Shown here in pieces: positions 1 through 64,000 of a stretch of DNA of 64,000 nucleotides. The DNA lies in contig JAGTXK010000219.1 in NCBI GenBank assembly GCA_019096195.1, positions 558,001 to 622,000 of the forward strand. The letters run 5' to 3'. The translations under genes and the position numbers were made by a program. The notes below the pieces were generated by a model. The model ran no database searches. It was not told the DNA's origin and saw only the letters and a program-made list of their open reading frames with translations. The stretch is from Boletus sp. NGJ (Eukaryota > Basidiomycota > Agaricomycetes > Boletales > Boletaceae). Position 1 is the stretch's first letter. Each line of letters opens with the position of its first letter.

Positions 1-35
1 TACGTGTGCATGATGCAGCAAGCAGTAGTACATAG

Positions 36-2331
36 CTATATAATCATTCGCTTCTTCTTGTTGCCATACTTTCTTTGTCTGTGACGGAAGTCGGAATTCC
101 GTAGTGGGTTATTCCCAAGGAGTCGAGTGTATGGATTTACAGCACCACCACCAAAGGAAGACTCTCTACGCTGTCCATGGGGTGCATGTCTGGGAGACGG
201 AGTCTGCATAGGTGATACCGCGTGGCGCTTAGAATTGGACTTGTGATCGTGTTCGTCGATTGGTGATTTACGTTTCCTTTCATTCTTTGTACGGGATGCG
301 TAGAAACTGCTGGGATCAACCCCATTGAAACGAAGGGTATCTGAGGATGATGCAGGTATTTGGGCGATGGAAGTATGATCTGAGGATGAGGGTGACTGGG
401 GTGAATCAGTGGAAGGTGGAGGTGGAGGGGACGATTCGAGGCTCGTTGTAGCTTTTGACTCTGGTTGTACGGATCCTGATGAACTGTCAAGGTGATCATC
501 CTCGTCATACTGCGCAAGACTCGTGAGAGCAGTGCTTGGTCTGGTTGTTACAGCAGCAATCTTCTTTTGCAAGCTAACGGCCTGAGGGTCGGACGCAGAA
601 GTTGTGGTGGGTGATCGCTTGTCATCACAGAGGTTGTTAGGTATGGGTGAAGGAAGAAGAGGGTCGATGAAGGGGTGGTCGGCCTTGACGCCAATATCCT
701 CTTCATCTAGATCAACGTTCTTCCGCTTCTTCATGCCGCCAATGATGCCACTCTTGGCACCACCAACCGCCTGGCTTGGGCGACTGATAGCACCCTCGAG
801 TGACTGTCCCCTATCGCGCATATAAAACAAGATGTATGCGTTCTTCATGCCTACAGGGGTGCCATAATGGGGTGAGACTGCGTCATCGTTCATTTCGTAC
901 CATCGGCCATTCGCTGCTTTGACGTAGGCAAAGTAGTGACCCGAATTTGGTCCACCTCCGGCGTGGCAGATGATACCGAATAGCGAGTAGGATGGTCCAT
1001 GTTGCCCCTCGCTCATCGCGGGCTGGAGCATCAGGCGCTCGTCATAGTGAACATAATGACCAACTTTTCGGCCAAGCGGAGAGAAGCGTTTTAAATGTAT
1101 TGTTAGCACAGCAGGGGCATCGTGGACAGTGAAACGCTTTTCAGCCACGACAGCTTTTTTGCACCTTCAATCGATTTCATAAGCGAACACGCCGCCGCTG
1201 GTACACGGGCCACTTACTTCTCGCATTTGTACTTGTCAGAGCCCCTCAGGTAATCTACGGCAACGAACTTCTTGAATGCATCCTTCAAAGTTGACGAGCC
1301 ATATATGTCCAGGCTGATGTCTAGCATGCCGTCGAAAGTGTCACTGTTATAATTGCATTCTCGGCATGTTACCCGGGAACGCAGTCGTCCACCAAAGATC
1401 CTGTGCACCCATGTTGTCTCAGCTAAATCAGGTTCGACTTTTCTAAACGGTCTGTGAGGAGCTGCAACCAGTGATTTGGAGAAAGCGTACTGCGAATACC
1501 CAGCCAAGCACGACTTTTGCAATGCGTCGATAGCATAGCGAAGGAATTCATGTGAATCTTCTTGTCGCCCCTTGCGCATGTGTTTCGCGATGACTATCAA
1601 CGTCAGTTAGTATCGTTGACGTGAATAGATGGTCGAAACTGACATTGTAATTTGGATGTAATTTGATATGGCGTAAACGAGTGTGGCTTGTGGTACGAGT
1701 CTACCATTACCTGCCGAAGGTTACATGCCATGCAAAATCCACCCTTGGCTCTGCCTGAATAACGATAGATAAAAAAAACGTTGATCCAAATAATCAAAAT
1801 GGGGTAATTCACTCACAGGGATCAGTTTTGGAGTGCGCGTGCAAAAGACGGAGTAGAGGAGGTGTGTGGAGGAGGCACTGCAATGCACTATTCAAGAAGC
1901 AGGTGTTTCCAGTGTTGTGGAAACCACTGCCAACACCATGACCCGGTGGCCAAGTGAGATCGAGTATACCGTTGTAGAGTGACTGCTTCGCGTTCCGAGT
2001 TGTGGGCGCAGAAGTCTTCGGAAGAGCATGCTGTGGCGTAGATGGTGTTTTCGGTTGATCCAAGGAAGACTGCCGTCTACTCATGCCACTGGATAGCACG
2101 GGCGAGTGTGGGATTGCTCACCTTGCTGGCTTTAGGTGTCCCGTTGATGGGATCGTACTTTCCTTCGGCAACTGCGAGAACGCCAGACGATGACCCTTCT
2201 ACGAATTCGATGGGAGGTGGAAGAAGACTGTTGAACGCATCGATATCTTTGGACGGTTTGAGCTGCGCATGATCGTTGGACAGAAGCTGGGTGGTGAATG
2301 GTGGGGTAGGATACAAGGGTGATGCTAACAT
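36..2331 (-). CDS. Ubiquitin-specific protease, USP36-like (five exons)
   Basis: This is a cysteine deubiquitinase of the UCH/USP family that cleaves ubiquitin from substrates. Five exons join in frame (about 2331-2122, 2069-1817, 1754-1644, 1593-1218, 1164-36) to give 692 codons. The Cys box GNTCFLNSALQCL lies at about residues 125-140. It is followed by the GRQEDSHEFLRYAID segment, a zinc-binding pair of CxxC motifs (CRECN and CEKCKK), the QQD/His region HLKRFSP and the His box NSGHYFAYVK with YEMNDDAVS. All catalytic positions (Cys, His, Asp) are present. The last 250 residues are disordered, Ser/Pro-rich and end in a basic tail (KYGNKKKRMII), as in nucleolar USP36/Ubp10-type enzymes. Nucleolar location is inferred from that tail only. 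Assignment to the USP superfamily is firm; the USP36 subgroup is probable. Confidence 0.9.
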
Positions 2332-2742
2332 GCTATGTCCGCCCGTACGAGATCTGTGAAGGCAACTGCGACCCTGGAGGTCTCTCCCGAGAGGACGGAT
2401 GCAGCGGAAAGGAGCGGACAGTCTGAGTAAACGACGAATTCGACGGTGGGGTCTTGAGAAATTGAAGAGTGCTATTTACTCTTGTTACTGACGCGTCTTG
2501 TTGATTGCACCCACGCTACAAAAAATCTTGCAGTAGACAGCCCAACAACGCAAAGTACCGTTTCACTGCTTCGAATCAAGGAGGCGTTGTTATATAGTTC
2601 GATGTGGAGTCTCAAGCTACAACTGGGTAATTATATAAGTGTCCATAGGGTAACTAGCTGCCGAGACAGCAATGCGGTAGGTAAAGCACCAGGAAAGGTG
2701 GACTAGTAACTAGTAACTTACAGGGTCCGATGCTAGCGCGAA
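2332..2742. other. Intergenic region, USP upstream / C2H2 gene downstream
   Basis: About 410 bp with no coding signal that I can support. It holds A/T-rich TATA-like stretches (near 2591 and 2632) that could serve the minus-strand USP gene. Short open frames here lack family features. Confidence 0.5.
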
Positions 2743-3977
2743 TCATATTATATTGTATAGAAGCGACTCTTGCGATGCGTTGCTCGCTAGCGACAGCGAT
2801 GCCACGTCATTGAAGTCGGTGGTATACAGAGCTGAATACGTTGATGATGGGGATGACGATGACGATGATGCCTGGGATCCATCGCTTTCGGCTTCTGGGA
2901 ATGGTTCAAGTACCGAAAGGTTCAAAGGAGAGACAAAAAGTGGGTAGTCAACTGTTGTGGGGAATATACCGTCGAAACAAAACGGGTTCTTAAAGTCGCT
3001 GGATAGGTCGGGGTAGATGTCATGAGGAATGCCTGACGGACCAACGCTCAGGGTCTGATCAAGCATTGACTCGGAACCCAAGAGCAAGGCGTCGTTTGCA
3101 GGGAACCACTTAGCCCGTCGACAGTCAAGTGGATCATCATCCGACCATCCGTTATTGTCCATAAAGTAATTTGCCTCGCCGCTATTGCGCAAAGTACAGT
3201 ATCCAGAACCTTTCAAATAATCAGCGGGCAGCTCAGAGCGTAACGGCGCCACCTACTATCACCAAGAGAAGACGGAGACACGCGCTGAGACTCTACTTTA
3301 TGATGACTGTTGTCTTCCACAACAGGTGAAGCGAAATGGGCTGGTGCGGGGATCCCGCTTCCACTGCTCTGTAAAACAATGGCGTCCAGATCGAGTGAGT
3401 TGGGATCAAGCCCGTGTTTTCGCAAATGTGCCACGAAGGCGGACCGCCGTTTGATCCTAACAAAGTTGCAGAGTTTGTAGAAAAGGGGATTCCAAGTACC
3501 ACACTGACCTCGTTCCACAATCGGTGATAATGCACTTGTATGCACCTTCGCGCCTATGAGTCTCTTTTCTATGACGAGTACGCGAGGATGGATCTCCGAA
3601 AGCCTTTGTGCAGGTACCAATGCCACAGATAAAAGGCTTGGCCTTGGAGCTAACTCTCTTGATTAGTACGACATAGAGGTAGTCGATTTTTGAATCCCGT
3701 ACTGGACATTCCAATGTGTCTTCAGACCGGAGAACTGTGCAAAACTCTTCCCACATGTTTCGCAGGTGTGTGGTCTAGAAGCTGTTTTAGCAGGCCGCAT
3801 CCCAGCGTTTTAGTACGACCTACTTGATGCCAGTGTGTAGTGAATTATGTCGAGTAAGATCACCTTTGCGTGAAAAGGATTTAAAACAAGTTGTACAGCT
3901 CCACTGTCAACAAAAGGCAGAATGTTAGCCAACATCTTGGTTGAAGGATATACCAAGGGGACTCTTACGAGCGACAT
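2743..3977 (-). CDS. C2H2 zinc-finger transcription factor
   Basis: A probable DNA-binding regulator with four tandem C2H2 fingers, visible only after splicing. Finger 1 is CTTCFKSFSRKGDLTRHNSLH, split by no intron. Finger 2 is CETCGKSFAQFSGLKTHWNVH, whose last His codon is created by an intron. Finger 3 has the C-x4-C form (CGIGTC...RHRKETH). Finger 4 (CIITDC...AFVAHLRKH) is completed across another intron with the correct C-x4-C-x12-H-x3-H spacing. Linkers HTGIKPH and HSKAKPF fit the family. The C-terminal half is acidic and Ser-rich, a plausible activation region, and ends with a stop at 2743. The proposed start gives a first coding exon of only nine bases (3969-3977), so the 5' end is uncertain. 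The target genes cannot be inferred. Confidence 0.8.
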
Positions 3978-4555
3978 AATTAAATGAGTGAAAATTTGTT
4001 GATGAAGGGTATAGAGACGAAGCCCCGCAACGTCAGTCAAAGAATATGAAGGGAAAAAATAAAAGACTCCTCCCCGGAACTGGGCACTTAAATGGGGGAA
4101 AGATCCACTTGATCGGACCAACCATATGAGGTTCCTCGTGGACATATAAAGGTGATGAATATGCATTGTTCCGAAGTCCAACGTCCGCAGGAACATTTAG
4201 ACATTCACAGGACCCGTCTACATAACGGGACCGGGAAATGTCGGTGCGTCTAACACTGAAAACAAAAGTTGGTCGTGGTACCGCCGAGGGAAACAATAGA
4301 ACGGCATTGTATGTGACAGAAGCTCAGCCATCTCGCATCTCCGCGAGCAACATAAATCATGTCTCACCTCGATCACTATACAAGAGACTTGAGCCTACGT
4401 TGGAACGTTAGCCATACTCAAACAAGACCGTACGACATTGGTCATTTGCCTTATCCTCTGGAGACAGCGGGCCCTGTTAAATCAAGGCACGCAAATATCG
4501 CTTAATTGTGAGGGTTTCACCTTTCACGAGTAGGAATCGTGGCAGGGGAAGTAAA
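3978..4555. other. Intergenic region upstream of the C2H2 gene
   Basis: About 580 bp between the zinc-finger gene and the end of the F-box gene. Open frames on the minus strand (3810-4296) have no domain and no consistent splicing, so they are treated as chance frames or 5' leader. Confidence 0.45.
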
Positions 4556-6058
4556 TTAATGGATTCCCAAACCTTGCCCGTAAATACACTTCGTAATCCT
4601 TTCTTCCATCCAGGGTGCAATTGCCAAAAAATCCTGCCATGTGAATGACGCAAACTGGGCGTGATCGACCCCGCCAAATAACTCGAACCCTTGCACTCCA
4701 TGAGGAGTGGACCAATGAGGGTCGGGAGGAGGGCGTAATTGTACGGTGACCCTTCAAAAAAAATCAGTGAAAGGTCAATGACGGAATACATTCAGCATAC
4801 ATCAAGCCTCCAACCCACTGCATGCCTTCTTCTAGCATGGCATCCGGATGCCACCTTTGGTCACCCCCGCCAGGGGTGTACATTGGATAATTGCTGTGAG
4901 CATATGAAGGCATAGGGTGTGAGAGGCGAAGGTAAGCGGTATTTGAGTGCATCGATACTGTTGCAAATACTGGTCCAGCTTTAAGGTCAAGTTGGTGACA
5001 GTTCGGAAACGTACCAGATGTTCTTGAGTCGGACGCATTCTGGTGGCTAGTGCCAGTGAGACCGCCATCAACACTAGTACCAAGGGGCTCAAGTCCCGGT
5101 GGATACAAAAATGCACGAGCGTTGCGGTTTACCGTAAGATGTGTTCTAGGACGATTTACAACACCCAGAGCAAGGATACGGATATCTACCAACTGAAGGA
5201 CGACCTGAAATGGGAGGCTGCATTAGTTGATGAAGGACGATCATGAAGGTGTTCGCTGACTCTAATCTGAGTTGGCAAGTGAGCAAGGTTATTCTGAAGT
5301 CTATCTAGTGTAAGTCGGAGCCAAGTACCGCAGATTGGTAGTATACTGACTTCATTTCGTGAAATATCGCGAGAGGATTGAATCTTCGAGAGGCAGCCTC
5401 AAGCTCGTTCACGGATCCATTACGGTTGATGACAATGTACCTGGTATGAGATCAGTTGGAGCATGGATTGGATTACTGTTACTACTACTTAGTCCAAGAT
5501 TCATCCGAAGTGCAGGAGGATCGACTTCTGTGCCATACGCGATAAAGCACTCTGGAGAGGAATTCATAAGAGCCGCAATACCATCGATTAAAGGAGCACC
5601 AACTTCATGAAGGCTTCTCTCCACGAATTATCCTTTTTCCACTTGGTCCAGCCAGGTAAGAATCTTCTGCGAAAGCACTCTTCCCATTCGGACGACTTTA
5701 AATTGGGCAAGGTGCTCTCAAATAACAGAAATCTCGACGATGCGAAAGTGAGAATTTCGATCCAATTCTGCCTTGGCACGGTTGAATGAACGCTAAGATG
5801 GAAAAGGGACTTGTCGTAAACACATCGATGAAGATTGCGCAGTATAGGACGTCTCCACGGATTTAGGGAGGTGTCAGCGGTAACGGCCCGGAGCCTGTGC
5901 GAGAGACAAGAGACCGTGACGAGAGAATCTAGATCAAGCTCGGAGAAAATCTCTGCCAGTAATTCAACTGGTAACGTCTGCAGAGTACATTGTGCATGGA
6001 GGACGACCCCAGCATCCCCCGCTGTCGACGTCGATGAGTGCTGGCTGGTCATTGACAT
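4556..6058 (-). CDS. F-box protein of a fungal family with a conserved C-terminal module
   Basis: A substrate-receptor candidate for an SCF ubiquitin ligase. Six exons (about 6058-5604, 5551-5489, 5440-5351, 5300-5261, 5204-4801, 4751-4556) join in frame to 415 residues. The F-box is at about residues 28-70 (LQTLPVELLAEIFSELDLDS, then LSHRLRAVT). After it comes a region I recognise from basidiomycete F-box proteins: FRRRFLPGWTKWKKD, SWREAFMK, VWHRSR, FNPLAIFHEMK, VDIRILALGVVNRPR. The C-terminus is rich in aromatic and acidic residues (GFELFGGVDHAQFASF; WQDFLAIAPWMEERITK). No WD40 or LRR repeats are visible, so the substrate-binding mode is unknown. Every junction keeps the frame, which supports the gene model strongly. 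Confidence 0.88.
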
Positions 6059-7339
6059 CCCTGAACCCGAAGGGGGCAGGTTTTACAAACCAAGAATGCG
6101 TGGGAAAAAAAAAGATGCGACCCCGATAATTGGATGTTTTCGCTAGTTTACCTAATGGGATTTAGAGAGCGCACCTAATAAACCCAGCAAACAAATCCCA
6201 AAGATATTAGATGGGACGATGCAGCGCGTCGGTCGTGCGCGCCACGTCCAGTATGTCATCAGAGGGGCGAGGGCATGTTGGTGTAGCTGGACTGCCTAGA
6301 CGTGCTGTTTAAACGTCTGTTTTACTACACTCAAGTGCTGGTCTACCAAACTCGGGTCCAGGGATGCCCGGAGGGCAATGTGTAGTGTTAACAAAAGTAA
6401 AATATATTCTGGGTGTGACATTAAACTTTGAGAACGTGTCATACTGTGTGAGATTCCGACGTACTATCATCTGCTGGGACTCAACAACGCGCCAGTGAGG
6501 AAGATCACTAAAGTTTGTCGCGTCACCTTTGTTAGGACCTTGCTATCCCACGACCCAAGATATCGCTCCTACACAAAGATCTCGACCAGACGAGGAGACG
6601 AGGAGGAGAAATGAGTATATCAAGACTGGGGAACCAGTCGTGTATCTACGACAGTATATATACATGCACGATGGAATGGAATCCAAACCTGACTAATCTA
6701 AGTGGACCAACCAGAACGAGCGGAACGAATCACGCAGACTCGGAGTCGGATGGATGGAAAATATAAATTCTAACAACCTCCAGGTTTTGATCCGTTGGAT
6801 CTAGAGATCTGATGGCCATTGTCCGGTCATTGGGAGGGGTACAATTGATTTTTGTCCTTCATGTAGAATGTTGGGTGATGCGAAGCTACACGAGAAGAGC
6901 CTCACTCCGAATGACCGGTTCAAGTCCTCAGAGATTCGGGGAGACTACTGAGACGGTTGAGTAGCTACCGCTTTTATAGATGATCTGCAAATAGTGTGGA
7001 CAAAGCCATCAATCAATCAACGTTTACGATCGAGCTCGGCAAGCTCTATTGATCATATGCGCTGGCTATCTGTCTATCTGTCAAAATTTTAAAGTTTGCA
7101 TACCATAGCACACTGAACCACTACACACTGGCACCGATATGGAGAATTGGCCCAGCGCATCTAACTTAGTTATCAAGTGCTAAACCAGCACACAGGCATA
7201 CACCAAGTGAATCAACGACAAAATCAGTAGCATGAGGTAGTCACAATTCAGATGCCTACTGCGAAATGTAAAGCAAAAAAAGAAACAACGATCGGGGGAC
7301 ATTCAAAATCCGAGGTTGTCACTGAAAATGGTTGTGAGT
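6059..7339. other. Long intergenic region, nothing recognised
   Basis: About 1.3 kb with stops in all frames and no ORF above 60 codons. It holds no tRNA, repeat array or pseudogene trace that I could see. A T-arm-like word near 6919 has no matching stem. Confidence 0.5.
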
Positions 7340-7905
7340 TCAAGACACCTGACGGGTTTCGACAACTGACCGTAAAGTACCGAGCACATTGCCAACAGGA
7401 TTGTACAGGCAGACGTGCATAATTGCCTCTCCGAAAGCTGCGTCAAATATTCCGTTACACTGAGCTGACGCACACCCAAGCTCCGTGGTAGACTGCCATA
7501 TTATCTGCGTAAAATCGGAGAATGTTGGATTAACGGGATCGAAAGCCTCTGATAAATATATGAGAAACTAAGCATAGACAGCCATTGAGAGGGCTCACTC
7601 AGACCATCCATGAACATCCTCATCGCATCCATGGCAGTAAAATTTCCAGTTCCTGCAGCGATATTTTCGCCGTATGGCCCAACCTGCCCATTTGAATGCT
7701 CAAAGCGGCAACGATTCGCCCACGTTTGGGCTCTGTCAGCCAAGGTCGTTGCCCAGTTGAGGGGCTGGGCATTGAATCTCGAGCGAACAAGGTTGTGGGA
7801 CCTCAGGAGAGCGAATTCCTCGGCGTCGGGTTGGCTACTGGTGGCTGCGAGAACGATCCCACCGCATATGGATAGCAGTGCAATAACCAAGTAGAATCCT
7901 CGCAT
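7340..7905 (-). CDS. Secreted CAP/SCP/PR-1 superfamily protein
   Basis: A small extracellular protein of about 170 residues of the cysteine-rich secretory/antigen 5/PR-1 superfamily; fungal members (Pry type) bind sterols or lipids. It opens with a signal peptide (MRGFYLVIALLSICGGIVLA). The CAP fold follows: RSHNLVRSRF, LADRAQTWANRC, FEHSNGQVGPYGEN, then after one intron (about 7550-7600) FSDFTQIIWQST, LGCASAQC and VCLYNPVGNVLG. Of the classical tetrad, the His (EHS) and Glu (GEN) are present, but the His before FTQ is Asp. I chose the ATG at 7905 because the signal peptide fits it; an in-frame ATG 11 codons upstream (7938) is possible. Its role (effector, sterol export or cell wall) cannot be told from sequence. 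Confidence 0.88.
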
Positions 7906-7976
7906 GATGAGAAAGGACAGGATTGGTATGAGGAACAAAGAAATATGTGCAGTGGGTCAGTATGGGAGGAAGAGAC

Positions 7977-7986
7977 TATATATAAT
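7977..7986 (-). promoter_or_regulatory. TATA-box candidate for the CAP gene
   Basis: A TATATATAAT stretch lies about 70 bp upstream of the chosen CAP start codon. The spacing would put transcription initiation just upstream of the ATG at 7905, which slightly favours that start over the one at 7938. Confidence 0.5.
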
Positions 7987-8472
7987 GAGTCATACGTTGA
8001 GACTTGACCCCATGGAAGTGACAACTCGCCCGAGAGTTATGTCGTGCCTTGCGGACAAAAAATGTCCACGAGGCACCCGTAACTAAGTTTTGATCGATCG
8101 CTCATTTCCGTCACGGGAAATTTCCCAAAAAAGTGAGCACTGTGTGATTATCATCGCTACGGCGTGGGGCGCAACTCTCACTCTCTACTCAACGCACCTC
8201 TGCGACTATCTTTAATGAATGGTAGAACATTAATTCATCTCAGGCTCGTCGTCCTGTGCAACCACGAGTCCGGCGGCGTCAACATTCGTGGAGTTAAATT
8301 TTTACATGACCTTGCTATGGGCCAAAAGTCCGTGCACGCCTACGAGCACACATGACAGAAACGATGATGCAAAGAACGTTCCTATATCAATGAATATGAG
8401 AAGTGGTAGAAATTTCAGGCAGGAGAGACTCCACCGCATGAATGGCATCCGATCGATTCAATGGAGGAGAGC
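7987..8472. other. Intergenic region between prefoldin and CAP genes
   Basis: Nearly 490 bp of promoter/3' flank with no supported gene. The short plus-strand frames here have no domain and overlap the antisense of the last prefoldin exon. Confidence 0.5.
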
Positions 8473-9005
8473 TCATCCTTTGTGGATGACACGTATGCTG
8501 TGTTCTCGTTTGAAATTCTCAAACTCTTGCTCTTTCGACTTGATCTGCTCCGTAAGTGTGGTGATCACCTTTTTGATCTGAACAACATAAATCAGATTGG
8601 GTGAGGCGAGCGGAATGGCACCGGCTCACTCCATCGCGGTTCGTTTGCAACGCTGGAACGACATCCTTGACAGTGCGTTCAACCAGCACACCACCTATCA
8701 AACGGAAACATTTGCGATCAGGCTCTTCCTTTAGAGCTTCATCTAACGTTGAAAGGACCAGTCTAGTCCGAAGCTTGAACATGATTTTGTCACAATAACC
8801 AAAATACCTACGTATGCTCTTCAGCTTCTTGCTCCAGTTCGCCGATCTTGCCAGCCAGAGTTTGCAAGTCATTTTGGAAACAAGAATACGTTTGTTGGAT
8901 CTCTGTCTAGTCTGTTATGATGAGGCAATGAAAACAAAACACAGCATTCGCCGTACCCTGGTCTGAGAGAGGTTGCGCTTTTGCTTTTGCCTTGGAGGTG
9001 GACAT
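8473..9005 (-). CDS. PFD2: Prefoldin subunit 2 (GIM4-type, beta class)
   Basis: A subunit of the hexameric cytosolic prefoldin chaperone that hands unfolded actin and tubulin to the CCT chaperonin. Four short exons carry a two-helix coiled coil. The first helix contains NDLQTLAGKIGELEQEAEEH. The beta-hairpin signature follows (PDRKCFRLIGGVLVERTV, then KDVVPALQTNRDG), and then the second helix (ITTLTEQIKSKEQEFENFKR). The junctions at AC|A and GGA|ATC keep the frame. The size, about 120 residues, is normal for beta-type prefoldins, and the GGVLVERTV core is characteristic of subunit 2. The start (MSTSKAKAKAQ) lies only 102 bp from the divergent NDUFS8 start. Confidence 0.93.
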
Positions 9006-9107
9006 GATTGACGAGATGCGCGAAAGATAATTGGCTGAGAAATACAACGCCGTCACAGCCACGTGACATCCTGTCACATCCGACTGTTTTCGTGAACGGT
9101 GACCACA
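9006..9107. promoter_or_regulatory. Short bidirectional promoter, PFD2 / NDUFS8
   Basis: Only 102 bp separate the two divergent start codons, so both promoters and both 5' leaders must lie here or overlap the coding starts. I see no clear TATA box, which fits broad housekeeping initiation. Co-regulation is inferred. Confidence 0.65.
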
Positions 9108-10097
<990 letters not shown>

Positions 10098-10774
10098 GGA
10101 GTGGAGGGGATTGGTGAGGTGGTCGAACTATCCCACCGGGTCATGTAATTATCATTTCTCTGATATCCAACTTGAACACACGCTAGAATTATGACCTTCG
10201 CTTGATCTGTCTCGGGTATTGATGTGAAATAGGTCAAGAGTTGGAGGAGGTACTTCCCCGACCGTAGTCCTCGTTGAACTTGTCTGGAGGACCTACCAGA
10301 TCCATTCGGTTTGTCGATCAACACACAGAATCTGCATCCCAAACACTATTACTACACAATTGAATGCAAAACTGCACCTGAACTTAGGAGGTAGGTGGTA
10401 GAGCGACCATGTTACTTGCACGTAGAGTTTGAAGATCACCTGACATGGTCAGCAAAATATAGTCAGCAGGTCTAATTGGAAGCCGTGGATATGTCTGACT
10501 TTATCCGTCAGAATCATAATGGAAGGCATTAGCTTTCCATTGGGGCGAAAGCGCTCGTTGACGAGCTCCACGCGATGTTGACTGACCAAACGTTCTCGAA
10601 TTCCTGGGTGTCTGCTCCTCGGAATGGCAACTACAATCAGGCCACCTGTCAGCCAAGGTAAGCCATCGCTATTGTCCTTGGTTCCCACTCATCGGAGATA
10701 TAGTGCACACCACAATTTCCGATACGCAGTTAGTGTTCAGGATCTGGTATCGTACCTCTGGGATTTTATTCAGC
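10098..10774. other. Intergenic region downstream of NDUFS8
   Basis: About 680 bp. Minus-strand frames at 10070-10342 and 10449-10688 show no domain or coherent splicing. No repeat or RNA gene was recognised. Confidence 0.45.
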
Positions 10775-11218
10775 ATGCCGAAGGTACAGGTGCCGGCAAA
10801 TCACAAGCCAGTTCGTGCCACGACACCAGAGCGCGACCGACCCGCAAGCCAAAGGAACGCGTCGCAGATCCTGCCCACAGCACGGCGGCTTCTCACGGGG
10901 GCGCATCAGGCGATGCTTACCGAGTCAAGACAGCTCGGCCGCGATGCCACAGCCATGGACATGGTCTTGGACCACCGCCTTCTGATTAGCGTGGCAGGTC
11001 TACCTGCGGACGGATGCCATTGCTCTCCTGCGCCGCGGAACTGCGCACCCATATGTCAGGCAGATATTGATGCGTATTGGGCACAGCAAGAAGAGAGGAG
11101 TCACTTTTCAAGTCCGATAATGAGCAAGAATATCGAACCACCAGCATCGGCGGAGCGTTCCACAGCGGCATGGCCGCCGAACGTCGACGGGGATGAGGTG
11201 TGGGATTCTGCGTCGTAA
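10775..11218 (+). CDS. Uncharacterised ORF, doubtful gene
   Basis: I do not recognise this 148-codon frame. It opens with ATG (MPKVQVPANHKPVRATTPERD) and stays open to a TAA at 11218, with an Ala/Pro/Arg-rich composition and seven His/Cys in a short central stretch (CHCSPAPRNCAPIC). No domain, signal peptide or membrane segment is visible. It could be a small lineage-specific gene, an exon of a larger one starting near 10624, or a chance frame. A similar-sized open frame on the opposite strand (10986-11291) lowers confidence. Confidence 0.25.
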   Translation: MPKVQVPANHKPVRATTPERDRPASQRNASQILPTARRLLTGAHQAMLTESRQLGRDATAMDMVLDHRLLISVAGLPADGCHCSPAPRNCAPICQADIDAYWAQQEERSHFSSPIMSKNIEPPASAERSTAAWPPNVDGDEVWDSAS

Positions 11219-11588
11219 TTCTTTGGAGACAGGAGCGGTCCGTCGAGTCGGATCCTTTCAGATTGCCTGGTTTGTGGATTGTCCCTGTCATATTTCCCGA
11301 GGTCGCCTTGTATGGCTTGTTTGCTCAGCAAGGACTAATTTTGGAGATTTGCGGTGTATATTCATACCAAGTGCGCACGGTGAGATCTACACTTTTATGT
11401 TGATCCGTTGGCATGAATATGGATGTCGGGGTCACTCGCGACTCCAGACGACCACGAGGTACGATATTACCCGAAACAACGACCGGCATAAACACAGGGA
11501 CCAGTATTGACAATGAAATAGCGACTGGAAGCACTTTAGCTCAAGAAATTTTATATGGGAATCTGCGCGGAGTATATTCATCGCACCC
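11219..11588. other. Intergenic region, 3' flank of the INO80F-like gene
   Basis: About 370 bp between an unsupported plus-strand ORF and the end of the minus-strand INO80F-like gene. Nothing recognised. Confidence 0.45.
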
Positions 11589-13449
11589 CTAATCACCGGA
11601 GTGTCCTTCCTCTGGTTCGTCATGTCCTCCGTAGGCTTGGGCAGATGACGATATACCTTCCTGATGGAGTCTCTTCGAGCCTCTGTCATCCGCCCGATGG
11701 CTTCCCCCATACCTCAATGAACTATCTCCTCCGCCTCCTGAGCTGTCCCCTGGGGGAGAAACGACGTCATCCTCCCCGTCTATATCCATATCGTTACGGG
11801 CACGCTTTCTCGATGGCTCTAAAGGAGGACGGTGCTGTTCGGGTGGTATGTATGACCCACCACGGTCACGATCACGATTGTATGAACGGCCATCTTCGTG
11901 AACAAAGTCGATATCCTCATTCGGTGCTTGTGCTTGATTTATTCCCCGGGGTGCATAGGGTCTCTGGCGCTCCCGATCATAGTACTGTGAATGTGCGTCG
12001 GATCGCGGCTGCGCCTCGACAGAACCAGAACCAGACCCGGGCGTATCAGACCGAGACGATCGACCATACACGCCAGGGCCAATGGGCTCGCGAAGGTACA
12101 TTTGTTCCTCCCGCAGTCGATAAGAGGGATGATCCTGATAGTCCCTCTCCGACCTTGACCTCAGATGCGGAGGGGGGGAGTTCCGGACGGGCACGGAATT
12201 TGTATAGTCACGTGGTGTTTCGCGATCGTAATCATGTTCGCGCTGACGCGACCAGTTGCGCTCCCTCTCAAGGTCACGCTCGTGTTCGAAGTCTGGGTGA
12301 TTAATGCTTGTAGCAGGTCCGATACGTTGGTGATTATGAACACGTGTGGTTGATCCGCGAGCACTGGTGGGTGACACAATGGTTGAATGGGGCGACGCGT
12401 GCGCCATCTGGTGTCGCCCGTGCGGATAGGGATCGCCACTATGACTGCTTCGTTCGTAAGTATCGTGCCTTCTAGAACGCTCTCTCTCATGACCGAGAGG
12501 GGGGCTCTGCATTCCTTGTCCAGAAGGGACGGAGTCGGAAGGATATTGTTGTGGGTGAGGAATTCCTCCTTGGTGATACCCCTGCGGAACCTGTCCCCGG
12601 GAATGCGACGAGGAGTGGGGACGTGAGCGGGTATCAGATCCGTTGCTGTGCGAGTGAAGATGGGACGTATGAGGCTGGGATGGCGCATGACTCCGCGGAT
12701 GTTCGAGGTGTTGGACAGGAGTCAGCTGCGAAAGGGGTGGAAGCTGACGGGAGTCATGGCCTGAGGCGGAACCGCGTCGTGACATATGGGCGGGAGGTAC
12801 TACGTGAGATGGTGCCACCCCTGGTCCAATGGGTGCATCCGACACTTGAACCGGGCGCCCGTCTGGCCCAGAGACCACGCGGATATTGCCAGATGGATGG
12901 ACATAGTCCGGTGTGTTGGGATCATTGTTGTCCATGTTTCGGGGATCGCGGTGTTGGCCCGAACCTGGTATTTGCTGTGCAGGTTGAGGTGGCACGCCAG
13001 GTCCAGGATGCATGGGAGGGAGGGGTGCATGAGCGTGAAGGTCAGGGGAAGGGGGTACGGCGGACAGTCGCTCATACAGGACACTGATGTCACATGAGAT
13101 GAGGAGCAGATGGGAGTTCAAGATATGCTCACGCTCTTTCCAATTTCATTCGCTGAATGGATTTTTTGGCCATAAGCACCTTGAACTGGAGCTTGTCATT
13201 GTCCTGCGAAAGGAGATGCGTCAAGAAAGAGCGGATACGGGGAGAGGGATAACACGCCATCTCGATTTCTTTTACTTTTCGTTTCAACTCCTTGTATTTT
13301 GCCTGGTATTTTTCATCTTCGACGCCAGCAGCAATGCCTGTAGTGTAAGCCTTGTTTTTTTGCCTTGCGGAAGGGGTGACCGAGGGAGGCTGGACAAACA
13401 TCTGGGAGCTGGGAAGAGCGGAAGGACCTGGGGACTGGTTGTGGGACAT
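11589..13449 (-). CDS. INO80 complex subunit F-like protein (TFPT/INO80F coiled coil)
   Basis: A putative subunit of the INO80 chromatin remodelling complex. The N-terminal 100 residues hold a Lys/Glu-rich coiled coil (KYQAKYKELKRKVKEIEM, then DNDKLQFKVLMAKKSIQRMK, LERAVLYERL). This has the shape of the INO80F/TFPT domain, a heptad helix ending in an LERA-x-LYERL box. The remaining 490 residues are one exon of low-complexity His/Pro/Ser/Arg sequence with RD/RE dipeptides and a basic PSRKRARND patch. A GT-AG intron splits the LERAV codon (about 13087-13134). The upstream intron, 13204-13257, appears to be GC-AG. The long disordered tail is far longer than animal INO80F and may be lineage-specific. 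Complex membership is inferred from the coiled coil only. Confidence 0.75.
13204..13257 (-). other. GC-AG intron (54 nt) inside the INO80F-like coiled coil
   Basis: The donor reads ATG|GCGTGT and the acceptor TTCGCAG|GAC. The intron is 54 nt, a multiple of three, and contains no stop, so retention would add 18 residues without breaking the frame. The nearby GT (13255) would give 52 nt and the wrong frame. Confidence 0.55.
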
Positions 13450-14083
13450 GATGGCGGTGCTTTGGGGGCGTCAAAGGATACTGAGACGCTGATTTGGCAT
13501 CTGGCTATTTATTACTGATTGGAGCATTCCCTGGCGTTGAGTGTCGAATCAGGGCAATCCTGCGACGTGTCTCGTAGCTCGCGGCTCGTCGTAGCGAACA
13601 CGCGGCTGATACGCAAAAATACAAGACCCTCATACATGTTGTCTACCGTACCAGCTCGGAGGTGGTGGGCAATGCTATAATCCAGGGCGTTTGAGTTCGC
13701 CCCTGCTGTACGGCATGGGATGTCCACAGGCACTGTCCCTCGCGTACAGCCCAGCCCATAGTGCCATTGTAGGATTGGCAACTTATCTGAGTGGCGCTGG
13801 GAGCAAGCATTCAAATTGTTCCAGACTCGGTGGAGTTGTGTGGCTACACGAGGCTTTAGGGCTGGCCTTGAAGTGGCCACTCGGGTTGCCGTCAGCGCCG
13901 CGACTTGCACCAGACGGCAACATTTTCACCGCAACGAGTGAGTACGTTTAGCAGTTGAACAGTTTGCAACGAATGGAATGCTGAACATATTATTGGTGCC
14001 TCAGTGTCGATACAATACCGACAGTACGTTGACAGTTTGCATGCATCAGACCACGCTGACCACACTCCCGGGTCCACAGGGAT
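13450..14083. other. Divergent promoter region, INO80F-like / NDUFA13
   Basis: About 630 bp between two divergent start codons. A minus-strand frame (13512-13910) begins with a GTG, not ATG, and has no domain; I leave it unannotated. No TATA box or repeat stands out. Confidence 0.45.
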
Positions 14084-14691
14084 ATGCCCCCTCCTGGGGG
14101 ATTTGAGGCCGTAAAGTACAAGCGCAACCTGCCCTTTCGTGGTCCCAGTGGCCTAGCTATCTTGGGTGCTGTGACGGCCGTGTGTGCGTACGGGTTCTAT
14201 CGTGTTGGAAAGGGAAATTTAGAAAGAAGGTATGTTTATCTTCACAGACAGCGCATATGGGGTTCCGCAGGCTGTAGAACGTGTCTTCTCATGGTGCGCT
14301 CGTCGCAAAACGTGTCTCATTTGGCGGAGGATCCGGCCGACGTCTTATCAGAGACTTGGCCTGTTTCGGCCCGGGCCAGAAAAAGCGCGTTTTCTCATAT
14401 GTGGACCCTGACGAATCGATTTTCCCCATAGGGAACTGCAGAGGGAGAAAGTTTGGTCACGCGTCCACCTTGTCCCGCTGCTTCTCGCCGAGGGAGATCG
14501 GGACGCGTATCGTCGAGAGGAAGCGACGCTGGCGCGCGAAAGGGTGATCATGAGGGATGTCAAGGACTGGGAGGTGGGTTTTGTTTCTCCCCTGCCGGTA
14601 GCGATGCTGAAGCTGATGCGGCATCCAGCCGGGCAAGAGCGTATACAATGGTACGCGGTATCGGTCGGTAGAATCGATCGTAGTTCTGTGA
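14084..14691 (+). CDS. NDUFA13: Complex I accessory subunit NDUFA13 / GRIM-19
   Basis: A small single-pass subunit of mitochondrial complex I (B16.6/GRIM-19). The N-terminus MPPPGGFEAVKYKRNLPFRG is the family signature and is followed by one transmembrane helix (GLAILGAVTAVCAYGFYRVG). After an intron the helix continues as ELQREKVWSRVHLVPLLLAE and GDRDAYRREE, then RVIMRDVKDWE. After a second intron (about 14571-14627) the C-terminus is PGKSVYNGTRYRS with stop at 14689-14691. Length (about 125 residues) is typical. It lies 4 kb from NDUFS8. Confidence 0.93.
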
Positions 14692-15259
14692 TTGGCTGGC
14701 TACCAAAATGAGAAAAAACATATGGAAACAAAGAGAGACACAGCCTCACTTCCCATGCAGAGTCTGCGGAGGCTCCGCCAACTTTGCCCTAATTTGGACT
14801 AATTGTATCCGGTGGCGGGTGGGGATGTACAATAGCGACCGTTGGCTCGGGTCACGGTTACCCGTTTCGGCTCACTTTAGGGCCGTACTCCTCTCAGCCT
14901 GCCACCACCCGCACCGCCATAGCCAACGACCGAGGAACGGTTTGGATCGGTTCGGTTGTGCGTGTACGTCTGGCGCTGTTATTAATGGCGTTTTTTTGCG
15001 AGGAAGGCGTCCAAGAACCAGACTGCTCAATCGAGACGAGTCAGGCTGGCACATGGTCACTACTTTGGCAGCCGGTTACATGATTCGACCACTATGGATA
15101 TCAAGCCGAGCCCCTCTCGTCCTCTCCCGATTGAACGCATACAGCTCCTCAAATCCCGCTGACACCCCTCCCGATTCGCTCTCAAATCATCCCCCGGCTC
15201 CGACGCCTATTAAAGCCTTTCCCCCGCCCTCCCTTGCTCCTCCGCCCATCCCTCGCACA
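14692..15259. other. Promoter region of the HMG-box gene
   Basis: About 570 bp. The last 150 bp before the ATG at 15260 are strongly pyrimidine-rich (long C/T runs), a common feature of fungal core promoters and 5' leaders. The frame is open upstream from 14708, but composition and lack of an ATG context argue that it is leader, not protein. Confidence 0.45.
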
Positions 15260-17148
15260 ATGCCACTCCCTCCCTACCCTCACCGCCCCCACCGACCGCC
15301 CGCGATGTCAGACACCCCCATGAAGGACGTCATGAACTTTGTCGACACCTCCCCGTACGATCTCATCTCCCCCACAGACACAGACCAGATGATATTTGGC
15401 CCCCTCGAGCTCGACGATCACACCCTCCTCTCCCCCTCCTGGGATCCTTCCCGCGACCTCGCATACACTCAGCCCATCTCCCCCATCCTCTCCGACAATC
15501 CCGCCTCTCCGCGTCGCGCCTCCGACTTTGACATCTCAGACGCGTCACCCAGCAGCACATTCTACGACTCACACTCCTTTGGCGGCTTCGACGAGGTACA
15601 GTCCGTGTTCGATATCGATGACTCCCATCTTTCGCAGTGGCTGAACGAATCCCACGTTTCGCCCCTGGATCCGTCCTCTTCTTCCCCCATCCCGATACGT
15701 AGCACCCAATCAGACCCACAATCGCCTCCCGCCTTCATTCCGTACGGCACCAATGCATTCCCCCAGAATGCCTCCTTCTCCCCATCCGAGTTCGCAGCCC
15801 TGCATCCTCTCCCTAGATCCCTATCGCCCACGGAGATTTCTGATGGTTACCTCAGCTCTCCCGGTCTCGCTGTAGCATCAATCTCTCCCGCCGAAACCTC
15901 ACTGAGACCCCCTGCGTGGGCATCCCAGCTGTGGGATTCATCTCATTACACACCCTCCCCCTCTGGCCGTTCCTCGGGGCACCACCTGCCCCTATCCGAG
16001 AATCCTTACACAGCCAAACGCCAACGATTCCAGCCGAGAAGAGATCCCAATCCCTTGGGTCTGATGTTCCAATCATCGAGCGCTCCATCCCCTAACGTTG
16101 CTACTCTGACTCGGGCGTACAGCCATCGCGCAGAGTCGGTCTCCGTCAGTGATGATCGCGATGCCACCGTGCGACGAAGAAAGAAGTTGCTATTAGACGA
16201 GCCCCCCAAGGACTCGAAATCATCCGAGTCGCGTACGTGTATATCTCATCATATCCGTCCCTTCTGTGACTGTCGTCATGCTGATTCATTATCTCCGATT
16301 AGTAGCTCCTCTCAAATCTATCTTGAAGCAGCCCAAATTAGCGCCGTCCGCTTGGCAGCTTTACTTCACTGATTGGATCCAGCGCCATCAGGCAACCAGT
16401 ACAAGAAAACTCAACGTTGCCCAGGCTGCCAAGGAAGCCGGTCAGGAGTACGCGAACCTGACCGCGGATGAAAAGGAGGTATGTGCTGCGCCGCTGTCCC
16501 CTGAGAACTGCTCCCGATCTGAGCTTCCGTGATTAGCCATACAAGCAACGGTCTCTTGTCCTCAAACAGGCACGCGAGCGCGAGAACACTGCTTACATGC
16601 GAACTCTGACACCGGATGATATCAAACGGGAGAACGCCTTCCGGACCGCACAACGGAAGGCGGGTCGCTCTCGGAAGAGCAACCTCAAGGACCCCAATGC
16701 TCCCAAGAAGCCACTGAGCGCGTACTTTATGTTCTTGCAGCGCATTCGTTCGGATCCCCTGCTAGTAAAGGATATCTTTGGCGATGAACAAGAGACCACC
16801 AAGCAAAGCGTTTTAGCTGCCGCAAAGTGGCGATCGATGACTGATGACGAGCGCAAGGTTGGTCGATCATCGCTTTCGCGACGTCGAGCACTCATCTCTT
16901 CCCCCTAGCCATTCCTAGCTCAAGCGGAGCAGGAGAAACTCGAGTACGAGGCTGCACGCAGACTGTATGAGGAAGGGACGACCGGCTTTGGCACCGGGAC
17001 TAGCATCAACTTCAGCATTCTCCCCGGATCCCCATCCGAGAGCCCATTCCGTGCCCTTCGTACCATTAAAACGGAGTCATTTAGCTCTGAAAGCGAAAGC
17101 GATGGTGTGGGCCCCGATGATGGTGTGAACAGATATTCCCACCTATAA
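15260..17148 (+). CDS. Nuclear protein with two HMG boxes
   Basis: A probable DNA-bending or transcription factor. The first 320 residues are disordered, Ser/Pro-rich and acidic, with many SP sites. After an intron (about 16236-16307) come two HMG boxes. The first is divergent (SAWQLYFTDWIQRHQ, AAKEAGQEYANLTADEKE). The second is canonical (DPNAPKKPLSAYFMFLQRIR, AAKWRSMTDDERK, EYEAARRLYEEG). A basic RRRKKLLL patch before the boxes is a likely nuclear localisation signal. Introns lie at conserved HMG positions (before PYKQRS and PFLAQA) and all preserve frame. The start is at 15260 (MPLPPYPHRP) or 15305 (MSDTPMKD). The tandem boxes recall Abf2/TFAM, but there is no mitochondrial presequence and the acidic N-terminus favours a nuclear role. 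Confidence 0.85.
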
Positions 17149-17360
17149 TTTCACTTTCTCCTGCTGACGGGCAGAGGACATTATGCTTCGTTTTTCGTTG
17201 GCTGTTGATCATGTTATTCCCATTGGATCGTTCGTTCACGACACCGGACTTCATCACGACGGTTTCCCTCGGTGACTACCGTATTGCTAGAACACCACCT
17301 AGTTTACTTGTTCATATACCTCGTTGCTCACGAACTTGTTACAGTACTGTGATAATATTG

Positions 17361-18057
17361 CTACGGTGACAGATAAGCCACCATCTTCTGATGAGGAGCG
17401 CCGTCTTCATCAAATTCATCCCCCTATATGTGGAGAATGAATACATATCGATAACGGAAGTGGGAATATCACCTCGGATTGATAACCATACCTTGAAAGG
17501 AATGACGGTTCAGCGGATATGAGTGGAGCAGACCTAACATACTTGGAATAGAAGGCCTTGACAGGCAACTGCGAATGACAGACGACCCGGGCAACGTGCA
17601 TCGCGCCATCTTTCTTCGCATCGTCAATGACCCATCGATGTAACGCCAGCACGAGATCGCGCCCGAAGTGATATTGTCGGTACGGCTTGAGAACAGCAAG
17701 TCGGCTGAGCTTGTAGTAGTTTGCCCCTTCCACTCTGTAGGCTCGGATTGTCCCGATTGGTGTTAGGGAAGGTACCAACCGGAGCAAGAAATGGGTTGCT
17801 GTCGGATCTTGCCTGTACATGAAGGACACATTGATTATTAGAATCGATGTCGAAGAATGCAAAGATGAGGAGATGTGATTCGAACGAAAGGAAATAACGT
17901 ACTCGTCAACCTCCACATCCAATGAAAATTGTTGCTCGTGTACGAAAACGTCGATCCTCACGTTGATGCACTGATCAAGGAGCAGCTGTCTGCATTCGTG
18001 GCCTGGTGGGGGAACGACGACGATTTCGCGAGGTGGCGAGGTGTCGGGGTCCGACAT
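17361..18057 (-). CDS. GNAT-family N-acetyltransferase
   Basis: An acetyl-CoA-dependent acyltransferase of the GNAT superfamily with unknown substrate. Four exons join in frame. Visible elements are CINVRIDVFVHEQQFSLDVE (beta1-alpha1), THFLLRL and PIGTIRAYR (beta4), YYKLSRLAVLKPYRQYHFGR (motif A, acetyl-CoA loop), ARVVCHSQLPVKAFYSK and YGYQSE (motif B), then GDEFDEDGAPHQKM at the C-terminus. The pattern VFxxEQ...LxRLAV...YRxxxxGxxL and the terminal DGxPHxxM are typical of the ElaA/GNAT group in fungi. Start MSDPDTSPPRE at 18057; an upstream in-frame ATG exists (18183) but encodes unlike sequence. Confidence 0.88.
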
Positions 18058-18609
18058 GTTGGGTGGAACGCAAAGCTCTATCGCACAGCACACTCGAACA
18101 GGCTCAGCCCTCCATACGGCAAAAGGAGGGAGAGCCACATGGAGCCAGATATGAAAGTTCCCTCGAGCCGGGGATTCGGACAAAGTGTTGAGTTAGCGAG
18201 CCAAAGCGCTATCAAGATCAGAATGTTCTAAATGCGATCAATAGGTCAGGATGGGCTCGAGACATGTGATCACACACGGCCCGCACCACCGCAGCTTGCT
18301 CACACGCTCGTCCGCCGCAATATTTTTATTTGATTACATAATAGCTAACCCCCCCCCCCCATCGTCACAGGCATCCATCGCTGGTAGGTTTGCTTTACAC
18401 TCGCAAGTCTAATCGTTCAACCAGCGTTTCAAAAGTGGGGTGCTCATGGTCGAGTCTTTGGCAGCAGCCATAATATCAAGCCCGTCGGCTGCACGCATCT
18501 TAAAGTCGGCTCTCAACCCCATGGCACGCCCACTTCCCACCGACTTCTTTGTACGACAATGCAAGGGGAAGGAAAAGGCGGTCGAACCCCCCGCCGTCCA
18601 GTGTAATCA
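18058..18609. other. Divergent promoter region with a C12 tract
   Basis: About 550 bp between the GNAT and PPR genes. It contains an A/T-rich patch followed by a run of 12 C (18349-18360). This homopolymer may be unstable in sequencing. No gene is supported. Confidence 0.5.
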
Positions 18610-21600
18610 ATGCTGGCTTCCGCCCTCGCACCCAATGTCGACCTCCTCTTGCATTTCTCGACATTCTCCGTGGTGTCCAAGTACTCCGTCTCCTTCATAC
18701 CGTCGGCTTCCAAGACTGACGTTCTTGTTTCTAGTTCGAAATCGATTGTTCATGATGAACGAGGTCATCCCCTGTCGGTCGCAACCCTTTCCCCAGCCTT
18801 CCCAACGATGTGCACGCCGTCATGCTTCATCTGCAGCACGTATCCTCTCGTCTCACACGCTCGATCGGCCACAAGCCGTCTTTCTTTCGCACGAACCCGA
18901 AGATCCTGCTGACAAACTCCGTTCCCTTTTGGTTCCGCGTACCCCGTTCGATCCAGAACACGCATGGCACCTTTACATGGCATCAGTCCATGCGGATGCA
19001 AACAGCCCGATGCTTACACCAGGAGAGCAGTTGCAGTTTATCCAACGCATGCTCGATGCATTCGAGCTTTGCGGCGATGCTCCCCCGGACTTGCCGTTGT
19101 TGCATACTTGGGGAACACCGTCTTGAACCTGTTCTACGGGGTCTAAGATCAGACTCAGAGGGCGGTTCCATCTCTCTCAAGTGTTTCACTGCACAGGTTC
19201 ATGCGTGGTTGGGAGATGTGGCTCAAGCAGCTCAGTTGGCTCGGGAAATTCGAGAAGATTGGCTCACTTACGCCGACAGATGCACTCTGTTGTGTGTCTA
19301 TCGAAATATTTTGGTTCTTTCGCGCTATCAACAAGGTGCTTCGTATGCACTCGATCTGCTGATTCGAGAGTGGAAGTTTTTGGGTACCTTTTGTCACACT
19401 CGAACCATTCCTTTCCCACAGGCGGCGTCGTTTCGCAAAGCGATCCATAATTTACTCGTGGACATCCCCGATGGAGCTGGTCTGTTGCGCTCACGCTCAA
19501 GGACGGACCAAGACGATCGATCGCGCATGGGCGAGTTGCTTTTGGAGACATATTTTGCCAAGAACTTACTTCACCAGGCACATGCCCTAGTACTTGAAAT
19601 GGGTAGACAGCATCTGCCCGTCAAGTTCCATCTCCAGGCCAAGTTGATTCGACTCCTTGCACAACATGACTTGTTTATTCTCGCGTACGAGATATTCACA
19701 TCCATAGATCCTTCGACCGACCCCCAACTATATTATGCGACTGGGCTCCATCTCTATGCGCGTCGTGGCGACGTGGATCGTGCGGAGCAATTCTTCAGCA
19801 AGCACCACGACAACAACTGGTCTATGCCGGCTGCACGATGTATGCTGATGCATGCGTATGCGGTTACGGGCAAGGTGGATACGGTGGTTGAACTCTTTCA
19901 CAAGTTTTTTCCAACGACCTCGGGAGGCGACTTTCTCGCTGAACGACCAGGACTCATACACTTCACTACCGTCATCCTTGCACACGCCAAACTGGCCAAC
20001 TTTGATGGTATCGACTTCTGGTTGGAGAAAATGCTGGAAGCTGGTTGTCGTCCAGATGGTCATGTCTACAGCATCATCCTTCAAAGTTTTGCCAGGCACG
20101 GAGATGTTGACTTGGTGGTTGCCATGTTTGATCAGATGCGTACTGCAGAGGTTAAGCCTGATCGGGCTCACTACACCGGCGTTATTACCCTTCTCGCCCG
20201 AAGGAAAAATGCTGTTGCCGCAGAAGCGTTTTACTTGCGGGCCTTGCGCGAGGGCATCACCCCCGATCGCATGATGATCACATCTCTCATGAATGCCCAC
20301 GTAGAAGCTGGATCATGGGAAGGCGTTGTCCGCATCTTCGACTACCTTCGACTATCTTCACACCTCCGTCGCGATCTATCCATCGAGGTCTACAACACAC
20401 TCATCAAGGCTTACATTCTCATCGGTACACCATTTCGTGTCGTGCTCGCGATCTTTCGCAAACTCGCGCGGGTTGGCGTATATCCTGACGGCCATACATA
20501 CGCCTTGATCATTCAATCCGCTTGTGACGCTGGGAAGATGAATGTCGCGGAGAGGCTGTTTGCGGAGATGGAAGAGAAGGCAGAGTCTTGGGGACCATTC
20601 TACCATCTCGACGTATACGTGCTCACCATCATCATGGCTGGGCATGTGCGACAGCGATCTAAAGATCGAGCAATGGCCTGTTACGAGGATATGCAACGTC
20701 GTGGGATTAAACCCAGCTCTGTCACCTACAAGCAGGTTCTCCAGGCATATGCAAACGATCGGACGGAAGGAAGCCTGAAAATCGCAGACTCGTTCTTGAA
20801 CCAGATTATGGATGCAGATGCGGATGACCCCAGCTGGACTGGTTCCGAATCTCGCCCATCTGCTCTTGGGAATATTTTCAGCCCACTCATGCTGGTGTAT
20901 GCGCGGAAGGAGAAGCCCGAGGAAGTGGCGCGGTTATTCAATGGGATGTTGGAAGCTGGTGGCGAGCCATCCTTGGAATCGCTCACAATTATTCTGGACG
21001 TTCATCGCCGCACAAACAATACTGACGTCGTTCGCCAACTATGGCCTCAAATCTGGGCCCTCGCATTACGACTATCTGACGTTCATGAGCTCTTCAAGGG
21101 AGACGACTCCCCCTCGGCTCCTGCGCTGAGGCGACGCTCGAATCTCTTGTGCATGCCATTGTCTATCTACATTGACGCCTTATCTGCAGCAGGCGAGCAC
21201 CACGCGGTATTGGATGCTTGGACTAGGGCAAAAGCGGAGGGGTTCAGTTTCGATGCACATAACTGGAATCATTTAGCGGTCGTTTTGGTCCGAGCAGGCG
21301 AACTAGATCGTGCCTTTGAGGTACTCGAGCGGGTGCTCATTCCATATTCGCGCAAAGGCCCCGCTGTCAGGGATCCGTCCCCTGAGTCACCATTGGTGTT
21401 CGACATGATGGCCCCTGATGTAGACATGCCTGCTTCGGACGCACCTATGCACCGGAAGACACGGAGGGCGAAAGTGGTTAAAACTGCGACAAAGACGGTG
21501 GGATCTATGCTGGCAGTGTCGCAAGAGTCGACCGATTTCGCGCATCCCTTACACATCCTTCATCAACTCATCCCCAATTTGTCCGTGTGGCGTCCGCATG

Positions 21601-21911
21601 CTGTCACGCTACAAGTTCTGTCCAATGTTCTCGGACATTTGCAAAGAGGTCGCCTTGTACAGCCAATCCGTCCTTCCTCACCCGCCACACCACAGAATCA
21701 CGCCGACTCGCAAAGCCAAGTGGAGATTGCTAGTGCCACACTTCAGCGCATCTATCGCAACTGCCCGCAGGCCGTCCGTGCGGTGCTTCTCTATGAGAGA
21801 GGACAGGCTCGGCGTGAAGCAGTACGGCGGTCGCCCAAGCAATGGATCAAAGTGAAGCAGCAGGTAGCGGATACATTAGCAGATGGAGACACTATCGGGT
21901 TGCATGGGTAA
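18610..21911 (+). CDS. Pentatricopeptide repeat (PPR) protein, probably mitochondrial
   Basis: An RNA-binding helical-repeat protein of over 1,000 residues. At least a dozen 35-residue PPR units lie between residues about 250 and 750, for example HVYSIILQSFARHGDVDLVV, HYTGVITLLARRKNAVAAEA and VYNTLIKAYILIGTPFRVVL. The N-terminus is likely a mitochondrial targeting region, but its structure is unresolved. The frame RRHASSAARILSSHTLDRPQ to PDLPLLHTW (18770-19110) must connect to the frame RLEPVLRGLRSDSEG (from 19115). This needs either a 52-nt intron (19096-19147) or a one-base shift in the GGGG run at 19110-19113. From there the exon is uninterrupted to the stop at 21911. It ends 50 bp from the stop of the convergent velvet gene. 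The organellar target RNA is unknown. Confidence 0.85.
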
Positions 21912-21961
21912 TGATGATTGACTAGGAAGCAAGTTGAAATATCCATTGAGCCCAGTCTATG

Positions 21962-23893
21962 TCATGTGTCGTCCGATGATTCGGATCCCTCTGAATCGCC
22001 CTCGCGATGTGGTCTTCGGCCTTGCTTACCGGTACTATGTCGGTTCCTCTGCAGGCCCGGTCATAGTCAGCCTCCGGGGCAATCGGAAGAAGGAAGGATC
22101 TTACCAATGGAAGCTTTTGGCCTTGGTTGCCAAATGCAATAGAGAGGGCCGTAGTTTCTTACGGGTATAGAAATGTGAACCCGAGCGTCCAATAAAATTT
22201 GGATTACATACCTGGCACTCCTGGGAATCGCTTAGCCGAGAAGACGACGAAAGGGTCCGTGAAAGCCTGAGCCAGGACAGGAGATATATTTGTGTGAACG
22301 CGCAGCGCGCCGGGCTCGGGAGCCGGGGAGCTAGGATAAGAAATGAGGCAATCAATACCCGGTTACCCCAGACGGAGTAATCATGCGCACTCTCCGACAT
22401 TCATCAGCCGTAATCGTAGTCGAAAGGTCCCTGGAGGTATATTTTGAGCATGGCGTTAATGAAAACAAGATACTTTGTGATAAAGTTGTGCGAACCTTCC
22501 GTGCGTACGGACAGGTCTTGAAAGAGGAAAAATATCCCGGGCATCTGGTGCTCATCCAGGAGGCGACAAGCATTGGAAGAGAGGGGTCCTACAAGTGTCC
22601 GCGTATATACATGGCGGGGAAGTGGGTGAGAAGCTGGATGTGGTGAGGAGGAGGAGGATGTATTGCTTTGTGCATAGTTGGCTTGATAGTACGGTGTTTG
22701 TGGGGACTGTTGTGGATATGCAGGTGCGCCATAGAGGGCTGAAGTATCATAATTTGCAGCATAAGAATCCTGCTGAGATTGATTCCATTGATGATATTCA
22801 CGCCCGTCGGGTTGAGCCACTGGGTGATAAGGGCGATTTGAAGGATCGATATCGTGACTATTGTAGACACTGGCTTGAGAATGAATGGGGCTTTGGTACG
22901 ACGACTCGGCTCCTGGCCAAGTACGAAAGGTGGTCGTGTCTGCATCCGTACGATAAGTGGAGTGACTGTTCCACGGCTCGCCAGGTGTAGTAGCTGGTAT
23001 GCCACTTCTTGGGGCATTACGAAGAGGCTGGTTTTGAATGTTGTGGGAACCAGGAGGGGGATAACCCCAGCCGTCGGGTGAGTCGGGGGAAGTGTTGTAG
23101 GGATTCGAGTTGGGGTATGGGATGGCATCGGGAGTCGAGGACTCGTGCGACGTATAAGAATAAGTGGAAGTGGTAAATCCTGAATGTGTTTCTGCTGACA
23201 TCATGGTGCTCATAATTGGCTGACGGAGAGTTTTACATTTATCTGCCCGAAAAGTCAAAGATGGGCTTACCTGGGAGTCTAAAGAGGGGCGGGGTGGATC
23301 TGGAGCTGAATTTGGGGTAGAGTGAGAGGAGGGAGGGCTAGGATGGTCACTGCGGGGGGAGATGGTGGTGCGATGTTTCTTTGGTTTTGCGGGTATGGTA
23401 GAGACGTAGCGGTCGGTGGAGGACGAGGGGTGGAGGACAAGGTTCATTTCTCGTTTGCCGTCTGCGGACCATAGATCTACGGTGACAAGAAAGAAGGAAC
23501 AGTCGAGCTCGCTGTGGACAGTCAGTGGGGTGGACGAGGGTAAAGGGATGGACGTACTCGACATCGACTATGGAGTTGTCTTCTCTGTGGACGACCATCT
23601 TGGCGACGGCGGCGGGAGCAAGCGGACGACGATCCTTGGGAAGGGATGGTGAAGACACGTGGTATGTCGGGTGTGACGGGGACATACCTTGTCGCCGAAG
23701 CCGCACATCCGAGCGCGAAGGGGATGCTGGACGACTTGAAGGGAGTAGTATCTGGAAACGAGTGAGGCGGGCTCAGAATGAGGGGGGCAGGGCGGGCTCA
23801 CTTGCGGCCCCACCATTGGCCCCAGCAGTCGAGGCTTTTGTCATCACAAGAGAGAGGATCAGCGGTGGAGCGAATGACTGGTTTCTGTATCAT
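21962..23893 (-). CDS. velB: VelB-like velvet-domain regulator with an internal insertion
   Basis: A fungal velvet transcription regulator that controls development and secondary metabolism; VelB partners VeA and VosA. About eight exons are needed. The first encodes MIQKPVIRSTADPL. The velvet domain starts with YYSLQVVQHPLRARMCGFGD, KDRRPLAPAAVAKM and ELDCSFFLVTVDLWSADG. It is interrupted after VSTIPAKPKKHR by about 230 disordered, Ser/Pro/Tyr/Gln-rich residues and resumes at YTRTLVGPLSSNACRLLDE. It then runs through GIFFLFQDLSVRTEG, FRLRLRLMNVG, VHTNISPVLAQAFTDPF and FVVFSAKRFPGVP to the end (LPLRNRHSTGKQGRR, acidic tail, stop at 21962). A large insertion inside the velvet domain is characteristic of VelB. 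The start ATG is 13 bp from a run of ten C in the leader. Confidence 0.9.
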
Positions 23894-24136
23894 GGTGTAC
23901 TGACTGAAGGGGGGGGGGACACGGAGGACGAGCTTGTGCGAGGCCAGACTTTAGAGTGGAAGGTTGGGAATCAGATAAGATAAGTTCTCACGTCGAGAGG
24001 GGAGGGAGAGTGAAAGGTCGGGTGTCATGAGAAGCGGGCCATTTTGGACGGGAAAGTGTGGACGAGGAGCAACTCGATCTACAGACGTAATATTCCATTT
24101 TCACACGACCCCTCCTCCTCCTCCTCGTCCACTCCA

Positions 24137-25575
24137 ATGCCAGACAATATTCCGAGTCCCTCCACAAAGAAGCTCCTCCACGACCTCTCAAGACGACAAG
24201 ATAACAAGTCTTGCGCCGACTGTAGCAATCCAAATCCTCAATGGGCTTCAGGTATCTCCCCCATCTCCTCGTCACCCGAGCCCGCCTCATCTCTCCAGTC
24301 AGCTTTGCCGTCTTCCTCTGTCTCCAGTGTGCCGGCGTGCACAGAGGCTTCGGCGTGCACATCAGGCATGTCACTGTCGCCCCTTGAATAACCCATCTCA
24401 TTCCCATCAGCTTCGTGAGATCCGTCTCAATGGACACCTGGCAGGATGATCAGCTCAAACGCATGCAGGTATGCTTCCCGTTCACACTCCCTCATCGCCA
24501 CACATCGTTCTCGCAGCTCGGTGGAAATGCCCCTTTCAAAGACTTTGTCCGCTCCTACTCTCCTCCCGAACAAGGTGGCTACTCAGACGGCATCGATCCA
24601 CATACGCTTTACCACTCTTGGGCAGCTACCCAGTACCGCGAAAAGGTCGGTCCTTTTATCCTGCATTCCCCGTCGGTGCTCAGCTACCACAAGTTGGATC
24701 ATCTCTTGGCGGGAAAACCCTGGACGCCGTCGACCCCTCACCCCACACCAGGCAGTCTTCCGACGCGTCCATCATCTGCCCAGGGTCTTCGCAAGTCCCG
24801 TGCTTCCGCGCGAAGTCCGCCCACCAATCATGCTCCAACGAGCAGCCCATTTCACTCTTCTCCTCGCCCTTCCGACTCTTCTCGCCTAGATCAAAAGTCC
24901 GCCAATGAAGCCTACTTTACCTCTCTTGGTCATGCGAATGCAGCTCGCCCCACAGACTTGCCGCCTTCTCAGGGTGGCCGTTATCAAGGATTTGGAAATA
25001 CACCCTCTCCACCTCCACCCTCACAGCACCCATCCCTAAGTCTCACCTCCGCTGCTGCCCCATCTCTGGCCGACCTGCAGGATAACCCAGCAGCCGCGTT
25101 AAGTAAAGGGTGGTCCCTCTTTTCCGCCGCCGTCGCTGGTGCCTCCCGTGTCGTAAACGATAATGTTATTCAGCCAGGCATGGAGCGTGTAATGGATCCG
25201 AACCTGCATGCCAGCGTTCGTGGTTACGTCTCCGAGGCACAAAGACGTGCACAAGTGGCTGGCCAGTCTGTCAATGAATGGTCAAAGACCCAGCTGGGAG
25301 TTGACGTCGCCGATCGTGTGAACGATGTGGTGGGCACGGTCAAGGATAGAGTTGGAGCGGGTCCTGCTGCATCTGGCTATGGTTCCCTCGCACTCCAAGA
25401 CGAGGGTGAGACCTCTGCATCGTACGACGATACAAACGAGCTCTTCCACGAGTACTCTGACACGTCACCAACCTTAAACACGAACGAGCCGGTCTCCGGC
25501 TCACACATGACACAAACACCGAGTGGTGGGAAGGCGAAAAAAGTCGACGATTGGGATGAGTGGAAGGATTTCTAG
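24137..25575 (+). CDS. ARF GTPase-activating protein (Gcs1/ArfGAP1 type)
   Basis: It stimulates GTP hydrolysis by ARF1 on Golgi membranes and so controls COPI vesicle coats. The N-terminus holds the ArfGAP zinc finger (CADCSNPNPQWAS, then FLCLQCAGVHRGFGVHIS), including the arginine finger in HRGFG, followed by FVRSVSMDTWQDDQLKRMQ and GGNAPFKDF. The second half is disordered with an amphipathic AALSKGWSLFSAAVAGA segment that resembles an ALPS curvature sensor. The tail VDDWDEWKDF is typical of ArfGAP1/Gcs1. Four introns are needed, and the one after HVHIS is GC-AG (24366-24410). Start at 24137; 243 bp separate it from the divergent velvet gene. Confidence 0.92.
24366..24410 (+). other. GC-AG intron (45 nt) in the ArfGAP zinc-finger region
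   Basis: The donor is AG|GCATGT and the acceptor CCCATCAG|CTT. Reading through would hit a TGA within eight codons. The only nearby GT (24370) gives the wrong frame for the invariant FVRS segment, so the GC donor is required. Confidence 0.75.
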
Positions 25576-25685
25576 ATCTACTTTTCGTTGATGCGGCAAT
25601 TGTGGTACATCTCGTGTACATCCCCTTGTAATTCACCGGAACAATAGCCGATACCAAGTTCCGTCCCGTCCTCTTCCTCAGCTCC

Positions 25686-28015
25686 ATGCACACCGCGCTC
25701 GCCAGATCACCACTCAGGCGGTTCTACCATGCATCTGTCCTTCCATCCCTGCTCTCAACAACCTCTTCCGAGTTCCACCAAAAGGCAGCGAGCATGGATG
25801 CTCTCGTCTCAGATCTGAAAGCCAAGATTGCCCTGGTAAAAGAGGGTGGGGGTCCCAAGGCTCAGGATCGGATGCGCAACAAGGGTAAACGATTACCGAG
25901 GGAGAGGTCAGTCTCGGTCCCCCACTCGCCAGCACGCCTTCACACCGCTCTAGACTGTCCTTACTTCTGGATCCAAACACGCCTTTCCTAGAACTGTCAC
26001 AGCTGGCTGCACACGATGTATACCCCGGAGAGAACATCCCTGGTGCCGGAATCATCACCGGTATCGGGCGAGTGGCTGGCAAGGAATGTCTCGTCGTGGT
26101 CAACGACGCTACCGTAAAGGGAGGCTCATACTATCCTTTGACGGTGAGCAGAGCCGCTCTACAAGGGTATTGGGAGACCTCACGCCTCTTCCGCAGGTAA
26201 AGAAACACCTTCGGGCTCAGGAAATAGCTCGAGAACATGGGTTACCATGCATTTACGTCGGTAGGCGTTTCCACTACGTCGCTTTCGGCTTCACGCTCAC
26301 CAGACACAGTGGAATCTGGCGGTGCTGCTCTTCCCCATCAAGCTAATGTGCGTCCAGCATCTCGAAGCGTATCACCACGTGCGTTAATATCGCTGATACC
26401 AGGTATTTCCAGACAAGGAGCATTTTGGTCGAATTTTTTACAACATGGTTCAGTGGAGTCATTGCTAGACTATCGGTCGACGTTGACACACTCGTAGGCC
26501 CAAATGTCTGCGCTCGGCATCCCACAGATAGCCTTGGTGCATGGTATATCTGTCGCTGGTAAGCTCACAGTTCTTCTTCTTCGTTCCCCGCGTTGACGTA
26601 TATTAGGTGGTGCTTATGTCCCTGCCATGGCCGACGAGAATATTATTGTTCGTGAACAAGGGCGCATCTTTCTTGCTGGTCCCCCGTTGGTCAAAGCGGC
26701 CACAGGCGAGGAGGTCGATGAGGAAGTATTGGGCGGTGGCCAAATGCACTCTAGCGAGAGTGGTGTAACCGATCATCTTGCGAGAGATGATGAACACGCG
26801 ATAGCCATTGCACGGGAGATCGTCGGCGACTTGGGAACTGCAAGTGGGCAAGCCGTTGGGGTGAGCGCTGGTAGTGCACAATGTCACGGGTCGCGTTACT
26901 AAAGATAAATCTAGCCTCCCGTTCCGCCCGGAGACCCGTTATACCCTGCGTCCGAACTACACGGTATAGTCGGTACCGATCTCCGACAAACCTTTGATAT
27001 GCGAGATATTATTGCACGAATTGTGGATGGTAGTCGGTTCAGAGAATTCAAGAAGGAATATGGCCCCACAATCGTGACTGTAACGCACTTTCCCTTGAAA
27101 GTGATAATAAAATTGACTTTTCACGGCTTGCCAGGGATTCGCACACATCCACGGGTATGAAGTTGGCATCGTCGCCAACAATGGCATTCTCTTCTCTCCC
27201 TCGGCATTAAAGGCTACCCATTTCATCCAACTTTGTTCTCAACGAAAAATACCGCTACTTTTCCTTGTGAACGTTACAGGTGTCGTTCGTCCATCGTGAT
27301 GTATAGCGTATATCCTGACATTGCTGCAGGCTACATGGTAGGTTCAAAGGCCGAAAAGGGAGGGATAGCGAAGGATGGCGCAAAGATGGTCCGAGCTGTG
27401 GCATGTGCAGACGTTCCAAAGTTGACCGTCATTGTCGGTGGTAGTTTCGGTGCGGGGAACTACGGTAGCGATTTTATACGGATCTTATAACACGACGAGA
27501 CTGATGCCCATATGTGTAGGAATGTCAGGACGCGCGGTGAGTTGTTTCATCCTCTTTCCGGACTACCCGTTCTAAAGTAGCTTCAGTATTCGCCGCGTTT
27601 TCTGTGGATGTGGCCTGTAAGTCCCACGAACACTATCTAGTCCGAAAATTGGCTGAGAGTACCTCAGAATGCAAAAGTATCTGTTATGGGATCGGGACAG
27701 CTCTCGCAAGTGATGTCAACCGTCTCGAGGTTTATATCTGTCTCATGATTTCAGCACGCTTCTGATGAGCTTTTGGCTAGGGATCCGAACCAGCATAGTA
27801 GTTTGAAGGCCGAAATAGAAGCGCAATCGACGGCGCTCTATTCCACCGCTCGTTTGTGGGACGATGGCATTATTCAGCCTACAGAAACCCGTGATGTAGT
27901 TGGGCTTGCGCTTGCGCTTGCATCCAGGAGGGGTTCATATGCACGCACACCGCGAGTCGAGGGTTCCTCCACTTGGGAAGGGTCAGGGAGCGGATTCGGT
28001 GTCTTCCGAATGTAA
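25686..28015 (+). CDS. MCCC2: Methylcrotonoyl-CoA carboxylase beta chain, mitochondrial
   Basis: The carboxyltransferase subunit of the biotin enzyme that converts 3-methylcrotonyl-CoA to 3-methylglutaconyl-CoA in leucine breakdown. A mitochondrial presequence ([17 protein letters not shown]) precedes [20 protein letters not shown]. Conserved blocks appear across more than ten exons: [145 protein letters not shown]-like (spliced as GYMVGS), [38 protein letters not shown] and [20 protein letters not shown]. The C-terminus FGVFRM and the stop at 28013-28015 fit the family. MLH3 starts 160 bp downstream on the same strand. Confidence 0.93.
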
Positions 28016-28176
28016 TTAGTGCATTCGATCGACGTTGCCAAATGCAGTTGTTTTGTTCTGGGGGAGGGGCGCCAAACAATACCGCATACAACTTCTATCC
28101 CAATTTTACAAGTAGACCAAGTCTCTACGCGCATTATAAGTTACGGGAGACATCCCAGTGCCTCATCACACAAAAC

Positions 28177-31100
28177 ATGGCGGACGAGGCGCTTTTAAAG
28201 AAGTTGTCTGCAGAGACGCGGACAAAACTACGTTCAACTCAAATTCTGACATCTCTGCCCACCATAACCTCCGAGCTCTTGCAGAATGCTATCGACGCTC
28301 GAGCTTCACAGATTGACATAGGTGTCGACTGCTCCGAATGGAGTTGCTGGGTCATGGACAACGGATCGGGATTCACGAAAGATGGCTTGCATAAAATCGG
28401 ACAGGATTCAGAGCGTGGGTGGTACAGTGAGTTGTTCATGTTTTTCTTCCATTCCGCTGGGTCAACCCTTATTTCATAGATTCTTCGAAAGCTTACACTC
28501 CTGCCTCACTGGAAACAGTTTCCACCTTTGGCTTCCGAGGAGAAGGTAACGAATCGATGATAATGAAGCCCGTGATGCGCATTCACATCTCACCTGCAGC
28601 TTTGGCTTCCATGGCGGATCTCGCTTGCATGGAAATTTCATCTCGTACAGCAAGATCTCGCGAAAGTTGGTCCGTCATTGTCAAGGTATTTTCGGTCAGG
28701 ATCCCTCCTATTATGGCTGACACGCGCTCTTCCAGGCTGGAAAGTCTCTTTACATAGGTCCATCGATCCGTTGGCGAAGAGAATCCCCCGGAACCGTCGT
28801 ATCGATCCGTGATGCATTCTTCAGCGTTCGTGTCAGTCTCGGCTAGAACGCACGTGTGGTGACAATTGAACAGCTCCCAGTTCGCCGTCAGTCTCACCCT
28901 ACGCCAAACAAGACCATCGAACTGATCCGGCAAGAAGTCGAGGCATACGCACTGGTATTCCCGAATATCTCCTTCTCATTTCAGGATGCGAGCAAGACCA
29001 AAGAAAGTCACCATCCCCACAAGTCACATGTCCTCAAGATACCAAAGGTGATGGTGCACCCATTTCCAACGCTTTACTTCCATCTCACGCTTCTATCCGA
29101 TCAAGACTCGTTCCACTCTTGCGGCGTTCCGATATTTCTATGGCCGTGCATTCACAGAGGAAAGTATATTTCTGTTTTAGCACCTGTCCATGATTGTCAT
29201 GGAATTTGCATTCCCCAGTGCGTGGAAGAGATAGCTGCTACTTCCGGCCAGCTCCATATTGAGGGGTTTATCTCACTTGTTGGAGCATATACAAAGGTAG
29301 AACACTTTGCATTCTATTCCCCTATCTGATGCTCCTCGGCCCGACAGTCATACCAATTCTTGTGTAAGTTACATACGGCTAGACCCTGGTTTAGTCACAT
29401 TACCCTTGTCCAGATATCAATAGACACCCGGTATCATTCTGTGACCTCCACCGATTAATCGACAATCGCTTTGCTGCCAGCACGTTCGCGAAACATGTAT
29501 GACAGAGGTCTTTATTGGGAAACCAGCTGAGAAATTCTCGTCCTGCAGGCATATGACGAAGGAGGGGAGACGAGCTTGCGCCCATGTCGGTTTCTTGTTC
29601 CGCGCCATAGGAGATAATCTCATCGAAATTGTCCAGCTGCGCGCCGGTCTCCCCGTAAGGGAGAGAAGAAGCCAGTTTACGTCCTGAATTTGGCCATTCC
29701 CGTGAAGCACATTGATAAATGCCTGGAACCCTCGAAATCAATAGTTGGACTGGATGTGGGCAACACTCGCTTCTTCCTCGGCTCAGTGCCATGCTGACCT
29801 TCATGCGCCCCAGAATAAAAACGTTGTGACTTCCTTCTTATCTGCAACTATCCATTCATTCTTGGTTTGCCACAATTTTGCACCCGATAAGAGAAGGAAT
29901 GAGAATTCCGAAGATAGCAACCCGAGGAAGAAGCCGCAAGTTTGTCCCAGAGAGTTCAGCTAATCTAAAGGCGCCGCCAGGTTCAGTCCAGTCCGAAAAT
30001 GGGATGTCCAAGCTATCTGACCATATGGTACGTGCCTCGATTTATGCATATAGTTTTCAATCTATTTAGAAACTACAAGGGAAAGATGCTTGGAGTTGAT
30101 GCGGAGGGGCCGGTCTGGGAAAATCCACCAACCGGGGAAACCGTCATCGATAACCGTACAGGGAACTCCTATCATCAAAGCGCTCGTTTTACCGTGGGCA
30201 CTGATGGACCAATTGAGGGGAGGCGAACAGTGCAAATACCCCGACTCACAACCGAGGAAAACGATCAAAATAAGAACAATGCTGATGGAGACCACATACC
30301 TAATTGGCTGCGAGAAGCTCTACAGGTATGCTTCTTACCCCCACACCGCGTGCTGCACCACGTCATTGAGACTACTGAAAGGCCAACGACGCCTTTGCGC
30401 TTAAAGAGCCAAAGATACCCTGTCTCCCCCTATTGATAAATCAGCATACCGACTATCGGAGTTCTCAGCTTCACTACAGTTGTCACACGGGTTGTCCCAC
30501 ACACCGGGCGATCTCGAGCCGGTGCCTTCAGCCTGGCTTGGCTGGTCTTGCCGCGTCTCAAATACGTTTCCGGAAAGATGATTTACGGAAGGCACGAATT
30601 ATTAGTCAAGTGGACTGCAAGTTTATTGCATGCGTTGTCGGTCTGGACCACGATGATCCTTCGGGTGCACAGAAGATATGTAAAGATGAACCTCTGGCGG
30701 ATGGGAAAATGCTCATCCTAATTGATCAACACGCCGCGGATGAACGTGTACGTGTCGAACGATTTTTGAAGTCAATTTGTCGTGGCTTTCTTTGCCATCA
30801 GGAAGGAAGTGGAGGCGTGGAGACGAAGCAGTTGTTTCCTCCGGTACCTGTCTTACTTACCAGGCACGAAGCTTCTCGTCTCGCGGAGCTGTCGGATTTC
30901 CAGATGGCATTCGAATCGTGGGGTTTCCGATTCTCTGGACTCGAAGAAACTCAGTCCGGGCTAGAGCATGAAACAGAAATTGATAGTGGCTATATTCAAA
31001 TCTTTGTGAGCGCCATTCCCGAAATCGTGAGCGAAAAGGTGCGTGCAGACGGGATGTGAGCTGTGAAAGTTCGCTGAGATTGAATCACAGCTATTATTGG

Positions 31101-31605
31101 GCAAGGAGATGCAGGAACTCGTCAAGGGATACATTGGTGCATTGGAGAGTCGGGAACTTGAACCACGTGAACCATCATCCCAGCATGATCATGCAAGTTC
31201 AGACGAGGAGACGCAGTGGCTTAAGGCCCTACGATGGTGTCCACGTGAGCTCCTCGACCTGATCAACTCAAAGGCTTGTCGAGGTGAGTGAATTCTACAT
31301 TCACTATGCACAAAGGCTCAACAACTTGCCAGGTGCAATCATGTTCAACGACCCCTTGAGCACCGAACAATGCGAGCGATTAGTAAAGCAACTGTCATCG
31401 ACTGTTTTTCCGTTCCAGTGTGCGCACGGGAGGTAAGCCTGCTATATACCATCAGCAATTGTTCCGTTGCCTCGAATGGATAGCCAGCGTTTATTTATTT
31501 TACTTTTTCCTTAGGCCATCCCTCGTGCCTTTGACGCGTCTCACCCCAAAGAGTGGAGGAACGAAAGAAACGGGGTTAGAATGGGAAAACGTAGCTGCAC
31601 TGTGA
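28177..31605 (+). CDS. MLH3: DNA mismatch repair / meiotic recombination protein MLH3
   Basis: A MutL homologue; with MLH1 it forms the MutL-gamma endonuclease that resolves meiotic crossovers and assists mismatch repair. The N-terminal GHKL ATPase has [11 protein letters not shown] (motif I, E-x3-N kept), VMDNGSGF (motif II) and TFGFRGEALASMA (motif III). The C-terminal endonuclease has the metal-binding motif [24 protein letters not shown] and [14 protein letters not shown] (Cys-x-His metal ligands), as in MLH3 and PMS1 types. These last motifs are split by introns at about 31284-31332 and 31431-31514. The middle linker (about 29800-30400) is poorly conserved. The presence of all nuclease ligands predicts an active enzyme. 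The start [11 protein letters not shown] is at 28177. Confidence 0.93.
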
Positions 31606-31672
31606 TGAAGTCGCACCTGGCCCGCCTCTACCGACGACGAGCGGACGAAGATCCGAAGATGCAGAGGTCGCG

Positions 31673-31719
31673 TGACGTCAATACGTCATGACATGTGGCG
31701 TGCTGGGGAGTATATATAA
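31673..31719 (+). promoter_or_regulatory. CRE/ATF-type elements and TATA box of the RTC3 gene
   Basis: A perfect palindromic TGACGTCA (31673-31680) is followed at once by a second inverted half-type site TACGTCA (31682-31688), and 22 bp further by TATATATAAT (31711-31720). The start codon is 105 bp beyond the TATA box. bZIP factors of the ATF/CREB family bind such sites; stress or cAMP control is inferred. Confidence 0.6.
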
Positions 31720-31824
31720 TAGAAAGAGGCGCAGTCCCTTTCAATTCCTCTTAACCTCAATCGCCATCCATCTTTGTATCGTAAATTGTCGTCTTGACAT
31801 ACCCAGTAAATTGACATAGCCGCC

Positions 31825-32426
31825 ATGCCAAAGAACGTCACCAAAGTCGTGTATAAACCAGATACGCAATCCACGGACGAGTACATGATCATCGTCAATC
31901 ATGGAGAGGTAATTCACCGTGTTTCGATGCTCGATGCCGATCTCTGACGTGTGCGATGTTGCAGTTCAAGAAATGGAAGTCTGGAGGTGAGCCTCTCTTT
32001 CTACGGGGATGACTATATCACTGATTTTATCACTTTCAAGACACGTAACTGCACATGTTTGTTTACGAGTGCCTTTTGACTGATTGCTTGTCGCCCCTTT
32101 AGGTCGATCCCTCTCGCAGAAGTCGTCGATTGTATGTGACATGAACCCTACTTCAGGCTTCGATAGCAACACTCATCTTATTTTCAGCATTCGAAATATT
32201 TCATTCGTCTCAGGGTTCGCAAGGGTATCTCGGCCGTCCTTCCAAACAACAACTTGAAAACGATTTTGGAACGTCCAAGGATGTCGAGGTTGTTAAAGCG
32301 TTGTTGGAAAGGGGCAAAGAGCAATCGGGTGAAGGATTCCATTCTGGAACCTTTGGTACGAACGCTACGAGATTCAGAGGAAGCGCCATTCTGGACAACA
32401 AGGGAAAAGGTTTGTCGGGCATCTGA
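31825..32426 (+). CDS. RTC3: RTC3-like protein with SBDS N-terminal (FYSH) domain
   Basis: A small protein of 125 residues related to yeast Rtc3/Yhr087w, which shares the N-terminal domain of the ribosome maturation factor SBDS and is linked to RNA metabolism and stress. Five exons: 31825-31908, 31965-31986, a 4-nt micro-exon 32041-32044, 32103-32131 and 32188-32426. Their total of 378 nt is exactly 126 codons. Recognisable segments are TKVVYKPDTQSTDEYMIIVN, FKKWKSGDTSIPLAEVVDSF (the GDT junction made by the micro-exon), FEIFHSSQGSQGYLGRPSKQ and LENDFGTSKDVEVVKALLE. Without the micro-exon, the family segment SIPLAEVVDSF cannot be read in frame. The promoter holds two CRE/ATF sites and a TATA box, which suits a regulated stress gene. 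Confidence 0.88.
32041..32044 (+). other. Internal 4-nt micro-exon ACAC
   Basis: Flanked by ...TTTCAAG (acceptor of a 54-nt intron, 31987-32040) and GTAACT... (donor of a 58-nt intron, 32045-32102). Both introns have a CTGAT-type branch point. Inclusion gives the codons GAC ACG between GGA and TCG; skipping it shifts the frame. Confidence 0.75.
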
Positions 32427-32489
32427 GCTCCACACTCCATCATCTTTCAAGAGAAACATGTATAGGCAATGTATTACTAGTGTACACAG

Positions 32490-34845
32490 ATGACGCATTC
32501 TCGAGTCCGCCTGACAAGTCCGTCCAAGCGAACGTCTCCTTTAGGGCTTAATACCGAGATGCGCCACGAGGACAATGCCGTCCAGACTCTATCGCGATCA
32601 TCGTAGAAACTGAGCATGTCCCTCTGCCGGTTCGCATTCGACTTTTGTGAACACTTCAATGCTGTGCGAGTATACCTGTACAGCCTCGCTCCTGGCAGCG
32701 TTTGCTGTGTTGGTGATGACGAATGACACTGCGAAGCTACCGTGGACGTGACTGGTGTGGTATACTTGTACGAGAGTCCGTGACAGAACCGGAAAAGCGG
32801 CGCAGCGTCACGCAGCTCGCAGCCATGGTAGCCAGCGAAGATGCCCTGTGTTCAAACGTTGACGGCGTTCTCGTACCACCGCGATGTCGCGCGGAAGAGG
32901 TAATGGAAAAGGGAGGGGAGGACGGGCCCCGTTACAGAAAATCCTTCCGTACTTTGTGCTCTTGACCGTGAAGCCCGTACGACGGGTACGAAGATTAATC
33001 CTCGATCCGTTTCCTGTTCGTTGCACCTCCGAATTGAAAAAAAAAAGCATCGTCAGCCTGTCAGCATGTCGAAGACGACCCGGTGTGCACGGGAACGCAA
33101 GTGGAGTGCTACCAAAAGGATTCACCCGTCCGAACAAGACGTCTGCAAGTCCGTGCCCAAGTTCTTTCCCGCCGTAAAAGGCTTAGACCAGTGCATTTGC
33201 GTGATCTACCCATAGCATGGGTATAGGCGTGCCGGACTGATTGACGACAATCGTGTTTGGATTCGCAGCGGACTTGTGAGACCAGACGGTTGATCTATCC
33301 TGGAAGTCCGAGTAGTAGTGGTGTGTTCGTCAACAAAACACGCCGTCGCCGTCGAAACGTCGTAGTGCTCTCCAAGTCCGACCGGTCATGTCCCTAGCTC
33401 TCCCATCTGACAGATTTCAAGCCAGTCCAAATACAACAGTTGAACATGAATGTGCTCGTGAAGCAACCCGATTGCCACGATGGCCACTTTAGGGCCTACA
33501 AAAGTCATTTCCTCAGGTAGAGGACAGGTACCGGAATCAGGGCTCACCACTGCCTCCTTGGTAGCCGCCACTGCCCGCTTCAACCCACTCTCTTCTTCAA
33601 ACTTGCAAAATGCCGATCCTCAGCCTACCGGAGGGCACTTATCCTGGAATTCCTGATTGTTCAGCCTTACTTCGGGCTTGTATGCGTTGTCCTTGAGCAA
33701 GTCCTTGGCGATCGGCGGTGCTGTGGTCTTCTTGAGGGTTAGTGGGCAAGTCGATGACGAGGGTTTCATCAAGGATGAGTTTGCCTCGCCAGGTAACATT
33801 CATACGTATTTCCCAATCCCCGGATTCATCCGGCGTGAACGTGGAAGTATAGCGAATCCAACAGCCAGATTGCGCTGCGATAGGTTCCTCGTCCCAGAGC
33901 TCGAGATCCCCCCTGCTCGTGTAGGCCTCTACATCTGGTGGACACATGTGGCTCGGCGCGCCGAGTTCGTATCTTGCTTCCAATTCTGATAGTTCGCGCG
34001 CAGTAGCAGTAATGGCTCGCAGAGGCGGCACAATGCATGTAGAGAGGCTGAACGGCCTCCGGAAGTAAAGGTATATTCGGCGTTAGGCCCTGCGACAGTA
34101 GTCTTGAAGAGGGTGGAGAACTTGTGGCGTAAGTTGGAGAAGAGGAACAAACTCTTGGGGGTCGTTCTTGAGATATCGGACAACGGCGGAAGAAGCAGCT
34201 TCGTGGAGGAGGGCACACAAAGCAGGCATATCCATGCTTGATTCAGGACCAGAGAAGGGGCTGCCCGATGCTTGAGCGCGTTGCAGCAGCTTGAGAATCT
34301 GGTCCATAAGAACTGGTGACTCGTTGAGGGAAGGTAGGAGTCATCGGTCGTGGCGATACCGGCCCTTCCATTTGCGCGACATGTTCCTGTCCAATTGCTC
34401 ATCGTTAGGTCCTCGTAGTCCCATTCTTGCCCCAAGGCTTGATGTACACTTCTCGAATGCCCACACCACGTAGGATATCGTTAAGCAATCTAGGGTCCTC
34501 CGAGTCGTGCGTTCCATTGACGCAGTTGTATCTGTATCATCGACCCGTAGACCCGGGCATGCTTTTTGAGAAGGTCGAACACTTGTCGACGCTGTTATGG
34601 CTCCCTAGGGATCCACATTACGGATAGCGATTTGAAAGGGGTTCAGGTAAGTCTCCTTCGACGCGCGTTATGAAACCATATACTCTCGTGAGGATACCTA
34701 CTCAGCAGTACGCATTACCAAAACGACACACTACTAATAGTGAACCTGCATCGAAAAGACAGCTTCAGCTTCAGCGCGTAAAAATCCAAACAGTCTATAC
34801 CTTTCGTATTCCTGATCGTCCGCCCAGTAATGTTTGATGGTGTCC
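32490..34845 (-). pseudogene. Decayed glycoside hydrolase family 3 beta-glucosidase gene
   Basis: A GH3 beta-glucosidase remnant, 5'-truncated and broken. In order along the minus strand: IKHYWADDQEYER (34843-34803), PFQIAIRNVDP followed by a TAG where the family has Trp (34605-34607), then NCVNGTHDSEDPRLLNDILR, QEWDYEDLTMSNWTGT, LKLLQRAQASG, AALHEAASSAVV-like helix, AGPNAEYTFTSGGRSASL, ITATARELSELEARYELGAP, YTSTFTPDESGDW, VVNQSGTPIPMLW, then TAA (33183-33185), LADVLFGRVNPFGSTPLAFP, PLFRFCHGLSY and SFYDDRDRVW near 32600. At least three frame changes are not explained by introns. The catalytic Asp of MSDW is Asn (34394-34396). Introns are still recognisable, so this is an in-place decayed gene, not a retrocopy. 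The first 200 or so residues are missing. The extracellular cellobiose-cleaving role is lost. Confidence 0.85.
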
Positions 34846-35006
34846 TGTCAGTGAGCGGCGGGTCACGTGGGGCAAGCATATGCCGTCCGCTTCATCCAAC
34901 AGTCGGGCGCTGCAATCCATCCCTTGTCGCACTCGAAATTGCTGACCGAGCCAGCCAGCCCCTGTACCCGTCCAACGCAAAATATACCACGCCAAAATAC
35001 AACCCC

Positions 35007-36565
35007 ATGGACCGCCCTCGTAGCGCAATGTGTGTTTTATTTCGTATGAACTCACCTCAGGGGTTACCGACGTCCTAACACCTTTTTCGTCTTCTCACCC
35101 CACAGCGGCAAAAAACGTACTAGGGGGGATACCATCACGTTCGATACCCGAGCCTCTTCCTCGCTCTCCCCCGCGCCAGATGACGACGACCCACCCAGGG
35201 TAAAGAAACGTACGTGCGCGCCTCCAAACGCTCTCGTCCTCCTGATCACATCCACAGCGAAGCGCGCCGAAACCCGGTCCTGTCCAGCCTGCTCAGAGCT
35301 CATCCCCGTCCGTCTCCTCGCAGCACACGCTGAACTTGAAATGCAGCGCGTCGAGGACATCATCAAGCACATCGGCGACGCAGAGGTGCTCGCGGAGGTG
35401 GCCGACCTCGAGGAAGGGTACGTGTCTCGCTCTCTTTCCCCCGCGTAAAACAGCACTCATATAGTCCCGGGGTCTACTACGAATAGTCCGAGTGCTAATA
35501 AACGTCGCTCGGCCCTTAAAGCACGCCAGTCTCTCACTGCGCTCCAACCGTTGCCTCGTATACGCCCGTCCACAAATCTCACAAACACGACCACGACCAC
35601 GACCGCAGTAGAACATGCGATCGGTTACATTACGCGCCGTCGCAAGGCAAGACATGCACGACTCAAGGAACTTGCCAAGGAGGAAGCAACTTGGCTCGCA
35701 CGGCACAGCGCGGGTGATGTTGGCCCGGAAGGAGATGCCTCAGGGATGGCCTGCCCCGTGTGTTCGCAACCCATCCGCGGTGATAGAGATGTCGTAGAGG
35801 CACATGTCGATGCGTGTCTTGCATATGAGAGTCGGCGTACTCAGGTCGAGCGGGAACGCGAACAAACGATCGGGCTTGTACGCGAGAACGAGGATGCAAA
35901 TGTCGACGTCGACGTCGACACGGGTTGGGATGCAGCGGAGGAAGGAAGTGTCCGTACACGGGTCATCACGAATGCGGGTTTGAGAGGGACGGGAATACAT
36001 ATTCGCGCCTCGACGATGGATACGGAGGATGACATTGATATTGACGGAACGGACGTTGGCGTGTTCGGGGATGCCCAGTTTGAAGAGGCAGATGTTACAA
36101 GGGCGGAGCTGGAGGCAGGCGAGGACGTGGTTGTGGTTGTGGTTGAAAGCGTCGGCCAACGATCGAATCGCGAGCGACAATCTCAGGATAGCACCCCGAC
36201 GGATGTTGGCTCGCTATCACGACCTCAGGAGCGTAGATGAAGACACGGACAAATCAGATTTGGCCATCCTGACCGCGCGTGAACGAGGGGACGACCTTGC
36301 GCTAATAGCAGCTCTGGAAGCAAAGTTGAACGCCATTGTATGTCTTCTCCCTGGTGCCACCCGTATTGCTCATATTTCTCTTGGTTAGCCTGCGTTAGCG
36401 ACTTGTCGCATCTGTCTGTCGCCTTATGTTGACCCCACAGTATCGACAGGGTGTTGGCACACGTGCTGTGCGACGTGTTGGCTAAGGTGCCTTGGTGCAA
36501 CGAAACTCTGCCCAATGTGCCAGCGGATTACGGGGGCATCTGAATTGAGGAGAGTGTATCTATAG
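35007..36565 (+). CDS. RNF220-type E3 ubiquitin ligase (RING C-terminal)
   Basis: A RING E3 ligase of the RNF220 family. The proposed first exon encodes MDRPRSAI and splices to GKKRTRGDTITFDTRA. A first zinc-binding element (SCPACSELIPVRLLAAHAEL) and a second (CPVCSQPIRGDRDVVEAHVD) match the RNF220 middle domain. Acidic stretches follow, with GVFGDAQFEEADV and then, in another exon, DEDTDKSDLAILTARERGDD. The RING finger at the end (CRICLSPYVDPTVSTGCWH, CCATCWLRCLG, CPMC) closes with ELRRVYL and a stop at 36563-36565. The STGCWH...CWLR...LCPxC pattern is diagnostic for the family. The substrate is unknown. It is transcribed away from the GH3 remnant, whose lost 5' end would have lain here. Confidence 0.87.
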
Positions 36566-37401
36566 TCGAGACATCATTTCATTCATACGTGATACTAATA
36601 TACCAGCACTGAATTCGTCCAATGAAGGTGCTATAGACCTGGACAATAAAAATTGTTTAATACGACGAACACACGAATGAACAAGAAGCAGAAAAGATGG
36701 TGCTCATATCTGGCCTTGACTTTCGACAGAACACCCCATCCCAACCAAGCCTAGGGTGGTTAAACAACGAGGGTCATTCAGGGTCCGGTTGACAGCACAC
36801 ACCAGTGGGAGCGCTATGAGGGACCACCACGATGTTCGAATCGTTGCACAAGGGAGGAAGGGGCAAAAAGAGACTCACCGCGTTTATATTGATTGCGATT
36901 CCTAGGGTCACTGACAATTCGCGCGACAAAGAGGAGAGTGAGGAGTAAATGCATTTTTGGTGAGAATTATAGAATACACGTGTGCATAGTCTAGGTCAAG
37001 TGACACCATTTGACAGGCTCAAGCAAGTGGACTTATGAGTCTATTTAAAGGATGAGCGAAATAGTGGAAGAGAAGGGAGAGACGGACTTGATGAACATGG
37101 GCTGAGGTGAGCTCCTGGTGTAGCCAATGTATATGATCATTGGGATCCAGCCGTAGTGCAACACGGACTGTCTGTCTGTCAGCTAGTGATAGTGCAATGC
37201 GAAGAGGAACGCACTCGACCGAACTCGACGACTTTGATAATGCGTTCCTGTAGGATACGTATGAACGCTGAAGGTGTGAGGACGAAAGAGAACGGACCTT
37301 TGTCTCGTCTGAGGGCATGTCTGGTACTGGCAGTGTAGAAGAAAACAACGCGTAATTGCAACTCCGCTCTCGAATATCGCTTTTGATAACTCGACGCGAC
37401 G
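36566..37401. other. Intergenic region, nothing recognised
   Basis: About 840 bp of 3' flank of the E3 ligase and promoter of eIF3f. The minus-strand frame at 37019-37348 has no domain. No repeat or RNA gene was seen. Confidence 0.5.
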
Positions 37402-38547
37402 ATGCCGCTGGGCCCGTCCTCGTCTGCGATTTTCATCCAAAACGCATCGCATTCACCCACCGATGTCAACCGGTAAGTCGTCGCTGTCATCGTCTCCAAC
37501 GTCGCTGACACACACCAAAAAGACCCCGCCCGACATCGCTGACGATCCACCCGACCGCGCTCTTCTCCATCCTCGACCACTACCTCCGTCGCACAGACGC
37601 ACAGCACCGCGTCATCGGCACTCTTCTTGGCACACGTACACCCTCCTCTGCAACCTCCGCCTCCTCCCCTTCTGTCGTCAACGTCACCCATGCATTCGCC
37701 GTCCTCCACTCAGAGACAGAAGAACAGGTCGCCGTCGACGGCGATTACCACCGCGCCATGTACGAAATGTTCCTCAAGGGTCGTGGCGAGTCTATCGCAC
37801 CACCCGGGACAGCCAGCGCAGGTGCTGGTGTAGGTCCCCAGGGCAGGGAGGGTCTCAGCATCGTGGGGTGGTACGCTACGGGAAGCAGCGAGGGTGGCCA
37901 AGCCGGTTTGGGTACCTTCTCCGCCCTCATTCAAAACTTTTACGAGCAAGAGACTGCACCCTTCCCTGCGGTGCATGTCGCACTCGATACCGGGACGGAG
38001 GAAGGTGTTGGTGCGGGTGTGAGGGCATACGTCAGGTCAGCCGCTCTTCCATCCTCCATCCTCCATTTACCAATCTGGCACGGTACAGCTCTCCAGTGGG
38101 AGTATATTCGAAACCAGAGAATTGCGTATTCGTACCTATCCCCTGCGAACTAAAATTCCACGAGTCTGAACGCTCAGGACGTGAGTTGTGCCAATCCCCC
38201 GTTTACCATTGATTCACGTCATCCCAGTTGACCTTCTTCTCTCCTCTTCCACATCATCAAATACTCTCCTCCCTACCTCGCCTCTCCCTGCTATACACAC
38301 TGCCCTCGTGAGCACCTCCGATGCACTCAGTCGTGTACTTGCACACGTTCAAGCCATCCTTCGCGGAGAGATTCCCCCAGATCCTGCACTCGGGAAGTAT
38401 TTGTGGAACGTACTCGGCGCAGCACCCGACGAAGAAGGTGGCTGGGCAACAGCGTTGCAAGATAGTGTCATGGTGTCGTATTTGGCGAACTTGGTGAGAG
38501 GACAGGCGGAAGTTGCGGCAAGGTTGGCATTGGCTGGCGGGGCATGA
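37402..38547 (+). CDS. Translation initiation factor eIF3 subunit f
   Basis: An MPN-domain subunit of the eIF3 complex that loads mRNA on the 40S ribosome. The start at 37402 (MPLGPSSSAIFIQNASH) is chosen because its exon, ending in phase 2, joins correctly to SLTIHPTALFSILDHYLRR. An ATG at 37463 gives the wrong frame. The MPN core is QHRVIGTLLGTRT, FAVLHSETEEQVAVD, DYHRAMYEMF, IVGWYATGS, SALIQNFYEQETAPFPAVHV and ALDTGTEEG, then SKPENCVFVPIPCELKFHES. The JAMM metal ligands are not all present, as usual for eIF3f. The C-terminal helices end SYLANLVRGQAEVAARLALA. Gly-rich insertions in the MPN domain (around 37800-37900) are unusual but in frame. Confidence 0.93.
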
Positions 38548-38789
38548 ATGTGGGCTTGAAAATGTAAAATCCAGCGTGGGATGCACGTCAGCCGAGCACA
38601 CGAGAGGCAATAATCCGAACGAATTGGTAGTTGCACCCCGCGCAGGTTTTCAAGTGCTTACTGTAATGGTCAGGTTTGCGACTTGTTTATTTCTCAATCA
38701 CGACTTATGCGACAAGCTCGATTCCCATTGTCTATCACCATTGACAAGTCCCTCGGCCAAAAATGCGGCGCAGTGGAGCTCGCATATCA

Positions 38790-39644
38790 TTAGCTATTAA
38801 ACATCCTCGAGTGTTGTAAATCGTGTCTCATAGCGAGGATTTCACCTAACGGCCAAGTGTTGGCGGGTCCGTTCAGAGGTAATTCGTCGGTGTCTTCGCG
38901 ATTGCGGGAACTATCGGTCAAGATCGCGGTGGTGATGGTACCGCACTGAGCGATGAAAGCCTCGACGATGGGGCGTACGTCACGCAGCAAGAGTTGCTGA
39001 GCAAGATAGGGACCGATGGTGTTCATACGCACTGCAGCCGAGAGGAGGGAGCGGGCGTGGAGAAAGAGGGCCAGGTGCTGGGCACGGTCTGGGCAGATGG
39101 GTAAGAGGTGATCAGACGAGGCAAGATACACACCGAGTGAGAGCTGGAGTGCGCCTGTGAGCACGCCCCAGCAGATCGGAAGATGGCCGTGTGTGTCACC
39201 GCGTCGTATGGCAAGCTTGAGCTGATCGACGAGAAAGGCGACAGGGTGGGTGTTGGGGAACGAGGATGGTGGTGCAAAGGCCTTGGAGTATAGCGTGAGG
39301 AGGGCAGCACCCTGAGCGGTGGAGGCACGTCGAGCGATATGGCTGAGCGTGATGGACTCGTAGCACGCATCGAGGGACATGAGCGCCGCGAGAGGATCGC
39401 GCAGATTGATGGGCTCTGCGGGGGTGGTTGAGAGGGGTGCCACGATGCGATGGGCATCTGAGACGACGGGAAGAGCAGTGTGCGCATACGAGTGGAGGCT
39501 GTCGTGGATGAAGCCGAGAAGGGCGGTGCTGTGTGGGGGTGCGAGAAATCCGTGCGTATTGTAGGACTCGAGACCGGAAGAGGCGACGAACGAGCCAGTG
39601 GGGAGGTTCGAGTCGGCGAGGAGGAGGAGGACGTACTCGTCCAT
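38790..39644 (-). CDS. ureF: Urease accessory protein UreF
   Basis: It works with UreD and UreG to load nickel into urease. One uninterrupted exon of 284 residues, an exception among the intron-rich neighbours. The N-terminus has the UreF signature LLLADSNLPTGSFVASSGLE, followed by helices ALPVVSDAHRIV, LDACYESITLSHIARRAS, AQGAALLTLYSKAF, HLPICWGVLTGALQLSLG, LFLHARSLLSAAVRMNTIGP and LAQQLLLRDVRP. The terminal residues ILAMRHDLQHSRMFNS match the conserved H-x3-H-x-RLF-S ending. The start lies 105 bp from the divergent AFG1 start. No other urease gene is in the window. Confidence 0.95.
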   Translation of the reverse strand: MDEYVLLLLADSNLPTGSFVASSGLESYNTHGFLAPPHSTALLGFIHDSLHSYAHTALPVVSDAHRIVAPLSTTPAEPINLRDPLAALMSLDACYESITLSHIARRASTAQGAALLTLYSKAFAPPSSFPNTHPVAFLVDQLKLAIRRGDTHGHLPICWGVLTGALQLSLGVYLASSDHLLPICPDRAQHLALFLHARSLLSAAVRMNTIGPYLAQQLLLRDVRPIVEAFIAQCGTITTAILTDSSRNREDTDELPLNGPANTWPLGEILAMRHDLQHSRMFNS

Positions 39645-39702
39645 GAAGTCGGATCCGGATCGGCCGAACAGCCTGACGCACTGACTTGGGACAGCTCAAG
39701 CA

Positions 39703-39747
39703 CAACGGCGACAACGACGACAACGACGACAACGACGACAACGACGA
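39703..39747. repeat. 9-bp minisatellite (CAACGACGA)n next to the AFG1 start
   Basis: Four perfect tandem copies (39712-39747) plus one imperfect copy (39703-39711), ending two bases before the ATG at 39750. It fills nearly half of the 105-bp UreF/AFG1 promoter. The frame upstream of the ATG stays open and would read as a threonine run. Confidence 0.8.
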
Positions 39748-39749
39748 GG

Positions 39750-41522
39750 ATGAGCACGAGGACTGTTCTTCGGGCACTCTGGTGTGCATCACGACTCTTC
39801 ACGCAGCCCGTCCGCGTTCACACCGCGAAACAGTCCACCGTCGCGGCCGTGACCGAGACCGTTTTCGCTGGACCCGCCGTTGCTCGCCTCTCTGCATCTC
39901 ATTCGCCCTTGCAGCGATACGACTCGCTCGTTTCCGCGGGCACACTCCGTCCCGATCCCCACCAACACCGCATCATCCAGCATCTCCAGTCCTTCTACAC
40001 ACAGCTCATTGCCTACACTCCTCCACCCATCCACCCGTCCACACCCCTCTTGTCACCCCCCTCTCTCTTCTCCCGCCTCTTGTTCCGCAAACCACCAAAA
40101 CCAGAATCCGCACCACCAAACGCACCCAAGGGTCTCTACCTCTATGGCGACGTCGGTACCGGCAAGACCATGCTCATGGACCTCTTCTACGACACCCTTC
40201 CCTCGTCTATCACCCGCAAACGTCGCGTCCATTTTCACGCCTTCATGATCGACGTACACAAACGTGTCCATGCTGCCAAACTCGCCATGGGCCTCATCGA
40301 CGGGGGAGGCGGCGCAAGCGTCGGCGGCGGCGACGGCGGTGACCCAATCGCACCCGTCGCGCGAGATCTCGCCAGGGAGGCCCATGTCCTCTGTTTTGAT
40401 GAGTTCCAGGTTACGGATATTGCAGATGCCATGATCCTCAGGAGACTTCTCGAGGGACTCTTGAAACACGGCGTCGTTTGTGTCATTACCAGCAAGTTAG
40501 TCTCTAATTACCCTCCCCGTCTCCTCCTCATTCGCATTCCCAGTCGACATCCCGACGAACTATACAAGAACGGCATTCAGCGTTCCAGCTTCATACCTGC
40601 CATAGCCCTTCTCAAGACACACTTCCAAACCATCGATCTCGACTCTGGAACAGGTCCGCCCCTCCACCGATTTTCAACTTTCAAACTCTGACATTCATCC
40701 TACAGACTATAGACGTATACCCCGTGCACTCTCACACGTATACTACCACCCCCTTACACGAGAGAACGAAGCAGAGTTCAATAAGATATTTGATTCGCTT
40801 ACCTCCCCCCCTTCCTCCTCCGACATCAATCTAGATCCTGTTGTCGTCAACCGCCCTCTATCCACCTTTGGTCGCACCCTCCGCATCCCCCTCTCCACCT
40901 CCCGCGTCGCCCGGTTCACCTTTGCCGAACTCTGCGACAGACCACTCAGCGCGGCTGATTACTTGGAGATCACCAACACATTTCGGACCGTGTTTCTTAC
41001 CGACGTGAAAAAAATTGGCGTTTCTAGAAAGGACGTCGTACGTATTTCATGGGTGTATGTATGCGTGGGCCGTACGTTGAACTTGCCCACTAGGCACGGC
41101 GGTTCATCACCTTTATTGACGCTTGCTACGAGTCCAAGGTATGCCACTCCCTTGCTTCCCATCCCATCCACTGCACTGCATGGTCACGCTCACTATCACT
41201 CACAGACGAAACTCTTCATCTCCTCCGAAGTCCCCATCTATCAAGTCTTTTCGGATGACTTTGCCAACGGCGGGATATCCGACCACATGCGAAGCGTCAT
41301 GGACGACCTCGTGAGTCCCTTTCCCATCCTCTGTCCAAACTACAGTGGGCGGGTGCTGATGAACGCCTTCTTATGTACGTGTGCGTACAGGGTCTCCCGC
41401 CCGAAGTCGTTGGTGCGAGCTCCATGTTTACGGGTGAAGAAGAAATTTTTGCGTTTGCTCGTGCGTGTTCGCGGCTCGTTCAGATGGGGAGTCGGGAATG
41501 GGCCGAGAGCGCTGGGCGGTAG
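39750..41522 (+). CDS. AFG1: AFG1/LACE1-family mitochondrial AAA+-like ATPase
   Basis: A P-loop ATPase of the inner mitochondrial membrane that assists turnover of respiratory-chain subunits. An Arg-rich presequence (MSTRTVLRALWCASRLFTQP) precedes PLQRYDSLVSAGTLRPDPHQ. The Walker A is GLYLYGDVGTGKTMLMDLFY, then RRVHFHAFMIDVHKRVH, and Walker B is VLCFDEFQVTDIADAMIL with RLLEGLLKHGVVCVITS. Later exons give HPDELYKNGIQRSSFIPAI, YRRIPRALSHVYYHPLT, LFISSEVPIYQVFSDDF and the C-terminus SRLVQMGSREWAESAGR, stop at 41520-41522. A Gly-rich insertion (GLIDGGGGASVGGGDGG) before Walker B is extra. The start could lie upstream, because the frame remains open through the minisatellite. Confidence 0.92.
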
Positions 41523-42315
41523 TCTAGACGGCGATGATGACGGGGTTCATACCGAGGACGGTCATGCCGTACCCAGTAAAGACGCTTTGGCCGTATCTCG
41601 AACTTCGGATTCGACGTAGCCATTGTAATTGCCTTTGCAGACGCTGGATAAATCACAGCCTGTACATACCAGCGAAATTTATCAGACAGTGATATCCTTT
41701 CATTCCATGGAAGAAAAAAGAAACTTTGGAAACTAGTATACATCAAAGATTGATGTGGGTATCATACCAACGCATATTCAGACCGGAAACACATACGAAC
41801 ATGGGCCAAACAAGTAAACACGTTTGGCAATCTCGAAGCCAAGGACTCACCCATGTGTTGCGGGGAAAAAAAGAGGATAAAAGACAATTGTTGCGTGATA
41901 TGTTGAGGTCAAGAAGATGGAAAGGACTTGTATACGAACTTCAAAGACAACAAAGAAGTTGTGGTAAAGTAGTATAGTAGAGATATCAGCACGGGTCATC
42001 GCATGAGCAATAGATTGGAGTGAGTACGAACACAAAACTGAGCGAAGCGAAACGTAGGAAAAAAGACGTGGGGTGGGAGTGCGATTATCGATTGCGGACA
42101 CCGGAGACAAGGGAAAGTAAATAATATGAAATGGTGATCTGCGGATTGGATGCGATTCGAAAAGGGTGGAAAGATGGTTTGAGAATGAGGATTGGAATGT
42201 CAAACATGTCATGGTGGACGTGGTAAGTACAGATATATATAGAATGCGCAGATGGTTTGCTGTAGATGCTTCATGCTTGTTGAAAAATATTGAGCGACTT
42301 TAATAATTCAGCCCG
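41523..42315. other. Intergenic region between convergent AFG1 and WHI3-like genes
   Basis: About 790 bp, mostly the 3' flanks of two convergent genes. Frames at 41480-41746 and 41847-42212 on the minus strand lack domains. Nothing else was recognised. Confidence 0.5.
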
Positions 42316-45300
42316 TTAACCGGCCCTGGCGGCCTCTACAGTGGAAGATGAAGGCGACAAAGCCCGATGCGGGAAATGCTGGGTGTGACCATGAGCCAAG
42401 GGGACATCTGAGCTCTGATGATCGGGTATCATAGAATGTGAGGATGGGAGAGTGCTCGACTGATCAGGAGGGGACGACAATGGTAGTCCAAAGGGGGAAA
42501 ACCCCCCTCCGGTACCGCTGAGAGAAATGCCAAATGCATGGGACCCACGGGGAAGAGTTGGTCCGTTTGTTGGAGAAGGAGATACCATATTAAAGCTGCC
42601 CGAAGGTGGTGGAGGGGAGACAAACCTCGGCGGAGGTGGTGAGCGTGCATATCCAAAAGCAGAAGGTGGTGGTGAAGTTGTCGTTGAATTGTCGCGCCTC
42701 ATGTTTATGACGCCGGAATCGCCGTCGAAACCTTGGCGGAACTGGAACGCATCCGCTTGGAAAGGAGAAGCAACAGTGGAATGAGTACTGCTCTGCTGTT
42801 GCAACGACGTAGTGCCCGCAGTGGTCGGAGTGCGTACACCCAAGGGGTTCTTGCTGTACGACAAGCGGATCCCACCATTCTTGACCAAGCCACCGAGGGC
42901 ATTTCCGTAAAGCTCGTTCAAAGCCTTCGTAGCATAGTGGACATCCTCAAACTGAAATTTACAAGTCGTGAGTGCCACACTCAAGCGGAGAATGCAGATA
43001 AGGTACCTCAACAAAACACATTGGTCCGTTGCTCTTTTGCCTAAAGCAGAGCTTCCGATACCCAGGCCGTCGAGAGAACAATTCCCTAAGACTATCCTCG
43101 AGATAATTTGCAGGATACCCCGCACCAACAGGACTGGTGGGGAGATTTCCGACATAGAGGGTGTTGATCGGAGGGTTCTGGTCGACGAGGGCGTTCCTAG
43201 GGCCAACGCTCCCGACGGTATTCTGTACACCGCTACTTGAAGAACTAGCGGCATTACCACCTACAGAAGAGCTGGCCGTCGAGCTTGCATGGGAAGCAGG
43301 TGATGGTAACTGCGGTGAAGTATTCCCGGTGGCTTGCCCGCTGGTGCTAACGGTGAGTGGTACGGGTCCACCATCGTCAAGACCACCTGTGCTTGACGTA
43401 GAACTTGAAGGCGGTGCAGGTGGACGACTAACCACTGGCTCATCAACAGCAGAAGCAAAGGCTTGCGTCGAACGCAAAATTCCCGATCGGTGAGGAGGAA
43501 GCATACCATCTTCATCGTTCAAAGACGCCGAGAACGGTATATTGGGTTTGGGAGGCGAAGTATCTTGGGGTGAAGAGGGCCTAGGAATGACTGAAGCTTT
43601 GCGGGTTCCGTAAAACGATGTGAGAGCAGAGTATGCGGAATCACGTTCGCGGGGGGAGGGTTGATCCCAAGGGCCAACCGCTTCACGTGGCCCACTATCG
43701 TCCCTGTTGGAAGTCTGAGCGATGATCGAAGTGAAACCACTTGCGAGCATGGGATTGGGTCCCGAGCTTGCACCATCACCAGAAGGAGAGAGAATGCTGG
43801 TTTGCAGGTTCCTGGAGAGAGCCGAGGTCGGATGGAAGGCATCATAAACAGCAGGATTCCCTGACAACATTCGTACCGCTTCGCTCTGAGCAGCTTTGAA
43901 ATCCTTCCGTCTGAGCCTCTCCCGTTCTTCTTCGTCAGCAAGGGCACGTTCTCGCGCCCCACGACCACCAATACCCATCCCAAGGTTAAGGCCCACAAGC
44001 GCTTCACGTCTCCTCTCCCGGTCGCGATCACGGTCTCTTTCCCGTTCTTCTTCGCTACTGTCCCCGAGTCTTCCTTCCCGCCATCCGCTGCCAAGGTTGT
44101 TATAGCCAATTGCGCTCAGCGCATTGAGTTCTCTTTCGCGCGCAGCCAAGGAATCACCTCCACTAAGCGAGGCAAGGGCGTTTACGTTCATACTGGAGTT
44201 GAGATTAAGACCAGCAGCAAGACCAGCGAGCGTGTCGGGTGTAACACCAAGACCTCCCAATGCACTGAGGCCGCTGACACCACCATTTAACCCAGCAAGA
44301 GCGTTCAAGTTACTGCCAAGAGATATACTGCCGCCATTTGAGCTGGTGCTGCCAATGCCAACCCCGCGCTTCGTGTGGAGGTTTTTCTTCGCCATCTCTG
44401 CCTTTAACACAGCCCCTTTCTCGATGTCAACTCGACGACCCTGGAGCATATCTCTCGCTTCCAAGGCTTCTTGCCGAGTGCGGAACTTGGCAAAGCCGAT
44501 TATCTGCTTGCGAGGAGGCTGACCACCTGGGCCCTGAAAATGACTTGGCTCATCGTTGAGTGGCACTGGGAGTGGCGGCCAGGAAGTAGTTGGGCCGTCC
44601 CGCCCATTGTCGACTACTATACCCCCTTGGTTGACGGTGACGATGTTGTATGGGTCATTCGGGCCTGAATTAAAGTAGGAAGAATATGAGGAGCTGCCGC
44701 GCAAGGGAAGCCCAGAAGGAGTGCCACCTGAAGACCCATAAGCGGTATACTCCTTGTTTGGGATCTTAAGAGTCGCGGCCTCGAAGCCGGAGGAAAACGT
44801 AAACATATTTTGAAACTCCCGTTCCTAACGGTGAACATGAGTGAAGACATACATTCAGAAAGCCAACCGAGATCAACAAACCTGCATGTCATCTGGGAAG
44901 CCAACTACAAAAATTGTAGATATTTCTTCCTGCTGACCACCTCCACTTTGGGGTTCGACAACCGCATTCAACTGCCCAGAGGTACCTAGACCTCGAGCAG
45001 TGCCTGCAACTGCGCCACCAACTGCTCCACTGGTCTGGAGATGAGGGCCGTATGGCGTCTGGCTCTGAAGGTGTATACCGTTCAAGTACGGTACCTGACC
45101 AGCGGAGTTGCTGTGAGAAAGTGGGTGGAAAGAGTCATGCATTTGCGTTTTCGCAGTGTGCGACTGCAAAAATGGGTCTAGGGCAAACTGTTGAGATACC
45201 TTGCCAGCCAAAGGAGGACTATTCCCAAAGTCAATTCCTCGTGACTCAAACCCGGAAGACACAGAAGACCCTTGCTGAGACTGTTGGGAAAGCTGGTGCT

Positions 45301-45814
45301 GGATGCCTAACGGGTGAGTGGAAAAGCTTTCGGAAGCGCTCGCAAACGATTGAGAGGTAGTTGATGATGTATTGACTTGTCGCATGCGGAAGGAACCAGG
45401 AGGTGGATTGCCCGAACTGGAATGGGGTGTGTGCGAGCCGTTGATTCCGCTATAGGCGCTGAACGACGATCTGAAAGGACCTGCTCCGAAATCACCAGGT
45501 GACTTGGTCCCTTGAGGAGGTACTTTCGGTGAGAGACTGTCCGACTCGGTGAGATAGTCGGATAGGTGGAAATTGTTGTTACTGTTGTACATCGGGTGAG
45601 CCCCGCCCTGGGCGAACACTGACTCAGAGGTTGGATGTTGATGGTTAACGTCAGCGTGCTGGGGCATTTGTGAAGAGCGATGTAAAATATCGTTGTGGGT
45701 ATGATTGGTGTTATAATCGATATTAGACGGTGAATGGGAGCGGCCTACTGGAAGATGGAATTGAGCCTCGGGGGAAGCTGCACCCGAGTCTGTATTAGAA
45801 GCGGACTGCGACAT
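42316..45814 (-). CDS. WHI3/Scw1-like RNA-binding protein with two RRMs
   Basis: An mRNA-binding regulator; relatives are yeast Whi3 (cell-size and G1 cyclin mRNA control) and fission yeast Scw1 (cell-wall integrity). The N-terminal 300 residues are disordered with Gln/Ser-rich prion-like stretches (LGIQHQLSQQSQQGSS). RRM1 begins ISTIFVVGFPDDMQ and continues after an intron (FQNMFTFSSGFEAATLKI). It is interrupted by about 70 residues of loop and ends QIIGFAKFRTRQEALEARDM. A 350-residue linker follows with an RE/RD patch. RRM2 is canonical: INTLYVGNLPTSPVG, LRELFSRRPGYRKLCFRQKS, GPMCFVEFEDVHYATKALNE, GGIRLSYSKNPLGVR. The tail is Pro/Ser-rich. The start is uncertain: the ATG at 45814 is the first in frame, but coding-like sequence (LQPLEEDLINRSLLDSLDAQ) extends to about 45960, suggesting an unseen first exon. 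Confidence 0.88.
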
Positions 45815-46894
45815 GGCCAACGACTGCTGAAAGGGGAGGCGGAGAGGTTCTGCGTCACCTTGAGCGTCAAGTGAGTCCAACAGAGAGCGATTGATGAGGT
45901 CTTCTTCGAGAGGCTGCAGCCGAGGGGTTGACGAACTGGGGGCTGAAGGCGCCAGGATGGAGAAACTGAGATATGGGGGGGAGAATTACAAGTTGTTGAA
46001 GCTATGGGATAGACTAGTAGTTGAACATCAACAGTCGGAGAGACCAACGCGGACGGTGGGAGTGTGGTGGGAGGTAGCGCAAATACGAGGACTGCTGATA
46101 TGGATACAATGGAGAGAGAGAGGGAATGAAGATGGTGTGCGTGCTTAGAATGCTGTTTGACGGGATGAAAACGCTACACGACGACGACGACGATGAGAAA
46201 GGCGGTGGGCAACGGGAGACGACGTGCGCGACGCGTGGGATTGGATAAATACAAGCTTGGTTGACACTGGATAGACGACGATGGGTGACACCGGAGAACG
46301 AAGTGCACGAGGAGAAGAGGCAAGCTAGACGTGCGACACGACGACGACGGGTGTTTGCTCGCTGCGGCTGTCGAACGGCGATCGAGTTGTCAAAGTGTGA
46401 AGGAGCAAAGGAAGCGCGCGGGGCCGACACAGAATCGACCAAAAAAAAAACAACAAACAGCAATATTTGGGTCACACCAGTCACGCAGTTTCCCACGCAC
46501 GGACCCTAACCTTAAGCTATTCCCACGCTCAAGTCCTCCATTGTTCAGTGACAGTTCACTGCGCTCAACGGAGAGCTTGAGTGTGCATTTGAGGTGGCGT
46601 AGACGTCGTGTTGAGTGGAGTAGCCGGTTGTTGGACTGAAAAGAGAGTCGACCACAGTGTGGAACGTCATGAACGAAAAGCGAAAGCCTGGAAGGACGGA
46701 CGTCTGCAACAAGACGGGTGGTCTCGAGACCCCCCAGGTTGTCAATCGGCTCCTCACGCCTGCGTTTTTGGTAGATTGGCAGAGGTCACATCACTCGCGA
46801 CTACTTTAGCGCGCCATCGATAATGGGGGTTCCATGGCGGACTTGCTCCCGCTTTGCAAGCTATTGGCTCTCCGACACTAACAAAGTTACAATG
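45815..46894. other. 5' region of the WHI3-like gene and flank of the thioesterase remnant
   Basis: About 1.1 kb. The proximal part (to about 45960) is probably coding or leader of the WHI3-like gene. Further out is low-complexity DNA with a short CGA triplet run near 46180 and an A-rich tract near 46441. No separate gene is supported. Confidence 0.45.
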
Positions 46895-47785
46895 TCAGAA
46901 CACAGGTATGATTTTTTCGACAAAGTCTCTTAGATCCTCCAGTTCAGCGTCATTTATAGAGTGAGCCAAGCCGCCATACGTCACGAAGCAAAGTCCAGGT
47001 GAACCCAGTTCCTCTCTCCCCAGCTTGCGCACAGACATCTCGGCCACCAGCATCTCTGCACAGATGCCGTCCGTATTGTGTCCTCTTCGCCGTGCGCCCG
47101 GAAGATGGGTGTTTCCGAGGCATACGGACTTGCGAGCTAACAATGATCACAGATTAACTGACCACGCTACTCCAGGCAAATTCATGCACCCACCGACTTA
47201 AACTTTGACCCTAGAGGTGCAATACCCGCAAGCTTCCAACCATCCTCCTTAGGCCGACCTCTGGTTTTCCCCCCCTGTGAGCGCGGTAAGCAACGTCATT
47301 CCTGCGCCTTGAGAAAAACCCATAAGGGCTATGCGGGAAGATGGGATCCCGGTGTCCACCTCTTGCTGGTTTAATTTATCCAGGTACCAGACCGTTTCAA
47401 GCATTCCAGATTCGTCATCCATTGGATCGCTCTTCAGATCGAGAGTAGACAAATTATACCAAGCCCGCATTACTTGTCCGCCATGAACCGTAATGGGGCG
47501 AAGGGGTCTGATACAACATCAGCCTCACAGTTTGTATCCAACAGGCGAAATATGGAATCCTCACGCGTTTGGTAGTATCCATTTCACCCAAGGGAAGCGA
47601 TCGCGAAACCTAGTGTCAATAAGTGATTCCCATTCCTCTGCTTCTCCACCAAGGCCCTGGAGGATATCGGGATGTGTTAGCCTACCCCGTTCACTATCAT
47701 AAGTTTCAAGCCGTACATGGAGGGCAATGATGGTAGCACTGTGACCCACTGTTGCTGGTATGACAATTTCCTCCGAGCTAGCCAT
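46895..47785 (-). pseudogene. Acyl-protein thioesterase (APT1-like) gene, frameshifted
   Basis: A serine hydrolase gene that would remove palmitate from proteins or act as a lysophospholipase. Exons read MASSEEIVIPATVGHSATII, then ALH|GLGGEAEEWESLI, DRFPWVKWILPNAPLRPIT, MDDESGMLETVWYLDKLNQQ, SRIALMGFSQGAGMTLLTAL (catalytic Ser), HGEEDTIR (catalytic Asp) and GLAHSINDAELEDL (catalytic His), ending VEKIIPVF. Three defects follow GFSQGA. A G7 run (47269-47275) shifts the frame by one. The expected LSGWLPL segment is missing. A second shift lies between DTIRT and EMLVAEM (near 47040-47070). A 55-nt intron still splices the region between. It is either a decaying paralogue or carries assembly errors; the missing segment favours decay. 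Confidence 0.7.
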
Positions 47786-48359
47786 GCTACTGTCCTTGCC
47801 ACCTTTTTTGTGTTCGAGACGAGGTGTATGATTTACGCTAGATGTGAAAGGGTTGCCCGCACAGTCTCACATGATGCTCTTTGAATAGGTATGGTCATCT
47901 CCCTGAACAAGTCCGCAATAATTATGGCTAATCAATGCGACTAGCGCACATGCTGGAAAGAAGTGACAGTTCCGACTCGTTTTCGATTCCATCATAGCCT
48001 ATCCGCAGAAAGGTTGCTACCATCACCCTAGCTTATTCAAGGTACACTCGCGTCCACTGCTAGATTGAACAGCCTGGTGTCACTGGTGCCCCATCGTAAA
48101 AAATGCAGCGTTCAGGACATGGAGAGACGATCCGATGGACTAATAAATGAGATAGAACAACAAGTAAGGTATAACAGTACGACGACGATCATCGGTACAA
48201 TAAACAGTAGCATATATACTTTAATACGGAAGACTTGAAATTCGTCCTGATGACTCATGTGCATGAGGTATATCACTCTGAACTAGTTGGTCCAACGTCT
48301 CACCGAACATTCACCTATACATGTTCCAAAACCCCACTGCGCCGTCGACGGTCAGAACC
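47786..48359. other. Intergenic region, nothing recognised
   Basis: About 570 bp with stops in all frames, between the thioesterase remnant and a small membrane-protein gene. Confidence 0.5.
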
Positions 48360-48761
48360 TCATACTGCTTGTAGCCCTCTCAATGCCCCGAGTAGAAACA
48401 AACAGGCAATCAAGCCGATGACCCAAAAAGCTGCTCCAATAAACCTCCACCTAGCTCTCAACGTCGCTGCCTCAATGGAATAGGTTGAATGTGGATCGTA
48501 GTACGGCAACAGTCCAAGAGTTGGCTGCGACTGCATAAGTGGTGTCGGCCCAAAAGATGACGGGGGTGCAAACTGGGGGCCAAAATTCGGGCTGAACAGG
48601 GACTGTTCTCTGCTAGGGTAGTGTCCGGGTATCGTGTTCGCCAGCGAGTGTTGGGATGAGGGTGAGCCCTGCTGATTGGGTACATGTACCGAATATTCAG
48701 GAGGGGGGGTGTCGGGGTTTGCGCTTTGCTGCGATTCTGAGTTATGTGTATACGACGACAT
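48360..48761 (-). CDS. Small tail-anchored membrane protein with a PPxY motif
   Basis: I do not recognise a named family. The 133-residue product is disordered and Ser/Pro/Gln-rich for 100 residues, with a PPPEYSVH motif near residue 18. PPxY motifs bind WW domains such as those of the Rsp5/Nedd4 ubiquitin ligase. Near the C-terminus is one hydrophobic helix (FIGAAFWVIGLIACLFLLGA) preceded by LRARWR and followed by LRGLQAV. There is no signal peptide. The layout suggests a tail-anchored Rsp5 adaptor-like protein; this is inference. The frame opens seven codons earlier only with GTG, so the ATG at 48761 is taken. Intronless. Confidence 0.6.
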   Translation of the reverse strand: MSSYTHNSESQQSANPDTPPPEYSVHVPNQQGSPSSQHSLANTIPGHYPSREQSLFSPNFGPQFAPPSSFGPTPLMQSQPTLGLLPYYDPHSTYSIEAATLRARWRFIGAAFWVIGLIACLFLLGALRGLQAV

Positions 48762-49190
48762 CGCCGGTTGATGGGTCTTCACGAAATAGAAAAGTGAAGC
48801 TGGGACGTTAACACAGGGATTTCAGGTCTTCAGGTGCAAAGCTTGGTAGTTGGCACAAACAAAAACGACGGTTTGAAGGTGCATAAAAGGGCATGTATTA
48901 ATTAATGTGTCGCAACCGTCACTGATCCAACCATAATTTTATGGTTGATAAGATCCTGTCTAGTGTACAGTACTCGCAGGCATGTGGATCCAGGATAGAC
49001 TATTATTTGATTTGCTGGTCTATGCCCTCAAACTACGTTAAGGTATAGAATTATAGGGAAGAACCTCGAACGGTATAGAAGAAAAGGTATGGTACATACA
49101 GAAGGTAACACAGCGATTTAGACGCCCAGGAAGATAGGTACGGAAGAGTGCGATGCATATATATTGTAGGGTTGGATGAATGTTACCCCG
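48762..49190. other. Intergenic region, nothing recognised
   Basis: About 430 bp of promoter and 3' flank between two minus-strand genes. No motif stands out. Confidence 0.5.
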
Positions 49191-50469
49191 TCATCTGGTA
49201 GATTGGCCGCCTCCGGGTCTGTCAAGCGACAATAGCGTACAGCCCTCAGCATGGGCGAAGGTGTCAAGCAGATCCTCGGGACGAGGACGGCTCCTGCGAT
49301 AGTCCGAGACCGGGTGATAGAACACCCCTGGACCAAGAGATGACCCAGAGTTCTGTAAGGGCCCTGGGAAGCACAGGTTGGGAGGAACCGACCCTGATGC
49401 CCATTGTGATATCACAGGATTTCGGGAGTGCGCAATACTGGGGATCATAGTCATGCTTGACTCGTGATTCCAAGAGGAATTGACACCAACATTTTGTTGG
49501 GACAAAGGTAATGTAAAGCAATAGGTTGGAGGTAGCGGCGGCGTTGCGATAAACTTGTCTCGGTCACCAGCCTGGGATGGCTGTAAGAGACAATCACTGC
49601 CAGAGAGCGACAAGGGATTAGCCTGGATAGGATACGCCGACGACTGGGTATGGGGGTTGGCAAACTGCCACTCAGGAATCGAGTGCAAAGGCATAGGATG
49701 CTGTAGCTGTCCACTCGGAACGTGACTCCTGTAGGAAGGTCCAGCCTGGGGCTCAATGCTAGCCGAAGTGCGATCCATATCCCAGAGAGTATAGTCGTCC
49801 TCGAACGCTCCGCAGCCACATTGGATTGAGATTTCGTGATGCAGGGCAGGAGGATGCAACAGAGGTTCCGATGCATGACGTTGTATGTCCGAATGCTCAG
49901 ATTGCTGTCTTTGAAGCAACATTGTACCAAAGCATGTCGAGTTCTGTGGTGGCGGATATCCGCCGCTCCGGTGCAGTATCTCGGGACTACCGTGAAGGTG
50001 ACTTGACGAACAATAGACAGATCGAGGCGCAGGTGTCTCGGGCCGAAATGTCAGCTCAGTTGCATCCGGTTGGATGGCTAATAGAGATGAAGGGAAAGTG
50101 CTATAAAGTCGGCCTGACTCAGAACTTGTATCGTCCCCCTCGTCTTCCTCCGTGAGTGTCGTCTCGAACTGGGTAGGTGAAGTTAACACTGGCCCCATCT
50201 CAGACATTCGATCAACACTGAATATGCGTGTGGAGAACGGGCTAGGGCCATGAGGGGCACGATAACCTGACCACCGTTGTCCCCATATCGGGAGCTTGGA
50301 GTTAATGTTAGCACACCAACGCAACCGAGTTCGGCAATGACTTACACACTCCGGCGGGACCCCTCGAAGTTCATTGCCAATTACTCTCCCACAACTCATG
50401 AAGGTGATAGAAGTGTGGTAGGCTAGGGAGGCGTGCTGTGTCCCTTCGGTCAACAGGAAGGCCAGCCAT
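49191..50469 (-). CDS. Uncharacterised Ser/Pro-rich protein (5' end uncertain)
   Basis: I cannot assign a family. The last exon (50294-49191) encodes about 365 residues starting LPIWGQRWSGYRAPHGPSPF, then acidic TTLTEEDEGDDTSSES and long Ser/Pro/Gln-rich stretches, ending DTFAHAEGCTLLSLDRPGG. A good donor and acceptor (50345 to 50295, branch CTAAC) join it to an upstream exon (about 50469-50346, containing HASLAYHTSITFMSCGRVIG) that begins right after a CTTACAG acceptor. More 5' exons are therefore expected; one candidate is near 50911-50780 (TPIPVVPSAQHSPDFDEARP). Composition resembles transactivation regions of fungal transcription factors, but no DNA-binding domain is visible. Confidence 0.5.
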
Positions 50470-51238
50470 CTGTAAGAGATTATAAAGGAGAACCCGGTAG
50501 CACAACGTGTTGGCTGCTACCGGGGAGAGTATGAACAGCCTCAGCGTACGCCGGTCTACGTTATTTTCGTCTGTATATCGACATTAGGACTTGTCTTGAC
50601 ATTAACAAAACGTGGCTGTCGATGCCAGACAAAATAGTCATGCGCTCGCCGTTCGGTGATAGTATAGAAGTGAATTCGCGTCATTGCAGTGCTAGGACTG
50701 ACACCATCCAACGCCGCTGTACAGAGACGAGTGCAGTAATACAGTACTGACAGACTGGTAGAAATGGCTTACATGAGTGTTTGCGGGGGCGCGCCTCGTC
50801 AAAATCCGGACTGTGCTGTGCAGATGGGACAACTGGGATGGGCGTATGTACAGTCGGCCTCGAGGGAACCTCGCGCTCTGTGGCAATGTAGAAGTCGTGA
50901 AAACTGGACACAAGCGTCGGTGACCGTTCGGTTCACTGCAGAACCGCCTCCAATACTCACCTACCAGGCACTGCTACGCCAGGCCGCATGCAATGAGGCA
51001 AAGGTGAGGTATCTCGTAGACTTCTAAAACACAGGAAGTTGGGTGAATTGTGTGGTAGAGAAACCGGGGCGACGTACGTACTATATGGCACCTCCGCGAG
51101 CGTCGGCATCGGTCATTTACACTAGTACTGATTTGAAAACACTGCTCGTAACGTATGGAATCCGATAGCAGTGATGCGACTAATCTACAGTGAATATCCT
51201 GGAACGCGCAGCAAACGTTTCGAACTAGTTCAATTCCG
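50470..51238. other. Region upstream of the 49.2-kb gene
   Basis: About 770 bp that probably contains one or more 5' exons of the adjacent minus-strand gene (candidate 50780-50911, bounded by TGTCCAG and GTAAGC). The exact exon chain could not be resolved. Confidence 0.35.
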
Positions 51239-53276
51239 CTAATATGCCCTTCCTTTCAAAGTTCCAGACTGAGAAGAGGATGTACTAGAGCTTTTAACGA
51301 CTCCCTGTGACCCGCCACGTATAACTTGACAGGACACGAATGTTGGCTTCCTCCCCTTAAGAGTCGAGTTATTTGTCGCAACGGATCCTGTCCTGGTTCG
51401 GGCTGTCGCTTGAGACACGGTTGTAACAACACGAACGCGGGCTGCAACGCTCCTCGATGGCAAGGGTGCTTTGCGTGCATCACCCCCCATCCTCCTTGCA
51501 GCGGGGCGCAGGGTGGATCTACGCTTCAAAGGGTCTAACACTCTCTGCCTCTTGGTCTTGGTGCTACCATCATCGTCATCAATTTCATCTTCATCCTCGT
51601 CTCCACTCGTGCTTGATTGTAGAGGATCCTGGAGGATGGGAGGTGGAGTAGGTCTTCCACGCAGAGTAGCGCTTCGGAGATGAGACGTCGGGAACGTACT
51701 CCGTGCTTTTCCTTGAAAAGCTCCATGAGTGCGCTTTCGTCCAGCTAAAGACGAAGACCCAGAGCTTGAAGAGTCTGATGATGTCTTCGCTCGCGAAGAG
51801 GATGCTTTATCGGTAGTTGTGAGTGCACTAGCCAAGCTGTCAGCAGAAGAATATGCATTAGATGGCATGGTTGCTGGGGATCGATCGGGAGTCCTCAAGA
51901 ATGTGCCAAAGTCATCTTCGCTTAGACCTGCTTCACTACTACACATGCTGTCATCAAGAGGGGTATCTTCATCTGGTTCTCGGGTAGCACTGGACCTTTC
52001 TTGATAGCTGTTGACCCCGGGAGGTATTTTGTTGTTGTTGCTTGAGCTGTGCACGGAGCCGGGGTGTCCCTCGCGCTGCCTCTCAAGCATCTCGCCAAAA
52101 CCCTGCTCGTCTTCAGGAATAGGGGGGTATGCAGACTCGGAAACGAGACGATAATCATTGCCTGACCTCGAGGTAACTGAACCAGGGAGGGAGGCCGGTG
52201 CAGGTAGGGGTGTGGGTGGGTATGCAGACGGGAATGCCGGGTATGTCCTCCACTCGGGTGAGTGGTACTCAGGGGCGGTTTCGGGCAGGTCAAGCGTAGA
52301 GACTGGCATTTCTTGGCCAGATATGGGTTGGACAGAATCAGGGGGATACCATATTTGATGTCCATTGCGCCTAGATGGGATCCGAGAATATCGAGGCGGG
52401 TCATGGGATGGATGTTCGCTGTACGCAGGGAGTGATGTAGTAGAAGCAGATCTCGAGTGTCGGCCACGAGCAGCTCTGTGGTCGGCAAGATTGTTTGCGG
52501 ACGGACGACCACTCAATCGTTGATTATCAGAAACGCTGCGGACAGACCCGTGACGTTGATTTTGCACGCGAGAAGTCTGCACAGCACCACCGTGGTCGGC
52601 AAGAATTGGAATACTGGAGTGACTGCTTGTGCGTGTTGAGTTTCGTGAGTCGGCCGAGCTGATACGGGCTCCAGAAGATGACTCGCCAGGCTCTTCTTCC
52701 GATTCTCCAGCGTTCCAGGAAGGAAACCAAGAGGACGATAGGACGTAGTTCAATGGAACTTGTAAAAGGGCGAATAAGAAATCCCCTATGTCGCGTGAGA
52801 GCTCCAACGTTGGATCCACAAGTGCAGCGTAAGGCTTGACGAGGGGACGAAGAACATGAAGAAACAGCGGTTCTGCGCCCTATAGCAACGTCAACTTCAA
52901 CAGCGAAAGAAAACACTCCAACTTGCACGCACTTTAGCACGAGTCAACACAAGAAAAAGCAGAAATACTGATTTGATTTCGCTGTAAAAGGGGAGGAAGA
53001 TACCAACGACCCGGTCAAACGTTCTCTCATATACCGCATAAGAACACTACAGAAGTCAGATGAGACCTCGACTTCAGTAATCCGTCCATTGTGCATTACC
53101 CAGACGACCCAAACAGCCAAACAACCTTTAAGATCCCTCTTCCTCTGGGCTGTGGCGCGGACACTCGGTTTTCCACCCCGCCGCGCGGATGGAGGGGGTG
53201 GCTTTAAAGTCTTGAATGTTTCGTAGACATTCAAGAAAACGAGAAAGAACCGCAGGACTGGCACAACCAAGGGCAT
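51239..53276 (-). CDS. TB2/DP1/HVA22 (REEP/Yop1-like) membrane-shaping protein with long tail
   Basis: An endoplasmic-reticulum protein of the REEP/Yop1 family, which bend membranes through hairpin helices. The N-terminus MPLVVPVLRFFLVFLNVYET is a hydrophobic hairpin, followed by RKRDLKGCLAVWVVW. A spliced exon gives CSYAVYERTFDRVVGIFLPF, YSEIKSVFLLFLVLTRAK, and the next GAEPLFLHVLRPLVKPYAAL and DPTLELSRDIGDFLFALLQV. This order matches the TB2/DP1/HVA22 domain. Two introns (about 53048-53099 and 52880-52932) keep frame. The remaining 450 residues are one exon, disordered and Ser-rich, with an acidic run (GDEDEDEIDDDDG) and a basic Arg/Ser tail, more like REEP1-4 than short Yop1. Confidence 0.88.
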
Positions 53277-54032
53277 ATCGAAAAGAGTTTAGCAGGAGAT
53301 GGGCATGCAACAGGCCGGATAGAAAGCGACTCGACGTTAATATGCTCGAGCGTGGTGGAAAGAGACGCGTTTGTTCCACCAGTTGGTAGTGTGTATCGAC
53401 GAGAGCGAAAGAGCTTGCATGCGTCGTGTTTCGAACAGTTTTACGTAAGCACAAAGGGCTATCTAAATATTTATTATTTATCGTGGAATTCATCAGAAAA
53501 GCGATGGAGCAGTTATAATGGCTGTAATTGAGACTTGGAGTTACTTAATATTTTCAAGCTTCTTTTTTTTTTTTTGGACAAGTGGTAATATTATATAGCA
53601 ACTGACTAGTCGAGCCCTATTTTCAGGTTTCACGACGAGGTGAAAGTCCAAGAAATGACTGTCGCACTGGCTGGCTGGGGTGATGATTCACCCAACCAAA
53701 CTTAAACGAACAAGGTCTTGGGGCACCTTATTGCAACGCTGAATGGAAAACCAACGGATCGAGGCCCAATGAGTGAAAAGGAACAAGGGGTTGTCGAGTG
53801 TGCGTGATCCTGGGTCAAAACGGGTGATAATGATCAGGCAGCATCAACTTCCGGAAAGTATCCAAGCCAGACGAGACAAGTTCTTGAGACCTTGAATTCA
53901 TGAAAAGGATAAACAAACGCTAGTCGAAACACAACCAGAAACGACGCAGATAAGGACAAGGGAGACCAAACGAAAATCTTCGTCAGCAAGTGGAGCAGCC
54001 TCGAAATTCCCACAGTGTTCAGACTGGTACCA
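53277..54032. other. Divergent promoter region with a T tract, REEP-like / BUD31
   Basis: About 760 bp. A pure T run of about 14 bases lies near 53565. A minus-strand frame at 53834-54244 overlaps BUD31 antisense and has no domain. Confidence 0.5.
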
Positions 54033-54676
54033 ATGCCCAAAATACGAACTACAAGAACTAAGAAACCCCCAGAAGGTTTCGAAGACATCGAGAGTGTAGG
54101 CTTACTATGCAAATGATCGCATCGGACACTCATTTGTCGCAGGTTCTTGATGACTACGCGAAGAAGATGAGGGATGCTGAAAACGAGTCGCATGAGGGCA
54201 AGCGCAAAGCCGAGTCGTTGTGGCCCATCATGCGTATCTCGCACACTCGCTCGCGATATATTTACGAGCTTTACTACAAGCGTGAGGTCATATCCAGGGA
54301 GCTGTACGACTGGCTGCTGAAGGAGGGATATGCGGACGCCAAGTGAGTTGCCTCCTCGTGTATGTGGCCCCGACGCTAAACTGTATTAGTTTGATTGCCA
54401 AATGGAAGAAAACCGGCTATGAAAAGCTATGTTGTCTGAGGTGTATTCAGACAAAGGTGAACCATTTCCGTGTTCATTCTATAATTTCCGGCTTATGGGC
54501 ATTTAGGACATGAATTACCAAGGCTCAACATGCATATGCCGTGTGCCCAAGGCCCAGATCCGTGCGAATACCATAGTGGAGTGTGTACATTGCGGTTTGT
54601 CAAAGCTGTAATCTTCCTCGCTTTGTGGCTAATCTGATGAAATGCAGGTTGTCGTGGTTGCAGCTCGGACTCGTAA
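54033..54676 (+). CDS. BUD31: Spliceosome protein BUD31 (G10)
   Basis: A core spliceosome component that binds U6 snRNA near the catalytic centre. Five exons join in frame. The first encodes [20 protein letters not shown]. Next come [36 protein letters not shown] and [19 protein letters not shown]. Then come [39 protein letters not shown] and [14 protein letters not shown]. All cysteines of the three zinc-binding clusters are present. The final intron (54592-54647) splits the Gly codon of HCGCRGC. Length, about 145 residues, is normal for the family. Confidence 0.95.
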
Positions 54677-55472
54677 GGAGAATGCTGTTGTGGTCGTTCG
54701 CCAGCATACCTTTCATACTATGTAATGGTCTCTTGCTCTCTATGGATTCCTGGCTGCCCGCTCTCTCCGTCTAGTATAGTCGTCGTCGTGGTTCGCTGGA
54801 TTCGACATCGCCCTATGATCGTCTTGCCACTGTATCTTTGATGCTTACCTTGAACAGTTTGTAGCGTCTTAGAGTGCAAGTTTTCATGTGCGCCATGCAC
54901 AACAACAAGTTCAAGTAGCTTGCAGACAGCCTGTACTTGCAATGGAGTGATCATTCATTAAACTTGTCTACAAGTGTCATGCCTGCACTGGCTGATGCCA
55001 CACATAAAGGGAGCCCAAACATGGGGTATGTACGAATTTGGGAATCCCCCCTTTAGCGCAAAATACAACAACACCTTGTTCGCTGCTCGTACCGACGTCG
55101 ACATGTTGCCCTCCAAGTTGCATCGAGTCCCAGTTAAAAGTGGCAGAGCTTGGAACGTCTCGGTCGCCACCGCAACCTCGCAATCATCTATCTTCTTGTC
55201 CCGAATTAGGGAATCGTTCTCTTCACCCTTGGACTCTGGTGCCTTCTCCGACTCTTGTGATGCAGCCTTGGGTAAGTGGACACAATATAAGTTCAAGATG
55301 GGATACTTGAAGATCTCCCGCTGCCATCAAAGCCAACGATAGCAGCTGGTGAGTCACATTGCCTGTCCCTTCTCCATGTAGAACCGAAACTGATCTGGAC
55401 GCGTGTTCCCTGTGTTCTGGCATCAGAAGAGCCCTTTATACCCTCAAAAGCAGCCGAGTCCAGAAAATCAGA
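54677..55472. other. Intergenic region with open frames on both strands
   Basis: About 800 bp. Frames of about 110-120 codons exist on both strands around 54958-55342 but have no domain and mirror each other, so neither is called. The 5' leader of the next gene lies at the right end. Confidence 0.4.
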
Positions 55473-56435
55473 ATGTCTACTTCCACCAGCCTAAGGAAGC
55501 GCCCCCATTGTCACAGATGTGGGTCGCCTATGCAAGGCCACAGGCGGAAGAATGGAACGTTCGTGTGCCCCGAAGGAACGTCCATTTTCACAGAAACTGT
55601 CTCAAGCACCCGAAAGAGTCACTCTACGCCACTCCCATCACCTCCAGTCTCGCCAGGTGGGTCACCTCATGCCTCTCCGCCGCCATCCCCGGGTTTCTCG
55701 CCTGTCCGCGAAAAGCCCGTTTTTAAGCCTCCTCCGGGAAAACGTTGGCATTGGAGGAATCCGAATTGGGTCTCTCCACCTCATAAAATGCGCCTATACA
55801 CTCCAAGCGACGGGGAACGCGGATCCCTTGCCCCGACTGAACCCGTCACAGAGCCCATCGCAAGTCAGAGGGGAACTCACTTGTTTCCGAGCGTCATACG
55901 AGAGGAAGAGGAAGAGGCAGAGGGAAACCCTTACGTATCATGGTCCAGAAATGCTGACGAGGAAGACAATGACGTCCAGAATGGGGGGGAGTTTGAGTTC
56001 TTCCCTCATCATTCAAACTCACCATCCCCTCGCCTGCGGTCGCCTTTCTCTCAATCTCCCGTCACCGATATCAGCCTTAATACCGCGCTGCGGGCTAGCA
56101 CGCCTCTATTCAAAGTCTTTCGCACGCCTCGCGAGGACCTCGATGGGGTTAGGCAGATCGCCCAACGTGAGGGAAAGCATGTCGCCATCATCAATGCTCC
56201 CCTTGCTCATCGCGCGACGGCGAGAGTGCCGACGGATAAGGCGGACGGCACCGTCTGGATTATCGTCAGTGATCGGGTCGAAGACTTGAAGTATGCAATC
56301 GACTCTCAGCAAAGGGGCATGCCTGGTACGTTCTTCCCAGAAGAACCACAAACGAGGGGGATGGGTTTTTTTCAAGTGGTGGTTGCTGGTGTCCTGGGCG
56401 GCCTCGTGGTTGCCGTTGGACTTGCATGCTTGTAG
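55473..56435 (+). CDS. Uncharacterised tail-anchored protein with N-terminal Cys knuckle
   Basis: No named family is recognised. A 320-residue single exon starts MSTSTSLRKRPHCHRCGSPM and contains a possible small zinc-binding element C-x2-C-x15-C (CHRCGSPMQGHRRKNGTFVC). A Ser/Pro-rich region rich in SPxxSP follows, then WHWRNPNWVSPP and an acidic patch (REEEEEAEGN). A folded-looking segment comes next (RTPREDLDGVRQIAQREGKH, VWIIVSDRVEDLKYAIDSQQ). It ends with one hydrophobic helix (FFQVVVAGVLGGLVVAVGLA) at the very C-terminus, a tail-anchor arrangement facing the cytosol. The frame is open upstream to 55359, but the first good ATG is 55473. Confidence 0.6.
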   Translation: MSTSTSLRKRPHCHRCGSPMQGHRRKNGTFVCPEGTSIFTETVSSTRKSHSTPLPSPPVSPGGSPHASPPPSPGFSPVREKPVFKPPPGKRWHWRNPNWVSPPHKMRLYTPSDGERGSLAPTEPVTEPIASQRGTHLFPSVIREEEEEAEGNPYVSWSRNADEEDNDVQNGGEFEFFPHHSNSPSPRLRSPFSQSPVTDISLNTALRASTPLFKVFRTPREDLDGVRQIAQREGKHVAIINAPLAHRATARVPTDKADGTVWIIVSDRVEDLKYAIDSQQRGMPGTFFPEEPQTRGMGFFQVVVAGVLGGLVVAVGLACL

Positions 56436-56704
56436 CGATTCGTATCAACGATTCAGTGTTCATTTTGAGGAACAGGAACGAAAGATGTGATTATGCTCTT
56501 ATGCCATATGCACTACTTTGTACGTCCGTGTATGCCAATGATATATGCCTCTACGTTTGCTTCGGGTTTATGTCAGTTTGCCTACCGATATGGTGCAGAT
56601 CATTCCTGCGTCCGTCGAGTGATGCAGTAGATCCATATAAGATAGTCATATACACCATGATAAGTTACTTCATCACATCCCTTGGCAAACCTGTCCAGGA
56701 TCTC

Positions 56705-58645
56705 TCATACAGCCCAGTCATCCAATGTACCATACCCAGGCCTAGCTCCCCATCCCCGCGCCATTCTTTCCCCTGTCCTCTCCTCTCGACTCCCCATACC
56801 AGTCAGCCCCCCCGAAGACAGCCCCCCACTCAACAAAGTCTTTAACCAACCACCTGCTTCTTCTTTATCGCTGCCCTTTCCCTGCTTGCTCTTCCTCCTG
56901 ATGATCTTCCGCTCCCTCAGCTTTGACGTGCCAGGTTGCGAGCCAGAGTAAGATTCCGGAAGCTCTGCGAAACTGATACGCTTCGGTGTCGACACACCTG
57001 ATGAGGGCGCACTGCCCAACACCCTTGCCACCCCATTTCCAAATACTTCGGACAGGCTCATCGTGCTCGGAGACGGAAAAGGTGTCGGAGGTACCGAGCG
57101 CACCTTCAGCGAGGAATGTGCGGGAGGCGATGGAGGGCGGGTAGACATCGAATGACGTCCCTTGGTATAGAGTCGCGATATGGACGCCGTGGCCGTCGAT
57201 GTGCCTTGAACTGGAGCTGGAGGGGGTGTGATAGGAAGGAAAGAAGGAGCACGATGAAATTTTGAATCTTTACGCCGAAGGGTATTGACAGATGTTGAAG
57301 AGGGATGATCGTTGAGAATTTTGCGCAGCGACTGGACAGTTCGATAACCAGTCGGGCGATCAGAAGATTCTGACGACGATGGCGAAAGGTCTTCCTCGGC
57401 AGGCATCGTGGGCAGTGGGGCTGAAGAAGTGGAGGACCTCCGGAGTGTCTCTGAGCAGCGTCTCGAGATCCTTGCTTGTATTCCCGATCGACTGCGATCT
57501 GGAGACGAGTAAAGTGTTCGGGAAGGGGACGGTGAAAATATTGGCACCGTGCCTCGCACTGTACCCGTTGGGCTGGTGGATGCACACCTGTCGCGAGAGC
57601 GCAACAACCGAGCAGAAGATGGGGGTGTCAAAGATCCTGAGCGCTTGACAAGATTTGACAAAAGATGGTACGCTGGAGTGGTACTCTCTAGCTGGGTCTT
57701 AGGCAGAATCTCCATCGTGGATGGAGGTTGTGTCTCCTGACGACGCGCAGATAAAGATTCTCTAAAATGAACTGGATGAGAGGATCCAGATGCCCGCAAC
57801 CCCAACGTAGAAGGTAGTGTTATCAACTGTGGATCCGCGGTGGACTCAACATACTGTGTAAGCGCCCTTGGGGCAGGTGCAACCAGTAGGCCACGAGTAG
57901 GATGCGAATATCGGAGACGAGAACCCGAAGACTCATTCAACTCCAAAATCGATGGTTTTCGTCTATGCCTTAAATCTGGCAGGGTGGTTGTGGGTAAACT
58001 GCGGCTCACAGTCCCCTCTTCCGAATGAGAAGTAGAATGGCTCCTCCCCTCCTCTCCGAATAGCTTATCAACCCCTTCCGATATTTCTTGCAGGTGGTCC
58101 ATCCACGTTTCATGTACCCCACTGCTCACCCTGATCCGAGTGGACAAGTTCCGAGCACGCACCTCCAGAAAGTGATGGGACTCGCTTTCAGAGGAAAGGA
58201 GTGTGGAAAGACTGGACTGCGTGGATATGGTGGTACGGAGCAAGGCGTTAGACATCTCGAGCGCGTGTACACTGCGTTCAAGTAGCGTGTCAAGGAAAGG
58301 ATCGGAGGCAGCCGCAAGAATCCGCTTGCATCTGCGAATGTGTGTGGGTGACCGCCGTAGGGGTGGGTGGGGTGGATGGTGTTGTACATAGACCACGTGC
58401 TCTTGCTGGTCGCCTTCTGTATCGGCGTCCGCCTCATCTGCAGTATCTGGGTAATCGGGGGGTCTGTCGGATTCTGCTTCTGTGAGCGGGGGTGGGCCAA
58501 CAGAGTTGCTCCAGCCAGGTGGTGACGAATACTTGGGAAGGGTCTGAACGGTTTCCGCAGACAATTTTGATACAGAAAAACGTTTGCGATGGGTTCTGCG
58601 ATGTACGAAGTCGTTATTCGGGTGGTAGTAGCTAGGATGCATCAT
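56705..58645 (-). CDS. Uncharacterised 646-residue Ser/Arg-rich protein, intronless
   Basis: One uninterrupted exon, MMHPSYYHPNNDFVHRRTHR onward. Residues about 105-200 form predicted helices (CKRILAAASDPFLDTLLERS, EMSNALLRTTISTQSSLSTL, RARNLSTRIRVSSGVHETWM, DHLQEISEGVDKLFGEE) that look like a short coiled coil. The rest is disordered with many SP/TP and RxxS sites (LRRSSTSS, LRRKDS), typical of a heavily phosphorylated scaffold. A motif-like stretch MSLSEVFGNGVARVLGSAPS precedes a basic RERKIIRRKSKQGKG patch, and the tail GGWLKTLLSGG...GYGTLDDWAV looks conserved in style. No enzyme or binding domain is visible. It is probably basidiomycete-specific. Confidence 0.65.
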   Translation of the reverse strand: MMHPSYYHPNNDFVHRRTHRKRFSVSKLSAETVQTLPKYSSPPGWSNSVGPPPLTEAESDRPPDYPDTADEADADTEGDQQEHVVYVQHHPPHPPLRRSPTHIRRCKRILAAASDPFLDTLLERSVHALEMSNALLRTTISTQSSLSTLLSSESESHHFLEVRARNLSTRIRVSSGVHETWMDHLQEISEGVDKLFGEEGRSHSTSHSEEGTVSRSLPTTTLPDLRHRRKPSILELNESSGSRLRYSHPTRGLLVAPAPRALTQYVESTADPQLITLPSTLGLRASGSSHPVHFRESLSARRQETQPPSTMEILPKTQLESTTPAYHLLSNLVKRSGSLTPPSSARLLRSRDRCASTSPTGTVRGTVPIFSPSPSRTLYSSPDRSRSGIQARISRRCSETLRRSSTSSAPLPTMPAEEDLSPSSSESSDRPTGYRTVQSLRKILNDHPSSTSVNTLRRKDSKFHRAPSFLPITPPPAPVQGTSTATASISRLYTKGRHSMSTRPPSPPAHSSLKVRSVPPTPFPSPSTMSLSEVFGNGVARVLGSAPSSGVSTPKRISFAELPESYSGSQPGTSKLRERKIIRRKSKQGKGSDKEEAGGWLKTLLSGGLSSGGLTGMGSREERTGERMARGWGARPGYGTLDDWAV

Positions 58646-59061
58646 TACGACTCAGAGGCAATAAAGCAAGCAGTGCCTCGAGTCGCACCAGAGTCGCTGC
58701 GAGAACCTGCTAACAACGATAGATACAGTCAGATCAAGGTCAAGGAGGAAAACGCGATGATTTATCCTTCCGACCACATGTACCCCCTCAAGTGAGGAGC
58801 AGTGGGCCGATGACTAAGCATGACTCAGTTTCCACCCAAAAGTTTCCGGGAGATCTAGGTCTATTTCTTTCAACACTGGAGGTGTAGTACACGAGGGTAA
58901 AGGAAAATCTGCTCTCGAGCCATGATGTTGACAAGATGAAAATCAATCTGTTTCCCTATCGTCAATGCTAAGGTGTGCTAGAATGAGTCAAGTCATCTGA
59001 TAATGGATGAACATCCAAAAACGTCGATGCCATGAGTCATAATTCAGAAACTTACCAAGCC
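58646..59061. other. Intergenic region, nothing recognised
   Basis: About 415 bp between two minus-strand genes: the 3' flank of the GDPD gene and promoter of the 646-residue protein. Confidence 0.5.
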
Positions 59062-60487
59062 TCAGACAGGTGCACCCTCGAGCGCAATTGGTTCCGGCAG
59101 CGAAAATTTGTCGAACGGGCCAGCGATCTTCTCCAGGGCATATTTGCTAATACGATGTAACATGATACCCGGGAGGTAGAATTTCCATGTCGTCCAAAGA
59201 AACCAGCGTCCATGTTGAGCGAGGGTGGTATCATAGTCGGCTATTTGACATCAACCTCCACATACTTGAGGGCAAACTTCGTGGGCCATACCTGACAGGG
59301 CCGCTCGCAGATCCAACCACTTCTTTGTCACGTCAGTGAGGATAACGTCAGCTCCCCAACGCACACACTTGACAAAGAGAGTCAATCACACTGGACCAAA
59401 ATGATGCGAGACAACGACCACTGACTTCCATCATATGCTCTGGCTCGTTTACCGTCCATACCATGAGCTTTTTGCCGGCAGCTCTGCACTCTTGGCGGAA
59501 GCTGGAAAGGAAACCGTGAGTATGAACCGGGTCGAATAGACTCGAGTTACTTCAAGCCGTCACTTCCTGCTAATGTGGAGAACGCCATCGAAAACACTTC
59601 CACATCATCCCAAAAGTATTCGCGCGCCAAAGAGGTGCTGATGCCAATGTGTGACCTGCGGCAATAAGGTAATCTCGCTTTTGCGTATGCCACGAAGCGC
59701 GGATGCCACAGTCCGAGCAATATGCGCGACGCAAGCTTTGTTTCCCATTCTGGTTGCTCAGAAACAATGACATGCATGAGTCTAAAAAGCCGGTCTGGAT
59801 CGTTTTGTGCTTTGACGTCAACGTTAAATTTGACATGCTGGTTCTCAGGCTGGGGAATTAGTCGTTGCGTGAACATACTTGTGCCGTAAGCCGCAGTAGA
59901 CTGACTTTCATCAGCAGTGCAACCGCCTGCGCGAACGTGGGTATAGACTGGTCGGGTTCCTTCCTGATGCGAAGATGTTGCATACCGTCTTTGCCGTACC
60001 AGTTCCGTTCTCGGATTGTACCTGGACTCCATTGGTCACTCGTCGAACGTGCCTCGACGACGCAACAAGTACCTTTCGAGCCCGTCGTCCTCTCAAGAGC
60101 TTCATTTCGCGCACGTTGCAATGTGTTACCAAAAACGGTAAGGTAGGTCATTGGGTGCCGCTCACCGGGATCATGAAACATTACGACTACATCGTCCGCC
60201 GAGATATGGACGTCTGAGACACGGGTTACTGGTAGGATCACCAAGGAGGGCGATTAAATACCGCTCTCAATGCCTTCAGCCCCATCTCGTATGGCAGCTT
60301 CGAAGCTGGCGAGCGTGTTCTCGGCGTATACGGCAGAGGCCTGTAGGAGGAGAGTTGACGGGCATCCACAACTTTGACTCCAGACTACGTACACCGCGAT
60401 GACCCCAACATTCTAAACCACGGTCTTGGTGACAAGAACAGGGGCCAAAGACAACGAAAACATACCAGGTAAGATTGAAGGTGTCAT
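59062..60487 (-). CDS. Glycerophosphodiester phosphodiesterase (GDPD family)
   Basis: A TIM-barrel phosphodiesterase that splits glycerophosphodiesters into glycerol-3-phosphate and an alcohol. About nine exons. The start exon is only 22 nt (MTPSILP). The next gives ECWGHRG, then ASAVYAENTLASFEAAIRDG, AEGIESDVHISADDVVVMFH, DPALERTTGSKG, IRERNWYGKDGMQHLRI, QSIPTFAQAVALLMK, ENQHVKFNVDVKAQNDPDRL, RFVAYAKARLPYCRRSHIGI, AAGKKLMVWTVNEPEHMME and RWGADVILTDVTKKWLDL. The catalytic HRG...E-N-T, E-x-D-V and FHD His are all present. The last exon (GRWFLWTTWKFYLPGIML) extends beyond the barrel with an aromatic, membrane-like stretch. Every junction is in phase. Substrate preference (for example lyso- or phosphatidyl-type) is not clear. 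Confidence 0.92.
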
Positions 60488-61260
60488 TGGCCACGTATAG
60501 TCTGCTAATAGGAGGGCGATAGGATGGGAACCCAGAACACAGAAGGATGGACCAGAGGAGCTCAGACAGCTTTTATATGTGAACAACCGGTGGCTGAGAA
60601 CGTCGCGGAAAGTGATCAACAAAATTGCACACGAAATGGTCCTGGCCCATCTACATCCGCGATAAACGACCCCTTGATAGGGTGAAAAAATACAAGCGAG
60701 TCGCCGGTAAAATTGAAAAAATGCTTCGAGTTGTCGTAACAAACGGGCCGTGCCGCATGCGCGAAAAACCCACAAGCTTGAGCGAGGCGGAAGTGATGCC
60801 CTAGCTTTCAACCAAATGGCGTAAGTTACCATTTGTCAAACTTTACTGTAAACGGATGACAATTTGAATACTGTACACGCATCCCGACGGGCTAATCTAG
60901 TCATCAAGTATACTGTACTGGCAATTACCGTGGCAGACACCGCTTGCAGAAATCTGAAAAAGGTGAAACAATTACACTCGTGAATGCAAGAGACGGGGCT
61001 CGGCACTCATCGGAACTAAGGTTAGGGTTTATTGGAAAAACGTCAAGATGAAACGTGCGTTGGTCCTTGTGGAAACGACCGGAGATGGATGAACGTTGAC
61101 ACTAATCGATAATCAACAAGTATATTGAAGTTGAGATTGCTTGCTTTGCCAGTATGACCTTCCAACGTATGTACGCGTATTACATCGCTGTGCCAGCGAC
61201 TAGACAAGGGTATCAAAGCTCTCGTTGTGGGAAGGGAACGAAATTGTCACCAAGGACTCA
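60488..61260. other. Intergenic region upstream of the GDPD gene
   Basis: About 770 bp. A minus-strand frame (60413-60832) overlaps the GDPD leader but has no domain. Nothing else was seen. Confidence 0.45.
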
Positions 61261-62488
61261 TCAATGGATCGGTCTCCTGATATGAACCATGCCTTCGTCA
61301 TCCGTCTCTCCGTACTCGCTAACACTTCCATCTGGCCGCAGGCTCTGTACGGACCTCGATGCCTCACTTGCCTCACTTGGCGTCTCTTCGCTGGGCGTTG
61401 CTGGGATGCTAGGGATGACATCGTCTGCTACGGCCGGGCCAGGAGATATCTCAACTGATGGTGGTTCTGGCGTCGACTCGGGTGGATCCATTGGTTTGTC
61501 TTCTTTGCTCTCCACCTTGACGGAGATGTCGCGTAAAGCCATGAGCATTTGCTCTCGTGTGCGTGTTGCAAGGTTGGCGACATCCGCCACCGTTAAACCA
61601 GTCGTGGGGGTCGGTGGGAGAACTGCATCATTCGGATCAATCAGCAAGGTCTCAGGCGATTCACGCAAGAAGTCCATGGAACAACAGATGCCGACTGACC
61701 TCGAACCTTGATAACCCCTGTACCAAATACACCTTTGTGGTACAACCTCCAGTAGTTCTCACAAACAACGGGTGTGACTGGTAGACCAGCCTGGACGGCG
61801 AGATGGAAGGCACCCTTTTTGAACGGCAACAGGTTAGGCACTTGTTCAATATGCCGCGTCCCTTCCGGGTACATCATCAACGAAATCCCTTTCCGCTTCA
61901 TCTCCTCACCCGCAGCTTCCAGAGATTTCTGTGCCTCTGTGCTATTTCCGCGATCAATGAAAATCGCGCCAGACATGTACATCCAGGGACCGAGAGGTGT
62001 CCACTGGAGCTCCCGCTTGGCCATGATGGACGCCTTTGGGGGGAACATTCTGCGTGAACGTCGAACATCAAACGTAGATCGGACCAAGAGGCAAGTGAGA
62101 AGAAACGACAACAACAACAAAAAAAAGAAGGCACTGACCTCGCAAGGTACAAAATATCGAGCATGCTCTGGTGGTTCCCGACCATGACAGCTGGTTGTGT
62201 TTGCAGATATTCCTCGCCCTCTACCTCCACCTCTAATTCGAGCGCACGACTGACCAAGTTATAGAAGGTCCGTGCGACAACATAGTTGACGTCGTGTCGA
62301 CGGCCGACAAGGGTCATGCCGACTGCTACGACAATTCCCCATGTTGACACGACGGCAAGACTGCCCAAGAAAATGCTGACTCTCCAGTAATAACGACCGA
62401 CTGGGGACATATTCGCGATGGAACGGAATAAAAGAACCGGGAGAGAGATGTAGGCCAAGGGCTTCACGACCAAAGCAAGAAAAGACAT
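61261..62488 (-). CDS. 1-acyl-sn-glycerol-3-phosphate acyltransferase (SLC1/PlsC type)
   Basis: It acylates lysophosphatidic acid to phosphatidic acid in the endoplasmic reticulum, a step of phospholipid and triacylglycerol synthesis. Two N-terminal hydrophobic segments (LAYISLPVLLFRSIA; VSIFLGSLAVVSTWGIVVAV) precede the acyltransferase motifs. These are NHQSMLD (H-x4-D catalytic motif I), MAKRELQWTPLGPWMYMSGA with FIDRGN (motif II), LMMYPEGTRH (motif III) and AGLPVTPVV (motif IV). Introns lie after LDILYLAR and after GVIKVR. The last exon adds about 120 residues, starting with LTVADVANLATRTREQMLMA, then an acidic Ser/Pro tail (EETPSEASEASRS) not needed for catalysis and possibly regulatory. 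Confidence 0.93.
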
Positions 62489-62700
62489 CTAGCGAGTGGT
62501 ATGTGGTTAGGAAGATGATGTATCGATGGAGAAATTACTACGCACGCCGAGTCCAGCAGCGTGCCGCTCTGGCTCTTGGGGAGATGTGGGAAAATGGGCA
62601 TGTTTTCGTTCTTACCTGATATGGAGTTACTCGCTGGTCAAAGGGTCTCAATTGCTATAGGTTGTATGGCGCAGACACACCCTACACTACTTGCTGTAAA

Positions 62701-63953
62701 CTACCTTTTGCCTCGCAAGGATTTACGGCGACTCTGCCCCTCATCTTCTGGAGAGGTTGAAGTTGATACCTTTCTTTTCCTCCCCCTCTTGATGTTTGCT
62801 TGACGCGGTACCTCTTCCTTTGGTTGCCCCGTGGCATCGTCTCCTCTCGCGCCCTCATCCCCATCACGCTGCCTTGTTGAGTGCTTTGCTGTCTGACGGC
62901 TGGTAGTTGGTCGTGTTTCATCTACGGGATGACGGGCTTTGGTAACTTTCTTCTCAAAAGACATATTGTCCCAGCCACCTTTATCGGCCATCGTCTGGAT
63001 GACATCCCAGCACTTTGCAGACACCCTTTGCACACTGAGGCGGCCGCGGGTGACCAGAGGCATGACTTTCAGATACCCGTTTCAGGAGCCCGCCGACGAT
63101 GAAATGGATACCGCAGAGGCACGATACCTTTGATGGCATTAATACCGTCCTCCCCCACATAGCCCACTGCTTCGGGGAGTTTGGCGGAGGGAAGGTCGGC
63201 AAGGTAACGAAGCAGGGACAACGGGACGAAGTGTCGTGCCCGTGATACAAACCTTGCATCCACCATAAACCACCTAGGGTTGTCCTTGTCCGATTTCTAG
63301 CGACATAGCGAGGTAGTGAGTAATTGCAGATGATCGCATAAACCCCTCACCTCATCGAAATATGGATGTGCACTGGCTAGCACATTATTTCTCGGAAGGA
63401 ACAGGCCGAACAACACTAACCTGTCCCATGCGGTATCTGTTCATCAGCTAATCAGTCGGTAGCAACGAATTCCAGAATTTGCGACAGGCATACAATCTGG
63501 GTAAGCCTCTTTGGAGACCTAAAGATAATTAAGCACAGGACTCTGGAGCAACAATGCGCAGCACACCTCGGCAAAACCAGCGACGCCTAGCTTTTCGCAT
63601 GAGATTCATTTGGCCGTTGCACACACGTTATTTACTGACCTGGGTTCTTACAGCTGGAGTGGTAGAACAGAATCTATGCGAGCCTTCACAAAACAGACTG
63701 TGCATTAGGTACCGGCTAACCTTGTCTCCGAGAACCATTTCTTTCATGAGATTCCTTGCTTCATAGTTGCGAACGCCTTCCCACGGAGTAAATCCCACTG
63801 ACTGAAAGTCGTCAACGCTGAACTGTTGGGACGGGAATAGTGAGCGGACATGCATAGTGCTGTGTGGGGACATGCCTTGACATCTTTGCCTTTGACGATG
63901 CGTGAATCTGGCTCTGCCTTCATCAGCCAAAACTTTTGTGTAGATTCCTCCAT
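62701..63953 (-). CDS. EVE-domain protein (thymocyte nuclear protein 1-like)
   Basis: An EVE/PUA-like domain protein; the fold reads modified DNA or RNA bases. At least seven short exons: KFWLMKAEPDSRIVKGKDVK, FSVDDFQSVGFTPWEGVRNY, EARNLMKEMVLGDK, LFYHSSCKNP, GVAGFAE, VSKEAYPD, then ARFVSRARHFVPLSLLRYLA, AVGYVGEDGINAIKG, and PLVTRGRLSVQRVSAKCWDV. This order is the full EVE domain (WLMKAEP, WEGVRNYEARN, FYHS, VSKEAYPD). The last exon adds a disordered tail with KRGRKRK and RRKSLRGKR basic clusters, likely nuclear signals, before the stop at 62701. The ATG at 63953 (MEESTQKFW) is used; an upstream N-terminal exon may lie beyond the window edge. Confidence 0.88.
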
Positions 63954-64000
63954 CTCGTTGAGTCTCACAGGGGAATGCAGACACAGAATATTCGCACTCA

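Follow-up and report, generated by a model that had tools for sequence, protein, structure and literature searches.

A predicted four-nucleotide exon in the Rtc3/SNOR gene of a bolete

How is the reading frame of a conserved gene carried across a stretch of 116 nt when the exons on its two sides, joined directly, fall out of frame with each other? This question is raised by the Rtc3/SNOR gene (SBDS_N) at 31825-32426 on the forward strand of the window, by which we mean the whole 64,000-nucleotide stretch of Boletus sp. NGJ DNA that was analysed. The original prediction was that five exons, one of them the four bases ACAC, make up 126 codons with the family segment intact. Our count agrees with this: the five exons together have 378 nt, that is 126 codons including the stop. 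They encode a product of 125 residues, and on this product the Pfam domain SBDS_N (PF01172) scores 78.5 bits against a cut-off of 24.6. The features of the gene are listed in Table 1.

A search of the genome (32.8 Mb) gave two matches, both at this locus, so that within the reach of this search the gene is single-copy. Two solved relatives matched the product significantly: C21C3.19 of Schizosaccharomyces pombe and, from yeast, entry 1nyn, which we take to be YHR087W. C21C3.19 is Rtc3, since renamed SNOR, which is described as binding dormant ribosomes and helping translation to restart (PMC13345908). The contact residues given there include E43, D46, K68, Q69, E72, N73, H96 and R97, at positions that contact uL16, rRNA and eIF5A in fission yeast (PMC13345908). 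H96 and R97 fall outside the alignment with the window protein, and the six aligned residues are all identical in it, at 43, 46, 66, 67, 70 and 71. By analogy with the S. pombe protein, that of the window may also bind ribosomes and act in their restart. Among the best 120 of 557 matches we also noted a record filed under the fish Scophthalmus maximus (P0142), which resembles mushroom Rtc3 and, lying on a contig of 446 bases, is probably a contaminant of that assembly.

Table 1. Features of the Rtc3/SNOR gene as predicted with the ACAC exon; positions are those of the window.
Feature	Position	Strand	Length (nt)	Sequence or content	Basis
Exon 1	31825..31908	+	84	start codon to Glu28	spliced profile alignment to 121 relatives
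Intron 1	31909..31964	+	56	GTAATT..GCAG	spliced profile alignment
Exon 2	31965..31986	+	22	FKKWKSG and first base of Asp36	
Intron 2a	31987..32040	+	54	GTGAGC..CTGAT..CAAG	sequence; spliced alignment
Predicted micro-exon	32041..32044	+	4	ACAC; last 2 bases of Asp36 and first 2 of Thr37	best of 7 in-frame parses; shuffles; Imleria deduction
Intron 2b	32045..32102	+	58	GTAACT..CTGAT..TTTAG	sequence; spliced alignment
Exon 4	32103..32131	+	29	SIPLAEVVD; contains inner CAG ending at 32119	
Intron 4	32132..32187	+	56	GTATGT..TTCAG	spliced alignment
Exon 5	32188..32426	+	239 with stop	remainder of SBDS_N domain and C-terminal tail	

Exon 2 ends in TCT GGA G (31986) and exon 4 begins with G TCG ATC (32103), and the 116 nt between them contain AAG|ACAC|GTAACT. 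With ACAC included the message reads GGA GAC ACG TCG ATC, giving GDTSIPL where the family consensus is GDTTIPL, and the junction expected in the spliced message is GGAGACACGTCG. Failed splicing at this site has one of three outcomes. Skipping of ACAC (31986 to 32103), for which the expected junction is GGAGGTCGATCC, is a frameshift, with the frame lost after residue 35 and reading on to 146 residues; retention of intron 2b brings an immediate stop after residue 37 (GAC ACG TAA), and retention of intron 2a an early stop after residue 43. Each of the two introns beside ACAC is complete in itself, having a GT-AG donor and acceptor, a usual size, and a branch-like CTGAT that ends 15 nt (2a) or 18 nt (2b) before its last base.

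All parses of the region with up to two GT-AG or GC-AG introns, each of 40-150 nt, were enumerated and scored against a profile of the family segment. Of 167 relatives fetched, the 123 that fit the regular pattern went into this profile; the bolete models P0029, P0038 and P0012 were excluded. From 86 parses only seven were in frame and free of stops, and the best of these was the one with ACAC flanked by a 54-nt and a 58-nt intron, exactly at the coordinates originally predicted. Its score of 64.1 bits compares with a median of 60.5 and a minimum of 29.6 among the segments of the 123 relatives. Five of the other in-frame parses reached at most 27.6 bits. The second-best parse, at 58.7 bits, has a single intron of 112 nt with GC-AG ends (31991-32102, GA|GCCTCT..TTTAG|G), in which case exon 2 is longer by 4 nt (GTGA), the message junction is GGAGGTGAGTCG, and the protein, KSGGESIPLAEVVD, is of equal size with GGES in place of GDTS. 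That ACAC is required for the conserved frame is borne out; this single intron, absent from the alternatives first listed, also restores the frame but matches the family a little less well. The single GC-AG intron is only 5.4 bits behind the ACAC parse and inside the range of the relatives, and its GGES occurs in one of them (P0075).

The interior of the 116-nt stretch was shuffled 20,000 times with dinucleotides kept, allowing micro-exons of 1-37 nt. Some frame-restoring, stop-free micro-exon was present in 3,671 of the 20,000 shuffles, and 865 reached the 10th percentile of the relatives. The observed score of ACAC was matched in only 19, and in only 2 when branch-like motifs in both halves were required as well, which bears out that such an exon is rare by chance. 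Among real GT-112-AG stretches of the window (n=474), 200 were frame-rescuing, 71 came to the 10th percentile and 2 to the observed score. Because frame rescue alone is common in the shuffles, the specificity of the result rests on the exact Asp-Thr match.

The local splicing habit was taken from the neighbouring gene for the methylcrotonoyl-CoA carboxylase beta subunit (MCC-beta, 25692-28012), which was aligned, with splicing, to a profile of 60 relatives drawn from the best 120 of 7999 matches. The 13 introns found in it are GT-AG without exception and have 47-55 nt, with the donors, in order, GTCAGT, GTGAGC, GTAGGC, GTGCGT, GTTCAG, GTAAGC, GTGAGC, GTAACG, GTGTCG, GTAGCG, GTGAGT, GTAAGT and GTTTAT. 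Five of these 13 donors have no G at position +5 (GTTCAG, GTAACG, GTGTCG, GTAGCG and GTTTAT), so that the donor of intron 2b, GTAACT, is ordinary here. In this small sample of 13 introns, the 54- and 58-nt introns fit the local habit and a single intron of 112 nt does not, the longest neighbour having 55 nt and none of the 13 being GC-AG. GC donors usually have a supporting context, and this is absent from GCCTCT, which also speaks against the single intron. The same gene has an internal exon of 17 nt (27520-27536) flanked by introns of 55 and 50 nt; the exon after it measures 30 nt. MCC-beta and Rtc3/SNOR adjoin in the window (25692-32426), and among the matches listed (best 120 of 557 and best 120 of 7999) this adjacency may recur, as Chiua virens, Gyrodon lividus and Phlebopus sp. 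carry both on contigs of the same size, and in Amanita phalloides MCC-beta and Rtc3/SNOR are numbered 001677 and 001675.

Spliced alignment of the Rtc3/SNOR gene itself, with GC made 6 bits dearer, chose the micro-exon when an intron cost 4 or 8 bits. At 12 and 14 bits, GC again being 6 bits dearer, it chose the GC-AG intron, and did so also at 8 bits if GC was priced as GT. Since the choice shifts with the intron cost, spliced alignment by itself does not settle between the two. An unsupervised splice-site model trained on 264 kb of the genome was set aside, because control donors were nearly as frequent as GT (TT 71 and AC 65 versus GT 80, at a threshold of 9).

A further point concerns the 54-nt intron, whose donor, branch-like site and acceptor are left unexplained by the single GC-AG intron. 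In the models of three other Agaricomycetes, Tetrapyrgos nigripes (P0063), Epithele typhae (P0068) and a Moniliophthora (P0074), an intron in the position and phase of 31987-32040 has been translated; it begins at GGE (G|GTGA), its end lies directly before Asp, and the sequence then continues unbroken with DTSIPL or DTTIPL. An intron at the position of 2a in all three indicates that this intron is older and shared, and their unbroken sequence after Asp-Thr makes intron 2b look derived. As far as these comparisons of sequence go, it seems to have been added later, on the side of the boletes. The check proposed at first, in which relatives with a single ordinary intron and without added codons would have counted against the exon, did not go that way among the relatives compared: their segments carry both residues, Asp-Thr standing in P0063, P0068 and P0074 in the exon after the read-through intron. 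The exon itself probably arose through the gain of a second intron, or through recruitment of a new acceptor and donor, 4 nt downstream of the older intron. That introns 2a and 2b are copies of each other was not detectable (their local score was reached in 344 of 2000 shuffles), and a genome search that skipped very common words matched the 119-bp stretch nowhere else; we therefore claim neither a duplicated-intron nor a mobile origin. Scanning viral_contigs for the spliced junction in degenerate form gave 0 matches.

Gene finders were expected to miss an exon of 4 nt, and the deposited models of two boletes confirm this. The protein P0029 of Butyriboletus roseoflavus (J3R82DRAFT_4167) could be regenerated letter for letter from the window DNA if translation starts at 31956 (within intron 1), 31986 is joined directly to 32103 and 25 nt at 32132-32156 are removed as an 'intron'. 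The window thus belongs to this species or to one with the same sequence at this locus. This deposited model is the skipped product: exon 1 and the 4 nt are missing from it, and exon 4 is read out of frame. It bears also on the possibility that the frame break is an assembly error or a sign of a decaying gene, with a sequencing slip or a mutation in one intron of 116 nt. A slip would presumably look like just such a small, frame-breaking discrepancy. However, P0029 is recorded on another contig (3,192,927 bases) than that of the window (1,441,963 bases) and the sequences agree letter for letter, though both contigs may derive from the same reads; moreover, the remaining exons match the family throughout.

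The second model is P0038 of Imleria badia, which lacks the 4 nt. It is identical to another record, P0007 from a 903-nt contig, outside the region of the micro-exon. At the site P0007 reads EFKKWKAGDTSIPL, with Asp-Thr, and the VQEMEGGRSIPL of P0038 corresponds to exon 2 translated in a different frame. There are 200 codings of the peptide that fit both records; with skips of 1-12 nt tried, exactly 4 nt were absent from the model in all 200. A displaced GT or GC donor, a displaced AG acceptor, or both, as the cause of the gap were excluded in every one of the 200 codings. P0007, having an uninterrupted frame of 122 residues on its 903-nt contig, is probably derived from RNA, and if so, with the same start of exon 2 and canonical boundaries in the model, Imleria would have a 4-nt exon here. 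A second bolete genus therefore appears to share the exon, as deduced from protein records; in the NCBI taxonomy Butyriboletus is placed in the Boletoideae and Imleria in the Xerocomoideae. That Imleria shows the same 4-nt skip also speaks against an assembly error or a decaying gene, which we hold to be very improbable. The Asp-Thr of P0007 and the exclusion of a displaced donor likewise speak against the single GC-AG intron, which, with the lack of such introns in the neighbouring gene and an intron in three other Agaricomycetes at the place of the 54-nt intron, we regard as unlikely.

Seven named models from six species of Boletaceae, with the family of Butyriboletus and Imleria taken from NCBI, include four that are disturbed at the site (P0012, P0029, P0038 and P0065) and three that are intact (P0001, P0003 and P0004, from Chiua virens, Boletus coccyginus and B. 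edulis). The intact models neither support nor oppose a sharing of the micro-exon, and of the disturbed ones a skip of 4 nt could be decoded in P0029 and P0038 only. The model of Lanmaoa asiatica (P0012), which reads KSGGLDGIVHGTGILSSAFEIF, was rejected as support, since it could not be decoded in this way; a hidden micro-exon could explain its disturbance. A bolete-like protein (P0095), whose genomic-looking frame continues across introns, has TFRTIPLVEVVD leading into exon 4; of its 576 codings, 192 allow an acceptor at the position of 32102 and none allows one at the older position. This is consistent with the micro-exon but does not distinguish it from a longer exon 2.

The models of Gloeophyllum trabeum (P0054), Ganoderma sinense (P0093) and Boletus edulis (P0065, with further changes) were also rejected as support because they go to the inner AG. 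They bring in the alternative that the inner CAG of exon 4 is used in the window as well (31986 to 32120), in frame and free of stops, giving KSGEVVDSF without DTSIPLA. On the family segment such a form obtains -4.0 bits, and on SBDS_N 61.5 rather than 78.5 bits; it drops seven residues kept by the 123 of 167 fetched proteins that match the full segment. The three annotations look like escapes of the gene finder, and we give this form hardly any credence. We consider it very likely, in contrast, that ACAC is a constitutive 4-nt exon between two ordinary short introns, with which the RNA of this species would be spliced.

Whether 4 nt would suffice for exon definition is of small weight here, with all 13 introns of the neighbouring gene in the 47-55 nt range, as introns of about 50 nt are probably recognised as whole units. 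Introns 2a and 2b, both complete with donor, branch-like site and acceptor, would be removed one after the other. They would hardly be engaged simultaneously, because the acceptor of 2a and the donor of 2b are only 4 nt apart; the same point, that full splicing complexes hardly fit on both sides of a tiny exon, has been made for plants (PMC8831610). After both removals Asp36-Thr37 would be present and the frame kept, including the positions that match the SNOR contact residues. This order of removal, like the history of the exon given above, is inferred. Perhaps the competing introns also serve as a brake or switch, whereby slow, mutually exclusive removal leaves 2b, with its immediate stop, in part of the messages. 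We hold this to be improbable; if true, the level of a ribosome-restart protein would follow the splicing capacity or the nutrient state of the bolete.

Exons of ultra-short size are already known, and the bolete case adds to them. A 1-nt exon is reported in CYP621A of Fusarium (Nelson and Syed 2026, PMC12940212); like the one described here it is an ultra-short fungal exon in a conserved motif, restores the phase, was missed by automatic models and was detected by protein alignment. It differs in its size (1 nt versus 4 nt), in lying in an ascomycete P450 and in being crossed by 18 RNA reads according to that report, whereas the micro-exon of the window is predicted here from DNA and protein records. 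APC11 of Arabidopsis also has a 1-nt exon (Guo and Liu 2015, PMC4674806). This exon and the plant micro-exons of Yu et al. 2022 (PMC8831610) resemble ours in being tiny coding exons that are often unannotated, and they are conserved in relatives, as ours may be; unlike ours, the APC11 exon lies in an intronic stretch of 422 nt and is described from reporter constructs and sequenced cDNA. Frequent introns of 45-55 bp and very short exons are reported for P450 genes of Phanerochaete chrysosporium, a basidiomycete that is in this respect like the window, although the shortest exon stated in that account is 6 bp (PMC1184071). In Xlr2 of Trichoderma virens, too, the inclusion of a fungal micro-exon decides the protein, but there it is a switch described as glucose-dependent (PMC11121469), whereas the bolete exon is predicted from sequence. 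Among the matches listed in our literature search, by titles and openings of abstracts, we found no bolete micro-exon and no basidiomycete exon of 4 nt.

This evidence indicates that a 4-nt exon can evolve and be kept in a conserved gene of a basidiomycete whose introns measure about 50 nt. Public bolete models lose in this way a protein whose fission-yeast relative aids ribosome restart, and the signature of the frame break can be used to find further such exons in fungal annotations. The locus also offers a clean setting, provided by nature, in which to study how splicing complexes keep out of each other's way over a distance of 4 nt.
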